A model generated the notes under the pieces. The model was not told the origin of the DNA. It saw nothing but the letters and a program-made list of their open reading frames with translations, and searched no databases. From Alteriqipengyuania abyssalis (GTDB lineage: Bacteria; Pseudomonadota; Alphaproteobacteria; Sphingomonadales; Sphingomonadaceae): a stretch of DNA of 64,000 bases. This document shows, piece by piece, positions 1 through 64,000 of the stretch; within the stretch, counting starts at the first letter, position 1; every line of letters starts with the position of its first letter. Position numbers and translations under genes: made by a program. Location of the stretch: assembly GCF_019857185.1 (NCBI RefSeq), contig NZ_JAHWXP010000004.1, positions 186,001-250,000 on the forward strand, given 5' to 3'.

Positions 1-276
1 CACGCCTATTCCGAGGAACAGGCCGACCAACAGACCCCACGGCCAGGTTCCGGCCAGCGCATCCACGCCATAACCGATCACCGAACCGCCAAGCAGCCCA
101 CCCAGAAGATCCGCCAGCACACGATTGCCGGCACGGTAATCCGCATCGGCTTTTCGCGCACTTTCCGTGGGCCTGCGCTTCTCCTCTCGCTCGCGTGCGG
201 CCTTAAGCCGCTGCTCGAGCGCGTCGATCCGCGCATCCTCAGGTATGGGCTCTCGCGCGGACTTATCGTCGCTCAT
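1..276 (-). CDS. atpI: AtpI/AtpZ-family ATP synthase assembly protein (partial, 3' end off window)
   Basis: The gene starts at an ATG complementary to 274-276 and runs off the left edge after 92 codons. The first ~45 residues are highly charged and probably helical (MSDDKSAREP...). They are followed by a glycine-rich membrane hairpin (LLGGLLGGSVIGYGVDAL, then PWGLLVGLFLGIGV). This layout is typical of the AtpI/AtpZ proteins encoded at the head of alphaproteobacterial F0 operons, where they assist c-ring assembly. The F0 genes would lie beyond the window edge; that is inference. The missing C-terminus limits certainty. Confidence 0.8.
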   Translation of the reverse strand, partial: MSDDKSAREPIPEDARIDALEQRLKAAREREEKRRPTESARKADADYRAGNRVLADLLGGLLGGSVIGYGVDALAGTWPWGLLVGLFLGIGV

Positions 277-448
277 GCCAAGGCTCTCTATAAAAGTGAG
301 AATCATGCGGCACGGGCAACACCTGCCCGCCGAGGGCGCGGTCGCCTTAGAAAAGGGTTTTTGGCAAGTCAACCGGAGCCGACGCGGCGCGGCAAAACGT
401 CCCCGTCAGAGGAGCGGTGTCAGACCCCTGCTGCAGGGACCGTGCCGA

Positions 449-847
449 TCACATCGGCGGGCAGCGGCTGTCGCGTTCGGGCGGCGCGCTGGTGCGCGTC
501 TTCCACGAACCGTCGGGTGCCTGATATTTCTCGCCCGGCTGGGTCCGCGCGATCAGCAGGCAGCCTTGGGTCAGCGCATAGGCGTCGATCGTGGCGTTCT
601 GCGAGCGTGCGCGCTCGGTATAATTGGCGCGGCGGCGGATATTGATGTCCGACACCAGATCCACGATCGCCTGCGGCTGGTTGCCGACCACGCCGAGGAA
701 ACCGTCCATCCGCTCGCCCACCTGGCCGTTGGCGCGCGCCTGCTCATAGGCCGGATCGCGCTGGAACATGGCCGCAGCCGGATTGGCCAGCGCCAGGCCG
801 ATCGCTCCGCCGGCAATGGTCAGCATCAGCTTCGTGCGTTTCATCAT
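449..847 (-). CDS. ydbL: YdbL-family (DUF1318) periplasmic protein
   Basis: About 132 residues: a Sec signal peptide (KLMLTIAGGAIGLALANPAAA), then a short periplasmic domain with the DUF1318 pattern (AYEQARANGQVGE, ending in a tail with a Cys). It is the last gene of a ydbH-ynbE-ydbL operon, the same order as in E. coli. There YdbL is a periplasmic partner of the YdbH-YnbE intermembrane bridge. The ATG at 847 is preferred because an AGGGG sequence lies 8 nt upstream; an in-frame GTG at 856 is possible. Function here is inferred from family and gene order. Confidence 0.85.
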   Translation of the reverse strand: MMKRTKLMLTIAGGAIGLALANPAAAMFQRDPAYEQARANGQVGERMDGFLGVVGNQPQAIVDLVSDINIRRRANYTERARSQNATIDAYALTQGCLLIARTQPGEKYQAPDGSWKTRTSAPPERDSRCPPM

Positions 848-871
848 CTCGTTCACCCCTGTTATCCCGAG

Positions 872-1060
872 CTAGAAAATATCGGGATTGGCGTCGATAT
901 TGTCCTCAACATCCGCAGCCAGGCGATAGATCACCTCCTGCTGGATGTTGATGTTGAGCTCGATCACGATCTTGTCGGAAGGTGCGTTCACATTCACGCA
1001 TCCGCCCAGCAGGCAAAGCCCGCAGACCAGGCCGAGCCCCTTCATCTTCGCATGTATCAT
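872..1060 (-). CDS. ynbE: YnbE-family outer-membrane lipoprotein
   Basis: A 62-residue lipoprotein with a short signal peptide and lipobox (CLLGGC, acylated Cys at residue 21). The body, VNAPSDKIVIELNINIQQEV, is characteristic of YnbE. In E. coli YnbE multimerises at the outer membrane and stacks beta-strand on beta-strand onto the end of YdbH, completing a phospholipid bridge across the periplasm. The start ATG overlaps the ydbH stop codon as ATGA, so the two genes are translationally coupled. A GAGAAAAGG sequence precedes the start. Confidence 0.85.
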   Translation of the reverse strand: MIHAKMKGLGLVCGLCLLGGCVNVNAPSDKIVIELNINIQQEVIYRLAADVEDNIDANPDIF

Positions 1061-4000
1061 GGCCTTTTCTCGCTTTCCGAGTGCTGAATGGTTCGTTCGG
1101 GCTTCTTGCCGGCTTGCGCGGCTGCCCGCGCCGCCTCCTCCTGTGCTGCCTCTTCCTCTGCCGCCTCGTCCGCCGCGCGCACCTCTTCGCCGGTGATCGC
1201 GGGGCGCAGCCGCACGCCGTCGTCGCTCAGCAGGCCGAGCGAGCGCGGATCGCGGATGAATGCGGGGTCGAAGAACGACCGCACGTTCTGGATCAGCGCG
1301 AAGAACGGCGCGGAAATGTTGATCCGGAACTCGATCGGCAGCGAGGCGAGCTGACGGGTCAGGAAGTTGCTGTCGGCCTCCGCCCCTTGCGCGACCCCGG
1401 TGAAGTTCAGGCGGGTGATGATCTCGCCGGTCAGCGGGCCTTCGATCTCGACCTCCAGCCGCTCGTAATCGAGCGAGCGCAATGCCTGGAAGGCGAAATT
1501 GGCGATCGGGGTCAGGTCTTCGTAAGTCAGTTCGCCGACATAGGCGACATTGCCGCCCGGCGGGCGCGACACCAGCGTGCCATCGACGATCCGCCCGTTG
1601 CCCTGAGCATCGAACAGCACGGTGATCGACCCGTCGAAGATGCCGGTCGCGTTGACATTGCCCAGCTCCAGCCGCTCGACCAGCCGCGCCGCGTCAAGCC
1701 CGGTGATGTCGAACACGTAGGCGCGCTCTTCCTGCGCCCCGATATTGATATCCAGATTGCGCAGGGTGATCGTACCGCCGAGGAACGGCGCGCTGGCCCC
1801 CGCGACCGCGATCAGCTGGCCCTCGCGCACCCCGAACTGCACCGTGCCGCCCTCGACCGCGATCCCCGGATTGACCGAGCCGACGGTGATTCGCTGGTCG
1901 GGCGCGGTGGTCAGGCCGAGCAGATCGTCGAAGCGGATCGTGCCCGACGCGCCTTTGACCGGGCCGAAGGCGGCCGCGAAGTCGAGCCCGTCGGAAGAGA
2001 ACTGCCCGGTGCTGGTCACGCCATCCGCGCCCCACTCGATCTTGCCCGAACCGGTCACCGCCCCTTCGGTCTGCGCGATCACCCCGAAGGCGAGCCGGGT
2101 CAGATCGTCGGGCTGCAGATCCTTGCCGAAGCGGATGCCGGGCACGTCGAGATAGGCGAAGCCGGAGCCCGAGGAGAGATCGTGTTCGACCGTGACGTTG
2201 GTCACCAGCTGGTCCGATTCGGGTTCGCGCAGGCCCGCCTCGGCGACGATCCGGTTGTCGCGCAGGCGCAGGCGGGCACCGCGCGCCGCCAGCGGTTCGA
2301 AGCGCGGCGGATCGGCCCGGTCCTGCAACAGGAAGGAGCCTTCGGTCAGCGCCAGCACGCCATCGCGATAGGACCACTCGCCCGCCGTATCCCTCAAATC
2401 GAGCGGCACGGCGGCCAGCCCAATATCCGCGCCGCTGAAGGTGCCGCCGATGTCGCGCCCCAGCCGGGCCTTGAGATTGTCGATCCGGAACCGCGCGGCA
2501 TCGCCGCTGCCCAGCGTCACGTCGAGCGCGCGGGCGGACAATTCCCCGGGCAGCGCAAAGCCCACCGGGCCGCTCTTCAGCGCAATCGGCGTGTCTGCCA
2601 GCGTGCCCGACAGGTCGAGGCTGGGCGCGCCCGCCGCCAGCTGCACCGCGCCACCCGCTGCGGTCAGGATCGGCCGGCCCTTCGCGGGGCACAGGGTCAC
2701 CGTGCGCTGGTCGAGCGCGAGGTTGGCGTAGACCAGCTGGCCGAAGCTCACCCGCGTGCAGTCGGGCCACAGCGCCAGCCTGTTGCCATCATAGGAGCCC
2801 TTGATCGGCAGGCTGAGCCCACGCGCGAAGCCGCCGGGTAGCGGCCCGCTCGCCTGAATTGCGCCCGCCAGCCCGATCGTGCCGCCGGGTGCCTGCGCGA
2901 CCGCCAGCTGCGGGATCGCCAGCCGGGCCTCGCCCGCACGGTATTCCTCCATCGCCAGCTGGAACACCAGCCGCCCCGAGGCGCTGCGCTCCATCCGGCC
3001 CTGCATCACCGGGATGCCCGGCCCGGCGGTGGTGAAATTACCCGAAACGCGCGGCAACGCCCCTTGCGTCGGCAGGACCGCGAAGCGCGAGAGCGAGAGG
3101 ATGCGCGCGCCGCTCGCCCCGTCGAGCGTGGCGGTGGGCACGCCGAGCGAGAAGCCGTCCGCATTCGTCGTCAGCGTGACTTCGGCCGCCAGCGAGCTTC
3201 CCCGTGCCTCCCGCGACAATGCCTCGCGCAGGCGGGCGATCAGCGGTGCTGCCAGCGTGTCCTTGCTCGCAACCTGCCAGTCGCGCAGCCGCGCCAGCCA
3301 GTCGGCGCTGGGTGACAGCCCCTCGCCAGCAAGGCTGGTCTGCACCCGCCATCCGGTATCGCGCCCGCGCCGCGCGACGCCCTTCGCGCCGATCCACCGC
3401 GCGGCGAGCCCGGTGGTGCGCGCATTGCCCAGCCGCAGGTCGTAGTGCAGGCTGGTCTGCCCGCCGCGCAGAGCAAGCGCGCCTTCGATCGTGCTGCTAC
3501 CCGCGGCAAGGCTGGGGGCAGAAAGACGCGCGACCTTGCCGTCGACCTGTACTTCCAGACCATCGAGCGTGTCGTCCACCACCAGCGTGACCGGGCTGCT
3601 GAGGTCGACCACTTGCACAGCAGGGTCTTCGCACGCGATCTCGGCCACGCGCAGCGGGCCGCGCAGGGTCGGCTTGCCGCCATCGACGCCGATGCGCCCC
3701 TTGCTGCGTGCATTGCTGAGCCCGCACCCCGCATAATCCAGCGCGTCGGCCCGCAGGTCGTAACGTCCGGCGAATCCGCCATCGAGCCGCCCCTCGCCCA
3801 CCAGCCCCAGCGCGATGTCGCCATAGGCCCCGCCGATGCGGGCGCGCCCGTCGATAATCTTGAGATCGAGTTCGGGCAGCCCGCCCTCCCCGCCGGTATC
3901 GCGGAAGAGCACCCGGTCGAGCGTCCCGAAGCTGATCCCGCCCTCGCCCAGCGTGCCCTTGAACCGCGGTTTTTCGAGCGTGACGCGCCCGAAGCGCGTG

Positions 4001-4347
4001 CCCCACGGGCGCACCCGCAGGTCGACGGTCGCGCGCGCGACGGTCAGGTCCGGGTCTGCCGGATCGCCGACCACGATATTGCGCAACACCTGCCGGTTGG
4101 GGCCGATCGATTCGATGTCGTAGGTTGCGGGCAGATCATACTGGTCGAGCTGGCCCTGGATCACATCATCCGCGATCCGCTCGCGCGAAAGCCACGCGAT
4201 CGTCAGCGCGATCACCACCAGCGCGGCCAAGGCGATCAGTGTATAGCCGACCCGGCGACCGGGTCGCAGGCGAGCCCAGCGGGAGGATGGGCGTGCGCCC
4301 TCCTCGCCCTCACCGGCGGCCAAATCTGCCTCTGCGCTGTCCGCCAT
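1057..4347 (-). CDS. ydbH: YdbH-family AsmA-like intermembrane phospholipid transport protein
   Basis: A 1096-residue protein with a basic, Arg-rich cytoplasmic N-terminus, one membrane anchor near residues 40-60 (TLIALAALVVIALTIAWL), and a very long periplasmic region. That region is rich in alternating beta-strand repeats (DLRVRPWGTRFGRVTLEKP-type), with the conserved YdbH C-terminal part near residues 900-1050. YdbH, TamB and YhdP are redundant AsmA-like bridges that carry phospholipid to the outer membrane. Immediate coupling to ynbE and ydbL supports this role. The start at 4347 follows a GAGTGA sequence; upstream in-frame ATGs would run further towards divergent radC. The last ~40 residues are Ala/Glu-rich. 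Confidence 0.88.
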   Translation of the reverse strand: MADSAEADLAAGEGEEGARPSSRWARLRPGRRVGYTLIALAALVVIALTIAWLSRERIADDVIQGQLDQYDLPATYDIESIGPNRQVLRNIVVGDPADPDLTVARATVDLRVRPWGTRFGRVTLEKPRFKGTLGEGGISFGTLDRVLFRDTGGEGGLPELDLKIIDGRARIGGAYGDIALGLVGEGRLDGGFAGRYDLRADALDYAGCGLSNARSKGRIGVDGGKPTLRGPLRVAEIACEDPAVQVVDLSSPVTLVVDDTLDGLEVQVDGKVARLSAPSLAAGSSTIEGALALRGGQTSLHYDLRLGNARTTGLAARWIGAKGVARRGRDTGWRVQTSLAGEGLSPSADWLARLRDWQVASKDTLAAPLIARLREALSREARGSSLAAEVTLTTNADGFSLGVPTATLDGASGARILSLSRFAVLPTQGALPRVSGNFTTAGPGIPVMQGRMERSASGRLVFQLAMEEYRAGEARLAIPQLAVAQAPGGTIGLAGAIQASGPLPGGFARGLSLPIKGSYDGNRLALWPDCTRVSFGQLVYANLALDQRTVTLCPAKGRPILTAAGGAVQLAAGAPSLDLSGTLADTPIALKSGPVGFALPGELSARALDVTLGSGDAARFRIDNLKARLGRDIGGTFSGADIGLAAVPLDLRDTAGEWSYRDGVLALTEGSFLLQDRADPPRFEPLAARGARLRLRDNRIVAEAGLREPESDQLVTNVTVEHDLSSGSGFAYLDVPGIRFGKDLQPDDLTRLAFGVIAQTEGAVTGSGKIEWGADGVTSTGQFSSDGLDFAAAFGPVKGASGTIRFDDLLGLTTAPDQRITVGSVNPGIAVEGGTVQFGVREGQLIAVAGASAPFLGGTITLRNLDINIGAQEERAYVFDITGLDAARLVERLELGNVNATGIFDGSITVLFDAQGNGRIVDGTLVSRPPGGNVAYVGELTYEDLTPIANFAFQALRSLDYERLEVEIEGPLTGEIITRLNFTGVAQGAEADSNFLTRQLASLPIEFRINISAPFFALIQNVRSFFDPAFIRDPRSLGLLSDDGVRLRPAITGEEVRAADEAAEEEAAQEEAARAAAQAGKKPERTIQHSESEKRP

Positions 4348-4426
4348 TCGGGTCACTCGCTTGCACGTCATGCCGCCAGCGGGCATCTCTTGCGCGTCTT
4401 GGGGGTCTTATCGGGATAGGGCGGGC

Positions 4427-5137
4427 ATGGCGCAAGTGGATGACGAATTCGCGAGGTCGGCACAGGTTCCCGCTGCGGCCGGCCACCGCGAGCGTTTGCG
4501 CAAGCGGCTGCTGAGCGGCGGGGCGGAGGCGCTGGCCGATTACGAAGTGCTCGAATACCTGCTGTTCGCCGCCAACCGGCGGGGCGATACCAAGCCGCTG
4601 GCCAAGGCGCTGCTGGCGCGGTTCGGCAGTCTGGCACGGGTGCTGGAGGCGGAACCCGCTGCGCTCGCCAGGACGCCGGGCATGGGCGAGGCGGGCGCTG
4701 CCGCGCTGAAAGCGGTCGCGCTGGCGGCACGGCGGATGGCGCGCAGCGAAGTGGTGGACAGGCCCGTGATCGCCAACTGGCACGCGCTGATCGACTATCT
4801 TTCCACCGATATGGCGCATCTTACGGTGGAGCGCGTGCGGGTGCTCTATCTCGATACCAAGAACCGGCTGGTGCAAGACCATCACGTGGGCGACGGATCG
4901 ATCGACGAAGCGTCGATCCACCCGCGCGAGGTGATCCGCCGGGGGCTCGATCTGGGCGCGGCGGCGCTGATCCTGGTCCACAACCACCCCAGCGGCAATC
5001 CGGAGCCCAGCCGCGCGGATATCGCGGTGACGCTGAAGATCGCGGAGGCCGGGCGGCTGCTCGGCATCGCGGTGCACGACCACGTGATCATCGGCCAGGG
5101 CCGCTATGTCAGCCTGAAGGCGAAGGGGCTGATCTAG
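4427..5137 (+). CDS. radC: RadC-family JAMM/MPN(+) protein
   Basis: 236 residues. The N-terminal half is a helix-hairpin-helix region (LARTPGMGEAGAAALKAV). The C-terminal half is a JAMM metalloprotease-like fold with the family motif HNHPSGNPEPSRAD, preceded by a conserved Glu region (IDEASIHPREV). RadC was named for DNA repair, but its biochemical role is unresolved. It is divergent from ydbH, with about 80 bp between the starts. The ATG at 4427 is chosen because GGGCGGG lies just upstream and the family usually begins near this point. Confidence 0.9.
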   Translation: MAQVDDEFARSAQVPAAAGHRERLRKRLLSGGAEALADYEVLEYLLFAANRRGDTKPLAKALLARFGSLARVLEAEPAALARTPGMGEAGAAALKAVALAARRMARSEVVDRPVIANWHALIDYLSTDMAHLTVERVRVLYLDTKNRLVQDHHVGDGSIDEASIHPREVIRRGLDLGAAALILVHNHPSGNPEPSRADIAVTLKIAEAGRLLGIAVHDHVIIGQGRYVSLKAKGLI

Positions 5138-5157
5138 CCCCTCCCCCCTCGAAACGC

Positions 5158-7956
5158 CTATTTCGGCGGCAGGCCCCACAGGCTGTAGAGCGAGGCGATG
5201 CCCGGTGCCGCATGCAGCGCCGATTCGATATCCTCGCGCGCTTCCGCCTCGCGGCCCAGCGAGCGTTTCACCACCCCGCGCAGATAGCGCGAGCTGTGCT
5301 GACCCGGCGAACGCGCAAGCGCCACGTCGAGGTCGCGCAGCGCCTCTTCGGCGCGGCCCATGCGATACAGCGCCAGCGCGCGGCTATCGATCGCGCCCGA
5401 GCTGTTCTGCGCCTCTTCAACAGCGCGGGTGCAGGTCTCCAGCGTCCCTTCGGTGACAAGATCGAAGATCCCTGCGTGCCAGCAGGCCCCATTCAGCAGG
5501 CCCGCATCCTCGGGCTCGATCGACAGCTCGTCGCGCAGCAGGTCCAGCCCTTCCTGCGCCTGTCCGGCAAAGCCCAGCGCGTAGGAGCGCAGCTGCGCCT
5601 CGCTCTTGGGGTCTTCGAACAGGTAGGCGAACTCGTCGACCAGCGCGACCGCCTCGTCCGCCCGGCCCAGCAGCGCGAGCAGTTCGATCCGGCGGCTGTT
5701 GATCGTATAGTCGGGGTCGATATCCGCCACCGCGACGTGATCTGCCAGCGCGGCGTCGAAATCGCCCAGATTGTAGTGAATCTCGCCCCGGCTCAGATAA
5801 TTGTCGGCCGAGGCATCGCGCGCGATCGCCGCGTCTATATCGGCCAGCGCCCCCTCGAAATCGCCGGTGCGGAAGCGGAAGTTGAAGCGGTTGAGCAGAG
5901 CGCTGGTATCGTCGCTGTCCGCGTCGGCGACCAGTTGTGTGTAGATCCGCTCGATCGGTTCGAGCCTGGCGCTCGCGTCCCCGCGATATTCCCACGCCCG
6001 GCGCACGGGCGAGGTCGCCCGCAGCCGCGGCAGGCTACGCTTGAGCCGCAGGCTGGCACGGCGCACATCGGGCAGATCGCTGGCCGGGAATTCCCACGCG
6101 AGGCTCTGCACCTCCTCGGTGATCTGCAGCACCGGCGCGGTCAGCTCTGTCTGCGAGGAAAGCCGCGTGCCGCCGATCACCTCGTCGATCTGCGGATTGC
6201 CGAGCAGGCGGAACTCGGTTTCCCCTTCGGGCAGCAGCCATTCGATCTCGCGGCGGAAGTAGATCGGCCCGGGCACGCTGACCGGCAGGTCGGCGATATC
6301 CGGGCGCGCGCGATCGACCTCGAAACCGAAGCTGTCGGCCACCTGATACGGCACGTCGAGCTCGGCCCGGGGCGCGTCCGTATCCCACGGCGAGGTGACG
6401 AGGCCATGCGCGGTGACGGTGGCAATGCCGCTGTCGGAATCGAAGGCGAGCTGCATGTCGACCGGCTGGTGATCGCCAAGGATCGTCGAGACGGTGCCGT
6501 AGAGCGCGTCCTTCTTCTGCGCGGGATCGTCGATCAGGGAGAGCGCCTGGAACTGGCGGGCGGTCGCGCCGGTAATCTCGATCCGCACGTCGTAGATCGC
6601 GGGCAGCCCGACCCCTGCCGACTGGTCGATTTTGATCGACACCGTCTGGTCGGGCACGGCCTGCGGGCGCATCTCCATTTCCTGCAGGTCCGTCCCGCCT
6701 TCGCGCAGCGGCAGCGCATAGCGGAAGCGCGGGACCTCGATCATATTGGTCGCCCGCAACCCGCCGTTGGTGCCGTCGAGCCAGTAGGGCACGCCGTCGA
6801 TATCGGCGCGCACGATCATGTGGTCGAAATTGGTCAGCGTGGGCAATTGCTCGGGCAGCGCATCGCCCGTCTGGCTCTGCACCAGTACCGCCTCCGCGCT
6901 GATCCCCAGCTCGCGCAGCATGGCGAGCAGCAGCAGCGATTTCGCCTTGCAGTCTCCGCTGCGCAGTTCCCAGGTCTCCGCCGGGCTCTGGGGGATGTAG
7001 TTCCCGCCATTGAGGCCGTTGAGCAGGTAGCTGACCTCGTCCTGCACGAATTGCGTGGCGAGCGCAGCGCGCTCCTTCTTGTCGGCGGTCTGCGCGCCGA
7101 TCTCGGCGATCTTCTCCGCCAGCGCACTGCCCGGTTCGATCGTCCCTTCGGTGGCGAAGAACGGCGCGATGTCGGCGGAAATCTGCGCATAGCTATCGAA
7201 CGTGGTCGCGCGAATCTGCGGCGGCAGGCGGAAGCGCGGCGGCGCGTCTGCCGGAATCTCGGCCGGTTCGGCCACCGGCACCGCGATGGTCACGTACCTG
7301 TACCCGTCGCGCGTCGTCTCATCGACCGGCGCGTCGACCCGGGTGGTCGCCCAGCGCACACTCTCGTCCACCGGCCACGACAGGATCATGCGTCCTTCCG
7401 CGAGCGGCACGGGCTTGGCCATCACCACGTTCACATATTCCATGTCGTCGTCGAGCACTTGCTCGTCGGTGGTGGTGGTGAAGCTGTAGCGCAGCACATC
7501 GCCGATCTGCGCGCCGGGAATGGACATGGTGGCGGTCAGCGCGCCGTTGAGGATGCGCTTTTCCAGCCCTTCCTCGCGCCGCAGGACCTCGAACCGGGCG
7601 CCGTCGGCAAGCACGTCGATCACCTTGTCCCCGCGCACCAGTTCGACCCGGTGGACCGTCAGATCGCCCTTGTCGGGCAGCCATTCGAGCGAGATCGTGC
7701 CCATCGCGTCGAGCGCTTCGGTGCTGTCGAGCGCGAAGGCGATGTCGCCGTAGCTGGAGACGACGCCATCCTCCATCCGGGTCTGCGACTCCATCAGGCG
7801 CAGCGGCAGGCCCCGGCCATCTTCGGCAGATGGCAGATCGGCCACATCGATCCACGCGCCTTCATCGCCATAGAGAATCGTCTCGCCCGCATGGGCCGGC
7901 ATGGCGATGGCAGCCGCAATCAGCCCGGTCGCATAAGCGACGTGAAAATAACGCAT
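5158..7956 (-). CDS. DUF3857 / transglutaminase-like / TPR periplasmic protein
   Basis: 932 residues with a Sec signal peptide (residues 1-23, cleaved near AHAGE). A DUF3857 beta-domain covers about residues 50-220. It is followed by a transglutaminase-like domain near 265-385 with the triad visible: Cys in RSGDCKAKS, His in NFDHMIV, Asp in PYWLDGT. The C-terminal ~230 residues form TPR-like helical repeats (ALADIDAAIARDASADNYL, LRDLDVALARSPGQHSSRY). The protein is predicted periplasmic, with unknown substrate. It converges on radC with 20 bp between stops and appears monocistronic. Confidence 0.85.
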   Translation of the reverse strand: MRYFHVAYATGLIAAAIAMPAHAGETILYGDEGAWIDVADLPSAEDGRGLPLRLMESQTRMEDGVVSSYGDIAFALDSTEALDAMGTISLEWLPDKGDLTVHRVELVRGDKVIDVLADGARFEVLRREEGLEKRILNGALTATMSIPGAQIGDVLRYSFTTTTDEQVLDDDMEYVNVVMAKPVPLAEGRMILSWPVDESVRWATTRVDAPVDETTRDGYRYVTIAVPVAEPAEIPADAPPRFRLPPQIRATTFDSYAQISADIAPFFATEGTIEPGSALAEKIAEIGAQTADKKERAALATQFVQDEVSYLLNGLNGGNYIPQSPAETWELRSGDCKAKSLLLLAMLRELGISAEAVLVQSQTGDALPEQLPTLTNFDHMIVRADIDGVPYWLDGTNGGLRATNMIEVPRFRYALPLREGGTDLQEMEMRPQAVPDQTVSIKIDQSAGVGLPAIYDVRIEITGATARQFQALSLIDDPAQKKDALYGTVSTILGDHQPVDMQLAFDSDSGIATVTAHGLVTSPWDTDAPRAELDVPYQVADSFGFEVDRARPDIADLPVSVPGPIYFRREIEWLLPEGETEFRLLGNPQIDEVIGGTRLSSQTELTAPVLQITEEVQSLAWEFPASDLPDVRRASLRLKRSLPRLRATSPVRRAWEYRGDASARLEPIERIYTQLVADADSDDTSALLNRFNFRFRTGDFEGALADIDAAIARDASADNYLSRGEIHYNLGDFDAALADHVAVADIDPDYTINSRRIELLALLGRADEAVALVDEFAYLFEDPKSEAQLRSYALGFAGQAQEGLDLLRDELSIEPEDAGLLNGACWHAGIFDLVTEGTLETCTRAVEEAQNSSGAIDSRALALYRMGRAEEALRDLDVALARSPGQHSSRYLRGVVKRSLGREAEAREDIESALHAAPGIASLYSLWGLPPK

Positions 7957-8133
7957 TGGTCCCCCGATGATCCCTGTACTTGCCTTGGCCCGGCAGACTT
8001 ACAGGGCACACGGGCGCGTGCAAGGCGAAGCTTCTGCCTGTCCCGGCGCGCATTGGCACCCGAGATGCTTGCCTTCGGACCCGATGCATCTTAGCCGCGC
8101 GTCGATCCCCGCCATTCCAACCGGAGCCGCCCG

Positions 8134-9450
8134 ATGGTCCCCCGCTATGCCCGCCCCGAAATGACCGCCCTGTGGGAGCCGGAGGCGAAATATCGCATCT
8201 GGTTCGAGATCGAGGCGCACGCGACCAGCAAGCTGGCCGAACTGGGCGTGGTCCCGCAGAGCGCCGCCGACGCGCTGTGGAACTGGTGGGAAACCAACCC
8301 GGAGATCGACGTCGACGCGATCGACGCGATCGAGGCGGTGACCAAGCACGACGTGATCGCCTTCCTGACCTGGGTGGCCGAACATGTCGGCGAGGAAGCG
8401 CGCTTCATGCACCAGGGCATGACCAGTTCGGACGTGCTCGACACGACGCTGAGCGTGCAGCTGGTCCGCGCGACCGACATTCTGCTGGCGGATATGGACG
8501 ACCTGCTCGCCGCGCTGCGCCGCCGGGCGGAAGAGCACAAGTTCACCCCCACCATCGGCCGCAGCCATGGCATCCACGCAGAGCCCGTCACCTTCGGCCT
8601 CAAGCTGGCGCAGGCCTATGCCGAGTTCGAGCGGTGCCGCGCGCGCCTGTGGGATGCCCGCACCGAGATCGCCACCTGCGCAATCAGCGGCGCGGTCGGT
8701 ACTTTCGCCAATATCGATCCGCAGGTCGAAGCTTATGTGGCCGACAAGCTGGGCCTCGTGCCCGAGCCGGTCAGCACGCAGGTCATCCCGCGCGATCGCC
8801 ACGCGATGTACTTCGCCACGCTGGCGGTGATCGCCGGGTCGATCGAGCGGCTTGCGGTGGAAATCCGCCACCTCCAGCGCACCGAAGTGCTCGAGGCGGA
8901 AGAGTTCTTCTCCAAGGGGCAGAAGGGTTCGTCGGCCATGCCGCACAAGCGCAACCCCGTGCTGACCGAGAACCTGACCGGCCAAGCGCGCATGATCCGC
9001 GCCTACGCCATGCCCGCGCTCGAAAACGTCGCCCTGTGGCACGAGCGGGACATCAGCCATTCCAGCGTTGAGCGTTTCATCGGCCCCGACGCGACCATCA
9101 CGCTCGACTTCGCGCTCGCCCGCCTCACCGGCGTGGTCGACAAGCTGCTGGTCTACCCCGAGCGGATGGAGGCCAACATGAACCGGATGGGCGGCCTGAT
9201 CCACTCGCAGCGCGTGCTGCTGGCGCTGACCCAGAACGGCGTGAGCCGCGAGGATGCCTACGCCATCGTGCAGCGCAACGCGATGAAGGTGTGGGAATCG
9301 GACGGGCGTCTGCAACTGCTCGACCTGCTCAAGCAGGATGAGGATGTCTCGAAGGCCCTGTCCGAAAATGACCTCACCGCGCTGTTCGACCTCGACTACC
9401 ACCTGAAACATGTCGATACGATTTTCGCGCGGGTGTTCGACGGCGACTAG
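8134..9450 (+). CDS. purB: Adenylosuccinate lyase
   Basis: 438 residues, full length for the bacterial enzyme. It cleaves SAICAR and adenylosuccinate, releasing fumarate, in purine synthesis. The superfamily signature SSAMPHKRNPVLTENLTG is intact (near residue 270), as are MTSSDVLDT and the general-acid His region TIGRSHGIHAEPVTFG. The start ATG is preceded by CGGAG about 8 nt upstream. It is the first gene of a + strand series, but more than 90 bp separates it from the next gene, so shared transcription is uncertain. Confidence 0.97.
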   Translation: MVPRYARPEMTALWEPEAKYRIWFEIEAHATSKLAELGVVPQSAADALWNWWETNPEIDVDAIDAIEAVTKHDVIAFLTWVAEHVGEEARFMHQGMTSSDVLDTTLSVQLVRATDILLADMDDLLAALRRRAEEHKFTPTIGRSHGIHAEPVTFGLKLAQAYAEFERCRARLWDARTEIATCAISGAVGTFANIDPQVEAYVADKLGLVPEPVSTQVIPRDRHAMYFATLAVIAGSIERLAVEIRHLQRTEVLEAEEFFSKGQKGSSAMPHKRNPVLTENLTGQARMIRAYAMPALENVALWHERDISHSSVERFIGPDATITLDFALARLTGVVDKLLVYPERMEANMNRMGGLIHSQRVLLALTQNGVSREDAYAIVQRNAMKVWESDGRLQLLDLLKQDEDVSKALSENDLTALFDLDYHLKHVDTIFARVFDGD

Positions 9451-9548
9451 CCTTTCGAAAGGGGCTGACCAGCCGCTGGACGCATGGGGACGCGCGGCCT
9501 AGGCTGCGCTCTGGCCGGGCCTTGACCGGAATTACGGGGGGAAGTGCT

Positions 9549-10046
9549 GTGCAAATCGTGCGGATGATTGTGTGGGTGATCCTGCTGGTGGCGGTGATCA
9601 TCTTTTCCTGGTCCAACTGGAACCCGGTCGAAGTGACGATCTGGGACAATCTGGTTGTGGAAACCAAGGTGCCCGCGCTGGTCATCATCTCTTTCCTGAT
9701 CGGCTTCCTGCCGGTGTGGCTCTATTCGCGCGGCGTGATCTGGAGCCTCAATCGCAAGATCCGCAGCCTCGAGATCGCGGCCAAGGCCAGCTCCGTCTCC
9801 GCCGCCGCACGCGAATCCGACCGCGAGGAGGCAGAGCGGCGGGAAGAAGCGCACATCGAGCCGCAACCCGCGCCCGCTACCGATCCCGCTGCCGCTCCCG
9901 CCCCGGCAGCGGTGAACACCACGCCGACGGTTGACGAGACCCCGGCGGAAGAGGAAACCCGCCTGACCGCCGACGACACGGCACATGGCGATGCACCCGC
10001 CACGGATGATCGCAAACCGACACAGGATACGACAGCCAGCTCGTGA
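9549..10046 (+). CDS. LapA-domain (DUF1049) inner-membrane protein
   Basis: 165 residues starting at GTG 9549, with a strong GGGGGGAAG ribosome site 5 nt upstream. An upstream ATG at 9522 has no such site. There are two membrane segments: about residues 4-22 (IVWVILLVAVIIFSW) and 43-62 (VIISFLIGFLPVWLYSRG). The LapA motif NWNPVEVTIW lies between them. The C-terminal half is a soluble coiled segment and an Ala/Pro/Thr-rich tail. LapA proteins associate with LPS assembly in enterobacteria; a role here is not established. Its stop overlaps the pyrF start (GTGA). Confidence 0.85.
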   Translation: MQIVRMIVWVILLVAVIIFSWSNWNPVEVTIWDNLVVETKVPALVIISFLIGFLPVWLYSRGVIWSLNRKIRSLEIAAKASSVSAAARESDREEAERREEAHIEPQPAPATDPAAAPAPAAVNTTPTVDETPAEEETRLTADDTAHGDAPATDDRKPTQDTTASS

Positions 10047-10717
10047 GCAACCCGGTCTATCTCGCCCTCGACCTGCCGCGGATCGACGCGGCGCGTGCCC
10101 TCGCCGAAAAGGTGAAGGGCCATGTCGGCGGGTTCAAGCTGGGACTCGAATTCTTCTGCGCGCACGGCCACCACGGGGTGCACGAGATCGCGCAGGTCGG
10201 TCTGCCGATCTTCCTCGACCTCAAGTTCCACGACATCCCCAACACGGTCGCCGGCGCGATGCAGGCGATCCACGTGCTCGAACCCGCGATCGTCACGGTC
10301 CACGCGGGCGGCGGGCGCGCAATGATGGAGGATGCCAAGGCGGCGGCGGGCGAGAATACCAAGGTGGTCGCGGTGACCATGCTTACCAGCCTCGACGAGC
10401 GCGATCTGGAACGCACGGGCGTTTCGGGCAGCGCGCACGATCAGGTGCTGCGCCTTGCCGATCTGGCGCAGGACGCCGGGCTCGACGGGATCGTATGCTC
10501 GGGCCACGAGGTGGGCGAGGTGCACAGGCGCTGGAAGCACGGCTTCTTCGTCGTCCCCGGCCTGCGCCCTGCGGGCAGCGCGGTCGGCGACCAGAAGCGC
10601 GTCGTCACCCCGCGCGCCGCGCGCAATGACGGCGCCAGCGTGCTGGTGATCGGGCGGCCGATTTCGAAGGCGGACGATCCGCTCGCCGCAGCGAAGGCCA
10701 TCGAAGGCACGCTGTGA
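10043..10717 (+). CDS. pyrF: Orotidine 5'-phosphate decarboxylase
   Basis: 224 residues. It catalyses decarboxylation of OMP to UMP, the last step of de novo pyrimidine synthesis. The catalytic signature LDLKFHDIPNTV (D-x-K-x-x-D) is present near residue 65. The phosphate-binding C-terminal end, NDGASVLVIGRPISKADDP, is also intact. The GTG start overlaps the preceding LapA-like gene by 4 bp, so the two are translationally coupled. It converges on the downstream lipoprotein gene with 9 bp between stops. Confidence 0.97.
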   Translation: MSNPVYLALDLPRIDAARALAEKVKGHVGGFKLGLEFFCAHGHHGVHEIAQVGLPIFLDLKFHDIPNTVAGAMQAIHVLEPAIVTVHAGGGRAMMEDAKAAAGENTKVVAVTMLTSLDERDLERTGVSGSAHDQVLRLADLAQDAGLDGIVCSGHEVGEVHRRWKHGFFVVPGLRPAGSAVGDQKRVVTPRAARNDGASVLVIGRPISKADDPLAAAKAIEGTL

Positions 10718-10726
10718 AGCGCGCGC

Positions 10727-11233
10727 CTACTGCTCGGCAGGAGCGATCCTGATTGCTGGCGAATCGTTCGCCTCGGCGCTCCCCGTCGCTTCCGCCGAGG
10801 GCTCGTCCGCGTAATTCTCGAACACGTCGGCCATCATGTCGGGCGAGTTGATGTTATAGCCGACCAGCCTCAGCGAATCGCCCGATCCGCTGAACACGAA
10901 GGTCTCGACGCCCCGGCCCCGTTCGAAATGGGTCTCCATCTGCAAGGTGGTGAAGCTGCCCTGCGGGCTGGTGTTCATGTTGACGTTTGTCTGCGAAGTT
11001 TCCTCGACCGGCCCCAGGCTCTTGCGCACCGTGCCCAGCAGGCGGACGAAATCCTCGCGCGAGGTCGCCTTGCGCAGCTGCTCGCCCGCATTGGTCCAGA
11101 TCGCCTGATCCTCGCCCGCATTCAGCCGCTTGTGGAACAGATCCACCTGCGCGCGCGCATCCTTCGCCTGCTGCACCGGGTTGCACCCGGCCAGCAGCAC
11201 GCCGGCGAGTACCATTGCGATCCATTTCAGCAT
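10727..11233 (-). CDS. DUF4019-like lipoprotein
   Basis: 168 residues from the ATG at 11233; a GGGGGA sequence lies upstream, and an in-frame start at 11248 is less likely. It has a lipoprotein signal peptide with lipobox LLAGC (Cys at 17). The periplasmic domain resembles DUF4019/DUF3887 small NTF2-like domains: a long helix AKDARAQVDLFHKRLNAGE, then strands LQMETHFERGRGVETFVFS. The C-terminal ~30 residues are Ser/Glu/Ala-rich and probably disordered. Function unknown. It lies between pyrF and trpF on the opposite strand. Confidence 0.7.
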   Translation of the reverse strand: MLKWIAMVLAGVLLAGCNPVQQAKDARAQVDLFHKRLNAGEDQAIWTNAGEQLRKATSREDFVRLLGTVRKSLGPVEETSQTNVNMNTSPQGSFTTLQMETHFERGRGVETFVFSGSGDSLRLVGYNINSPDMMADVFENYADEPSAEATGSAEANDSPAIRIAPAEQ

Positions 11234-11318
11234 TGCCGTGTCCCCCACTCGTCAGCCCCGTGCGATTGCCCAGCGAGTACCATTTGCCTCGGCAAGGCCA
11301 AGCTATAAGAGCACACAC

Positions 11319-11963
11319 ATGCCCACCCAGATCAAGATTTGCGGACTCTCGATGCCCGAAACGCTCGATGCGGCGGTGGACGCAGGCGCGAGCCATGTCG
11401 GCCTGGTACATTTCGCAAAGAGCCCGCGCCACGTTACCCTAGACGACGCGGCGAAGCTGCGCCGCCGGGTGCCCGAAGGCGTCAAGGTCGTGCTGCTGAC
11501 CTCGGCCTTGCAGCCCGCCGAGCTCGAAGCCGCCTACCTCGCGGTCAGGCCCGACGTGATCCAGTTTCACGGCAATGAGACGGTCGAGTGGATGGCGCTG
11601 GTCCGCAAGCTGATGGGTGTCGAGACCTGGCGCGCGGTTGGCCTGAAGGAACGCGCCACGCTGGACCGGGCGCAACGCTTTGTCGGTCAGGTCGACCGGG
11701 TGCTGTTCGATGCACCGGCCAAGGCGCTCCCCGGCGGAAATGGCGTCGCCTTCCAGTGGGAGATCCTCGACGGCTACGAACACCCGATGGACTGGGCGCT
11801 GGCGGGCGGTCTGACGCCGAACAATGTCGGTGATGCGATTGCGCGTACCGGCGCGCCGCTCGTCGACACCTCCAGCGGGGTGGAGACCGCGCCGGGCGTG
11901 AAGGACATAGCCCTGATCCGCGCCTTCTGCGACGCGGTGCGCGCTGCGGACGCGAACCCCTGA
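11319..11963 (+). CDS. trpF: Phosphoribosylanthranilate isomerase
   Basis: 214 residues with a TIM-barrel fold. It isomerises PRA to CdRP in tryptophan synthesis. The N-terminal signature IKICGLSMPETLDAA carries the catalytic Cys. A late strand with the general-acid Asp (VDRVLFDAPAK) and the phosphate site LAGGLTPNNVGDAI are present, and the DTSSGVE motif near the C-terminus is intact. The start ATG at 11319 matches the family N-terminus. trpB follows about 720 bp downstream, interrupted by an opposite-strand gene, so the trp genes are not a tight operon here. Confidence 0.97.
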   Translation: MPTQIKICGLSMPETLDAAVDAGASHVGLVHFAKSPRHVTLDDAAKLRRRVPEGVKVVLLTSALQPAELEAAYLAVRPDVIQFHGNETVEWMALVRKLMGVETWRAVGLKERATLDRAQRFVGQVDRVLFDAPAKALPGGNGVAFQWEILDGYEHPMDWALAGGLTPNNVGDAIARTGAPLVDTSSGVETAPGVKDIALIRAFCDAVRAADANP

Positions 11964-12014
11964 GTGCTAGCGCCGGAGCGGCAATGCGCCCCGGCCCGGC
12001 AACCAAAACGACGG

Positions 12015-12479
12015 TTAGAAGAAGGTGCCGATGCCGATGGTTACGGCGTTGGCCTCGTGATGGTCCACGAACACGTGGCGGTATTCGGCGGCGATGTAGG
12101 TGCCGCTGTGGCCGAGATGATGCTCGTAGCCGACGCCCACATGCGGCCCGTCGCCATGGTGGGTGAAGGTGTATCCGCCCGCGAGGAAGATGCTGCCCTT
12201 CTCGCTCACCTTCGTGCCGAGGCGGCCGGTCAGCGCGAGTTCCACGAAGGTGTCTTCGGCAAGGATCTTCTCGCCCGACACTTCACCGCCGAGGAACACC
12301 GTTTCGCCAAGGTCGAAATCATAGCCCGCCGCAATGCCGAGGACCGGATCGGTCTCCCCTTCCGACCATGCGACACCGCCGCGAACTTCCGCACGCGGGC
12401 CACCGGCCGCTTCTTCGGCCAAGGCCGGAGCCGCCGGCAGAGCGATCAGGAGAGCGGACAACACAACAGGTTTAATCAT
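12015..12479 (-). CDS. Small outer-membrane beta-barrel protein
   Basis: 154 residues: a Sec signal peptide (MIKPVVLSALLIALPAAPALA), then alternating amphipathic strands (AEVRGGVAWSEGE, GIAAGYDFDLGETVFLGGEV, IFLAGGYTFTHHGD). It ends in a terminal aromatic strand, AVTIGIGTFF, the usual C-terminal Phe signal for BAM-assisted outer-membrane insertion. Histidines cluster in the last loops (HHGDGPH, HHLGHS, DHHEA), which could bind metal. The gene sits antisense to, and between, trpF and trpB. Ligand unknown. Confidence 0.75.
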   Translation of the reverse strand: MIKPVVLSALLIALPAAPALAEEAAGGPRAEVRGGVAWSEGETDPVLGIAAGYDFDLGETVFLGGEVSGEKILAEDTFVELALTGRLGTKVSEKGSIFLAGGYTFTHHGDGPHVGVGYEHHLGHSGTYIAAEYRHVFVDHHEANAVTIGIGTFF

Positions 12480-12684
12480 CGAAACATCCCATCAAGAGGG
12501 CCACCGCGCACTCGCCGGAGCGCCGGCCCGAACCAGACCCATAAGGCTTCCATCATAGAGAGATGCGCCGCACCCGATTCCCCCGGGGCCGGTTTTTTTG
12601 GGCAGCGCGGGCGTGGCAACCGGCTCGCGAAACGCGCGCAAACCGGTGGACATGATTTTGCGGCTCTGCCAATCGCTCAGGCCT

Positions 12685-13929
12685 ATGCGCACACCCCAGA
12701 CCAGCCCGGGCGACACCGCCGACACCCCCAACAGCTTCCGCCAGCAGCCGGACGATCGCGGCCATTTCGGCGATTTCGGCGGGCGCTACGTCGCCGAAAC
12801 GCTGATGCCGAACATCCTCGCGCTGGAGCAGGCCTATGACGAGGCAAAGAAGGACCCCGCCTTCACCGACCAGTTCGAGGATCTGCTCGAACACTATGTC
12901 GGCCGCCCCAGCCCGCTCTACTTCGCCGAACGCCTGACCGAGGCGCTGGGCGGGGCGCAGGTGTGGTTCAAGCGCGACGAGCTCAATCACACCGGCGCGC
13001 ACAAGATCAACAATTGCATCGGGCAGATCCTGCTCGCGATCCGGATGGGCAAGACTCGCATTATCGCGGAAACCGGCGCGGGCCAGCACGGCGTCGCCAC
13101 CGCCACCGTCTGCGCGCGCTTCGGCCTGCCCTGCGTCGTGTACATGGGCGCCGAAGACGTGCGGCGGCAGTCGCCAAATGTGTTCCGGATGAAGCTGCTC
13201 GGCGCGGAAATCGTGCCCGTCACCAGCGGGCGCGGCACGCTGAAAGACGCGATGAACGAGGCGCTGCGCGACTGGGTCGCGAACGTCGACGACACGTTCT
13301 ACATCATCGGCACCGCGGCGGGCCCGCACCCCTACCCCGCGATGGTCCGCGACTTTCAGAGCGTGATCGGAACCGAAGCGCGCGCGCAGATCCAGCAGCG
13401 CACCAGCCGCCTGCCCGACCTGCTGGTCGCGTGCATCGGCGGCGGCTCGAATGCGCTCGGCCTGTTCCACCCGTTCCTGGATGATGCGGACGTGAAGATG
13501 CTCGGTGTCGAAGCGGCGGGGCTTGGATTGGACGGCGACCAGCACGCCGCCAGCCTGACCGGCGGCGCACCCGGCATCCTCCACGGCAACAAGACCTTCC
13601 TGCTGCAGGACGAGGACGGCCAGATCACCGAAGGCCACTCGATCTCGGCGGGCCTCGACTACCCCGGCATCGGGCCGGAGCATGCGTGGCTGAAGGACAT
13701 CGGCCGCGTCGAATACACCGCCGTCACCGACGACGAGGCGCTGGAAGCCTTCCAGCTGCTGTGCCGGACCGAGGGGATCATCCCCGCGCTGGAGCCGAGC
13801 CACGCGATTGCCGCCGTTGCAAAGCGCGCGAAGGAGATGGACAAGGACGCCATCATCCTCGCGAACTTGTGTGGGCGCGGGGACAAGGACATCTTCACGG
13901 TGGCCGAGAAGCTGGGGGTGGAGATTTGA
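12685..13929 (+). CDS. trpB: Tryptophan synthase beta chain
   Basis: 414 residues. It condenses indole with serine using PLP. The PLP-lysine motif [14 protein letters not shown] is near residue 105, and the phosphate-binding glycine loop GGGSNALG is near 250. The conserved N-terminus [17 protein letters not shown] is complete. The ATG at 12685 is used; in-frame starts further upstream lack family support. The stop overlaps a possible TTG start of the next small gene. A diverged copy of the last ~35 codons lies 250-350 bp downstream (14173-14281). Confidence 0.97.
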
Positions 13930-14099
13930 GCCCCCGCAGGCTGGCCTGGATCACAATCGCTCTCGCGCTGGTCGGCTTGCTGTTCCTTGCGGTAAGCGGC
14001 CTGTGGCGCGACAACGGTGCCATAACCGCAACGGGGGGCGTGTTCCTTGCCACGATCACGATACTCGGCTTCTTCGTAAAAGTTGAGAAACCGGAATAG
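13926..14099 (+). CDS. Small two-helix membrane protein, unknown
   Basis: 57 codons from a TTG at 13926 that overlaps the trpB stop (TTGA). A GGGGGTGGAG purine stretch lies just upstream, within the trpB 3' end. The product has two hydrophobic helices ([19 protein letters not shown] and [17 protein letters not shown]) joined by a short loop, [10 protein letters not shown] do not recognise the family. It lies in accessory DNA between trpB and the trpB 3' remnant, so it may have arrived by recombination. The unusual start codon lowers confidence. Confidence 0.5.
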
Positions 14100-14110
14100 T
14101 CGCACTCCCA

Positions 14111-14160
14111 CTCCTCATTGCGAGGAGCCAGGAAGGCGACGTGGCCATCCAGATTAAGAG
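14111..14160. repeat. REP-like dispersed element
   Basis: A 6-bp perfect inverted repeat CTCCTC-ATTGC-GAGGAG (14111-14127) is followed by GCGACGTGGCCATCCAG. This resembles the short interspersed extragenic elements with an 'attgcgag...gcaatccag' type sequence found in many alphaproteobacteria. Only this copy is seen in the window, so calling it a repeat family rests on recognition, not on multiple copies here. Confidence 0.45.
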
Positions 14161-14172
14161 GTTTTGACGAGC

Positions 14173-14281
14173 CGAAACGCGCAAAGGAAATGGACAAGGA
14201 CGCGATGATCCTTGCCAACCTGTGCGGGGGGCGGACAAGGATATTTTCACGGCCGCGGAAAAGCTGAGGGTGGAGATTTGA
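14173..14281 (+). pseudogene. trpB 3'-end remnant
   Basis: This segment aligns with the last ~110 bp of the intact trpB upstream (13820-13929), including the stop codon. It encodes [19 protein letters not shown] one-base deletion in a G-rich run follows, and then DKDIFTAAEKLRVEI-stop. Outside the indel, 34 codons can be compared: 15 differ, of which 12 are synonymous and 3 change the residue (I to M, V to A, G to R). That pattern shows the fragment came from a trpB that evolved under selection, not from a recent tandem duplication. It has no start and no catalytic core. Confidence 0.85.
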
Positions 14282-14285
14282 TCGC

Positions 14286-14579
14286 GTGAGCGAGGGTTAC
14301 CGTCAGAAACTACTCAACTTTGTTTGCAGCATATTTTTGGCGTGGTCGGCGGGGCTGATCATCGCCAACATATCCTGGTTTGTCGCGCTGAGAGACGGAA
14401 GAGCTGAAAATGGTGCGGTCGATCCCTTCCCCGCCCTATACGTACTCGGGGAAAGCCTCATAATCTTGGCCATATTTTCGATTTTGGCAATTTCTGGCAT
14501 CTACTGGATTTTGCACAAAGGGCCATATCGCCCATTCGCTTCGTCAGGCTTTCCACGCGCTACTCTACGTTCCTATTGA
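14286..14579 (+). CDS. Membrane protein, N-terminal part of a probable frameshifted gene
   Basis: 97 codons from a GTG 4 bp after the trpB remnant stop. Two hydrophobic helices are clear: about residues 12-33 (CSIFLAWSAGLIIANISWF) and 53-74 (ESLIILAIFSILAISGIYWIL). The last ~14 residues (FASSGFPRATLRSY) do not look like a natural end. The next frame reads smoothly into the following ORF (PFIRFVRLSTRYSTFLLTLT). A single ~180-residue, four-helix protein disrupted by one indel near 14525-14545 is therefore likely. The codon use is noticeably more A/T-rich than in the neighbouring trp genes. Family not recognised. Confidence 0.55.
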   Translation: MSEGYRQKLLNFVCSIFLAWSAGLIIANISWFVALRDGRAENGAVDPFPALYVLGESLIILAIFSILAISGIYWILHKGPYRPFASSGFPRATLRSY

Positions 14580-14830
14580 CGCTTACCGGCTTCATCCTAG
14601 CGAATATTCTACTGTCTACCGGATACTTCACCCGTAATAGCTGCGAGCAACTCGACGGCGCACTTTTTCACGAGTGCTATATCACCATTTCCCCATGGAT
14701 TTTGATACCTTGTGGAATATTCGGCGTATCCTTGCTCGTGCTGAACGTGCTGAAGGCTGTCGACACGATGGTTTCGTTTTCAAGAACGAGGCGATCCCCC
14801 TCCCCTGAAGGTGAGGGGGCTAAAGGATGA
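14576..14830 (+). CDS. Membrane protein, C-terminal part of a probable frameshifted gene
   Basis: 84 codons. If read as a separate gene, it starts at a TTG that overlaps the previous stop (TTGA). It begins inside a hydrophobic helix (TLTGFILANILLSTGYF) and has a second helix near residues 40-62 (ISPWILIPCGIFGVSLLVL). The last ~15 residues (RRSPSPEGEGAKG) are encoded by the hairpin repeat at 14796-14819, so the original C-terminus has been replaced or extended. It overlaps the GFA gene by ATGA. Best explained as the 3' half of the gene that starts at 14286. Confidence 0.45.
   Translation: MTLTGFILANILLSTGYFTRNSCEQLDGALFHECYITISPWILIPCGIFGVSLLVLNVLKAVDTMVSFSRTRRSPSPEGEGAKG
14796..14819. repeat. 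REP-like GC hairpin (CCCCCTC / GAGGGGG)
   Basis: A perfect 7-bp inverted repeat with a 10-nt loop (14796-14802 and 14813-14819). It lies inside the 3' end of the membrane ORF and just before the GFA start codon. Short CCCCTC...GAGGGG palindromes are common dispersed extragenic elements in Sphingomonadales genomes; that attribution is from general knowledge. Confidence 0.5.
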
Positions 14831-15261
14831 ACAACAACCAACCCCTCTCCCTCCACGGCTCGTGCCATTGCGGCAAAGTTTCGGTCGAACTGCGGACCTC
14901 ATCAGAGACACTCCCGGCGGCGCGCGCGTGCGGGTGCTCCTTCTGCATCAAGCATGGCGCGGCATGGACCAGCGATCCTCAGGGCGTGCTCGTCCTGTCG
15001 CATCGCGCACCCGACGACATCCGTCGCTACCGCTTCGGGCTGGGCATCACCGACTTCATCATCTGCACGCATTGTGGCGTGCCGTGCGTGGCGTTGGGAA
15101 TGGTCGACGAGAGGCTGCTGGGCGTCGTCAACATCAACACGATGGACCGCTTGAGCGACTTAGCCCCCGCTAGCCCCGCCTCCTTCGATGGGGAAGAGAC
15201 CGAGGACCGGCTCGCACGGCGACGCAAGGGGTGGACTCCGGCGCGCGTGGTGTGCGGTTAG
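14827..15261 (+). CDS. GFA-family (glutathione-dependent formaldehyde-activating-like) zinc protein
   Basis: 144 residues with the zinc-binding cysteine pattern of the GFA/CENP-V fold: GSCHCGKVSVEL near residue 10, CGCSFCIKHGAAW near 36, and ICTHCGVPC near 78. Members bind two zinc ions; the founding enzyme accelerates S-hydroxymethylglutathione formation, but most relatives have unknown substrates. It overlaps the upstream membrane ORF by 4 bp and lies in the accessory segment between trpB and trpA, followed by a 328-bp gap with repeats. An unrelated physiological role is possible. Confidence 0.85.
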   Translation: MNNNQPLSLHGSCHCGKVSVELRTSSETLPAARACGCSFCIKHGAAWTSDPQGVLVLSHRAPDDIRRYRFGLGITDFIICTHCGVPCVALGMVDERLLGVVNINTMDRLSDLAPASPASFDGEETEDRLARRRKGWTPARVVCG

Positions 15262-15589
15262 GCTTTCGGAGCGCCGCCGGCGGGCTTTGCAAGACGCCTG
15301 ACGGATTTGCGCCTCTCCCACCTTCCACGTCGCCCCGACCACCGAGCCGGGGCAAGGCTTCCTTCAATCCCATCGAAGAAAAGCCCGATCCCGGATCAAG
15401 TCCGGGATGACGATGGAAACGAAGGCAATCGCGCTGTCCTACACCCCCTCCCCACGGGCATAATCGTCGCATGACCCGCTCAGCGCCCTTCCCCACCCAG
15501 CCGTTCTTTGCCATGCGCATCGCCAACCCGTTTTTCTAACCTAGGACAGTGTGTCAGGTGTGTCAGCGTTCAGCCCCGAGAGCCCTACG
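15262..15589. other. Non-coding gap between GFA gene and trpA with repeat relics
   Basis: 328 bp with no convincing gene. It contains one clear palindromic repeat (15388-15408). Around 15328-15356 there is a degenerate GC-rich stretch, CGTCGCCCCGACCACCGAGC, resembling a decayed copy of similar elements. The last ~50 bp should include the trpA promoter, but no convincing -35/-10 pair could be chosen. Confidence 0.6.
15388..15408. repeat. REP-like palindrome (ATCCCGGA-TCAAG-TCCGGGAT)
   Basis: A perfect 8-bp inverted repeat with a 5-nt spacer, followed by GACG. The sequence matches the well-known 'cccggatcaagtccgggatgac' type interspersed palindrome seen in many alphaproteobacterial genomes. 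One copy is seen here, in the gap upstream of trpA. Confidence 0.65.
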
Positions 15590-16390
15590 ATGAACAACGC
15601 GAACCGAATCGCAGCCGCTTTCGCAAAGCCCCACCCCGCGCTTGTGTGCTTCGTCACCGCGGGCGATGGCGATACCGCCGCCAATCTCGATGCGCTGGTC
15701 GAAGGCGGCGCGGATGTGATCGAGCTGGGGATGCCCTTCACCGATCCGATGGCGGATGGGCCCGCGATCCAGGCGGCCAATATCCGCGCGTTGAAGGCGG
15801 GCACCACCACGCAAGACGTGCTGATGATCGCCAACGAGTTCCGCGAGCGTCACCCGGACGTGCCGCTCGTGCTGATGGGCTACGCCAACCCGATGGTCCG
15901 GCGCGGGCCTGAGTGGTTCGCGCAAGAGGCAGCAGGCGCGGGCGTGGACGGGGTGATCTGCGTCGACATCCCGCCCGAAGAGGACTCCGCGCTCGGCCCG
16001 GCATTGCGCGAACGGGGCATCGCTCCGATCCGTCTCGCCACGCCGACCACCGACGACTTCCGCCTGCCGACCGTGATCGAGGGGAGCGAAGGCTTCCTCT
16101 ACTACGTCTCCGTCGCAGGGATCACCGGCAAGCAGAGCGCCGCGCAGGACTCGATCGATGCGGCGGTGAAGCGGCTGAAGGCGGCGACCGACCTGCCTGT
16201 GGCGGTCGGCTTCGGCGTGCGCACGCCCGAGCAGGCCGGGGCGATCGCCAAGGTGGCCGATGGCGTCGTGGTCGGCTCGGCGCTGGTCGATCTGGTCGCC
16301 GAACATGGCGTTGATGCACCCGCGCACCTGCGCGATCTCACCGCAAGGCTTGCCAAGGCGGTCCATTCTGCGGAAAGAGCAGCCGCATGA
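15590..16390 (+). CDS. trpA: Tryptophan synthase alpha chain
   Basis: 266 residues with a TIM-barrel fold. It releases indole from indole-3-glycerol phosphate and works as a complex with TrpB. The family signature [20 protein letters not shown] with the catalytic Glu is near residue 46. The flexible loop segment and the phosphate-binding end ([22 protein letters not shown]) are intact. The ATG at 15590 fits the family N-terminus ([13 protein letters not shown]). It overlaps accD by 4 bp (ATGA). It is separated from trpB by 1.66 kb of accessory sequence. Confidence 0.97.
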
Positions 16391-17235
16391 GCTGGTTCAA
16401 TCGTGTCCGCAATTCGCTGCCCTTCGTGGCCAAGCGCTCCACCGACGAAACGCTGTGGATCAAGTGCAAGGGCTGCGGAGAGATGATCTTCGCAAGCGAC
16501 TATGCCGACAATCTCTACGTCTGCCCGCGTTGCGAGCATCATGGCCGGATCGGTGCGGACACGCGCATCGCGATGCTGATGGACGAGGGCTTCACGCTGC
16601 TGCCCCAGCCCGAGGTCAAGGAAGACCCGCTCAAGTTCCGCGATTCCAAGCGCTATACCGACCGGCTGAGGGCCGCGCGCGCCAGCAATCCGCACCGCGA
16701 TGCCTTCACCGTCGCCAGCGGGGCGATCGACGGCCAGCCTGCGGTCGTGGGCGTGCAGGACTTCCACTTCATGGGCGGTTCGATGGGCATGGCGGTGGGC
16801 CAGGCCTTCTGCGACGGCGCTGCCGAAGCGCTGCGGCGCAAGTGCGGCTATGTCGTCGTCACGGCGGCGGGCGGCGCGCGGATGCAGGAAGGCATTCTCA
16901 GCCTGATGCAGATGCCCAAGGCGACCGTGATGGTGCGCAAGCTGCGCGCGGCGGGCCTGCCCTATATCGTGCTGCTGACCGACCCGACCACCGGCGGCGT
17001 GACCGCGAGCTACGCGATGCTCGGCGATGTTCAGATCGCGGAGCCGGGCGCGCTGATCGGCTTTGCGGGCCAGCGCGTGATCCAGGAGACGATCCGCGAA
17101 CAGCTGCCCGAAGGCTTCCAGCGCGCCGAATACCTGCACGAACACGGCATGGTGGACCGCGTGGTGCACCGCCACGACCTGAAGGGCGAGCTGGCGACGA
17201 TGCTGCGCTATATGCGCGGATCGAAGGCGGCTTGA
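16387..17235 (+). CDS. accD: Acetyl-CoA carboxylase carboxyltransferase subunit beta
   Basis: 282 residues. Together with AccA it transfers carboxyl from biotin to acetyl-CoA, giving malonyl-CoA for fatty acid synthesis. The N-terminal zinc ribbon ([10 protein letters not shown]...CPRCEHHGR) is near residues 27-49. It is followed by the crotonase-fold carboxyltransferase domain with [24 protein letters not shown] and [17 protein letters not shown]. Translationally coupled to trpA (ATGA overlap). The trpA-accD-folC order is common in alphaproteobacteria. Confidence 0.97.
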
Positions 17236-17257
17236 ACACTCGGACGGGCGACGAAGA

Positions 17258-17554
17258 ATGAAGCCCAGGCGCGACAGACGGCTGGCAATAGCGCTGCTGC
17301 TGTTCGCGTTCGCTGCAATGGCGGCGACTCTTCAGTCCGTTATTGCCGCTAACTGGATGAATGCAGCGGCAATCGGCCATTGGGAATGGTTCGTTGACAC
17401 TTGGGGCGAGGAACTCCCTGCTCGCGGCCCCAAGGCCTTCTGCTTCGACTGGTGTGCGCCCGAGTTGCCCTTCTGGGCCGGTTGGCTTGCCATAGGGTGC
17501 TTCGCGTCAGGCTTCGTTCTCATCGCATGGACCTGGTGGAGGCCAAAGGCATGA
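17258..17554 (+). CDS. Small two-helix membrane protein, unknown
   Basis: 98 residues. Hydrophobic helices lie at about residues 9-32 (LAIALLLFAFAAMAATLQSV) and 70-92 (PFWAGWLAIGCFASGFVLIAW). Between them is a loop with two cysteines (AFCFDWCAPE) that would probably be periplasmic and could form a disulfide. It lies between accD and folC. Its stop overlaps the folC start (ATGA), so it is co-translated with housekeeping genes, but I recognise no family. The coupling and intact frame support a real gene. Confidence 0.65.
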   Translation: MKPRRDRRLAIALLLFAFAAMAATLQSVIAANWMNAAAIGHWEWFVDTWGEELPARGPKAFCFDWCAPELPFWAGWLAIGCFASGFVLIAWTWWRPKA

Positions 17555-18846
17555 AGGACTTCGCCCGCTCCGACGATCCGGCTGTTCAGGCCCAGCTCGA
17601 CCGGCTGGCCGCGCTTTCGGTGCCAGATGGCCGGCTGGGGCTGGAGACGATCCGCGCTCTGCTGGCCCGGCTGGGCGATCCTCAGGACCGCATGCCGCCG
17701 GTGTTCCATGTCGCAGGCACCAACGGCAAGGGGTCGACCTGCGCCATCCTGCGCGCGATGCTGGAGGCGGATGGCAAACGCGTCCATGTCGCCACCAGCC
17801 CGCATCTGGTGCGCTATAACGAGCGGATCCGGATCGCGGGCACGCTGATCGGGGACGCACAGCTCGCCGCGCTGCTGGCCGAGGTGCTGGATGCGGGAAG
17901 CGATCTCAATCCGAGCTTCTTCGAAGTCACCATCGCCGCCACCTTCCTCGCCTTCGCGCGCGAACCCGCCGATGTCTGCGTGATCGAGGTCGGCCTTGGC
18001 GGGCGCTTCGATGCGACCAATGTGCTGGGCTCGCACGTCCTCGCCGCGTGCGGGATCGCCGCGCTGGGGCTGGACCATGAACGCTTCCTCCTCGCGCCGG
18101 AGGACAAAGTGCCCGCCGAACCGCTGGCACGCATCGGGTTCGAGAAGGCCGGAATCGGCAAGCCCGGCGTGCCGCTGGTCACGCTGTCCTACCCCGAAGG
18201 CGTGACGCTGGAGGTGGAGCATGCGGCGATCGTGCGTGAGGCACTGCTGACGATGCGCGGGCGCGAATGGCATTCCAGCGTCACCGAGACGGGCCTGCAT
18301 TACGTCGATGCGCTGGGCGAACTCGCGCTGCCCCTGCCCGCGCTTCCGGGCGCGCATCAGGCGGAGAACGCCGCACTCGCCATCGCGATGCTGCGCCATC
18401 AGGACCGCGTGAGCGTGTCGCGCGATGCGATGGCGCAGGGGCTGCGAAACGTGAACTGGCCCGCGCGGCTTCAGCGTCTGCCCGCCTCGCCGCTGACGGG
18501 CGAGCGGATCGTATGGGTCGATGGCGGACACAATCCCAGCGCGGGCGAGGCGCTGGCGCAGCACTTTATGGGTGAGCGCTTCCACCTCATCCTCGGCATG
18601 CTCGCCAACAAGGATCACCGCGCGCTGGTCGATCCGCTGGCGGACAGCATCGCGAGCATCACCGCCGTGCCGGTGCCGGGACACGAGTATCACCCCGCGA
18701 GCATGTTCGGCGCAGACGTGCGCGAGGCGGCGGATGTGGCCGAGGCGCTGCGGGCCCTGCCCGACGATGGCCTGCCCGTGCTGATCGCAGGCTCGCTCTA
18801 CCTCGCAGGCGACGTGCTACGGCTGAGCGGCGCGCTGCCCGACTGA
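17551..18846 (+). CDS. folC: Bifunctional folylpolyglutamate synthase / dihydrofolate synthase
   Basis: 431 residues of the Mur-ligase fold. It adds glutamate to dihydropteroate and then to folates. The P-loop GTNGKGSTCAIL is near residue 53, the HVATSPHLVRYNERI segment follows, and the metal-site and C-terminal ligase segments (VDGGHNPSAGEALAQHF) are present. The ATG at 17551 overlaps the previous gene's stop; in-frame upstream ATG 17527 is a weaker choice. Its stop codon abuts the stop of the convergent ampG-like gene with no bases between. Confidence 0.95.
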   Translation: MKDFARSDDPAVQAQLDRLAALSVPDGRLGLETIRALLARLGDPQDRMPPVFHVAGTNGKGSTCAILRAMLEADGKRVHVATSPHLVRYNERIRIAGTLIGDAQLAALLAEVLDAGSDLNPSFFEVTIAATFLAFAREPADVCVIEVGLGGRFDATNVLGSHVLAACGIAALGLDHERFLLAPEDKVPAEPLARIGFEKAGIGKPGVPLVTLSYPEGVTLEVEHAAIVREALLTMRGREWHSSVTETGLHYVDALGELALPLPALPGAHQAENAALAIAMLRHQDRVSVSRDAMAQGLRNVNWPARLQRLPASPLTGERIVWVDGGHNPSAGEALAQHFMGERFHLILGMLANKDHRALVDPLADSIASITAVPVPGHEYHPASMFGADVREAADVAEALRALPDDGLPVLIAGSLYLAGDVLRLSGALPD

Positions 18847-20580
18847 CTACTGCGCCGCAACCGCTTCCGATCCGGGCGGCGGCGCGTTCTGCGAGCGGCC
18901 CGAACGGACCACGCGGATCCATTCGAACACGCACAGGACCACCGCCAGCATCCCGATCAGCGTCGTCAGGATGAACACGTCGTAATAGCCCTGCTTCTCG
19001 ATCATCTCCCCCAGCGCGCCGCGCCCCAGCGTGCCCACGAGCAGCGTCAGCGAGGACAGGAGTGCATACTGGACCGCCGAGTACTTCTTGGACACGATCG
19101 AGCTCAGCCACGCGACATAGGCCGCCCCCGCGATGCCGATCGCAAGGTTCTCCCACATGATCGTGAAGGTCAGCCGCGGCAGCGCCTCCGACCCGAACGG
19201 GGCCATGAAGCCGATCAGCGCGGAAAAGCCGATCGCATCGCTCGCCGCCTGCATGTTGGCCCCGCCCGCCGCCATGTCGGCATAGAGCAGGTTGGTCAGC
19301 GCGGCGATCAGCGCGCCAAAGGTCAGCGTGGCCATCCGCCCGATCGCGGTCAGCAGATAGCCGCCGATCGCCAGCCCGGCGATGATCGCGCCGACGCCGA
19401 AGAACTTGGAAGCGAAGGCGACCTCGTCGTTCGTGTACTGCAATTCGCCGAGATAGAACGGATAGGCGAAGGTGCCCCAGATCGCGTCGCAGATGCGGTA
19501 GGTCAGCACCAGCGAGAGGATCAGCACCAGCGACCAGCCCATCCGCCCCACGAACTCGACCAGCGGCATCACCAGCGCGCGATAGAGGTGGTCCATCGCA
19601 AAAGATTGGCCTGCGCGTTCGGGCAGGTCCTCGGTCATCACATACTGGCCCCGCTCCTTCTTGGAGGCGAGCCAGCCCGCGATCAGCGCGGGGATGACGA
19701 CCGTGGCGACGATGATCCACGGACCATAGTTGAGCGTGAATTCGGTCGGATTGGGCCGCTCCTCCGGCGGGAAGGCAAGCGACATGTACATAAAGGTCAG
19801 CACGGTGCCGATGGCGACCGCCCACAGCAGGCCCACCGCGCCCAGCGCCTTGGCCCGGACCGAGGGCTTCAGCTCGCCCTTGCGGCGCAGGCTGAGCAGC
19901 AGTTCGTCATCGATCGTGCCGTCGACATTCTCGCCCGCCTTGCTGTCGGGCGCGAACAGGCCTGCGATGCCGATCACCAGCAGGATCGCGCCCATCATCA
20001 GGTAGGTTTGCGGCCAGCCGATCCGCGCGGCGATGATCAGGCCCAGTGCGCCGCCCACCAGTGCCGCGAGGCGGTAGCCCATCTGATAGACGGTCGAGAG
20101 GATGTCGATCGTCGCCTCTTCGTCCGCCACGTCGATGCGCCAGGCGTTGATTGCGATGTCCTGGGTGGCACTCGCCAGCGCGCCGATCCCGGCGAGCAGG
20201 CTGAACCAGCCGATCGCCTCGTTGGTCGGGTTGGACAGGCTGAGTGCGATGAGGATGACGCCGAGCAGGATCTGCGCGGGCACGATCCACTGCTTGCGCC
20301 GGCCGAGCTTGCGGAAGCCGGGGATCGAGACCTTGTCGATCAGCGGCGACCACAGGAACTGGAATGCGTAGGCGAGCCCGATCAGCGAGAAGACGCCCAT
20401 CGTCTCCAGTTCCACCTCGGCTTCGGACAGCCAGGCGTAGAGCGTGCCGAGGAACAGCGCGAAGGGCAGGCCGCTGGCGAAGCCGAACAGCGCCATATAG
20501 CCGCTCTTTGGATTGCGCAGCGATCGTGCGAGCGTTCCCCAGCCCGGCTTTTTCGCCTTGTCAGCCTTAGCCTCGGCCAT
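18847..20580 (-). CDS. ampG: AmpG-like MFS permease
   Basis: 577 residues with about 12-14 membrane segments. The N-terminal motif YMALFGFASGLPFALFLGTL and LIDKVSIPGFRKLGRRKQWI are characteristic of the AmpG branch of the major facilitator superfamily. AmpG imports GlcNAc-anhydromuropeptides for cell-wall recycling and so sets inducer levels for beta-lactamase where AmpR is present. No AmpR or ampC gene is seen nearby. Start ATG 20580 follows an AAGGG at about 6 nt. Length and helix count exceed the typical ~500-residue AmpG because of cytoplasmic loops. Confidence 0.85.
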   Translation of the reverse strand: MAEAKADKAKKPGWGTLARSLRNPKSGYMALFGFASGLPFALFLGTLYAWLSEAEVELETMGVFSLIGLAYAFQFLWSPLIDKVSIPGFRKLGRRKQWIVPAQILLGVILIALSLSNPTNEAIGWFSLLAGIGALASATQDIAINAWRIDVADEEATIDILSTVYQMGYRLAALVGGALGLIIAARIGWPQTYLMMGAILLVIGIAGLFAPDSKAGENVDGTIDDELLLSLRRKGELKPSVRAKALGAVGLLWAVAIGTVLTFMYMSLAFPPEERPNPTEFTLNYGPWIIVATVVIPALIAGWLASKKERGQYVMTEDLPERAGQSFAMDHLYRALVMPLVEFVGRMGWSLVLILSLVLTYRICDAIWGTFAYPFYLGELQYTNDEVAFASKFFGVGAIIAGLAIGGYLLTAIGRMATLTFGALIAALTNLLYADMAAGGANMQAASDAIGFSALIGFMAPFGSEALPRLTFTIMWENLAIGIAGAAYVAWLSSIVSKKYSAVQYALLSSLTLLVGTLGRGALGEMIEKQGYYDVFILTTLIGMLAVVLCVFEWIRVVRSGRSQNAPPPGSEAVAAQ

Positions 20581-20761
20581 ACACACCCTTCCCTCGATAA
20601 ATCGTCCCTGCGCTCTCTAGCCGCTGTGGCCGGGGTTAGCCTAGCCCTCGCGAAACGCCGATGCGATCGCTTCGAAAGACGGCGGACCTAGCCGGTGACG
20701 CAGAATTGCCACCATACGCGTCTATTCTTTCGCCGCGCTGTATTAGCGGAGGCTCGCTGCC

Positions 20762-20959
20762 ATGCTGGAAAGAGCATTGTGCGACCTGCGCGGGCACCGG
20801 GTCGACCGCAAGCGGGTCTGGAGCGATGGTCTGCATTTTCGCACGACCTGCGCTCGCTGCGCGTGCCCGCTGATCAACTGCAACCACGCCTGGCGCCCTT
20901 TCGATACAGACAAGGACGCGGATGTGCGCCGGAAGCCGCATCCGCACTACCACGTTTAG
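20762..20959 (+). CDS. Small Cys/His-rich protein, unknown
   Basis: 65 residues from an ATG with GGAGG 10 nt upstream. The sequence has a Cys/His pattern (LCDLRGH, TTCARCACPLINCNH, HPHYHV) compatible with one zinc site, and is strongly basic. No known family is recognised. It lies in a 435-bp interval between the divergent ampG-like gene and the pseudouridine synthase. The good ribosome site and structured composition favour a real gene over a chance ORF. Confidence 0.55.
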   Translation: MLERALCDLRGHRVDRKRVWSDGLHFRTTCARCACPLINCNHAWRPFDTDKDADVRRKPHPHYHV

Positions 20960-21015
20960 CTTTGCGTGTGCCAAAGCATTTGGCGGATCGCCGGGCGGTC
21001 GCTAAGCGGGCGGGC

Positions 21016-21774
21016 ATGGCCGAAGATGAACGTAAGGGCGATCGCATCGCCAAGCTGCTGGCGCGCGCAGGCGTGGCGAGCCGCCGCGAGGTGGAGCGGA
21101 TGATTGCGGACAAGCGGATCGCGATCGACGGGAAAACCGTGGAGACCCCGGCGACCCTGCTCGAATCCCTGCGCGGGGTGACCGTGGACGGCAAACCGGT
21201 TGCCAAGCCCGAACCGACCCGCCTGTTCGCGTTCCACAAGCCCGCCGGGCTTATCACCGCAGAACGCGATCCGAGAGGCCGGGCGACGATCTACGCCGCG
21301 CTGCGCAACGCTCTGCCCAAGGATGCCCCGCGGGTGATGCCGATCGGGCGGCTCGACTACAATACCGAAGGCCTGCTGCTGCTGACCAATGACGGCGAGT
21401 TCAAGCGCCTGCTCGAGCTGCCCGCCAATGCGGTCGAGCGGACCTATCGCGCGCGCGCGCATGGCGCCGTCACGCAGGCGCAGCTGGAGGAGCTGAGCGA
21501 GGGGATCACCATCGACGGCGTCCATTACGGCCCGATCAACGCCAATCTCGAACGGCGCACCGGTGCGAACCAGTGGATCGAAGTGACGATTACCGAAGGC
21601 AAGAACCGTGAAGTGCGCCGGGTACTCGAACATCTCGGGCTGGAGGTGAACCGGCTGGTCCGCGTCGCCTTCGGGCCGGTAGCGCTGGGCGACCTGCCGC
21701 GCGGGCAGGCGATGGAAATCCGCAAGCACGAAATCGGCAAGTTCCGCGCCTCGGTGAAGAAGGGACGCGACTGA
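21016..21774 (+). CDS. RsuA/RluB-family pseudouridine synthase
   Basis: 252 residues. An N-terminal S4 RNA-binding domain (RIAKLLARAGVASRREVERMI) is followed by the catalytic domain with the family motif GRLDYNTEGLLLLTNDGE, which contains the catalytic Asp, and the C-terminal EGKNREVRRVLEHLGLEV. RluB-type enzymes modify U2605 of 23S rRNA and RsuA modifies 16S U516. Length and sequence look closer to RluB, but the target cannot be fixed from sequence alone. ATG 21016 is chosen because it places the S4 domain near the N-terminus. It overlaps rsmD by one base. Confidence 0.9.
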   Translation: MAEDERKGDRIAKLLARAGVASRREVERMIADKRIAIDGKTVETPATLLESLRGVTVDGKPVAKPEPTRLFAFHKPAGLITAERDPRGRATIYAALRNALPKDAPRVMPIGRLDYNTEGLLLLTNDGEFKRLLELPANAVERTYRARAHGAVTQAQLEELSEGITIDGVHYGPINANLERRTGANQWIEVTITEGKNREVRRVLEHLGLEVNRLVRVAFGPVALGDLPRGQAMEIRKHEIGKFRASVKKGRD

Positions 21775-22319
21775 TGCGGATCGTCGCAGGCGACTGGCGC
21801 GGGCGCGCGATCAAGGCTCCAGCTGGCGAAACCACCCGCCCGACCGCCGACCGCACGCGCGAGACGCTGTTCAACATGCTGAGCAGCCGCCTCGGCAGTT
21901 TCGAGGGGCTGAGCGCGGCGGACCTGTTCGCGGGATCGGGCGCGCTCGGGCTGGAGGCATTGTCACGCGGCTGCGCGTCGTGCCTGTTCGTCGAAGAAGA
22001 CAAGCGTGCAGTGGACGCGATCCGGGCGAACGTCGCGGCGCTGGGTGCGGGGACGCGGGCGACGGTACAGCAGGCTTCCGCGTTGCGACTAGGCCCGGCG
22101 AAGGTGCCGCACGATCTGGTAATGCTCGATCCGCCCTATGGCACTGGCGCAGGCGCCGTCGCGCTGGAACGGCTGGTCAGGCTCGGCTGGATCGGCCCCG
22201 CGACGTGGATCTCGCTCGAGGTGGCAGCGAAGGAAACGCCGGAACTGCGTGGCATGCGGGTCGATGCAGAGCGTAAGGTGGGCAAGGCCAAACTGCTGCT
22301 GCTCCAGCTGGACAGCTAA
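21774..22319 (+). CDS. rsmD: 16S rRNA (guanine(966)-N(2))-methyltransferase
   Basis: 181 residues. The SAM-binding motif ADLFAGSGALGLEALSRGC is near residue 43 and the catalytic LDPPYGTGA near 118. The N-terminal IVAGDWRGRAIKAP and PTADRTRETLFNML are typical of RsmD. It methylates G966 in helix 31 of 16S rRNA. The start overlaps the stop of the preceding pseudouridine synthase (TGATG), so the two RNA-modification genes form a coupled pair. Confidence 0.93.
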   Translation: MRIVAGDWRGRAIKAPAGETTRPTADRTRETLFNMLSSRLGSFEGLSAADLFAGSGALGLEALSRGCASCLFVEEDKRAVDAIRANVAALGAGTRATVQQASALRLGPAKVPHDLVMLDPPYGTGAGAVALERLVRLGWIGPATWISLEVAAKETPELRGMRVDAERKVGKAKLLLLQLDS

Positions 22320-22333
22320 GGCCCACGCCCATC

Positions 22334-22366
22334 AAAAAAAGGGCGCCCGCCGATGACGAACGCCCT
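22334..22366 (-). terminator. Rho-independent terminator (bidirectional stem)
   Basis: Stem AGGGCG (22340-22345) / CGCCCT (22361-22366) with a 15-nt loop. Seven A's at 22334-22340 become a U-run on the minus strand. It fits termination of the minus-strand secreted-protein gene whose stop is at 22388. It may also serve convergent rsmD from the other side, although the right flank is only CTTTCG. Confidence 0.75.
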
Positions 22367-22387
22367 CTTTCGATCGCAGATCGATGA

Positions 22388-22681
22388 TCAGTTCTTGGGT
22401 TCGTTAAGCGGCAGCGGCTCGTCGATCTCGCTCGCCGAGCGACCCGGCCAGTAGTTGATCGGGCGGTTGCCGGTCTTGTTGGCTTCCCAGCTGTTGATGC
22501 AGTTGGTTTCCTGCTTGGGCTTGCAGATCGGAAGCTCGCCCGACTTGGGCTGCTCATCCTGCGGAACCGGCTGCGCGGTTTCGTTGCTGACGTAGTTGAT
22601 CGTGGGTGCAGTCTGCGCTGCGGCGGGCATCGACAGCCCCGCAAGGGCGGTGGCGACACCGGTCAAAAGGATCTTATTCAT
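22388..22681 (-). CDS. Secreted protein, tandem paralogue 2 (NYxSN...PICxP...NCIN family)
   Basis: 97 residues with a Sec signal peptide (MNKILLTGVATALAGLSMPAAAQ) and no hydrophobic segment after it. The mature part has NYVSNETAQPVPQDEQP, LPICKPKQ and TNCIN, shared almost position for position with the C-terminal ~45 residues of the next gene upstream. Two cysteines in that block could form a disulfide. After it comes a unique tail (RPINYWPGRSASEIDEPLP). GAGGAG lies 9 nt before the start. No known family recognised; likely periplasmic or exported. Confidence 0.75.
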   Translation of the reverse strand: MNKILLTGVATALAGLSMPAAAQTAPTINYVSNETAQPVPQDEQPKSGELPICKPKQETNCINSWEANKTGNRPINYWPGRSASEIDEPLPLNEPKN

Positions 22682-22707
22682 CTTATTGATCTCCTCTCGA
22701 AGTAATA

Positions 22708-22738
22708 TGGCGACCCCGGGATAACCCCGGAGTCGCCA
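22708..22738 (-). terminator. Intercistronic hairpin between the two paralogues
   Basis: TGGCGAC (22708-22714) pairs with GTCGCCA (22732-22738), and an inner CCGG/CCGG extends the stem. It lies downstream of the 22769 gene on the minus strand and just before the ribosome site of the 22681 gene. No clean U-run follows, so partial termination or mRNA-end stabilisation is as likely as full termination. Confidence 0.5.
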
Positions 22739-22768
22739 CACGGTTTCACGCAGAATAGCGTTTGTTTA

Positions 22769-23263
22769 TTAGACCGCCCCGCGGTTGATGCAGTTATCCT
22801 GCTGCATCGGCTCGCAGATGGGCAGATCAGCCGGCGGCGGACCTTCATCGCCAGGGGTCGGCTGCACCATCGCGTTGCTGGTATAGTTGATCTTGGCGCT
22901 TCCCGAAGTCGTGCTGGTGGTGGTTGCCGTTGCCGAGCCGCTCAGCTGGCTGTTGATCGACTGCCAGGCAGCCATGCGCTGCTCGGGCACCATGTTGACG
23001 ATCTTGACCCGCTGATCATTGGTCAGCGTGTTCCACCAGACGTTCTTCTGGGTATCGTTGAGCGTCCAGTAATATTCCTGGGCGGCAATGGGCCACTCCT
23101 GATAGGTCATCCGCTGTTCGGCAGACCAATCGAGGTACATCTTTTCCTGCGCGGCAGTCATCGCGTAGGATTCGGCTTCCATATGATGGTCGGCGAGCGC
23201 CGGAGCCGCTGCAGCAATTGCGAGGCCGCAGGCGGCAGTCGAAGCAATAATAAGCTTTTTCAT
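22769..23263 (-). CDS. Secreted protein, tandem paralogue 1 (NYxSN...PICxP...NCIN family)
   Basis: 164 residues: a Sec signal peptide (LIIASTAACGLAIAAAAPALA), then a helical, Trp/Gln-rich domain (AAQEKMYLDWSAEQRMTY, QEYYWTLNDTQKNVWWNTL). A Ser/Thr linker follows (SATATTTSTTSGSA). The C-terminal block NYTSNAMVQPTPGDEGP, LPICEPMQ, DNCIN is shared with the downstream gene. The shared block with two cysteines suggests a common partner or processing step; that is inference. No known family recognised. It is divergent from the uvrD-type helicase gene with 131 bp between starts. Confidence 0.75.
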   Translation of the reverse strand: MKKLIIASTAACGLAIAAAAPALADHHMEAESYAMTAAQEKMYLDWSAEQRMTYQEWPIAAQEYYWTLNDTQKNVWWNTLTNDQRVKIVNMVPEQRMAAWQSINSQLSGSATATTTSTTSGSAKINYTSNAMVQPTPGDEGPPPADLPICEPMQQDNCINRGAV

Positions 23264-23369
23264 GTCTCTGTCTCCTTCTTCCCTCGTCCTTGCCCAACCA
23301 ACGAGACCTCGGGCGTGAGGTTCCGAATTGGGGAGCGCGGGCGCCGCTTCCCTTGCTCCCTCGCCGCGC

Positions 23370-23384
23370 GTTCCCTACCTGTTC
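23370..23384 (+). promoter_or_regulatory. LexA box of the uvrD-type gene
   Basis: GTTC-CCTACCT-GTTC, an exact match to the alphaproteobacterial SOS operator GTTC-N7-GTTC, ends 10 bp before the helicase start codon. Position and exact spacing match the second LexA box in this window, at recA. Confidence 0.75.
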
Positions 23385-23394
23385 GGGCATAGCC

Positions 23395-25704
23395 ATGAAT
23401 GATGCATTCCCCCTCGCAACCGCCGCCGGAGACGCGGATATCCCGCCCTATGCCGCGCGGTTGAACCCGCCGCAGCGCGAAGCCGTGCTCACCACCGAAG
23501 GGCCGGTGCTGATGCTGGCCGGTGCGGGAACGGGCAAGACCTCGGCGTTGACCGCAAGGCTGGCACATCTGGTCGCGATGCGGCTCGCCTGGCCGAGCGA
23601 GATTCTCTGCGTCACCTTCACCAACAAGGCCGCGCGCGAAATGCGCGAACGTGTCGGCCGGCATATCGGCGATGCGGTGGAAGGCATGCCCTGGCTCGGC
23701 ACCTTCCACGCGATCGGCGCGAAGATGCTGCGCCGCCATGCCGAGCTTGTCGGCCTGCAATCGAATTTCACGATCATCGACCCCGACGACCAACTGCGTC
23801 TGCTCAAGACGCTGATCGCGGAAGCCGAGCTGGACGAGAAGCGCTGGCCCGCGCGCCAGTTGGCCGGGCTGATCGACCGGTGGAAGAACCGTGGCCTCAA
23901 CCCGCAAGATCTCGATGCGGTGGAGAACGAGGCCTACGCCAACGGGCGCGGCGCGCAGCTGTACAAGACCTATCAGGCGCGTCTGCAATCACTGAACGCG
24001 TGCGATTTCGGCGATCTGCTGCTGCACATGCTCAACATCTTCCGGCAGCATTCCGATGTGCTGGAGCAGTACCAGAACCGCTTCAAGTATATCCTGGTCG
24101 ACGAATATCAGGACACCAACCAGGTCCAGTACCTGTGGCTCCGCCTGCTCGCGCAGCATCGCAAGAATATCTGCGTGGTCGGGGACGACGACCAGTCGAT
24201 CTACTCGTGGCGCGGCGCGGAAGTGGCGAATATCCTGAAGTTCGAGAAGGACTTTCCCGGTGCCAAGGTCATCAAGCTGGAGCAGAATTATCGCTCCACC
24301 CCGCACATCCTCGGCGCGGCATCAGGCCTGATCGGGGAGAACAGCCAAAGGCTCGGCAAGGAGTTATGGACCGAGACCGACACGGGCGAGAAGGTCCGCG
24401 TCATCGGCGTGTGGGACGGGCCCGAGGAAGCCCGCCGCGTGGGCGAGGAGATCGAGAGCCTCGAGCGTGGCGGCGTGGGCCTCGACGAGATCGCGATCCT
24501 TGTGCGCGCGCAGTACCAGACCCGCGAGTTCGAAGACCGCTTCATCCAGATCGGCATGGCCTACCGCATCGTCGGCGGCTTCCGCTTCTACGAGCGCGCC
24601 GAAATTCGCGACGCCCTCGCCTACCTGCGCGTCATCGCGCAGCCGGCGGACGACCTCGCGTTCGAGCGGATCTACAACCAGCCCAAGCGCGGGCTCGGCG
24701 CCAAGACGCTGGAGAAGATGTATCAGCATGCGCGGCGCACCGGGATGCCGCTGGCTGCGGCATCGCTCGATCTGGCGGACAGCGACGAATTGCCTGCGCG
24801 GGCGCGCGGGACCATCGGCGGGCTGATGCGTCAGTTTCTCCAGTGGCGCGAACAGGCGGACAGCCTCGCGCCGGCCGAACTGCTCCGGCAGGTGCTTGAA
24901 GAAAGCGGCTATCAGGCGATGCTCGAGAACGAGCGGACGCCCGAAGCCAAGGGGCGACTCGAAAACCTCTCCGAACTCGCGCGCGCGATGGAGGATTACG
25001 AGACGCTGGGCGACTTCCTCGAGCATGTCGCGCTGGTGATGGACAATGATGCGAATGCGGAGGATGCCAAGGTCACCATCATGACCATCCACGCCGCCAA
25101 GGGGCTGGAGTTCGACCACCTGTTCCTGGTCGGGTGGGAGGAAGGCGTCTTCCCCTCGCAGCGTTCGCTCGACGAAGGTGGGCTCGCCTCACTGGAGGAG
25201 GAACGCCGCCTCGCTTACGTCGCGATTACCCGCGCGAAGAAGGCATGCACGATTCTGCACGCCGCCAACCGGCGCATTTACGGCCAGTGGACCAGTTCCA
25301 TTCCCAGCCGGTTCATCGAGGAACTGCCCGACGACCACGTCGAGAGCGAGACCACGATGTCAGGCGGTGCCTCCCTGTGGCGGGCGAACTGGAGCGAGAG
25401 CGAAGATCCCTTCGCCCATGTCACGCGCGACCGGCCCGAGCGCTCGAACAACCGCGGCCCCGGCTGGCAGCGGGCGCTGGCGACGGGATACGAGACACGG
25501 CCCACCAGGGTTCAGGAAAGCCGCCGCAGCGCAGCCAGCTTCGCGGCCAAGCCGCGCGACGACATCGCGCTGGGTGCGCGGGTGTTCCACGACAAGTTTG
25601 GATACGGCACGGTCATGGGGCAGGAAGGAAACAAGCTCGAAATCGAGTTCGAAACCACCGGCACTAAGCGGGTGATCGACAGCTTCGTGAAGCCAGCCGA
25701 CTAG
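23395..25704 (+). CDS. uvrD: UvrD/PcrA-type ATP-dependent 3'-5' DNA helicase
   Basis: 769 residues, SF1A helicase. Walker A AGAGTGKTSAL is near residue 45, VDEYQDTNQVQYLW near 235, GDDDQSIYSWRGA near 265, and TIHAAKGLEFDHLFLV with QRSLDEGGLASLEEERRLAYVA near 565-605. A C-terminal Tudor-like tail (LGARVFHDKFGYGTVMG) is typical of UvrD/PcrA. It acts in nucleotide excision and mismatch repair and in displacing RecA. The ATG at 23395 is chosen because the LexA box lies just upstream. Its stop TAG shares bases with the stop of the convergent GGDEF gene. Confidence 0.95.
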   Translation: MNDAFPLATAAGDADIPPYAARLNPPQREAVLTTEGPVLMLAGAGTGKTSALTARLAHLVAMRLAWPSEILCVTFTNKAAREMRERVGRHIGDAVEGMPWLGTFHAIGAKMLRRHAELVGLQSNFTIIDPDDQLRLLKTLIAEAELDEKRWPARQLAGLIDRWKNRGLNPQDLDAVENEAYANGRGAQLYKTYQARLQSLNACDFGDLLLHMLNIFRQHSDVLEQYQNRFKYILVDEYQDTNQVQYLWLRLLAQHRKNICVVGDDDQSIYSWRGAEVANILKFEKDFPGAKVIKLEQNYRSTPHILGAASGLIGENSQRLGKELWTETDTGEKVRVIGVWDGPEEARRVGEEIESLERGGVGLDEIAILVRAQYQTREFEDRFIQIGMAYRIVGGFRFYERAEIRDALAYLRVIAQPADDLAFERIYNQPKRGLGAKTLEKMYQHARRTGMPLAAASLDLADSDELPARARGTIGGLMRQFLQWREQADSLAPAELLRQVLEESGYQAMLENERTPEAKGRLENLSELARAMEDYETLGDFLEHVALVMDNDANAEDAKVTIMTIHAAKGLEFDHLFLVGWEEGVFPSQRSLDEGGLASLEEERRLAYVAITRAKKACTILHAANRRIYGQWTSSIPSRFIEELPDDHVESETTMSGGASLWRANWSESEDPFAHVTRDRPERSNNRGPGWQRALATGYETRPTRVQESRRSAASFAAKPRDDIALGARVFHDKFGYGTVMGQEGNKLEIEFETTGTKRVIDSFVKPAD

Positions 25705-27185
25705 CTCACCGCGCGCAGCTGCGGCGCGGCGCGAATGTGCTCCCCCGCAATCGCATCCGGGCAAATCGAAGCAGTGCCGCGCTCGGTCCGCTTCGCCTGG
25801 TACAGGGCATAGTCGGCACAGCGCAGCAGCTGGCTGCGATCATTGTTGCACCCAGTCAGCCAGGTTGCTCCGATCGTAGCGCTGACCAGAATTGTCTCAT
25901 CTTCCCGACCGACCTCGAAGCGTAGCTTGCCCAGCAGCAGTTCGAGCGTCGCGGGCAGATCGGCAAGCAACTGCTCGTTCTCGATCACCAGCACGAATTC
26001 GTCTCCGCCCAGCCGCGCAGCCATCTGACCAGCGAAAGGTTCGCTGACCAGTTGTGCAGCAACGCCCTTGAGCACGCGGTCCCCCGCCTCATGGCCGAGC
26101 CGGTCGTTGATATCCTTGAAGTGGTCGAGGTCGATCAGCAGCAGCGCCATCCGGCGGCCCGCTTTGTGCATCGTGTCGATGGTGCTGTCGAGATACTGGT
26201 TCAGGCGTGCGCGGTTGGGCAGCCCCGTCAGTTCATCGACATGCGCCGCCGCGCGGAGGCGCGTCTCGAGGTGATAGCGCTCGGTAATATCCTGAAACAC
26301 GCCCATGATCCCGACAGGCTTACCGTCAGCAATTTCCTGTTCGCCAATCGCGCGGACCCGTTTGAAAACACCCTTCGCATCGCGGAAATCGAGTTCGAGA
26401 TCGTAGGGTGTGCCATGTTTGGCGCACTCCTCGACCGCATCGGCAATGCGTGGCCGCTCGTAGGGCGGGAAATAGTCCAGCCCCCCCTGGAGGTGCGCTT
26501 GGGTCGGATTGTCGATCCCATGAATTGCGATCGTCTGCGGCGACCAGAAAAGCTCCTCGGTCGCCAGATCCATTCGCCAATGGCCTATCTGCGCCATTTC
26601 CTCCGCCAGTTCGAACTGGCGCTGGACCCGGCGCAACTCGTCGATCAGTTGACGACGCTCCTCGAGCGCCTGCTCGGCAAGCTTCGCATCGAGCCGCGTC
26701 TGGAACAGCGATTCGACCACCCGCGCGAGTCGGCGCAGTTCATCCAGTTCTTCCCGGCTTGCGACCCACGGCCGGTCGTCGATGACGCACAGCGTGCCGA
26801 TCGGCACGCTTACGCCATCCATCGGCGGGCCCATCAACGGGATCGTCACGAAGAACTGGAAATGTGGCATGGCCGCGATCTCGGGCATCTGGCCGTAGAC
26901 CGGATGCTCCTGCAGGTTCTCGACCACGATCTCGCGGTTTTCGTCGACCGCTGTCGCACAAATCGAGCATTCGCGCGCAACCTGGCTGGGCGGGAAACCC
27001 TCGCGCGCCTTGAACCATTGCCGGTCCCCGTCGATCAGCGAGATATAGGCTGTCCGGCTTCCGAAAATCCGGCGCGCAGCCATGACCATGGCGTCGAATT
27101 CGCCTTCGGCCTCGGTGTCCAGTATCTCCATCGCCGCAAGCGTCCGGTGGCGGATTGCCTCGACGCTGATATTCTCTTCGGACAT
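25701..27185 (-). CDS. GAF-PAS-GGDEF diguanylate cyclase
   Basis: 494 residues, no membrane segment. An N-terminal GAF domain covers about residues 10-165 (AMEILDTEAEGEFDAMV, AYISLIDGDRQWFKAREGF). A PAS domain lies near 195-310 (MAQIGHWRMDLATEELFWS), and the GGDEF domain follows to the end (DELTGLPNRARLNQYLD, ARLGGDEFVLVIEN). The catalytic GGDEF is intact, so c-di-GMP synthesis is expected. The RxxD product-inhibition site five residues before it is missing (FAGQ in its place). ATG 27185 has AGGAG 6 nt upstream. The GAF ligand is unknown. Confidence 0.88.
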   Translation of the reverse strand: MSEENISVEAIRHRTLAAMEILDTEAEGEFDAMVMAARRIFGSRTAYISLIDGDRQWFKAREGFPPSQVARECSICATAVDENREIVVENLQEHPVYGQMPEIAAMPHFQFFVTIPLMGPPMDGVSVPIGTLCVIDDRPWVASREELDELRRLARVVESLFQTRLDAKLAEQALEERRQLIDELRRVQRQFELAEEMAQIGHWRMDLATEELFWSPQTIAIHGIDNPTQAHLQGGLDYFPPYERPRIADAVEECAKHGTPYDLELDFRDAKGVFKRVRAIGEQEIADGKPVGIMGVFQDITERYHLETRLRAAAHVDELTGLPNRARLNQYLDSTIDTMHKAGRRMALLLIDLDHFKDINDRLGHEAGDRVLKGVAAQLVSEPFAGQMAARLGGDEFVLVIENEQLLADLPATLELLLGKLRFEVGREDETILVSATIGATWLTGCNNDRSQLLRCADYALYQAKRTERGTASICPDAIAGEHIRAAPQLRAVS

Positions 27186-27277
27186 CCCTGCTCCTTCTGC
27201 GCGCGACGAGTGCACGATTCTGGTTAAGACCAGCCTAACCCCCGTCGCCTTCGCAGGTAGTGCGCCCGTTTCTCGGG

Positions 27278-28696
27278 TCAGGTCGCACTGACCGAGAGGA
27301 AGTCGGGCTTGGGCCCGTTCCACTCGCCGGCAGGGATCACTTCATTATCTTCCCTACGCCCACGGCCACCCTGGCTGCGGGACGATCTGTTCTCTGCCGA
27401 TCGGGCAGGCCTCGCCTCGTCGTGACGAGTCTCGTCGCGGCGGGGCTTGCGCTCCCGCGAAGGCTTGTTCTTGCGAGCGTCGCGATCTTCGTCGCGATCG
27501 GGCGCTTCGGTTTTGCGGTCGTCGGACCGCTTGCGGCTCGATTCGCGCTTGGGCTCTGCCTCGACCAGTTCGACCCGGACGTCTTCCTTGCCGAACGGCT
27601 TGACCTTGGCGCCGGTCAGCTTCTCGACATTGGCGATCGCCTCGGCATCGTCTTCAGTGACGAAGGTGAAGGCGCGCCCCTTGGCCCCGGCTCGGCCCGT
27701 CCGCCCGATACGGTGGACGTAATCGTCGGGGTGCCAGGGCGTGTCGAAGTTGAACACGTGGCTGACGCCCTTGATGTCGAGCCCGCGGGCCGCGACGTCG
27801 GACGCGACCAGGATATTGACCTCGCCCGCCTTGAACCGGTTGAGTTCGGCGATCCGGCTCGACTGGTCCATGTCGCCGTGAATCTCTCCGCTGGCGAAGC
27901 CATGGCTCTGCAGGCTCTTGTTGATCTCGCGCACGGTCGTCTTGCGGTTGGCAAAGATGATCGCGGTTTCAACGTGGTCGTTCGCCAGCAGCCAGCGGAG
28001 CGTCTCGCGCTTTTCGCGAGGCTTCACCGGAATCTTGAACGCGGTGATGTTCTCGTTGGTGGACGCCGCGCGGCTCACCTCGATCCGCTTCGGATTGGTG
28101 AGGAATTTCTGCGCCAGCTTCTCGATCGGCGGCGGCATGGTCGCGCTGAACAGCAGCGTCTGGCGCGGCTCGGGCAGCTTGGAACAGATCGTCTCGATGT
28201 CGGGGATGAAGCCCATGTCGAGCATCCGGTCCGCCTCGTCGATCACCAGCAGCTCGCAGCCGTTGAGCAGGATCTTGCCCCGCTCGAACAGGTCCATCAG
28301 CCGGCCGGGCGTGGCGATAAGCACGTCGACGCCTTCGTTGAGCGCCTTGACCTGGTCGCCCATCTGCACGCCGCCGATCAGCAGCGCGAGCTGGAGATCG
28401 TGCTGCTTGCCGTACTTCTCGAAGTTTTCGGCGACCTGCGCGGCCAGCTCGCGCGTGGGCGCAAGGATAAGGGAGCGCGGCATCAGCGCGCGGCGGCGAC
28501 CGCTGGCGAGAATGTCGATCATCGGCAACACGAAGCTCGCGGTCTTGCCGGTTCCCGTCTGCGCGATGCCGATGATGTCCTTCATCATCAGCACGGGGGG
28601 GATGGCCTGCGCCTGAATCGGCGTAGGCTCGGTGTAGCCGGCGGCTTCTACCGCCTGCAGCAATTTGTCGGAGAGGCCGAGATCGGCAAATTTCAT
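27278..28696 (-). CDS. DEAD-box RNA helicase, RhlE-like
   Basis: 472 residues with all core SF2 motifs: the Q-motif (GYTEPTPIQAQAIP), AQTGTGKTASF, PTRELAAQ, DEADRMLDMGFIP, SATMPPPIE, and HRIGRTGRAG. The core is followed by a ~90-residue Arg/Lys/Asp/Glu-rich tail (RKRSDDRKTEAPDRDEDRD, ARPARSAENRSSRSQGG), typical of RhlE-type helicases that act in ribosome assembly or RNA decay. It lies upstream of the GGDEF gene on the same strand with a 92-bp gap. I do not assign a specific paralogue name. Confidence 0.92.
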   Translation of the reverse strand: MKFADLGLSDKLLQAVEAAGYTEPTPIQAQAIPPVLMMKDIIGIAQTGTGKTASFVLPMIDILASGRRRALMPRSLILAPTRELAAQVAENFEKYGKQHDLQLALLIGGVQMGDQVKALNEGVDVLIATPGRLMDLFERGKILLNGCELLVIDEADRMLDMGFIPDIETICSKLPEPRQTLLFSATMPPPIEKLAQKFLTNPKRIEVSRAASTNENITAFKIPVKPREKRETLRWLLANDHVETAIIFANRKTTVREINKSLQSHGFASGEIHGDMDQSSRIAELNRFKAGEVNILVASDVAARGLDIKGVSHVFNFDTPWHPDDYVHRIGRTGRAGAKGRAFTFVTEDDAEAIANVEKLTGAKVKPFGKEDVRVELVEAEPKRESSRKRSDDRKTEAPDRDEDRDARKNKPSRERKPRRDETRHDEARPARSAENRSSRSQGGRGRREDNEVIPAGEWNGPKPDFLSVSAT

Positions 28697-28805
28697 TCAG
28701 GGTTCCGGATGTGGAGGGCAATCAACGCCAAGACCGCGGAAAATATAGCTCCGCGCAAGCGCGCGCGGCTTCGCTCAAACCCGCGCGAATGTCAAGATTA
28801 GAGGG

Positions 28806-29372
28806 CTATTCGGCGGGGACGAGCTGGCGGATCGCACCGATCTTGCAAGTCGCTCCGCTGCGCGCACGCAGAAGATCGCGATCGACGCACAGCTTCCCAT
28901 CCTCGCTCGGCTCCACATAGAAGCCCAGATAGAAATCGCGTGCATTGCACGACTTGGGCAGCAGCGCCCGGATCATTCGCTGGTCGGACATGTGCAGCAC
29001 GAGATCCCGCGAAGAGACCGTTTGCACCGCTAGAATATCTTTAGCTGGCAGACACTTGCCGATCTTGCGCTGTTCATACTCGCGCGGGATCGCAGTCCGC
29101 CAATCGGCCACCAGTTCGTTCGTGGTCGATCTGCGCGGGGATACCCGGATCATAATCTGCTGCCGAATACGGACCTGGTTCGCCTCGAGATCGCGTCGCC
29201 AGGACTGGCTGACCATCCACCCCGGCGAATGGTCGGTACGAATATTTGCAGGCGGCTCTGTTGAAAACACCGGCGCGTCGAGCGGCCAGCTGGCACTCGA
29301 CGACGAAGCATCGGGCGCGACCGGCGCGCTAAGCGCCAGAATCGGTGCCAGAAATGCTGCCACGAAGTGCAT
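28806..29372 (-). CDS. Secreted protein, unknown
   Basis: 188 residues with an N-terminal signal peptide (FVAAFLAPILALSAPVAPDAS) and no later membrane helix. The mature part has scattered conserved-looking features: PGWMVSQSWRRDLEAN, RIRQQIMIRVSPR, and four cysteines (GKCLP, KSCNA, KLCVD, ATCKI) that could form two disulfides. No family recognised. Base composition is slightly less GC-rich than that of the neighbours. It is divergent from the FAD-linked dehydrogenase across a 170-bp gap. Confidence 0.65.
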   Translation of the reverse strand: MHFVAAFLAPILALSAPVAPDASSSSASWPLDAPVFSTEPPANIRTDHSPGWMVSQSWRRDLEANQVRIRQQIMIRVSPRRSTTNELVADWRTAIPREYEQRKIGKCLPAKDILAVQTVSSRDLVLHMSDQRMIRALLPKSCNARDFYLGFYVEPSEDGKLCVDRDLLRARSGATCKIGAIRQLVPAE

Positions 29373-29486
29373 GATGTCAAATGCTGCCTAACTCTTGCGG
29401 GGCGAACGCACATCTACAGCGCGCCCAATTCGATCAACCCGGGCGCAAGCGATAGCCTGGTCTTTTGAATGGCGGCTTAATTGTGT

Positions 29487-29503
29487 CCGGACAATACGTC
29501 CGG
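29487..29503. promoter_or_regulatory. Inverted repeat upstream of the FAD dehydrogenase gene
   Basis: CCGGAC-AATAC-GTCCGG, a perfect 6-bp inverted repeat 39 bp before the start codon at 29543; it also overlaps the palindrome GTCCGGAC. The position fits an operator for a dimeric regulator. No regulator gene is adjacent, so the call is tentative. Confidence 0.35.
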
Positions 29504-29542
29504 GGGTGGCAGGGGCGCGCCTAAGTGTGGCATGACAGCAAC

Positions 29543-30997
29543 ATGAACTCTGCCACTCACGGATCCTTCCTGGAAAGCGCGCAGGCCACCTTGGGTGAGC
29601 GCGGCCTGACCCGCGATGCCGAGCTGATGGAGCCGTGGCTGACTGATTGGCGCGGACGCTATCACGGCAACGCGATCGCCCTCGCCTCTCCTGCCAATAC
29701 TGCCGAGGTCGCCGCGCTTGTCGCGCTATGCGCCCGGCATCGTGTGCCGATCGTGCCCCAGGGCGGTAATAGCGGCATGTCTGGCGGCGCAACCCCGGAT
29801 GCGAGCGGCACGGCGCTGCTGCTGTCGCTGCGGCGGATGGATTCCTTCCGCCGATGGGACGAGGATGCTCGCGAGGTCGTGTGCGAGGCAGGCGTCATCC
29901 TGCAAACGTTGCACGATGCGGCCGCGCAGCGGGCCTTGCGCTTCCCACTGACACTGGGCGGGCGCGGATCGGCCACCATCGGCGGGCTGATCTCGACCAA
30001 TGCGGGCGGCACGCAGGTGCTGCGCCACGGCACGATGCGCGCGCAGGTCCTCGGCCTCGAAGCAGTGCTGCCGGACGGTTCGGTGCTTGATACCCTCGCC
30101 GCGCTGAAGAAGGACAATCGGGGCTTCGACCTCAAGCAATTGCTGATCGGATCGGAAGGCACGCTCGGCATCGTGACCGCCGCCACGCTCTCGCTGGAAC
30201 CGCAAATCACCGGACGGCAGGTGGTTTTCGCAGGGGTCGAATCGGTCCAGCAGGCGTGGTGCCTGCTGCTCCTCGCGCGCGACCGGATGGGAGCCGCGCT
30301 CGAAGGGTTCGAGATCATCCCGCGTCTCGCACTCGAATCGGTACTGCACCACGAGCCCGCCAGCCGCGACCCGCTGTCAGATCGGCATCATTGGTATGTC
30401 CTGATCGAACTGGTCACCCACGATCCCGACACCGCCCCCCTCGCCGAGCAAACCACTGCCCTGTTGGAAACCGCGCTTGGCAAAGGACTGGTCGAAGACG
30501 CCACGATCGCCGCGAACGAGACTCAGGCCGAGGCGCTGTGGGCCTTGCGCGACGGCATTTCCTCCGCCGAGCGCGCGCATGGTCCGGCGGTGCAGCACGA
30601 CATCTCCGTGCCGCCCGCCAGGATGCCCGACTTCATCGATCAGGCGAGCGCCGCGCTCGAGGATCGTTTCGAGGGCACCCGGGCAGTGGCTTTCGGTCAT
30701 CTTGGCGACGGCAATGTCCACTTCCACCTTCGTGCGCCGACAGGCGCCACCGGCGGTGAATGGGAGGAGCGCGAAGGCAAGGCAATCAGTGCTGCGGTTC
30801 ACGATCTGGTGACGCAGTGGGGCGGCTCCATCAGTGCCGAGCACGGGATCGGTCAGATGAAACGCGATGAGCTTGCACGCCTCGCCGACCCTGCAAGGCT
30901 GACCATCCTGCGCGGAGTAAAACAGGCGCTCGACCCGCTCGGGATCATGAATCCGGGCAAGCTTGTGCCGCTTGCCAGTTCCCCGCAGGCCGCCTAA
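29543..30997 (+). CDS. FAD-linked 2-hydroxyacid dehydrogenase (D-2-HGDH / glycolate oxidase GlcD type)
   Basis: 484 residues of the VAO/PCMH flavoprotein family. The N-terminal FAD-binding domain has VPQGGNSGMSGGATPD near residue 76, STNAGGTQVLRHGTM, and LLIGSEGTLGIVTAATL. The C-terminal FAD-oxidase domain ends with the active-site motif SISAEHGIGQMKRDEL. Members oxidise D-2-hydroxyglutarate, D-lactate or glycolate; the substrate cannot be resolved by eye. The start ATG at 29543 is preferred over in-frame 29525. The gene is monocistronic, with a candidate operator just upstream. Confidence 0.9.
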   Translation: MNSATHGSFLESAQATLGERGLTRDAELMEPWLTDWRGRYHGNAIALASPANTAEVAALVALCARHRVPIVPQGGNSGMSGGATPDASGTALLLSLRRMDSFRRWDEDAREVVCEAGVILQTLHDAAAQRALRFPLTLGGRGSATIGGLISTNAGGTQVLRHGTMRAQVLGLEAVLPDGSVLDTLAALKKDNRGFDLKQLLIGSEGTLGIVTAATLSLEPQITGRQVVFAGVESVQQAWCLLLLARDRMGAALEGFEIIPRLALESVLHHEPASRDPLSDRHHWYVLIELVTHDPDTAPLAEQTTALLETALGKGLVEDATIAANETQAEALWALRDGISSAERAHGPAVQHDISVPPARMPDFIDQASAALEDRFEGTRAVAFGHLGDGNVHFHLRAPTGATGGEWEEREGKAISAAVHDLVTQWGGSISAEHGIGQMKRDELARLADPARLTILRGVKQALDPLGIMNPGKLVPLASSPQAA

Positions 30998-31072
30998 AGG
31001 CGCGGTTTCGCGACCCGGGCGGCACGCATCGATAACCGCCCTCACTCATTCAGCCCGATGACGGAGAGACCG

Positions 31073-31864
31073 ATGGCCAGCGCGCCGCAACAGCCCCAGC
31101 TTCCCATGTTCTATAACGACCTGATGCCGCTCAACACGCGGGACCACCTGAAGTTTCGCAATCGCATGCTCGATTCGGCACCCTGGCTGTCCAAGCAGCA
31201 CGTCGTTCCGCTGACCGGCGACGAGTTCATCCAGGCCGCGCGCCATTTCCCGGTGATCTTCTCGTCGGGCGACAACCCGCTGCCGCTGGCGCTGATGGGT
31301 CTCAACGAAGGCGTGAACACCTTCTTCGACGATGAAGGCAAGCTGATCGATCAGGTCTACGTGCCGGCCTACATCCGCCGCTATCCGTTCATCCTCGCCA
31401 AGCTGACGCCCGAAACCGACGAGCTGTCGCTATGCTTCGACCCGACCTCGAATGCGGTCGGCGAATTCGACGAAGGCGAGCTTCTGTTCAACGAAGATGG
31501 TTCGACCACCGAACAGACCAAGGCGATCCTCGATTTCTGCGAGAAGTTCGAGCAGGCGGGTCAGCGGACCCGCAACCTGACGCAGGAACTGCTCAAGCAC
31601 GACCTGCTGATGGACGGTGAAGTCTCGATCGAACGCGCCGAACTGCCGGGCAAGCCCTACGTCTATCGCGGTTTTCGCATGATCGATCAGGCCAAGCTGG
31701 CCGAGATCGATGCTGAGACCCTGAAGCAGTGGAACAAGGAAGGGATGCTCGCGATCATTTACGCGCACCTCACCTCGCTCGAACTGATGCGCAACATCTT
31801 CGGCCGCCAGGAACAGCAGGGCAAGATGCCCGCTCCGACCGAGCAGGACGGCGCCCCGAACTAG
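31073..31864 (+). CDS. SapC-family protein
   Basis: 263 residues matching the SapC family (PF07277): MFYNDLMPLNTRDHLKFRN, HFPVIFSSGDNPLPLALMGL, YVPAYIRRYPFILAKLT, and FDEGELLFNEDGS. The family was named after a Campylobacter S-layer secretion locus, but most members are cytosolic proteins of unknown role often found in Sphingomonadales and Caulobacterales. No S-layer or type I export gene is nearby. ATG 31073 has GGAGAG 4 nt upstream; the ATG at 31058 is possible. A structured RNA region follows immediately. Confidence 0.85.
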   Translation: MASAPQQPQLPMFYNDLMPLNTRDHLKFRNRMLDSAPWLSKQHVVPLTGDEFIQAARHFPVIFSSGDNPLPLALMGLNEGVNTFFDDEGKLIDQVYVPAYIRRYPFILAKLTPETDELSLCFDPTSNAVGEFDEGELLFNEDGSTTEQTKAILDFCEKFEQAGQRTRNLTQELLKHDLLMDGEVSIERAELPGKPYVYRGFRMIDQAKLAEIDAETLKQWNKEGMLAIIYAHLTSLELMRNIFGRQEQQGKMPAPTEQDGAPN

Positions 31865-31872
31865 GGCTGACA

Positions 31873-31913
31873 GGGTGCGTCGCAGCAGTTCTTGACTTTG
31901 CTGCAACGCACCC
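31873..31913. promoter_or_regulatory. 14-bp interrupted palindrome overlapping the sRNA promoter -35
   Basis: GGGTGCGT-C-GCAGCA (31873-31887) and TGCTGC-A-ACGCACCC (31899-31913) form an almost perfect inverted repeat with an 11-nt centre. The TTGACT -35-like box at 31892-31897 lies in the centre. It could be a terminator-like stem for sapC (no U-run follows), or an operator controlling the RNA gene downstream. Confidence 0.5.
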
Positions 31914-31920
31914 CAGATTC
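31892..31920 (+). promoter_or_regulatory. Candidate sigma-70 promoter for the small RNA
   Basis: TTGACT (31892-31897) and CAGATT or AGATTC (31914-31920), spaced 16-17 bp. This predicts a transcript starting near 31925, exactly where the first hairpin of the candidate RNA begins. The -10 match is weak; the call rests on the position. Confidence 0.4.
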
Positions 31921-31924
31921 AGCG

Positions 31925-32035
31925 TGTCCGGGCGGAATTCCCCCCTCATAGCCGCCCCGGACAGGCACGCTTTCAAGCGTGCTTCCTCCCTGAACCTTGG
32001 CCACCTCGTGCATTCGTGCACGGGGTGGTTTTTTT
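31925..32035 (+). ncRNA. Candidate small RNA with exposed UUCCUCCC (MmgR/suhB-like)
   Basis: About 110 nt between convergent genes with clear secondary structure. Hairpin one is TGTCCGGG (31925-31932) with CCCGGACA (31956-31963). Hairpin two is GCACGCTT (31965-31972) with AAGCGTGC (31975-31982). Then comes an unpaired segment with TTCCTCCC (31983-31990), followed by a strong terminator hairpin and T-run. Exposed CCUCC-type anti-Shine-Dalgarno segments between hairpins are typical of alphaproteobacterial trans-acting sRNAs, including the MmgR/suhB group (Rfam RF00519). Membership of that family is from memory and needs a covariance search. Confidence 0.6.
32001..32035 (+). terminator. Rho-independent terminator of the small RNA / sapC
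   Basis: CCACCTCGTGCA (32001-32012), TTCG tetraloop, TGCACGGGGTGG (32017-32028): a 12-bp stem with one G-U pair, followed by TTTTTTT. The T-run overlaps the stop codon of the convergent N-formylglutamate amidohydrolase gene (32034-32036). Confidence 0.9.
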
Positions 32036-32978
32036 ATTCGGCAGCCAGCGGTAGCCCGTAATCGCGGCGATCCGGTACGATCTCGTCCGCCAGCGTGCGC
32101 ACCAGTTCGGCAATCAGCCGCGCGACCCCCGGCAGACGGGGGCTGGTCCCCGCCAGACGCGCATCGAGATAGAGCGTGCGACACACTTCCAGTTGGAGTG
32201 CATTGATACCCAGCCCGGGCCTGCCGTGCCGGTCGAGCACGTAGCCACCGGCATAGGGCCGGTTATGCGCCACGCCTCGATCGCTGGACCCCAGGAACTG
32301 CAGCGCGCGGCCCGCCACGCCATCCTCGCATGAGGCACCGAAACGGTCGCCGATCACGAATTCGGTGGGCCGCTGGCCCGGGTGGCTGGCGGCAAGCGGC
32401 GGCATCGAGTGCAGATCGATCAGCAGGGCCACGCCCCAGGTCCTGCGGATCGCATCCAGCGCCCGGGCAAGAGCGCGGTGATAGGGTTCGTGAATCAGCG
32501 CGATTCGCTCCGCCACCTCGGCGCTGGTCAGATCCGTGCGCCAGATTTCGCCCACCCCCGAAACGCGGCGGGGGACGAGGCCGAGCCCGCTTCGCGCGCG
32601 ACGATTGGCGCTTGAGTGCGCAGGCCTGTCCGCGGGCGCATCGGCGACCATCGACCAGTCCATGTCATCGGGTGCCCGGTTGAGATCGAGCATTGCCCGC
32701 GGGGCATGTGCAATCAGCGAGGCAGCGCCCGTCTGCCGCGCCACCTCCAGCGCCAGCCGATCGACGTGGCGATCCTCCAGCCGCAACTGGGCGATGGCCG
32801 GATTGCGCATCGCATCCGCAATCCGCGCAGGATAGGCGCGACCGCCATGCGGTGCCGCGATCAGGATCGGAATTGCAGTGTTCTCAAGATTCTCGAGGGT
32901 GAAGGCCGGCGCCCCGCTGCCGGGGATCATTCCACCTGCAATGCCCTGTCCCGAATCGCTGCCGCGCGCGCCTTCCAT
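32034..32978 (-). CDS. N-formylglutamate amidohydrolase family protein
   Basis: 314 residues of the FGase family (PF05013), zinc-dependent hydrolases that release glutamate from N-formylglutamate. Key segments are visible: IAAPHGGRAYP, LEDRHVDRLA, HAPRAMLDLNRAP, LIDLHSMPPL, and NRPYAGGYVLDRHG, which carry the metal-binding His/Asp/Glu residues. ATG 32978 is used; the in-frame start at 33035 would overlap the cpdR promoter region. Divergent from cpdR, an arrangement seen in several alphaproteobacteria. No other histidine-utilisation gene is present, so a Hut role is uncertain. Confidence 0.85.
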   Translation of the reverse strand: MEGARGSDSGQGIAGGMIPGSGAPAFTLENLENTAIPILIAAPHGGRAYPARIADAMRNPAIAQLRLEDRHVDRLALEVARQTGAASLIAHAPRAMLDLNRAPDDMDWSMVADAPADRPAHSSANRRARSGLGLVPRRVSGVGEIWRTDLTSAEVAERIALIHEPYHRALARALDAIRRTWGVALLIDLHSMPPLAASHPGQRPTEFVIGDRFGASCEDGVAGRALQFLGSSDRGVAHNRPYAGGYVLDRHGRPGLGINALQLEVCRTLYLDARLAGTSPRLPGVARLIAELVRTLADEIVPDRRDYGLPLAAE

Positions 32979-33077
32979 GTTCGCCGTGCTGAACCGGAAC
33001 ACAGGGTGTGTCAAAGCAGGGCAAGGCACTGACACGCCAAAGATTCATTAAGTGGTGGCCGCTATGGACGAGGGTCT

Positions 33078-33470
33078 ATGAGCAAACCCACCTTTCAGCG
33101 GCGAATCCTTCTGGCGGAGGACGAGGAAGCGATGCGGACCTATCTGACCCGCGCGCTCGAAAAATCAGGCTACGCAGTCGATTCGGTCGATTGCGGAACG
33201 GCGGCCCTGCCCCTGCTCGAAAGCGGCGATTACGACCTTCTGCTGTCCGATATCGTGATGCCGGAGATGGACGGGATCGAACTCGCCCAGCGGTGCGCGG
33301 AGATCAGCCCGGAGACGAAGGTGATGTTCATCACCGGATTCGCGGCGGTTTCGCTGAAGGCAAGCGCCGACCAGCCGCAGGCCAGGGTGCTCTCGAAACC
33401 GTTCCATCTACGCGATCTGGTACTTGAGGTGGACCGGGTTTTTGCGGACGCGAGAGAGGCCCTTCTGTAA
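33078..33470 (+). CDS. cpdR: Single-domain response regulator CpdR
   Basis: 130 residues, one receiver domain and no output domain. The phosphoacceptor is Asp58 in LLLSDIVMPEMDG, the acidic pair is in LLAEDEEAMR, and the conserved Lys is in RVLSKPFHLRDL. In Caulobacter CpdR is phosphorylated through CckA and ChpT. Unphosphorylated CpdR delivers substrates to ClpXP, which controls CtrA turnover. The kinase gene cckA lies in this window, about 11 kb away. Its gene neighbour, an N-formylglutamate amidohydrolase, also matches known cpdR loci. Confidence 0.85.
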   Translation: MSKPTFQRRILLAEDEEAMRTYLTRALEKSGYAVDSVDCGTAALPLLESGDYDLLLSDIVMPEMDGIELAQRCAEISPETKVMFITGFAAVSLKASADQPQARVLSKPFHLRDLVLEVDRVFADAREALL

Positions 33471-33552
33471 CAAGCAACTTTAGCCTCTTGTAACGGTGAG
33501 CAGGCGCGGCTAGATGGCGCCTCCGCCGACAAGACGGCGATCCCCATGGTGC

Positions 33553-33627
33553 GGGCGTATAGCTCAGGGGTAGAGCACTATGTTGACATCGTAGGGGTCG
33601 GAGGTTCAAATCCTCCTACGCCCACCA
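33553..33627 (+). tRNA. tRNA-Val (GAC)
   Basis: 75 nt with an encoded CCA end (33625-33627). The acceptor arms GGGCGTA (33553-33559) and TACGCCC (33617-33623) pair fully. The D-loop AGCTCAGGGGTAGAGC, the anticodon stem CTATG/CGTAG with loop TTGACAT (anticodon GAC) and the T-arm GGAGGTTCAAATCCTCC are all standard. Confidence 0.96.
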
Positions 33628-33644
33628 TTGGGGTTTTCGAAAGG

Positions 33645-33671
33645 GGCGTCGCGGCGAGCGGCGCCTTTTTT
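33645..33671 (+). terminator. Rho-independent terminator of tRNA-Val
   Basis: GGCGTCGC (33645-33652), loop GGCGA, GCGGCGCC (33658-33665), then six T's. The stem is 8 bp with one G-U pair and lies 17 bp after the tRNA. Confidence 0.88.
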
Positions 33672-33841
33672 CGTATCTGGCTGCAAGCTCCCCTGCCCCG
33701 CCGCCAGCGCGGCATTGCTGGTTACCCCGCCGCATCGGCACAGCGCTTTGCGTCCGCGATCCTTGCACCCGCCCGGACCTCTGCTAAAGCCGCGCCAGAT
33801 TCACCCACAAATTGCAACGCACGGACCAGCAGGGACGGATA

Positions 33842-35074
33842 ATGGCGAAAATTCAGGTCAAGAACCCGGTCGTCGAACTCGACGGCGACGAAATGACGAA
33901 AATCATCTGGCAGTGGATCCGCGAAAGGCTGATCCTGCCCTACCTCGATATCGACCTTAAGTATTACGACCTGTCGATCGAGAAGCGCGACGAAACCGAC
34001 GACCAGATCACGGTCGATGCGGCCAACGCGATCAAGCAGTACGGCGTCGGCGTGAAATGCGCGACGATCACTCCCGACGAAGCGCGGGTCGAGGAATTCA
34101 GCCTCAAGAAGATGTGGGTTTCGCCCAACGGCACGATCCGCAACATCCTTGGCGGCGTGGTCTTCCGCGAGCCGATCGTGATCGACAACGTGCCGCGCCT
34201 CGTCCCCGGCTGGACCGACCCGATCGTGGTCGGCCGTCATGCCTTCGGCGATCAGTACCGCGCCAAGGACACGCTGATCCCCGGCAAGGGCAAGCTGCGC
34301 CTCGTCTTCGAAGGCGAGGATGGCGAGAACATCGACATCGACGTATTCGAATTCCCCAGCCCCGGCGTCGCGATGGCGATGTACAATCTGGACGACTCGA
34401 TTCGCGACTTCGCGCGCGCCAGCTTCCAGTACGGCCTCGACCGCAAGTGGCCGGTGTACCTGAGCACCAAGAACACCATCCTCAAGAAGTATGATGGCCG
34501 CTTCAAGGACCTGTTCCAGGAAGTGTTCGACGCCGAGTTCAAGGCCGATTTCGACAAGGCCGGGATTACCTATGAACACCGCCTGATCGACGACATGGTC
34601 GCCGCCGCGCTCAAGTGGAGCGGCAAGTTCGTGTGGGCCTGCAAGAACTACGACGGCGACGTGCAGTCGGACATCGTCGCACAGGGCTTCGGCTCGCTCG
34701 GCCTGATGACCTCCGTGCTGATGACGCCCGACGGCAAGACCGTCGAAGCCGAAGCGGCGCACGGCACGGTCACCCGCCACTATCGCCAGCACCAGGAAGG
34801 CAAGGCGACGTCGACCAACCCGATCGCGAGCATCTTCGCGTGGACGCGCGGCCTGATGTATCGCGGCAAGTTCGACGATACGCCCGAAGTGGTGAAGTTC
34901 GCCGAGACGCTGGAAAAGGTCTGCATCCAGACGGTCGAGAGCGGTCAGATGACCAAGGATCTCGCGCTGCTGATCGGCCCCGGCCAGAGCTGGCTGACCA
35001 CCGAGCAGTTCTTCGAGGCGATCGTGACCAACCTCGAAACCGAAATGAAGAAGCAGGGCCTCGCCCCCGCCTGA
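33842..35074 (+). CDS. icd: NADP-dependent isocitrate dehydrogenase
   Basis: 410 residues, the eukaryote-like (subfamily II) form common in alphaproteobacteria: [20 protein letters not shown] at the N-terminus, the substrate loop [20 protein letters not shown] near 93, [20 protein letters not shown] near 253, and [16 protein letters not shown] near 307 with NADP-type contacts. It oxidises isocitrate to 2-oxoglutarate in the TCA cycle and provides NADPH. ATG 33842 starts the family's usual N-terminus (MAKIQV). The gene has its own terminator (35102-35138). Confidence 0.97.
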
Positions 35075-35101
35075 TCCGGAACACCGGTTACGTGAAAATC
35101 C

Positions 35102-35138
35102 AGCCCCGGCGCCTCACTCGTAGGCGTCGGGGCTTTCT
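35102..35138. terminator. Bidirectional Rho-independent terminator
   Basis: AGCCCCGGCGCC (35102-35113) and GGCGTCGGGGCT (35123-35134) form a 12-bp stem with one G-U pair. TTTCT follows on the + strand and GGATTTTC on the minus strand. It serves icd and the convergent FAD monooxygenase, whose stop codon (35114-35116) lies in the loop and whose last codons form one arm. Confidence 0.88.
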
Positions 35139-36334
35139 ATATGCGGGCGGTCGATGCCCAGCCCGATGAGCCTGGCAGGCAGGCGTTGCAGTGGGCTCAC
35201 CGTATCGATCAACCGCACTGGCAGCGGCGCCCGGTCGATCGGCTGATCGCGCTGGAGGATCGGCCGGATGATCCGATCCTGCGCGAGCTTTTGCATCATC
35301 TGCATGTAATGGACCGACCGGGCGCGCAGCTGCTGCACGCGCGGCAACAGCGGATCGGGATCGTCTCCGCGTGCGAGCGGCGCCGCCAGCACGTTCGCCG
35401 CGACCACTGCATCCTGCACCGCGACATTGATACCCACCCCGCCGATCGGGCTCATCGCGTGGGCGGCATCCCCGATCGCCAGCAACCCGTCACGGTTCCA
35501 CCGAGTCAGACGGTCGAGCGCCACGCTCAGAAGCTTCACCTCGTCCATATCCGAGAAAGCGGCGATCGCCCCATCGAGCTCGGGCACCAGACCCAGCAAG
35601 CGATTGCGAAACGCGTCGATCCCCTGCGCGCGAATTTCGTCCGCCTTGCCTTTGGGAATCAGGAACGCGCACTGAAGGTAAGTGCGCCGGTTGATCAGGA
35701 CGAGAAACTTGCCCGCAGCGAGCGAACCGAAACTCTCCGGGCCGAGCCCTTCGGGGCGATCGAGCCGGAACCACAGGACATCCATCGGCGCGCCGATTCG
35801 CTTGAGCGGCAGCGCCGCCTCTTCGCGCATGATCGAGCGGCGCCCGTCCGCGGCGATCACCAGCCGCGCGGGCAGCACCTCCCCGGCGCTGGTTTCGACC
35901 GCCGATACCCGCCCGCTGCTATCGTTACGGGCGGCAACCGCCTCTGCCCCCATGCGCAGTTCGAAACCGGGGTACTGACGCGCTTTGCCGGCCAGAAAAT
36001 CGAGCAGATCCCATTGCGGCATCATCGCGATGTAGGGCGCTGGCACGGGCAGGTGTCGGAAGTCGGCAATTTGACGCTGCTCGCCTGCGATCCTGAGCCC
36101 GATCTGCTCGACCTTGCTGTGTTCGATTTCCAGCAGTTCATCGAGCCAGCCGAGCTGGTGGAACAGGTCGAGCGTCGAGGGATGGACCGTGTCGCCGCGA
36201 AAATCCCGGAAAAAGTCCTCGTGCTTCTCCAGCACGGTCACCTTCACGCCCGCGCGGGCAAGCAACATTCCGGTAAATATTCCCGCCGGGCCTCCGCCAA
36301 CGACGATTACCGGTAATTCGGGATCATGTGGCAC
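35114..36334 (-). CDS. FAD-dependent monooxygenase/oxidoreductase (PHBH-like fold)
   Basis: 406 residues. The N-terminal Rossmann motif VVGGGPAGIFTGMLLARAGV binds FAD, the DG-type motif LVIAADGRRSIMREEA lies near 165, and the C-terminal LLAIGDAAHAMSPIGGVGIN contacts the FAD ribityl chain. This is the PHBH/UbiH-like fold (PF01494) used for aromatic or ubiquinone-type hydroxylations; the substrate is unknown. The GTG at 36334 with AAGGAG upstream is preferred, because longer in-frame starts would cross into the divergent GNAT-nitrilase promoter. Confidence 0.85.
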   Translation of the reverse strand: MPHDPELPVIVVGGGPAGIFTGMLLARAGVKVTVLEKHEDFFRDFRGDTVHPSTLDLFHQLGWLDELLEIEHSKVEQIGLRIAGEQRQIADFRHLPVPAPYIAMMPQWDLLDFLAGKARQYPGFELRMGAEAVAARNDSSGRVSAVETSAGEVLPARLVIAADGRRSIMREEAALPLKRIGAPMDVLWFRLDRPEGLGPESFGSLAAGKFLVLINRRTYLQCAFLIPKGKADEIRAQGIDAFRNRLLGLVPELDGAIAAFSDMDEVKLLSVALDRLTRWNRDGLLAIGDAAHAMSPIGGVGINVAVQDAVVAANVLAAPLARGDDPDPLLPRVQQLRARSVHYMQMMQKLAQDRIIRPILQRDQPIDRAPLPVRLIDTVSPLQRLPARLIGLGIDRPHIESPDAYE

Positions 36335-36398
36335 CTTGGACGCTCTCCTTTGTTCAGGCACTAGTGCCCGTTGAACACTGCATACAGGAGACGATCCG

Positions 36399-38054
36399 AT
36401 CTCGACCACCGACAAGACCAAGGCCCGCCTGGAAGTCCGCCAGGCGAAGCTCAAGGATGTGCCCGATATCGCGGAGCTGGTCCGCCGCGCCTATGTCGAT
36501 CTGCCGCCCTACAAGCTGGGCGAGATCCGTGGGCAGCTGAACAATTACCGCGAGGGTTGCTTCGTTGCCAAGCTGGATGGGGTGATCGTCGGCTATTGCG
36601 CGTCGATGCGCCTGAAGGCGAATGTCGCGATGTCGGATCACTCGTGGGACGAGGTTACCGGCAACGGGTTCGGCAGCCGGCATGATCCGACCGGCGACTG
36701 GCTCTACGGCTACGAAATGTGCGTCGATCCCAAGGTGCGTGGCACCCGGATCGGACGACGCCTGTACGAGGAGCGGCGCGCGCTGGCCGAGCGGCTCGAT
36801 CTGTCGGGCATCGTCTTCGGCGGGCGCATGCCCAATCTGGCGAACGCGATGCGGCGCAAGCGCAACCGCGCGGAGGGGCCGGAGGACTATCTCGAGAAGG
36901 TCGTCGACAACAAGATCCACGACCCCGTGCTGCGCTTCCAGCTGGCCAACGGGTTCGAACCGCAGGGCATCCTCGAGAACTATCTGCCCGAAGACAAGCG
37001 CTCCAAGGCGTTCGCCGTGCGCATGGTCTGGCGCAATCCGTATGTCGATGCCGACGCGCCGCGCAAACATCGCCTGCCGCGCGATGTCGAAAGCGTGCGG
37101 ATCGCGACCTGCCAGTTGCAGGCGCGCGCGGTCTCCGGCTTCGACGAGTTCATGCGCCACGTGGAATATTTCGTGGACGTCGCATCGGACTACGAAAGCG
37201 ATTTCATCCTCTTCCCCGAGCTGTTCACACTGATGCTGCTGAGCGCGGAGGAAAAGGAGCTGAGCCCGATCGAAGCGATCGAGGCGCTGAGCGAGTACAC
37301 GCCCAAGATCCGCCAGAAGCTTTCCGAGCTGGCGCTCAACTACAACATCAACATCATCGGTGGGTCGCATCCGACGCGGATGGACGATGGGGACATCCAC
37401 AACGTCGCCTATGTCTGCCTGCGCGACGGATCGATCCACGCGCAGGAGAAGATCCACCCCACCCCCAACGAAGCCTATTGGTGGAACATCAAGGGTGGCG
37501 ATTCGATCGATGCGATCCCAACGGATTGCGGCCCGATCGGGGTGCTGATCTGTTACGACAGCGAATTCCCCGAACTCGCCCGCAGGCTCGTAGACGAAGG
37601 CGCGCGGATCATCTTCGTGCCCTTCTGCACCGACAGCCGCCAGGGCTACATGCGCGTGCGCTATTGCGCGCAGGCTCGCGCGATCGAGAATCAGTGCTTC
37701 ACCGTGCTCAGCGGCAATGTCGGCAACCTGCCCAACGTGGCGAACATGGATATCCAGTACGCGCAGAGCTGCATCCTGACCCCGTGTGACTTCCCCTTCG
37801 CGCGCGACGGGATCGCCGCCGAAGCGAGCGAGAATGTCGAGACGCTGACGATCAGCGACGTCAATCTGGCAGACCTCAGCTGGGCGCGCGCCGAGGGCAC
37901 CGTGCGCAATCTCGCGGATCGCCGCTTCGACCTCTACCAGATCGAGTGGGACAAGCGCGTGGGCCAGATCTCCCCCCGCATCGGCGAGGCAGAGGCCGAA
38001 GCCGCCGGACAGGACGCGGCACCCAGGGGCCCACACACCCCGGGCGGTGGGTAA
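36399..38054 (+). CDS. GNAT N-acetyltransferase fused to carbon-nitrogen hydrolase (nitrilase)
   Basis: 551 codons. An N-terminal GNAT domain (LEVRQAKLKDVPDIAELVRR, then YEMCVDPKVRGTRIGRRLYE for CoA binding) is joined to a C-terminal nitrilase-superfamily domain from about residue 230. That domain carries the triad Glu in ILFPELFT, Lys in QEKIHPTP and Cys in VLICYDSEFPE. Acetyltransferase-amidase fusions of this type occur in several bacteria without a known substrate. No ATG/GTG/TTG begins the GNAT domain: the GTG at 36459 would delete its first strand. An ATC at 36399, with AGGAG 8 nt upstream, gives the expected N-terminus. Confidence 0.85.
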   Translation: MSTTDKTKARLEVRQAKLKDVPDIAELVRRAYVDLPPYKLGEIRGQLNNYREGCFVAKLDGVIVGYCASMRLKANVAMSDHSWDEVTGNGFGSRHDPTGDWLYGYEMCVDPKVRGTRIGRRLYEERRALAERLDLSGIVFGGRMPNLANAMRRKRNRAEGPEDYLEKVVDNKIHDPVLRFQLANGFEPQGILENYLPEDKRSKAFAVRMVWRNPYVDADAPRKHRLPRDVESVRIATCQLQARAVSGFDEFMRHVEYFVDVASDYESDFILFPELFTLMLLSAEEKELSPIEAIEALSEYTPKIRQKLSELALNYNINIIGGSHPTRMDDGDIHNVAYVCLRDGSIHAQEKIHPTPNEAYWWNIKGGDSIDAIPTDCGPIGVLICYDSEFPELARRLVDEGARIIFVPFCTDSRQGYMRVRYCAQARAIENQCFTVLSGNVGNLPNVANMDIQYAQSCILTPCDFPFARDGIAAEASENVETLTISDVNLADLSWARAEGTVRNLADRRFDLYQIEWDKRVGQISPRIGEAEAEAAGQDAAPRGPHTPGGG

Positions 38055-38114
38055 TCACGGACTTTCGCTCATTTCAGGCCTTCAACGGCTGGGCAGGCTT
38101 GATATGGTCGGCCC

Positions 38115-39917
38115 GTGGCAGGTGAACTTCAACCGACGACTGCGCTGTCCGACGCGCTGGTGATTTTGGGCGCAGCGGGAATCGTCATCCCGCTGTTCGC
38201 CCGTTTCCGGATCACGCCGGTGATCGGCTTCCTGTTGATCGGCATCCTCGTCGGCCCGTATGGGCTCGGCGCGCTGACACCTGAAATCAAATGGCTGACG
38301 GCGGTGACGATATCCGAGCCGGATTCGCTCGCGATCTTCGCCGAGTTCGGAATCATCCTGCTGCTGTTCACGATCGGGCTGGAACTGTCGTTCAACCGGT
38401 TGTGGCAGATGCGCAGGCTGGTCTTCGGGCTCGGCGCGCTCGAGTTGACGATCATCGGCACCTCGATCGCGCTGGTGCTGGCGATGATGGGGCAATACTG
38501 GACCGGCGCGATGGCGCTGGGTCTGGCGCTGGCGCTGTCATCGACTGCGATCGTGCTGCCGATTTCCGGCACCAGTTCTCCGGTCGGCAAGGCCGCGCTC
38601 TCGATGCTGCTGTTCGAGGATATCGCGATCGTCCCGATCATCTTCATGCTCGGCGCGCTCGCCCCTTATGCACAGGCCGACGGGCTCACCGGGCTGTGGA
38701 CCACCCTGTGGCAGGGTGCGGCGGTGATCGCGGTCCTGCTGATCCTGGGCCGCTATGCCCTGCCGGTCCTGTTCGCGCAGGCTGCGCGTACCAAGAGCCC
38801 CGAGGTTTTCCTTGCCGCCACGCTGGTGGTGGTGATCGGTGCCAGTCTCGCGACCGGGATCACCGGCCTCTCCCCCATTGTCGGCGCGCTGATCGCAGGG
38901 CTGCTGATCGCAGAAACCGATTTCCACGGCGAGGTCGAGACGATCATCGAGCCCTTCAAAGGTCTCGCACTCGGTATCTTCCTGATCACCATCGGGATGA
39001 GCATCGATCTGAAGGCGCTGGCCGACAATGTCGGGATCATCCTGACCGCGGTGGTGCTGGTGCTGTCGTTCAAGGCGCTGGTCACCGGGCTGCTGCTGCG
39101 CATGATGGGCGCGCGGCGCAACACGGCGACCGAGACCGGCATCCTGATGGCGAGCCCTTCGGAAACCACGCTGATCGTGCTTTCTGCCGCAAGCTCGGCG
39201 ATGCTGATCCAGCCGGGCACGACGCAGTTCTGGCAGATCGTGACCGCGATCGGTCTCACCGTAACCCCGCTGCTGGCCTTCGTCGGGCGCGCGGTGGCCC
39301 GCAGGGTGGACCCCGTCCCCGATCCCGCGCGCGACCAGTCCGCCCCGGCGGGCCGGGTGATCGTGGTGGGCGGCGGGCGTGTCGGCCGGCTGATCGCAGA
39401 CATGCTGCGCGTGCACGAGAAGCCCTATGTCGCCATCGAGTCCGATGCGGACCTGGCGCTGCAGGACAAGCGCGATGGCTACAACGTCATCTTCGGCAAT
39501 GCCGCTCGGCTGGAAACGCTTCGCGCGCTGCGGGTAGAAGACGCCTCCGCAATCGTGCTGACGATGGACGCGCCGGTTCTGGCCCAGCAGCTGGTTGCAC
39601 GGCTTCGGCGCAATTACCCCGATCTGCTGATCGTCGCGCGTGCCCGCGATGCCAGCCATGCCGCATTGCTCTATCAGGCTGGTGCGAGCCACGCGGTCCC
39701 GGAAACGCTCGAAAGCTCGCTGCAGCTGTCGGAGGCGGTGCTGGTGGATATCGGAGTGGCCATGGGGCCGGTGATCGCCTCGATCCACGAGAAGCGCGAC
39801 GAGATGCGCAAGCAGATTCAGACCGAAGGCGCGCTGGAATACGCGCCCAAGCTGCGCACCAGCACCGTATCGGCAACTGCACCTTCAAACGTGCCGGCGG
39901 ATCTGTCTTCCGACTGA
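38115..39917 (+). CDS. CPA2-family monovalent cation:proton antiporter (Kef/YbaL-like)
   Basis: 600 residues. The N-terminal ~400 residues form about 12 membrane helices of the Na+/H+ exchanger fold (FLLIGILVGPYGLGAL, LLLFTIGLELSFNRLWQM, ALALSSTAIVLP, FEDIAIVPIIF). Then comes a cytosolic RCK/TrkA-N domain (RVIVVGGGRVGRLIADML near 415) with the conserved acidic nucleotide-binding end. Members exchange K+ or Na+ for protons and are gated by nucleotides or glutathione. No KefF/G-type partner gene is adjacent. Start GTG 38115. Confidence 0.9.
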   Translation: MAGELQPTTALSDALVILGAAGIVIPLFARFRITPVIGFLLIGILVGPYGLGALTPEIKWLTAVTISEPDSLAIFAEFGIILLLFTIGLELSFNRLWQMRRLVFGLGALELTIIGTSIALVLAMMGQYWTGAMALGLALALSSTAIVLPISGTSSPVGKAALSMLLFEDIAIVPIIFMLGALAPYAQADGLTGLWTTLWQGAAVIAVLLILGRYALPVLFAQAARTKSPEVFLAATLVVVIGASLATGITGLSPIVGALIAGLLIAETDFHGEVETIIEPFKGLALGIFLITIGMSIDLKALADNVGIILTAVVLVLSFKALVTGLLLRMMGARRNTATETGILMASPSETTLIVLSAASSAMLIQPGTTQFWQIVTAIGLTVTPLLAFVGRAVARRVDPVPDPARDQSAPAGRVIVVGGGRVGRLIADMLRVHEKPYVAIESDADLALQDKRDGYNVIFGNAARLETLRALRVEDASAIVLTMDAPVLAQQLVARLRRNYPDLLIVARARDASHAALLYQAGASHAVPETLESSLQLSEAVLVDIGVAMGPVIASIHEKRDEMRKQIQTEGALEYAPKLRTSTVSATAPSNVPADLSSD

Positions 39918-39966
39918 TCCGGACCTTCTTTCGCTGCCAACCATTGGTAGGGAAAGGAGAATTTAT

Positions 39967-40155
39967 ATGTCCGACATCGACCCCACCAAGCCGATCCCGA
40001 ACGACGAGAAGTTCAAGCCGCAAAATCAGCAAGGAAGCGGCAAGGCCAAGCCGTCCGCTCGCCGGGACGCCTCCAGGCCTGCCGATACCGGCGGTGAAGA
40101 CCTGAACCGTGGCAGCCAGCCAGACGCGCGGCGAGCAGGCAGCGGCGCCCGCTAA
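39967..40155 (+). CDS. Small hydrophilic protein, unknown
   Basis: 62 residues from an ATG with AAAGGAG 8 nt upstream. It has no signal peptide or membrane segment and is rich in Pro, Lys, Asn, Gln and Arg (DPTKPIPNDEKFKPQNQQ). It is probably largely disordered. I do not recognise a family. It follows the CPA2 antiporter gene by 49 bp on the same strand, so shared transcription is possible. Confidence 0.6.
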   Translation: MSDIDPTKPIPNDEKFKPQNQQGSGKAKPSARRDASRPADTGGEDLNRGSQPDARRAGSGAR

Positions 40156-40179
40156 ACAACTGTCCGAGCGCGCGTTCGG

Positions 40180-42840
40180 CTAGGCGTTTACCGCCTCGGC
40201 CAGCGCGCCTCGAACCGCATCAAGCGCGGCCCCGGCGTTAGCCGCATCGGGGCCGCCGCCTTGCGCCATATCCGGTCGTCCCCCGCCGCCCTTGCCGCCG
40301 AGCGCGGCAACACCGGCGCGGACCAGCTCGACAGCGCTGAAGCGATCCGTCAGGTCGTCAGTGACAGCGACCGCGAAGGCGGCCTTGCCGTCATTGGTCG
40401 CGCAGATCGCGGCGATCCCCGAGCCAAGGCGCTGCTTCGCCGCATCGAGCAGCGGGCGAAGTTCCTTGGGGTCCAGCCCTTCGATCACCTGACCGCTGAA
40501 GGTCACACCATTGATCGTCTCGTCGCTGACCTGCGGCCCGTCGCCACCCCCGCCCGACAGGGCGAGCGCACGCTTGGCGTCGGCCAACTCGCGCTCGAGC
40601 GTCTTGCGCTGTGCAAGCAGGGCATCGAGCTGCGCGACCGCCGCATCGGGCGTCGCGCCCAGCTTGCCACTGATTTCGTTGAGAGCGTTCGCTCGGGTGC
40701 GAAGATACTCACTGGCCGCATTGCCGGTCAGCGCCTCGATCCGCCGGACGCCCGAGGATACGGACGATTCGCCGATGATCGCGAACAGGCCAATATCGCC
40801 GGTCCGTTCCACATGGGTGCCGCCGCACAGCTCGATCGAGAAATCCGCGTCGGCATCGCGCCCCATCGAAAGCACGCGGACTTCGTCGCCGTATTTTTCC
40901 CCGAACAGCGCCATCGCTCCTGCAGCGACCGCATCGTCGGGTGTCATCAGGCGGGTGCCGACTTCGGAATTGCCACGGATCTGGGAGTTCACATCCTGCT
41001 CAATCCGGTCGAGCCCTTCGCGGTCGATCTTCTCCGGGTAGGAGAAGTCGAAGCGCAGGTAATCCTCCGCCACCAGCGAGCCCTTCTGGGTGACCTGATC
41101 GCCAAGGCGCCGGCGCAGTGCAGCATGAAGCAGATGGGTCGCGGAGTGATTGGCGCGAATTCGGTTGCGGCGCTGCTCGTCGACGGTCAGCCGGACCTCG
41201 TCGCCCACGCGCACTTCGCCCGCCTCGATCTTGCCCTGATGTGTGTGGAGCCGACCGAGCGGTTTGCCCGTGTCGCGCACCGCGATACGTAGGCCATCGT
41301 GTGTGGTGATGCTGCCGCTGTCGCCACTCTGGCCGCCGCTCTCGCCGTAGAAGGGCGTCTGGTTGGTCAGCAGCACGACATCTTCGCCAGCAGCCGCCGA
41401 CGTCACTTCGACGCCATCTTTCACGATCGCGACCACTTGGCCCTCCCCCTGCGTGGCGGAATAGCCGGTGAACTCGGTCGCGCCCTCGCGCTCGGCGATG
41501 GTGAACCACACCTCGCTATCGGCGGCCTGTCCACTGCCCTTCCACGCCGCACGCGCAGCCTCCCGCTGGCGAGCCATCGCAGCGTCGAAGCCCTCGCGAT
41601 CGACCGCGATGCCCTGGCCGCGCAGCGCATCTTCGGTGAGGTCGTAGGGGAAGCCGTAGGTATCGTAGAGCTTGAACGCTACCTCGCCGTCGAGCTGATC
41701 GCCCTTGGCCAGCGAGCCGGTCGCCTCGTCGAGCAGACGCAGGCCCTTCTCCAGCGTTTCGCGGAAGCGCGTCTCTTCGCGCTCGAGCGTTTCCTCGATC
41801 AGCGCCTGGCCACGGCCGAGTTCGGGATAGGCCTGGCCCATCTCGCCGACCAGCGTGGGGACGAGGCGGTGCATCAGCGGCGTTTTAGCGCCCAGAAGAT
41901 GCGCGTGGCGCATGGCGCGCCGCATGATCCGCCGCAGTACGTAGCCGCGCCCTTCGTTCGACGGGAGCACCCCGTCCGCGATGAGGAAGCCGGTCGCGCG
42001 CAGGTGATCGGCGATCACGCGGTAGCTGGCGATTGTCTGGTCCGTCGCATCGGCGTGAAGCTGGGCTTCGGTGGATTCGATCAGCGTGCGGAAGGTGTCG
42101 GTGTCGTAGTTGTTGTGGACACCCTGCAGAACAGCAGCAATCCGCTCCAGCCCCATGCCGGTGTCGATATTCTGGTTGGGCAGGTCGCCGATGATTTCGC
42201 CGCCCCGCTGCTCGTTCTGCATGAAGACGAGGTTCCAGATCTCGACGAAGCGGTCGCCATCCTCTTCCGGAGAACCGGGAGGGCCGCCGGGGATATGATC
42301 GCCGTGATCCCAGAAGATTTCGGAGCACGGTCCGCACGGGCCATCATCGCCCATCGCCCAGAAGTTGTCCTTGGTCGCGATGCGAATGATGCGGTCTTCG
42401 GGTAGGCCCGCAATCTTGCGCCACAGATCGAACGCCTCGTCATCCGTGTGATAGACCGTGGCGAGAAGGCGATTCTTGTCGAGACCGAACTCCTCGGTCA
42501 GCAGCGTCCAAGCATTATGGATCGCCTGTTCCTTGAAGTAGTCCCCGAACGAGAAATTGCCGAGCATCTCGAAGAAGGTGTGGTGCCGCGCGGTGTAGCC
42601 CACATTGTCGAGGTCATTGTGTTTGCCGCCTGCACGCACGCACTTCTGCGCGCTGACTGCGCGGGGGGCCGGGGGCGTTTCGAGGCCGGTGAAGACGTTC
42701 TTGAACGGCACCATACCCGCGTTGACGAACATCAGGGTCGGATCGTTATGCGGCACCAGTGGCGCCGAGGCGACACGCTTGTGGTCGCGCGATTCGAAGA
42801 ATTCGAGGAAGGTCCGGCGGATGTCGTTGGTGCTGGTCAT
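40180..42840 (-). CDS. alaS: Alanyl-tRNA synthetase
   Basis: 886 residues, full length. The class II catalytic core includes [20 protein letters not shown] and [11 protein letters not shown] near residues 75-105. The editing domain follows, with [12 protein letters not shown] near 570 and the zinc motif [13 protein letters not shown] near 670. The Gly-rich C-terminal C-Ala domain ([15 protein letters not shown]) completes the protein. It charges tRNA-Ala and clears mischarged Ser/Gly. It lies downstream of recA on the same strand, the usual order in this group. Confidence 0.98.
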
Positions 42841-42954
42841 GATCCAGCCGAGTTAGGCAAGAAGGCCGTGGCCGACAAGCTTTCACAAAGCGCGTTGATG
42901 CGGGATCACCGGTGGAGGTTACGTCAGGCCTCTGGCAGCAACGCGCCAGACAAC

Positions 42955-43005
42955 GGAAAAACCGGCCGCGAGGCTTCCAGAGGAAAGCGACGCAACCGGT
43001 TTTCC
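42955..43005 (-). terminator. recA Rho-independent terminator
   Basis: On the minus strand GGAAAACCGG (from 43005-42996) pairs with CCGGTTTTTCC (42965-42955). An extra inner GCG/CGC pair and a U-run in the 3' arm are present. It lies 47 bp after the recA stop and before alaS, so the two genes may be separately transcribed. Confidence 0.75.
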
Positions 43006-43051
43006 GGGTTCCCGGGCGCGAGGTCTGCAGCGCCCGCTTGAGAAGAAGCGA

Positions 43052-44116
43052 TCAGTCCTCCGCGTCAGGGCCGACCATCATCTCCTCGGCGACATCGTCG
43101 GTCTTGCCGCGGATCGCAGCCTCCAACTTGTCGCAAATTTCGGGGTTTTCCTTGAGGAAGGTCTTCGCATTCTCGCGGCCCTGCCCGATCCGGATGCTGT
43201 CGTAGGAGAACCATGAGCCGGATTTCTCCACCACGCCCGCCTTCACGCCGAGGTCGAGGATTTCGCCGATCTTGGAGATGCCCTGCCCGTACATGATGTC
43301 GAACTCGACCTGCTTGAACGGCGGTGCGACCTTGTTCTTGACCACTTTCACACGTGTGGAGTTACCGATAATTTCGTCGCGGTCCTTGATCTGGCCGGTG
43401 CGGCGGATGTCGAGCCGCACGCTGGCGTAGAACTTGAGCGCATTGCCCCCGGTGGTCGTTTCCGGATTGCCGTACATCACGCCGATCTTCATCCGCAGCT
43501 GGTTGATGAAGATGACCATGCACTTGGAACGGTTGATCGACCCGGTCAGCTTGCGCAGGGATTGGGACATCAGGCGTGCCTGAAGGCCGACGTGGCTATC
43601 GCCCATCTCGCCTTCGATTTCGGCACGCGGGACCAGCGCGGCCACCGAGTCGACCACCAGCACGTCGATCGCATTGGAGCGGACCAGCGTGTCGGTAATT
43701 TCAAGCGCCTGCTCGCCCGTATCGGGCTGCGAGACGATCAGTTCGTCGATATCGACGCCCAGCTTCTTGGCGTAGACCGGGTCGAGCGCGTGTTCGGCGT
43801 CGACGAAGGCGGCGGTGCCGCCGGCCTTCTGCGCCTCTGCGATCACATGCAGCGCCAGAGTGGTCTTGCCCGAGCTTTCCGGCCCGTAGACTTCGATCAC
43901 CCGGCCCTTGGGCAGGCCGCCGATGCCGAGCGCGATATCGAGACCGAGCGAGCCGGTCGAAATCGATTCGACATTCATCGTTTCCTTCGAGCCCAGCTTC
44001 ATCGCCGAACCCTTGCCGAATGCGCGGTCGATCTGTGCGAGTGCCGCGTCGAGCGCTTTTTGACGGTCCACGTTGGTTTCCTTGTCGTCTACCAGCTTCA
44101 GTTTCGCAGCAGCCAT
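43052..44116 (-). CDS. recA: Recombinase RecA
   Basis: 354 residues, complete. Walker [11 protein letters not shown] is near residue 75, the L1/L2 DNA-binding regions are present, and the signature [16 protein letters not shown] is near 225. It catalyses strand exchange and promotes LexA self-cleavage in the SOS response. An exact alphaproteobacterial LexA box lies upstream (44194-44208), overlapping the predicted -35 element. The start is the ATG complementary to 44114-44116, with AAGGAGGG 7 nt before it. Confidence 0.99.
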
Positions 44117-44170
44117 CGCACGCCCTCCTTCATGTTCCTAGAGAGGCTCTCGCCTTTTCGACATGAGCAG

Positions 44171-44199
44171 TATGTACCGCTTATGTTCTTATAGAACAA
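44171..44199 (-). promoter_or_regulatory. Predicted recA promoter
   Basis: On the minus strand, TTGTTC (complement of 44194-44199), a 17-bp spacer, then TACATA (complement of 44171-44176). The -35 element overlaps the LexA box, the geometry expected for an SOS-repressed gene. Predicted by eye only. Confidence 0.55.
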
Positions 44200-44208
44200 G
44201 GGGGGAAC
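44194..44208 (-). promoter_or_regulatory. LexA box of recA
   Basis: GAAC-AAGGGGG-GAAC on the + strand, i.e. GTTC-N7-GTTC on the coding strand, exactly the alphaproteobacterial SOS operator. It is centred about 85 bp upstream of the recA start. Confidence 0.85.
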
Positions 44209-44244
44209 GAATATTTTTCGGAACGCGAGATGAAACGTTGGAAA

Positions 44245-46680
44245 TCAGGCGCTTGCAGCGCCCAGCACCTCACCCACCTTGCGTGAGATCTGTTCCACGC
44301 TGAATGGCTTCGCGATGAAATACATGTTGTCGATGCTGATCTCGTTGCGCAGAGTTTCCTCGGCATAGCCCGACATGAACAGGATCGGGAGGTCGGGCTT
44401 CAGCTTGCGGATCGCGCGAGCCATTGCCGGACCGTCCATTCCCGGCATCACCACGTCGGAGACGACCAGGTCGAAGACGCCGCCATTGGCGATCTCGGCG
44501 AGGCCGTCCTCTCCATCGGGCTGGGCGGTGACGGTGAAGCCCGCGCGGACCAGCGCGCGCTCGGCCACCGCGCGGACCATATCCTCGTCCTCGACCAGCA
44601 GCACGCGCCCACCGCCGGACCAGCGCCGCGCTGGCTCGTCGGGATCGGCGCGGCGCTCTTCCGCAGTGGGCGCGCCGTGGTGCACCGGCAAATAGACAGT
44701 GAAGGCGGCCCCGGAGCCCAGTCCATCGCGAGGGCCCACGTTCTCGGCATAGATATAGCCGCCCGACTGGCGGATGATGCCGTAGACGGTCGACAGGCCC
44801 AGCCCGGTGCCCTTGCCCAGCTCCTTGGTGGTGAAAAAGGGATCGAAGATCTTGCCCATCACCGCGGCCGGGACCCCGCCCCCGGTGTCGCGCACGATCA
44901 GCGCGGTGTAGTCACCGGGCGGCATGTCGGGGCCGAGGCTGCGCGTTTCCTTGAGCGAGACCTTGCGGGTCGACATCACCAATGTGCCCGTTCCGTCGCC
45001 CTGCGCGGCAATCGCATCGCGCGCGTTGACCGCCAGGTTCACGATCACCTGTTCGAGCTGCCCCGGATCGGCGCGGACCGGACCAAGATCGCGATCGTGC
45101 CGCACGCGCAGCTCGATCTTCTCCCCCAGCAGGCGCTTGAGCAGCTGGCTGACCTCGGAGATGACGTCGGGCAGTTGCAGCACCTCGGGGCGCAGCGTCT
45201 GCTGGCGGCTGAACGCAAGCAGTTGCCTGGTAAGGCTGGCCGCACGATTGGAATTGGCGCGAATCTGCTGAATGTCGTCGTAATCGCTGTCGCCCGGCAT
45301 GTGGCGCAGCAGCATCAGGTCGCAATAGCCGATGATCGCGGTCAGCACGTTGTTGAAATCGTGCGCCACGCCGCCCGCCAACTGGCCGATCGCCTGCATC
45401 TTGCTCGCCTGCGCGATTTGCCGCTTGAGCTCGGTTTCTTCCTTCGAATCGACCAGCGACAGCAGTACGGCGGGTTCGCCCAGCCCGCGCACGCTGGCGA
45501 GACCCAGCGAGACCGGCTCACCCGGCGCGGTTTCGAGCCGCACCGCAACGTCGCCGCTCGCCACCCCGCCCTTGCCGAAACGGCGCACCGCGTCGGAGAT
45601 CGCACCTTTGTCCTCGCGCACGACCAGGTCGGAGGGGAAGGTCGGCAGGCCCTTTTCTGTCCGTCCGACCGCGCGCAGGAAAGACGGGTTGGCGAACAGG
45701 AAGCGTCCGTCGCGATCGGTCATCGCCAGGCCCAGCGGCAGGGCCTCGATCAGCGACTCCACCTTGGGCGCGGTATCGGCGGAGACATGCTCGGCAAGAG
45801 CGACATGCGCCTCGACCAGCAGCATCAGCGAAGGCGCATCCTGCGGGTTGGCGGCCCATTCATCGTCGATATCGTTGAGTGGCACGTGGATCAGCTGGAA
45901 GGGCTCGCCCTCCCGGCCCGCGCGGGCAAAATATATCCGCTCGCGCTCGTCGAGCCGGAGGAAATCGGCGAATTCACGGCCGACCAGCGTGGCCGAAGGG
46001 TCGCCCGCAGCGCGCTCTGCAAATGCAGGCGAGGCTGCGCGTACGGTGCCTTCGGCGGTAACCAGCGCGGCCACCACCCCCGCGCGGCCAAGCATCCTGC
46101 CCAGCGCGCCTGTGACCAGCTGCGATATGTCGCTGGCAAGATCTTCGCTCGATTCGGGACGGAAGCGCCAGACAAGGTGATCCTCGCCCCGCCCCGCCCG
46201 CTGCGCCTCGACCTCCCAGCGCACATCGTCCTTGCCCAGCGAGAGGTGCGCCGCGTGCGCGCGCCCTTCGCGCCAGGCCTCGCGCGCGGTTCTGAGCAGT
46301 GCTTCGGCGGCAGCCTCCTCGCTCAGGGCGAGATTGGGCGGAGCCTTCTCGACCCCGAAGCGGGAGGAAAACGACGCGCTCGCGCAGACCAGCCGGTTCG
46401 CGCGGTCGGTGATCGCCACCAGCGCACCGGGCTGGTCGATCGCGGTGAGCGTCACGCTCCAGTCGGGCGGTGCCAGTTCCACCCGCTCCGCACCTGCGGC
46501 CTTGCCTCGCAGAACGATCAGCAGGGTCATCAGCGTCGCGAGCCCGCCAGCATAGGCGGCGGTCAGGATCGGCAGGTCGCTCAGCAGCCATACCGCCGCA
46601 ACGCTGACCACCAGCGCGAGCAGCAGGACCAGCCAGCCGAGCGGGGTTCCCCCGGCGCCAGGCTGAGCGAATGGCTTCAC
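44245..46680 (-). CDS. cckA: Cell-cycle hybrid histidine kinase CckA
   Basis: 811 residues. Two N-terminal membrane helices lie at about residues 13-33 (GWLVLLLALVVSVAAVWLL) and 37-57. PAS-like sensory regions follow. The phosphoacceptor His440 is in GGVAHDFNNVLTAIIGY. The ATPase domain has NLAVNARDAI and GTGLGLSTVYGI, and the C-terminal receiver carries Asp742 in VVSDVVMPGMDG. CckA feeds phosphate through ChpT to CtrA and CpdR. The GTG start at 46680 overlaps the upstream gene's stop (GTGA). A longer in-frame reading to 47235 overlaps DUF2062 and is not real. Confidence 0.93.
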   Translation of the reverse strand: MKPFAQPGAGGTPLGWLVLLLALVVSVAAVWLLSDLPILTAAYAGGLATLMTLLIVLRGKAAGAERVELAPPDWSVTLTAIDQPGALVAITDRANRLVCASASFSSRFGVEKAPPNLALSEEAAAEALLRTAREAWREGRAHAAHLSLGKDDVRWEVEAQRAGRGEDHLVWRFRPESSEDLASDISQLVTGALGRMLGRAGVVAALVTAEGTVRAASPAFAERAAGDPSATLVGREFADFLRLDERERIYFARAGREGEPFQLIHVPLNDIDDEWAANPQDAPSLMLLVEAHVALAEHVSADTAPKVESLIEALPLGLAMTDRDGRFLFANPSFLRAVGRTEKGLPTFPSDLVVREDKGAISDAVRRFGKGGVASGDVAVRLETAPGEPVSLGLASVRGLGEPAVLLSLVDSKEETELKRQIAQASKMQAIGQLAGGVAHDFNNVLTAIIGYCDLMLLRHMPGDSDYDDIQQIRANSNRAASLTRQLLAFSRQQTLRPEVLQLPDVISEVSQLLKRLLGEKIELRVRHDRDLGPVRADPGQLEQVIVNLAVNARDAIAAQGDGTGTLVMSTRKVSLKETRSLGPDMPPGDYTALIVRDTGGGVPAAVMGKIFDPFFTTKELGKGTGLGLSTVYGIIRQSGGYIYAENVGPRDGLGSGAAFTVYLPVHHGAPTAEERRADPDEPARRWSGGGRVLLVEDEDMVRAVAERALVRAGFTVTAQPDGEDGLAEIANGGVFDLVVSDVVMPGMDGPAMARAIRKLKPDLPILFMSGYAEETLRNEISIDNMYFIAKPFSVEQISRKVGEVLGAASA

Positions 46681-47285
46681 GATGGCGTTGCCTGCGATGG
46701 CGCGGCGGCCGCTTCGCGGGCGATCGCGCCGCGCTTCAGCCGTTTCTTGCGCCGCCGGCCCATGGCGGCGCGCCATATCCACTTGGTCAGGAGATAACCG
46801 ATCGGGGGGAACAGCGCCGCGAAGAGGAAGAAGCCGAACACGGTCGCGCCCGCCGCCTCGAACAGGCCGCCAAGCGTCATCAACCCGTCCTGCGGCAACA
46901 GCACGTTGCCGCCATCGGGGATGATGGTCAGCACCTTGTGGCCGACCCGGTTGGCTGCCCACAGCCAGAACGGAAAGGTCAGCGGATTGGTCACCAGCGT
47001 GGTCGCGCTGGCGATCGGCACATTGGCGCGCACGGTGAAGGCGAGTACCAAGGCGAGGAAAATCTGGCCGAACGGAATCACGAACCCTGCGAACAGGCCG
47101 AGCGCGACGCCGCGCGGCACGTTGCGGCGGGTGAAGCGCCATAGTTCGGGGCTGAGGAAACGGTGTGCGATAGGCCGCAAGACACGGCTTTCGGCCAGCT
47201 TTTCCCGGTCGGTATATCGACGCAGGTAGCTCCACGTTGCCGAACGTGCGGACGGCTTGTGAAGGCTATCTGATGGCTGGATCAT
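46677..47285 (-). CDS. DUF2062 membrane protein
   Basis: 202 residues. The DUF2062 pattern is clear: VPRGVALGLFAGFVIPFGQI with helix one, ALVLAFTVRANVPIASATT, then the conserved NPLTFPFWLWAANRVG. A further hydrophobic pair lies near 135-170 (AGATVFGFFLFAALFPPIGYLL). The basic C-terminus (MGRRRKKRLKRG) suggests a cytoplasmic tail. Function unknown. It is co-translated with cckA (4-bp overlap), a linkage found in other Sphingomonadales, which hints at envelope or cell-cycle involvement; that is inference. Confidence 0.85.
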   Translation of the reverse strand: MIQPSDSLHKPSARSATWSYLRRYTDREKLAESRVLRPIAHRFLSPELWRFTRRNVPRGVALGLFAGFVIPFGQIFLALVLAFTVRANVPIASATTLVTNPLTFPFWLWAANRVGHKVLTIIPDGGNVLLPQDGLMTLGGLFEAAGATVFGFFLFAALFPPIGYLLTKWIWRAAMGRRRKKRLKRGAIAREAAAAPSQATPS

Positions 47286-47449
47286 AATGCTCGTTCGATA
47301 GTGGTGTCGGCCATGCCGAAGGGCAAGCCGGAGGTCGTCGTTTTACCCCATAGTAGAGGCGCAGGAGCACTAGCCGAAACGGGGTGGCTGGTTCATTAAT
47401 CAAGCGGCCCGGATCGTCGCAAAATCCGCCCTTCCCAGCGCACCTGAAA

Positions 47450-47932
47450 CTATCCCCGGTCGCGCAGGATTCGTGCCTTGTCGCGCTGCCAGTCGCGATC
47501 CTTGATGTAGTCGCGCTTGTCCTTGGTCTGGCGGCCCTTGGCCAGCGCCAGTTCGACCTTCGCCCGACCCTGCCCGTTGAAATACATCGACAGGGGCACA
47601 AGCGTCATTCCCTTGCGCTCAACCGCACCTAGCAGCTTCTCGATCTCCCTTTCGTGGAGCAGCAGCTTGCGCGGGCGCTTGGGCTCGTGGTTCAGGCGGT
47701 TGCCGTGGGTGTATTCGGGGATGTTGGCATTGATCAGCCATGCCTCCCCATCGCGCACCTCGGCGTAGGATTCGGCGATCGTCGCCTCGCCCGAGCGGAG
47801 CGATTTGACCTCGGTCCCCTGCAGCGCGATCCCTGCCTCGAACTTTTCCTCGACCGCATAGTCGAACCGCGCGCGCCGGTTCTCGGCGACGGTCTTGCGC
47901 TTGTCGAAGGTAGGAGGTTTGGGACGTGCCAT
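47450..47932 (-). CDS. smpB: SsrA-binding protein SmpB
   Basis: 160 residues. It binds tmRNA and brings it to stalled ribosomes. Family motifs are present: [50 protein letters not shown], and a basic C-terminal tail, [20 protein letters not shown]. The ATG complementary to 47930-47932 gives the usual N-terminus ([14 protein letters not shown]). It often lies next to dapA in alphaproteobacteria, and dapA is found here about 2 kb away. No tmRNA gene was seen in the window. Confidence 0.95.
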
Positions 47933-48047
47933 AAGGGGCCGCGATGTAGGGGCACGCGGACGAAAGGGAAAGGGGCCGCGCATGGAGTGGGGATGAAATC
48001 GCGCCTGCGCTTGCGCAGCGCGGCCGCAGCGTGGCTATTCCTGCTTG

Positions 48048-49118
48048 ATGCAATCCAGCGCGCCAGAGCCCTTCCGCATTCACGACCGCGCAATCGCGCC
48101 GGGCAGTTCCGAAATCCTGACCATCCCGGTCAGCCAGCAGGTCACCGGGCTCGACGCATCGCTCGCGCTGAAAGTGCTGCACGGGGCGAAGCCCGGCCCG
48201 GCGGTGTTCGTGAGCGCGGCGATCCATGGGGACGAGATTGTCGGGACCGCGATCATCCAGCGGCTGCTCGACCACCTGATGCCGGGCGCGATGGCGGGCA
48301 CGCTGATCCTTGCCCCGGCGGTCAATATCTACGGTTTCGCCTCGCACAGCCGCTACCTGCCCGACCGGCGCGATCTCAACCGCAGCTTCCCGGGTTACGA
48401 GAACGGCAGCCTCGCCGCGCAGCTGGCGCATACGTTTCTGGAGCAGGTGATCGACCGCTGCTCGCTCGGCATCGACCTGCACACCGCCGCAGTCCACCGG
48501 TACAATCTGCCGCAGATCCGCATCGCTTCGGGCAGCCCCTACCTCACCGAACTGGCGATGGCCTTCGCCCCGCCGATCATTATCGAGAGCCCGCTGCGGC
48601 CCGGATCGATGCGCGCGCTCGCGCATGATCGCGAAACGCCGATGCTGCTACTGGAAGCGGGCGAGGCGCTGCGGTTCGATCGCTATGCGATCAATGTCGG
48701 CGTCGGCGGGGTACTGCGCGTGCTGGCGCATATCGGGATGATCGAGCTCGACGACGGGCTCGCGGCGGTCAAGGTGCCGACCCGCGCCAACCGCTCAAGC
48801 TGGGTGCGCGCACCGCGCGGCGGAGTCTCGCGCCGGGTGCGCAAGTCGGGCGACGTGGTGCGGCGGGGCGACATGCTGGCGGTGGTCGGCGGCCTGTTCG
48901 GCGAGGACGCTCAGGAACTGGTCAGCCCGGTCGACGGCATAATCATCGGCCACGCGACCCTGCCGGTGGTCAACCAGGGCGACGCGCTGTTCCATATCGC
49001 CGAGGTCGAGACGCTGGATGGCGTCGGTCACGGCGCACGCAGCATCGCCGATGCGCTGGCAGTCAGCGAACCGCCCCACCCGCCGACCACGCTGCTGGAC
49101 GAGGACGAGGTGCTTTAG
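48048..49118 (+). CDS. AstE/AspA-family zinc hydrolase (succinylglutamate desuccinylase/aspartoacylase type)
   Basis: 356 residues. Zinc ligands and catalytic residues of the M14-like family are visible: SAAIHGDEIVGTAI (His, Glu), PDRRDLNRSFPG, and GIDLHTAAVHRYNLPQ (His). A C-terminal beta-barrel-like half (GDVVRRGDMLAVVGG, VSPVDGIIIGHATLP) resembles a lipoyl-type fold and is common in the AF_2 subfamily. The substrate is probably an N-acyl amino acid or amide. The start is chosen at ATG 48048; no strong ribosome site precedes it. Divergent from smpB. Confidence 0.85.
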   Translation: MQSSAPEPFRIHDRAIAPGSSEILTIPVSQQVTGLDASLALKVLHGAKPGPAVFVSAAIHGDEIVGTAIIQRLLDHLMPGAMAGTLILAPAVNIYGFASHSRYLPDRRDLNRSFPGYENGSLAAQLAHTFLEQVIDRCSLGIDLHTAAVHRYNLPQIRIASGSPYLTELAMAFAPPIIIESPLRPGSMRALAHDRETPMLLLEAGEALRFDRYAINVGVGGVLRVLAHIGMIELDDGLAAVKVPTRANRSSWVRAPRGGVSRRVRKSGDVVRRGDMLAVVGGLFGEDAQELVSPVDGIIIGHATLPVVNQGDALFHIAEVETLDGVGHGARSIADALAVSEPPHPPTTLLDEDEVL

Positions 49119-49119
49119 A

Positions 49120-49629
49120 TTAGGACGCCTGGTTCGGAAGTGCCGGTATCGGGCGAATAAGGCGGGCAAAGAATGCACCAGCGAACCAGCCGCCTAGCGC
49201 GGATGAAGGGATGACCAGTAAACCAGATTGGCCAGGCAGCATCTCGATCAGCCCAAATCCCGTTGCAACTGTTGGCCAAAGCCCAGAATTTGGATCGTGA
49301 AGCGAAAGGTCAGCAAACTTGACTGCATTGCCTGCGCATGCGTGCACTAGTCCAGCAATCAGGCCAACAACCCGGCATCCTGCTCCAAAGCGTCGCGCGC
49401 TCGCGAAGGCAATTCCCAGCAGGACCGTGGTCGGAATCAGCGCGAGAAATGCGCCCCACAGAAGTATCAATGCCCACGCCAACGGATTTATCAGGTCGAT
49501 TAGCGCTAACGGGCTTTCGCCTTGCGCGAGATCGTTCAAGGCGGATAACGCGAAGGTCGTCCAAGTCGTCACGAAAATGGCAACTAGCGCCGACAGAACC
49601 AAAAAAATCAAGGCTTCGACATACCTCAC
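49120..49629 (-). CDS. Four-helix membrane protein, unknown
   Basis: 169 residues from a GTG. Four hydrophobic segments are seen, near residues 5-27 (EALIFLVLSALVAIFVTTW), 48-75 (PLAWALILLWGAFLALIP), 87-105 and 130-160. The GTG overlaps the dapA stop codon as GTGA, which implies co-translation with dapA. Codon use is more A/T-rich than in dapA (GAT, AAA, CTT are frequent), suggesting acquired DNA. Family not recognised. Confidence 0.65.
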   Translation of the reverse strand: MRYVEALIFLVLSALVAIFVTTWTTFALSALNDLAQGESPLALIDLINPLAWALILLWGAFLALIPTTVLLGIAFASARRFGAGCRVVGLIAGLVHACAGNAVKFADLSLHDPNSGLWPTVATGFGLIEMLPGQSGLLVIPSSALGGWFAGAFFARLIRPIPALPNQAS

Positions 49630-50507
49630 ACCAGCCCCGCGTGCTCCAGCGCCTTGTCGACCGCGCGGCGGGCGTGGTCGGAGCAGGCGACCAGCGGGAG
49701 GCGGACCTCGTCGGTCATCCAGCTCTGCGTGCGTGACAGCGCGTACTTGACCGGCGCAGGGCTCGAATCCTCGAACATCGCGTAGTGCAGCGGGTAGAGC
49801 CGGTCGTTGAGTTCGCGCGCGCGGACCAGGTCATTGTCGGCGCAGGCCTTCTGGAATTCGGCGCACAGGGCGGGCGCGACGTTCGCGGTCACCGAAATGC
49901 AGCCCGAACCACCCGCCGCGTTGAACGGCAACGCGAGTTCGTCATTGCCAGACAGCTGGCAGAAATCGCGACTGATGCCCATGCGGTGGTCGGCCACGCG
50001 CGAAAGATCCTCGCTCGCGTCCTTGATCGCCACGATCACCTCGGGGAATTTTTCCGCCAGCTCGCACACGGTCTCCGGCTGGAGATCGGTCACCGTGCGA
50101 CCCGGCACGTTGTAGAGCACGATCGGCAGGTCGCCATGTTCGGCCAGATGGCTGAAATGCGCGATCAGCCCCGCCTGGCTCGGCTTGTTGTAATAGGGCG
50201 CGACGCACAGCCCCGCGGTGACGCCGGCCTTCTTCGCGAACTTGAGATGCAGCAACGCGTTGTTGGTGTCGTTGCTGCCGCAACCCGCGATGATCGGCAC
50301 GCGGCCCGCCGCCTGCTCCACGCACATCTCGATCACCCGGTGGTGTTCGGCATTGGACAGCGTAGAGGCTTCGCCGGTGGTGCCGCAGGGCACCAGCGCG
50401 GCGCTACCCTGCTCGATCTGCCAGTCGACCAGCGTGCGGAACGCCGCCTCGTCGACCTTGCCGTCCCGAAATGGAGTGACGAGCGCGGGGATTGAGCCTG
50501 AGAACAT
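49626..50507 (-). CDS. dapA: 4-hydroxy-tetrahydrodipicolinate synthase
   Basis: 293 residues with a TIM-barrel fold. It condenses pyruvate with aspartate semialdehyde, the first committed step of lysine and diaminopimelate synthesis. The Schiff-base lysine is in VIVAIKDASEDL near residue 163, the catalytic Tyr in LPIVLYNVPGRT near 135, and GTTGEASTL near 44. The GSGCISVTAN loop is also conserved. It overlaps the downstream membrane gene by 4 bp and is divergent from the lytic transglycosylase. Confidence 0.96.
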   Translation of the reverse strand: MFSGSIPALVTPFRDGKVDEAAFRTLVDWQIEQGSAALVPCGTTGEASTLSNAEHHRVIEMCVEQAAGRVPIIAGCGSNDTNNALLHLKFAKKAGVTAGLCVAPYYNKPSQAGLIAHFSHLAEHGDLPIVLYNVPGRTVTDLQPETVCELAEKFPEVIVAIKDASEDLSRVADHRMGISRDFCQLSGNDELALPFNAAGGSGCISVTANVAPALCAEFQKACADNDLVRARELNDRLYPLHYAMFEDSSPAPVKYALSRTQSWMTDEVRLPLVACSDHARRAVDKALEHAGLV

Positions 50508-50610
50508 TTGAGTCGCTCCTGCGTTGAGCTTATATGAGGGGCGAGAAACGGAGCTTTCATCGCCCCATCAATCCCTTCGTTCAGTGCCTGATAAGGAGCC
50601 AGCGGCCATA

Positions 50611-52563
50611 ATGTCCAGCATGACCAGACTCCCCTTTTTGGCGCTTGCGCTAGTTTCCACCACCTCGATCGTCCCACCCGCCTACGCGCAGGATGCGTCG
50701 AGCTGGGATCGTGCGCGGGCAGACCTGATCGCGTCCGCCCCCTCGCAGATGGCGCAGGTCGTCGCGCGGTGGGACTATCTGATCGGCCAGGACAGCCTGC
50801 CCTTTACCGATTATGCGAGCTTCCTGCTCGCCTATCCCGACTTCCCGCAGGCCGACCGGCTGCGCGCGCGGGCCGAAAACGCGCTCGACGAGAGCGTCGC
50901 CAGCCCGGAAAGCCTGGTCGCTTATTTCGACGCGCTGCCCCCGCTCACCAATGCGGGCAAGGCGCGTTACGCGCTCGCGCTGTCCTCGGTCGGGCGGCCC
51001 GAAGCTGCTGCGGTTGCCCGCGAGGCATGGCGCGGCGGCAGCATGAGCGCGACCAGCGAGCCCTACCTGCTGTCGATCTTCGGCAACCAGTTCTCGCCCG
51101 CAGACGACGACGCGCGGATGGACGCGCTGCTGTGGCAGAGCGCGCTGGAAGCCTCGCAGCGGCAGATCAATCGCGTCTCGCCCGCCAAGCGCGACATGTT
51201 CATGGCGCGGCTCGCCCTGATCCAGGGCTACTCGCCCGAAAGCCAGGGCTTGCCGGTTCCCCCCGATGCCAATCAGGATGCGGGCTACGTCTATAATCTG
51301 GCGAAGTATTACCGCGAAAACCGGCAGCTGCCGCAGGCGATCACGCTGCTCGCCAGCCGTCCTTCGTTCCAGCGCCCCGCCTTCGACCCGGAAGATTTCG
51401 TGGGCGAAGCGCTGCGCGTTGCGCGCGGTGCGGGCTCCGACCCGTCCGCGCAGATTGCTGCCAAGGTCGACGATCTGTTCGCGCCGGGCACCGATATCAG
51501 CAAGGAAGCCTATCGCCTGCGCGACGACTATACCTCGCTGATGTGGCTGGGCGGGACCAACGCCTACTGGAACCTCGGCCAGCCGGGCCGCGCGGCGCCG
51601 CTGTTCTACCGCTATGGCGCCGCGGCGCAGACCCCGCAGACCCGCTCCAAGGGGTTCTACTGGGCCGGCCTCGCCTCCGAACGTGCGGGCGACCGCAGCG
51701 AAGCCAACCGCTATTACGAGATGGCCGCGCGCTATGCCGACCGTTTCTACGGCCAGCTGGCGCTCGCCAAGCTGGGCCGCGAAGTCCCGCCGCTCGGCGG
51801 AGACAGCGTCGCCCTGCCCACCGCGCAGCAGCGCGCCGAATTCGAGAACGCGGCGCTGACCAAGGCAGTGCGCGAAGTGGCCCGCGGCGCTCCGTGGCGC
51901 ACCGGGATCCAGTTCTACCAGGCGATTTCCGAACAGGCCGACACGCCCGAGGAACACGCGCTGGTCGCCGAGCTGGCGCGCGAGACGGGCCGCCGCGATC
52001 TGGCGGTCAACGTCGCCGAGGCCGCTGCGGCGGACGGCCATCGCGGCTTCGTCAGCCAGGGCTTCCCCACCGTCACCCCGCCGGGCGGCGCGAACTGGAC
52101 CATGGTTCACGCGATCGCGCGGCAGGAAAGCCAGTTCGCCGCCAATGCGATCAGCCACGCCGGTGCACGCGGCCTGATGCAGCTGATGCCGGGCACCGCG
52201 CGCGAACAGGCGGGCAAGCTGGGCCTTGGCTATGATCGGGAGAACCTGATCGCGGTCCCGAGCTACAACATGCAGCTGGGCGATGGCTATTTCGCCCGGA
52301 TGATGAGCTATTATGGCGGGTCCTACCCGCTCGCCATCGCGGCCTATAACGCGGGCCCGGGCAACGTGAACAAGTGGCTGCGCGCCAATGGCGACCCGCG
52401 CGATGGCGGGATCGACTGGGTCACCTGGATCGAGCGGATCCCGATCTACGAGACCAAGAACTACGTCCAGCGCGTGATCGAGAATGCCGCCGTCTACGAG
52501 CAGCTCAATCCCGACCGCGCGCAGTTCGGCAAGCCCAGAATGGCGGGTGACTTCCTGCGCTGA
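50611..52563 (+). CDS. Soluble lytic murein transglycosylase (Slt-type)
   Basis: 650 residues: a signal peptide (LPFLALALVSTTSIVPPAYAQ), a long alpha-superhelical U-domain (about 25-490), and a C-terminal lysozyme-like domain. The catalytic Glu is in HAIARQESQFAANA near 510, with GARGLMQLMPGTA and AIAAYNAGPGNV typical of the SLT family. It cleaves glycan strands and releases 1,6-anhydromuropeptides. Those products are the substrates of the AmpG-like permease found elsewhere in this window. AAGGAG lies 12 nt before the chosen ATG; ATG 50620 is an alternative. Confidence 0.92.
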   Translation: MSSMTRLPFLALALVSTTSIVPPAYAQDASSWDRARADLIASAPSQMAQVVARWDYLIGQDSLPFTDYASFLLAYPDFPQADRLRARAENALDESVASPESLVAYFDALPPLTNAGKARYALALSSVGRPEAAAVAREAWRGGSMSATSEPYLLSIFGNQFSPADDDARMDALLWQSALEASQRQINRVSPAKRDMFMARLALIQGYSPESQGLPVPPDANQDAGYVYNLAKYYRENRQLPQAITLLASRPSFQRPAFDPEDFVGEALRVARGAGSDPSAQIAAKVDDLFAPGTDISKEAYRLRDDYTSLMWLGGTNAYWNLGQPGRAAPLFYRYGAAAQTPQTRSKGFYWAGLASERAGDRSEANRYYEMAARYADRFYGQLALAKLGREVPPLGGDSVALPTAQQRAEFENAALTKAVREVARGAPWRTGIQFYQAISEQADTPEEHALVAELARETGRRDLAVNVAEAAAADGHRGFVSQGFPTVTPPGGANWTMVHAIARQESQFAANAISHAGARGLMQLMPGTAREQAGKLGLGYDRENLIAVPSYNMQLGDGYFARMMSYYGGSYPLAIAAYNAGPGNVNKWLRANGDPRDGGIDWVTWIERIPIYETKNYVQRVIENAAVYEQLNPDRAQFGKPRMAGDFLR

Positions 52564-52582
52564 GCCGCGCTAGGCTGGGGGC

Positions 52583-53080
52583 ATGAAAGGCGACAATCCG
52601 ATCACTCCCGCGGGCTATTCCGCGATGAAGGCGCGTTACGACCACCTGCTGGGCACCGCCCGGCCCGAAATCGTGGAGATCGTCAGCTGGGCGGCGGGCA
52701 ATGGCGACCGCTCCGAAAACGGCGACTATCTCTATGGCCGCAAGAAGATGCGCGAGATCGACCGCGAACTGGCGCATCTTGCCCGGCGGATGAAGGCGGC
52801 GCGGGTGATCGACCCCGCCGACCAGCCCAACCGGGACCGCGTCTTCTTCGGTGCGACCGTGACTCTGGTGGACGAGGACGATCGCGAGAAAGTGCTCACC
52901 CTGGTCGGCAACGACGAGGCGGAGGCGAGCGAGGGCCGGATCGGCTGGGGCTCGCCCATGGCACGCGCGCTGCGCGGCGCGGAGGTCGGCGATCTACGGA
53001 TGGTCAAAGGCCCCACGGGCCTGCGCGAATGGGAAGTTCTCAAGATCTCCTATCCCGAACGCAAGGGCGCAGCGGCGTGA
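52583..53080 (+). CDS. greB: Transcription elongation factor GreB
   Basis: 165 residues. The N-terminal coiled-coil has the acidic tip (GNGDRSENGDYLYGRKKMREI) that reaches the RNA polymerase active site through the secondary channel and stimulates transcript cleavage. The C-terminal FKBP-like domain has DRVFFGATVTLVDEDDRE and IGWGSPMARALRGAEVGD. The FGATV and EGRIGWGSP pattern is that of GreB, not GreA. Its stop overlaps the GTG of the next gene. Confidence 0.92.
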   Translation: MKGDNPITPAGYSAMKARYDHLLGTARPEIVEIVSWAAGNGDRSENGDYLYGRKKMREIDRELAHLARRMKAARVIDPADQPNRDRVFFGATVTLVDEDDREKVLTLVGNDEAEASEGRIGWGSPMARALRGAEVGDLRMVKGPTGLREWEVLKISYPERKGAAA

Positions 53081-53565
53081 AGCGCGCAATCATTCTGCTG
53101 GGAACTCTAGCAATACTGGCCAGCCCGGCGCTCGCCCGCTCCTCGCTTGGCGTGTTCGACGACTGGGGCGCCTTTCGCGATCCGCGCCTGCCGCGCTGCT
53201 ATGCGATCTCCAAGGCGGATCGGAGCCGGGGCGCACGCGAGTTCGAGCCTTATGCGACCATCGGCACCTGGCCCAACCGCAAGGTCCGCAATCAGGTGCA
53301 TGTGCGTCTGTCGCGCCGCCTGGCAAGCGATCCCTCGGTCACCTTGCGCGTCGGCGGAGAGAGCTATCGCCTGACCGCTGGAGAAGCGGACGCTTGGGCG
53401 CAGGACAGGCGGATGGACGCAGCCATCGTCGCCGCCATGCGATCGGGCACCCGGATGAGTGTGTCCGCCACAGACCGCGGCGGGAACCGCTTCACCGATC
53501 GCTACAGCCTGTCCGGCGTCGCCACCGCGATCGACGCGGCGACCATCGCCTGCGCGCGCGACTAG
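53077..53565 (+). CDS. Secreted protein, possibly IalB-like
   Basis: 162 residues from a GTG overlapping the greB stop (GTGA). A Sec signal peptide (AIILLGTLAILASPALA) is followed by a mature domain with DDWGAFRDP, a Cys in PRCYAISK, and a C-terminal SLSGVATAIDAATIAC. The Trp-Cys start and the SLxGxxxAIxA end recall the invasion-associated locus B family, but the overall match is loose, so this is tentative. It is co-translated with greB and terminated by the hairpin at 53577-53604. Confidence 0.65.
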   Translation: MKRAIILLGTLAILASPALARSSLGVFDDWGAFRDPRLPRCYAISKADRSRGAREFEPYATIGTWPNRKVRNQVHVRLSRRLASDPSVTLRVGGESYRLTAGEADAWAQDRRMDAAIVAAMRSGTRMSVSATDRGGNRFTDRYSLSGVATAIDAATIACARD

Positions 53566-53576
53566 CCCAACAAGAA

Positions 53577-53612
53577 AGGGCGCGGCCCGCCAAGGCCACG
53601 CCCTCCCTTTGA
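53577..53612. terminator. Terminator between convergent secreted-protein and porin-like genes
   Basis: AGGGCG-C-GGCC (53577-53587) pairs with GGCC-A-CGCCCT (53594-53604), loop CGCCAA. On the minus strand it is followed by TTTCTTG, which fits termination of the beta-barrel gene. Confidence 0.7.
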
Positions 53613-53632
53613 GATCGTAAGATCAGGTGCGC

Positions 53633-62786: not shown

Positions 62787-63050
62787 ATGGCAGGTGGATG
62801 GGCGCGCGATGGCGCGGTTCAGGACCAGATCGACGATACCGTATCCGACGCGGTCAGCGCGGCGCGATCGCGCATGCCGACCGGCGAGAGTGAGCAGTGG
62901 TGTGTCGAGTGCGGGGAAGAGATTCCCGAAAAGCGCCGCGCCGCGCTGCCCGGGGTAAAGCGGTGCGTGCAATGCCAGTCCGGCCTCGATGCCGCCGTTC
63001 GCAGCAGTGGCATCAACCGTCGCGGCAGCAAGGACAGCCAGTTGCGCTGA
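62787..63050 (+). CDS. DksA/TraR-type C4 zinc-finger protein
   Basis: 87 residues. The zinc finger CVECGEEIPEKRR...CVQCQ (C-x2-C...C-x2-C) matches the DksA/TraR family. The rest is a short N-terminal helix (ARDGAVQDQIDDTVSDAV) and no coiled-coil of DksA length, so it belongs with the short TraR/YbiI-like members. These bind RNA polymerase in the secondary channel. GCAGGAG lies 7 nt before the start. Confidence 0.85.
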   Translation: MAGGWARDGAVQDQIDDTVSDAVSAARSRMPTGESEQWCVECGEEIPEKRRAALPGVKRCVQCQSGLDAAVRSSGINRRGSKDSQLR

Positions 63051-63114
63051 ACTGCGCCTGTTGCTGGCCGCAATCCGCGTTGCGCGGTTCCCCGGTCGCT
63101 GCTAGCCGCGCGCC

Positions 63115-64000
63115 ATGAGCAACAACGCCAGCACCAATAACCGCGTCGTCCTCGCCTATTCGGGCGGCCTCGACACTTCCGTCATCGCCAAATGGCTCGA
63201 AGTCGAGCGCGGGCTTGAGGTGGTCACCTTCACTGCCGATCTCGGCCAGGGCGAAGAGCTGGAGCCTGCCCGCCGCAAGGCGCAGGCGATGGGCATTCCC
63301 GACAAGCACATCTTCATCGAAGATCTGCGCGAGGAATTCGTGCGCGATTTCGTGTTCCCGATGATGCGCGCCAATGCCCGTTACGAAGGCGACTACCTGC
63401 TCGGCACCAGCATCGCGCGACCGCTCATTTCCAAGCGCCTGGTCGAGATCGCGCGTGAGACTGGCGCAGGGGCGATTGCGCATGGCGCGACCGGCAAAGG
63501 CAACGACCAGGTTCGCTTCGAGCTGAGCGCCTATGCGCTCGACCCCGACGTCACCGTGATCGCGCCGTGGCGCGAATGGGACCTGACCAGCCGCACCGCG
63601 CTGATCGCGTGGGCCGAGGCGCACCAGATCGAGGTGCCCAAGGACAAGCGCGGCGAAAGCCCGTTCTCGACCGACGCGAACCTCCTCCACACCTCGTCCG
63701 AGGGCAAGGTGCTGGAAGATCCGTGGGAGGAAACGCCCGACTACGTCTATTCGCGCACCGACAATCCCGAGGATGCGCCGGACACCCCGGAATACATCAC
63801 GATCGCGTTCGAGAAGGGCGATGGCGTCGCGCTCAATGGCGAGGCGATGAGCCCAGCCACGCTTCTCGCCGCGCTCAACGATCTGGGCCGCAAGCACGGC
63901 ATCGGGCGGCTCGATCTGGTCGAAAACCGCTTCGTCGGCATGAAGAGCCGCGGGATGTACGAGACGCCCGGTGGCGAAATCTACGCCCGCGCGCATCGCG
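63115..64000 (+). CDS. argG: Argininosuccinate synthase (partial, 3' end off window)
   Basis: The ATG at 63115 begins a frame that stays open to the window edge (295 codons). The ATP-pyrophosphatase motif [18 protein letters not shown] is at residue 10. [27 protein letters not shown] and [18 protein letters not shown] follow, all typical of ArgG. It joins citrulline and aspartate in arginine synthesis. Usual length is about 405, so roughly 110 residues are missing. Confidence 0.97.

Follow-up and report, generated by a model that had tools for sequence, protein, structure and literature searches.

Introduction

Small RNAs of the alphaR8 group (Rfam family RF00519), with SisA of Caulobacter crescentus and MmgR (also sm8 or suhB) of Sinorhizobium meliloti, are the closest described systems for the RNA gene analysed here. 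The excerpted text of PMC12559287 places alphaR8 RNAs in all Alphaproteobacteria except the Rickettsiales, in most species as a single copy adjoining the gene of an N-formylglutamate amidohydrolase (FGase), sisA included, and calls the hairpin upstream of the core weak. In the same excerpt, SisA is described as an Hfq-dependent RNA whose core pairs with mRNA and which represses mRNAs directly; a point mutation in the core abolished repression, a matching change in the target restored it, and the sponge CrfA inactivates SisA. In Sinorhizobium, sm8, the same RNA as suhB, lies between SMc04042 and SMc04043 (PMC2573895, excerpt), and for the control of mmgR by NtrC and AniA an excerpt of PMC8401924 reports a dyad. 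SuhB of Sphingopyxis granuli TFA is given a length of 61 nt in an excerpt of PMC6563040, and excerpts of PMC10746234 and PMC3927594 ascribe the motif CCUCCUCCC to alpha-r14 and SmelA075.

In this study, we analysed a stretch of 64,000 nt from Alteriqipengyuania abyssalis (contig NZ_JAHWXP010000004.1, positions 186,001 to 250,000), here called the window, in which a small RNA gene was predicted between sapC and a convergent gene. We are confident that this RNA is what the FGase-linked alphaR8 RNA has become in the Sphingomonadales, a diverged form that scores under the Rfam threshold and presumably regulates mRNAs in trans.

Materials and methods

Alignment A1 was made with MAFFT without structure from 29 sequences; L037, which lacks CTCCCTGAAC, was left out. 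The covariance model R1 was built from 27 of these sequences, and L035 and L038, which have odd hairpin lengths, were left out of R1 as well as of alignment A2. Alignment A3 contains 80 distinct rows fitted to the covariance model. The named loci are 80 of at least 120 matched stretches and were fetched by an exact linker pattern, so that their linker identity is given by construction, which is not the case for their stem covariation and promoter. The promoter set of 80 sequences consists of the window and 79 of the 80 named loci, L083 with its cut 5′ end being left out. The comparison with the class was done with 28 members, leaving out L259 and L262, in which the script did not find the motif.

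Results

Features of the locus

The following features were assigned in the window.

31058–31864, plus strand: gene of a SapC family protein (sapC), upstream neighbour, with stop codon at 31862–31864 (PF07277, E 2.9e-67)
31873–31913, plus strand: inverted repeat, its loop (31889–31897) containing the −35 element (−27.0 kcal/mol, z −5.72)
31892–31919, plus strand: predicted promoter with TTGACT (31892–31897), 16 nt spacer and CAGATT (31914–31919), read from the sequence and conserved in relatives
31924–32035, plus strand: predicted small RNA gene of about 111 nt (R1 match 31924–32034, 109.7 bits)
31925–31963, plus strand: hairpin 1, loop AAUUCCCCCCUCAUAG with a C-run (folded alone, z −2.85, equalled by 1 of 200 shuffles; two-sided pair changes)
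31964–31983, plus strand: hairpin 2 with 8 pairs and UUCA loop, −11.8 kcal/mol (alone, z −4.69, equalled by 0 of 200 shuffles; two-sided changes)
31982–31991, plus strand: alphaR8-type 10-mer CUUCCUCCCU, with 9 of 10 letters of the alphaR8 core
31984–31998, plus strand: linker UCCUCCCUGAACCUU, predicted single-stranded, with anti-Shine-Dalgarno core CCUCCC (unpaired in the predicted fold, aligned to the RF00519 core)
31999–32035, plus strand: intrinsic terminator with stem 31999–32030, TTCG loop (UUCG in the RNA) and T-run to 32035 (pattern scan; alone, z −7.02, equalled by 0 of 200 shuffles)
32034–33035, minus strand: FGase family gene, convergent neighbour (PF05013, E 9.1e-62; synteny)
33078–33470, plus strand: gene of a CpdR response regulator, cpdR (NF046022, 186.6 bits, cut-off 180)

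The 5′ end of the small RNA was deduced from the promoter and the start of the model match and the 3′ end from the T-run; with its last bases the terminator reaches into the FGase stop codon. In the predicted fold, the first T of TTCCTCCC (31983–31990) forms a G-U pair which closes hairpin 2, leaving 31984–31998 open, and this linker with its CCUCCC is presumed to be the pairing site.

Predicted fold and covariation

The fold of 31925–32035 has a minimum free energy of −55.6 kcal/mol (z −6.2), which none of 200 shuffles equalled. In A1, 91.3% of the cells are paired and two-sided changes with pairing kept occur in 21 of 30 base pairs, including 8 of 10 in hairpin 1 and 6 of the 7 modelled pairs of hairpin 2. 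The two-sided cells number 108, compared with 30.9 ± 6.2 after shuffling and 16–30 when the partner is slid by 1–3 columns. In A3, which was fitted to the model and is therefore biased towards it, two-sided changes occur in 26 of 31 pairs, among them all 17 pairs of hairpins 1 (10 of 10) and 2 (7 of 7), with 563 cells versus 168 ± 12 after shuffling. RNAalifold recovered hairpin 2 and the terminator from the 29 sequences of A1 and did not predict hairpin 1, whose region is badly aligned by MAFFT; single-sequence folds have a hairpin at this position in most rows. Within the loop of hairpin 1, 78 of 80 relatives have CCC and 56 of 80 have CCCC (29% after shuffling for CCCC), and because its C-runs are commoner than after shuffling, this loop is possibly a second pairing site.

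Promoter region

A TTG[AC] −35 element is present at the right distance in 77 of the 80 sequences of the promoter set (displaced control, 0/80). Scores of at least 9 of 12 for TTGAAA/TATATT are reached by 65/80, compared with 0/80 for positions 40 nt upstream and 0.3% of shuffles. Since a scan of the window sequence with a strict sigma-70 pattern listed the terminator and no promoter, the promoter call rests on the comparison of relatives.

Inverted repeats with other arm sequences, pairing at −15 kcal/mol or better, were detected in 25 of 48 loci with sapC directly upstream and by the same criterion in 2 of 30 other loci (controls 18–21%). The repeat at 31873–31913 is probably a 3′ hairpin of the sapC mRNA which overlaps the small RNA promoter. 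Also, a TGCTGCA dyad is found in the promoter spacer (window 31899–31905). Dyads of the form TGC-N0-4-GCA precede 17 of 28 alphaR8 RNAs of the class (55-nt region, shuffled 5%) and occur in 7 of 78 Sphingomonadales sequences including the window (30-nt region, shuffled 3%), the two regions differing in length; they may correspond to the dyad described for mmgR control (PMC8401924, excerpt).

Distribution and gene neighbourhood

The DNA comparison with 60 genomes, the own genome included, gave matches in 30, and the places found by blastn contained CTCCCTGAAC exactly in 29/30; homologues of sapC and/or the FGase gene adjoin 29 of the 30 matched places. In the own genome, R1 matches the window copy with 109.7 bits, the next best match having an E of 0.43. 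At E ≤ 0.001, R1 detected the RNA in 318 of 396 sampled genomes of the Sphingomonadales, belonging to 74 of 84 genera, and gave no match in the other 78 of the 396; at E ≤ 1e-4, matches were obtained in 41 of 385 genomes of the class, 37 of these 41 outside the order. The named loci, which include Sphingomonas, Sphingobium, Novosphingobium, Erythrobacter, Qipengyuania, Aurantiacibacter, Croceicoccus, Tsuneonella and Rhizorhabdus, are all matched by R1 (80/80, one match cut by the locus end).

Of the 80 named loci, 72 carry the FGase gene on the opposite strand; five of the remaining eight end within 550 nt, and three, all from Sphingobium, lack it over more than 1.4 kb. In these three (L086, L126 and L147) the RNA is kept 3′ of sapC, with no FGase homologue in the >1.4 kb downstream. 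The sapC gene lies on the same strand at less than 400 nt in 49 of the 80 loci and 660–3700 nt away in 21, and it was not found in 10, six of which were searched over more than 1.4 kb upstream. Because the RNA is present where sapC is distant or not found, it is independent of sapC. One locus, L121 (CAJCHR010000165.1), is titled Actinobacteria bacterium 21-64-8; its arrangement of sapC, RNA and FGase gene is typical of the Sphingomonadales, so that the title or the binning looks wrong.

Most of what the preliminary description had proposed for the structure of this region agrees with these data. The probable small RNA between sapC and the convergent gene has its promoter, hairpins, linker and terminator all conserved in relatives, its start at about 31925 matches the beginning of the R1 match at 31924 and the −35 position in 77/80 sequences, and the strong terminator with TTCG loop was recovered by fold statistics and pattern scan alike. 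The coordinates given there deviate by one or two bases at most; the first hairpin was delimited exactly, while the 31965–31982 given for the second is only its inner part; likewise, the stretch containing CCUCC is open from 31984 on, the first T of the motif named there (31983) being paired in the predicted fold. The base pairs covary in relatives, as would be expected of such an RNA (21 of 30 pairs in A1), and hairpins and CCUCC segment are conserved rather than lost, with 318/396 genomes matching R1.

Relationship to alphaR8

The window RNA aligns end to end with RF00519 and scores 29.8 bits, below the gathering cut-off of 41. Of 20 relatives' loci among the matches listed, 16 match RF00519 with 26.8–38 bits, and none of the 20 scanned reaches the cut-off. 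Eight R1 matches from outside the order were fetched first, and each of them passes RF00519 (46.8–71.1 bits); the FGase gene adjoins five of these eight and 11 of 20 further ones. An RF00519 search of 190 genomes of the class gave an FGase gene in 24 of the 30 loci listed (convergent in 23, one not resolved), these loci being high-scoring rather than a random sample and in part identical with loci of other fetched sets. For the other families of the order, FGase was found in 12 of 17 RF00519-passing loci among the matches listed, and part of the FGase-linked RF00519-passing loci also have cpdR. All six FGase-linked RF00519-passing RNAs tested from these families match R1 (31.2–44.7 bits). The clearest intermediate is L307 of genome G049, identical in place with L038, which scores 55.6 bits for RF00519 and 44.7 bits for R1. 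In Sinorhizobium, we take SMc04043 to be the FGase gene and the next gene to be cpdR1.

With the alphaR8 RNAs the window RNA shares the FGase-adjacent place, the PF05013 gene being convergent, and the Rho-independent terminator at the 3′ end. It does not carry the exact 10-nt core UUUCCUCCCU, and a hairpin is present upstream of the core, strong at −11.8 kcal/mol where the alphaR8 hairpin is called weak. The exact 10-mer occurs in only 6 of 80 sequences (L083 left out), and the first two letters of the window 10-mer are paired in the predicted fold. CCUCCCU is constant in the named loci, which were however fetched by it. The mean stability of the second hairpin is −12.2 kcal/mol (n = 80, again leaving out L083) versus −8.1 kcal/mol in the 28 class members.

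The MmgR/suhB group, which had been suggested as one of two possible affiliations, is right by descent because of the shared linker and architecture, the FGase/cpdR place and the FGase-linked RNAs which both pass RF00519 and match R1. The Rfam search proposed as a check nevertheless ended below threshold (29.8 versus 41 bits), and the RNA is not the sole one of its kind in the genome, an RF00519-passing SuhB-type copy (45.6 bits) being located elsewhere. Also, sapC as genomic context is valid for the 49 loci with sapC within 400 nt, but FGase is the more constant neighbour (72/80). In the literature listings searched, no report of this Sphingomonadales form was found; Lagares 2016, on alphaR8 distribution, may already contain it, since it is the source cited in PMC12559287 for the presence of alphaR8 throughout the Alphaproteobacteria other than Rickettsiales.

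A second copy in the genome

The RF00519-passing copy of the own genome (L001, 1501–1576; G000:C2:459557-459632) has the core CCUCUCCC. Its flanking genes were named by eye as encoding a CoA-transferase subunit and a CDC48-like ATPase. Among the fetched RF00519 candidates of this genome, L001 is the only one with the appearance of a genuine second copy; L003–L008 were judged by eye as chance matches, mostly terminators, and the one at window 33614–33681 overlaps the end of a tRNA. This tRNA gene (33553–33624; RF00005, 68.6 bits) lies between cpdR and an isocitrate dehydrogenase gene.

RF00519-passing copies were found in 50 of 60 relatives, the own genome included. The window's own family, which according to the named records would comprise Sphingomonadaceae and Erythrobacteraceae, accounts for 13 of the 30 loci listed, all of them with CCUCUCC, none with FGase and nine with relatives of the CoA-transferase and/or ATPase neighbours of L001; in the 17 loci that belong to the order's other families, the sequence is CCUCCC. 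R1 matched none of four SuhB-type copies (L001 and three others) at E ≤ 1. The simplest reading is that in the own family the FGase-linked copy diverged below the threshold and a SuhB-type copy elsewhere keeps the score. The two copies would have arisen by duplication, and TFA SuhB, judged by its size, would be an L001-type copy.

Discussion

Conservation of the predicted promoter, the covarying hairpins, the linker, the terminator and the genomic place is established here at the level of sequence comparison, while expression, Hfq binding, action in trans and targets of the RNA are inferred. The RNA would be transcribed independently from a housekeeping-type promoter and stop at a terminator of its own. 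If it acts like SisA, it would be bound by Hfq and would use the exposed CCUCCC linker to pair with several mRNAs at ribosome binding sites rich in purines, blocking their translation. The blocking of ribosome binding sites is likewise deduced from described relatives. We are dealing with a conserved three-hairpin RNA in the place of MmgR and SisA which most likely silences mRNAs by pairing, a largely expected result; the alphaR8 form of the window is sub-threshold and ordinary in kind, with a clade-specific twist.

It is conceivable, though we rather doubt it, that in the window's branch (Sphingomonadaceae and Erythrobacteraceae by the named loci) the ancestral FGase-linked alphaR8 is now a different regulator. 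It would have acquired the C-rich loop 1 as a second site of pairing and a longer linker that became fixed, the promoter dyad of the family would have disappeared for the most part, and the old MmgR role would be shared with the separate SuhB-type copy, the two acting on different sets of mRNAs.

Complementary start sites are unevenly enriched. The pattern CAGGGAGG-N3-10-ATG has 10 sites in the own genome versus 2 in the reversed control, among them cydB-like, AhpD-like and GGDEF protein genes as read by eye. For AGGGAGGA-N2-9-ATG, the 10 genomes of the genus contain 47 sites versus 30 in the control; judged by their letters, two of these sites reappear slightly altered in four of the 10 genomes (own, G003, G005 and G009), and no target site common to all 10 was found by this pattern. 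Purine runs before ATG are expected anyway. With start positions estimated by a crude rule, pairing of the linker with the start regions of 29 TonB-dependent receptor genes had a mean of −12.2 kcal/mol versus −10.1 for the small control of 28 window reading frames (one-sided p 0.014), and values of −14 or better were reached by 9/29 and 6/28, respectively; TonB-dependent receptor mRNAs are taken as a lead only. These uneven enrichments would also suit an RNA working mainly as a sponge or decoy, whose C-rich segments pair with other RNAs or with a protein and which represses no mRNA; the presence of two such segments, loop 1 and linker, and the strictly conserved sequence of the linker and of the 5′ arm of the terminator, due in part to how the loci were fetched, point in the same direction. 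We consider such a role very improbable, since the studied relative SisA is a direct repressor of mRNAs and the sponge in that case is CrfA, which targets SisA (PMC12559287, excerpt).

It is very improbable that the RNA is unrelated to alphaR8 and resembles it by convergence, as a CCUCC small RNA of, for example, the cuckoo/alpha-r14 kind. The score below the RF00519 threshold would fit, the motif is CCUCCUCCC in 34 of 80 sequences, and two of 20 loci gave weak matches to ar14, with 28.4 and 28.8 bits against a cut-off of 58.8. In 31700–32200, no ar14 match was obtained up to E 10. While the alpha-r14 motif is located in each of three hairpins (PMC10746234, excerpt), CCUCCUCCC is not found in the unpaired parts of several hairpins of the window RNA, which has a single UCCUCCC between hairpin 2 and terminator and a loop 1 of CCCCCCUC instead of CCUCC. 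Descent from alphaR8 is further favoured by the same genomic place, by a common linker, which continues through AAC(C)UUGG(G)CC to the terminator, and by those RNAs beside FGase in the order's other families which match both models.

The least probable reading, in which the stretch merely forms the 3′ untranslated region and extended terminator of sapC and has no separate RNA function, draws on the strong terminator and the proximity of sapC on the same strand (49/80 loci) and was rejected on the −35 element kept in 77/80 sequences, the presence of the RNA where sapC is 660–3700 nt away (21/80) or not found (10/80) and the covariation in the first two hairpins, for which termination alone would give no cause.

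For an FGase-linked alphaR8 RNA, the divergence in the Sphingomonadales has practical consequences. As the Rfam threshold was not reached by any of the 20 loci scanned from relatives, annotation based on this threshold would miss the RNA, which is present in 318/396 sampled genomes of a large environmental order, and in the own family the copies recognised by Rfam are located elsewhere in the genome (13 loci looked at). Work on carbon control by SuhB in sphingomonads would have a sibling RNA at the FGase/cpdR locus to consider, and with a model like R1, a subfamily extending over the order would be gained.

Compared with described systems, the exposed CCUCC anti-Shine-Dalgarno segments of the alpha-r14/cuckoo RNAs (NfeR1, CcsR) recur in the window RNA, but CcsR RNAs are co-transcribed with a DUF1127 gene (PMC10253847, excerpt), whereas the window RNA is followed by the convergent FGase gene. 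SuhB of S. granuli TFA and L001 have, like the window RNA, a small hairpin, a C-rich linker and a terminator, and belong to the alphaR8 lineage by Rfam score; the SuhB-type copies differ from it in the core CCUCUCCC, the absence of an R1 match (4/4) and the absence of FGase (13/13 loci of the own family). Unlike in alphaR8, the window 10-mer begins with C and hairpin 2, whose sequence is free, has greater length and stability, and the Sphingomonadales form has a C-rich loop in hairpin 1 (78/80 relatives). The alphaR8 RNAs themselves, SisA of C. crescentus and MmgR/sm8/suhB of S. meliloti, are like the window RNA convergent with the FGase gene and partly accompanied by cpdR, and they have in common with it a hairpin, the CCUCCCU linker and AAC(C)UUGG(G)CC passing into an intrinsic terminator.
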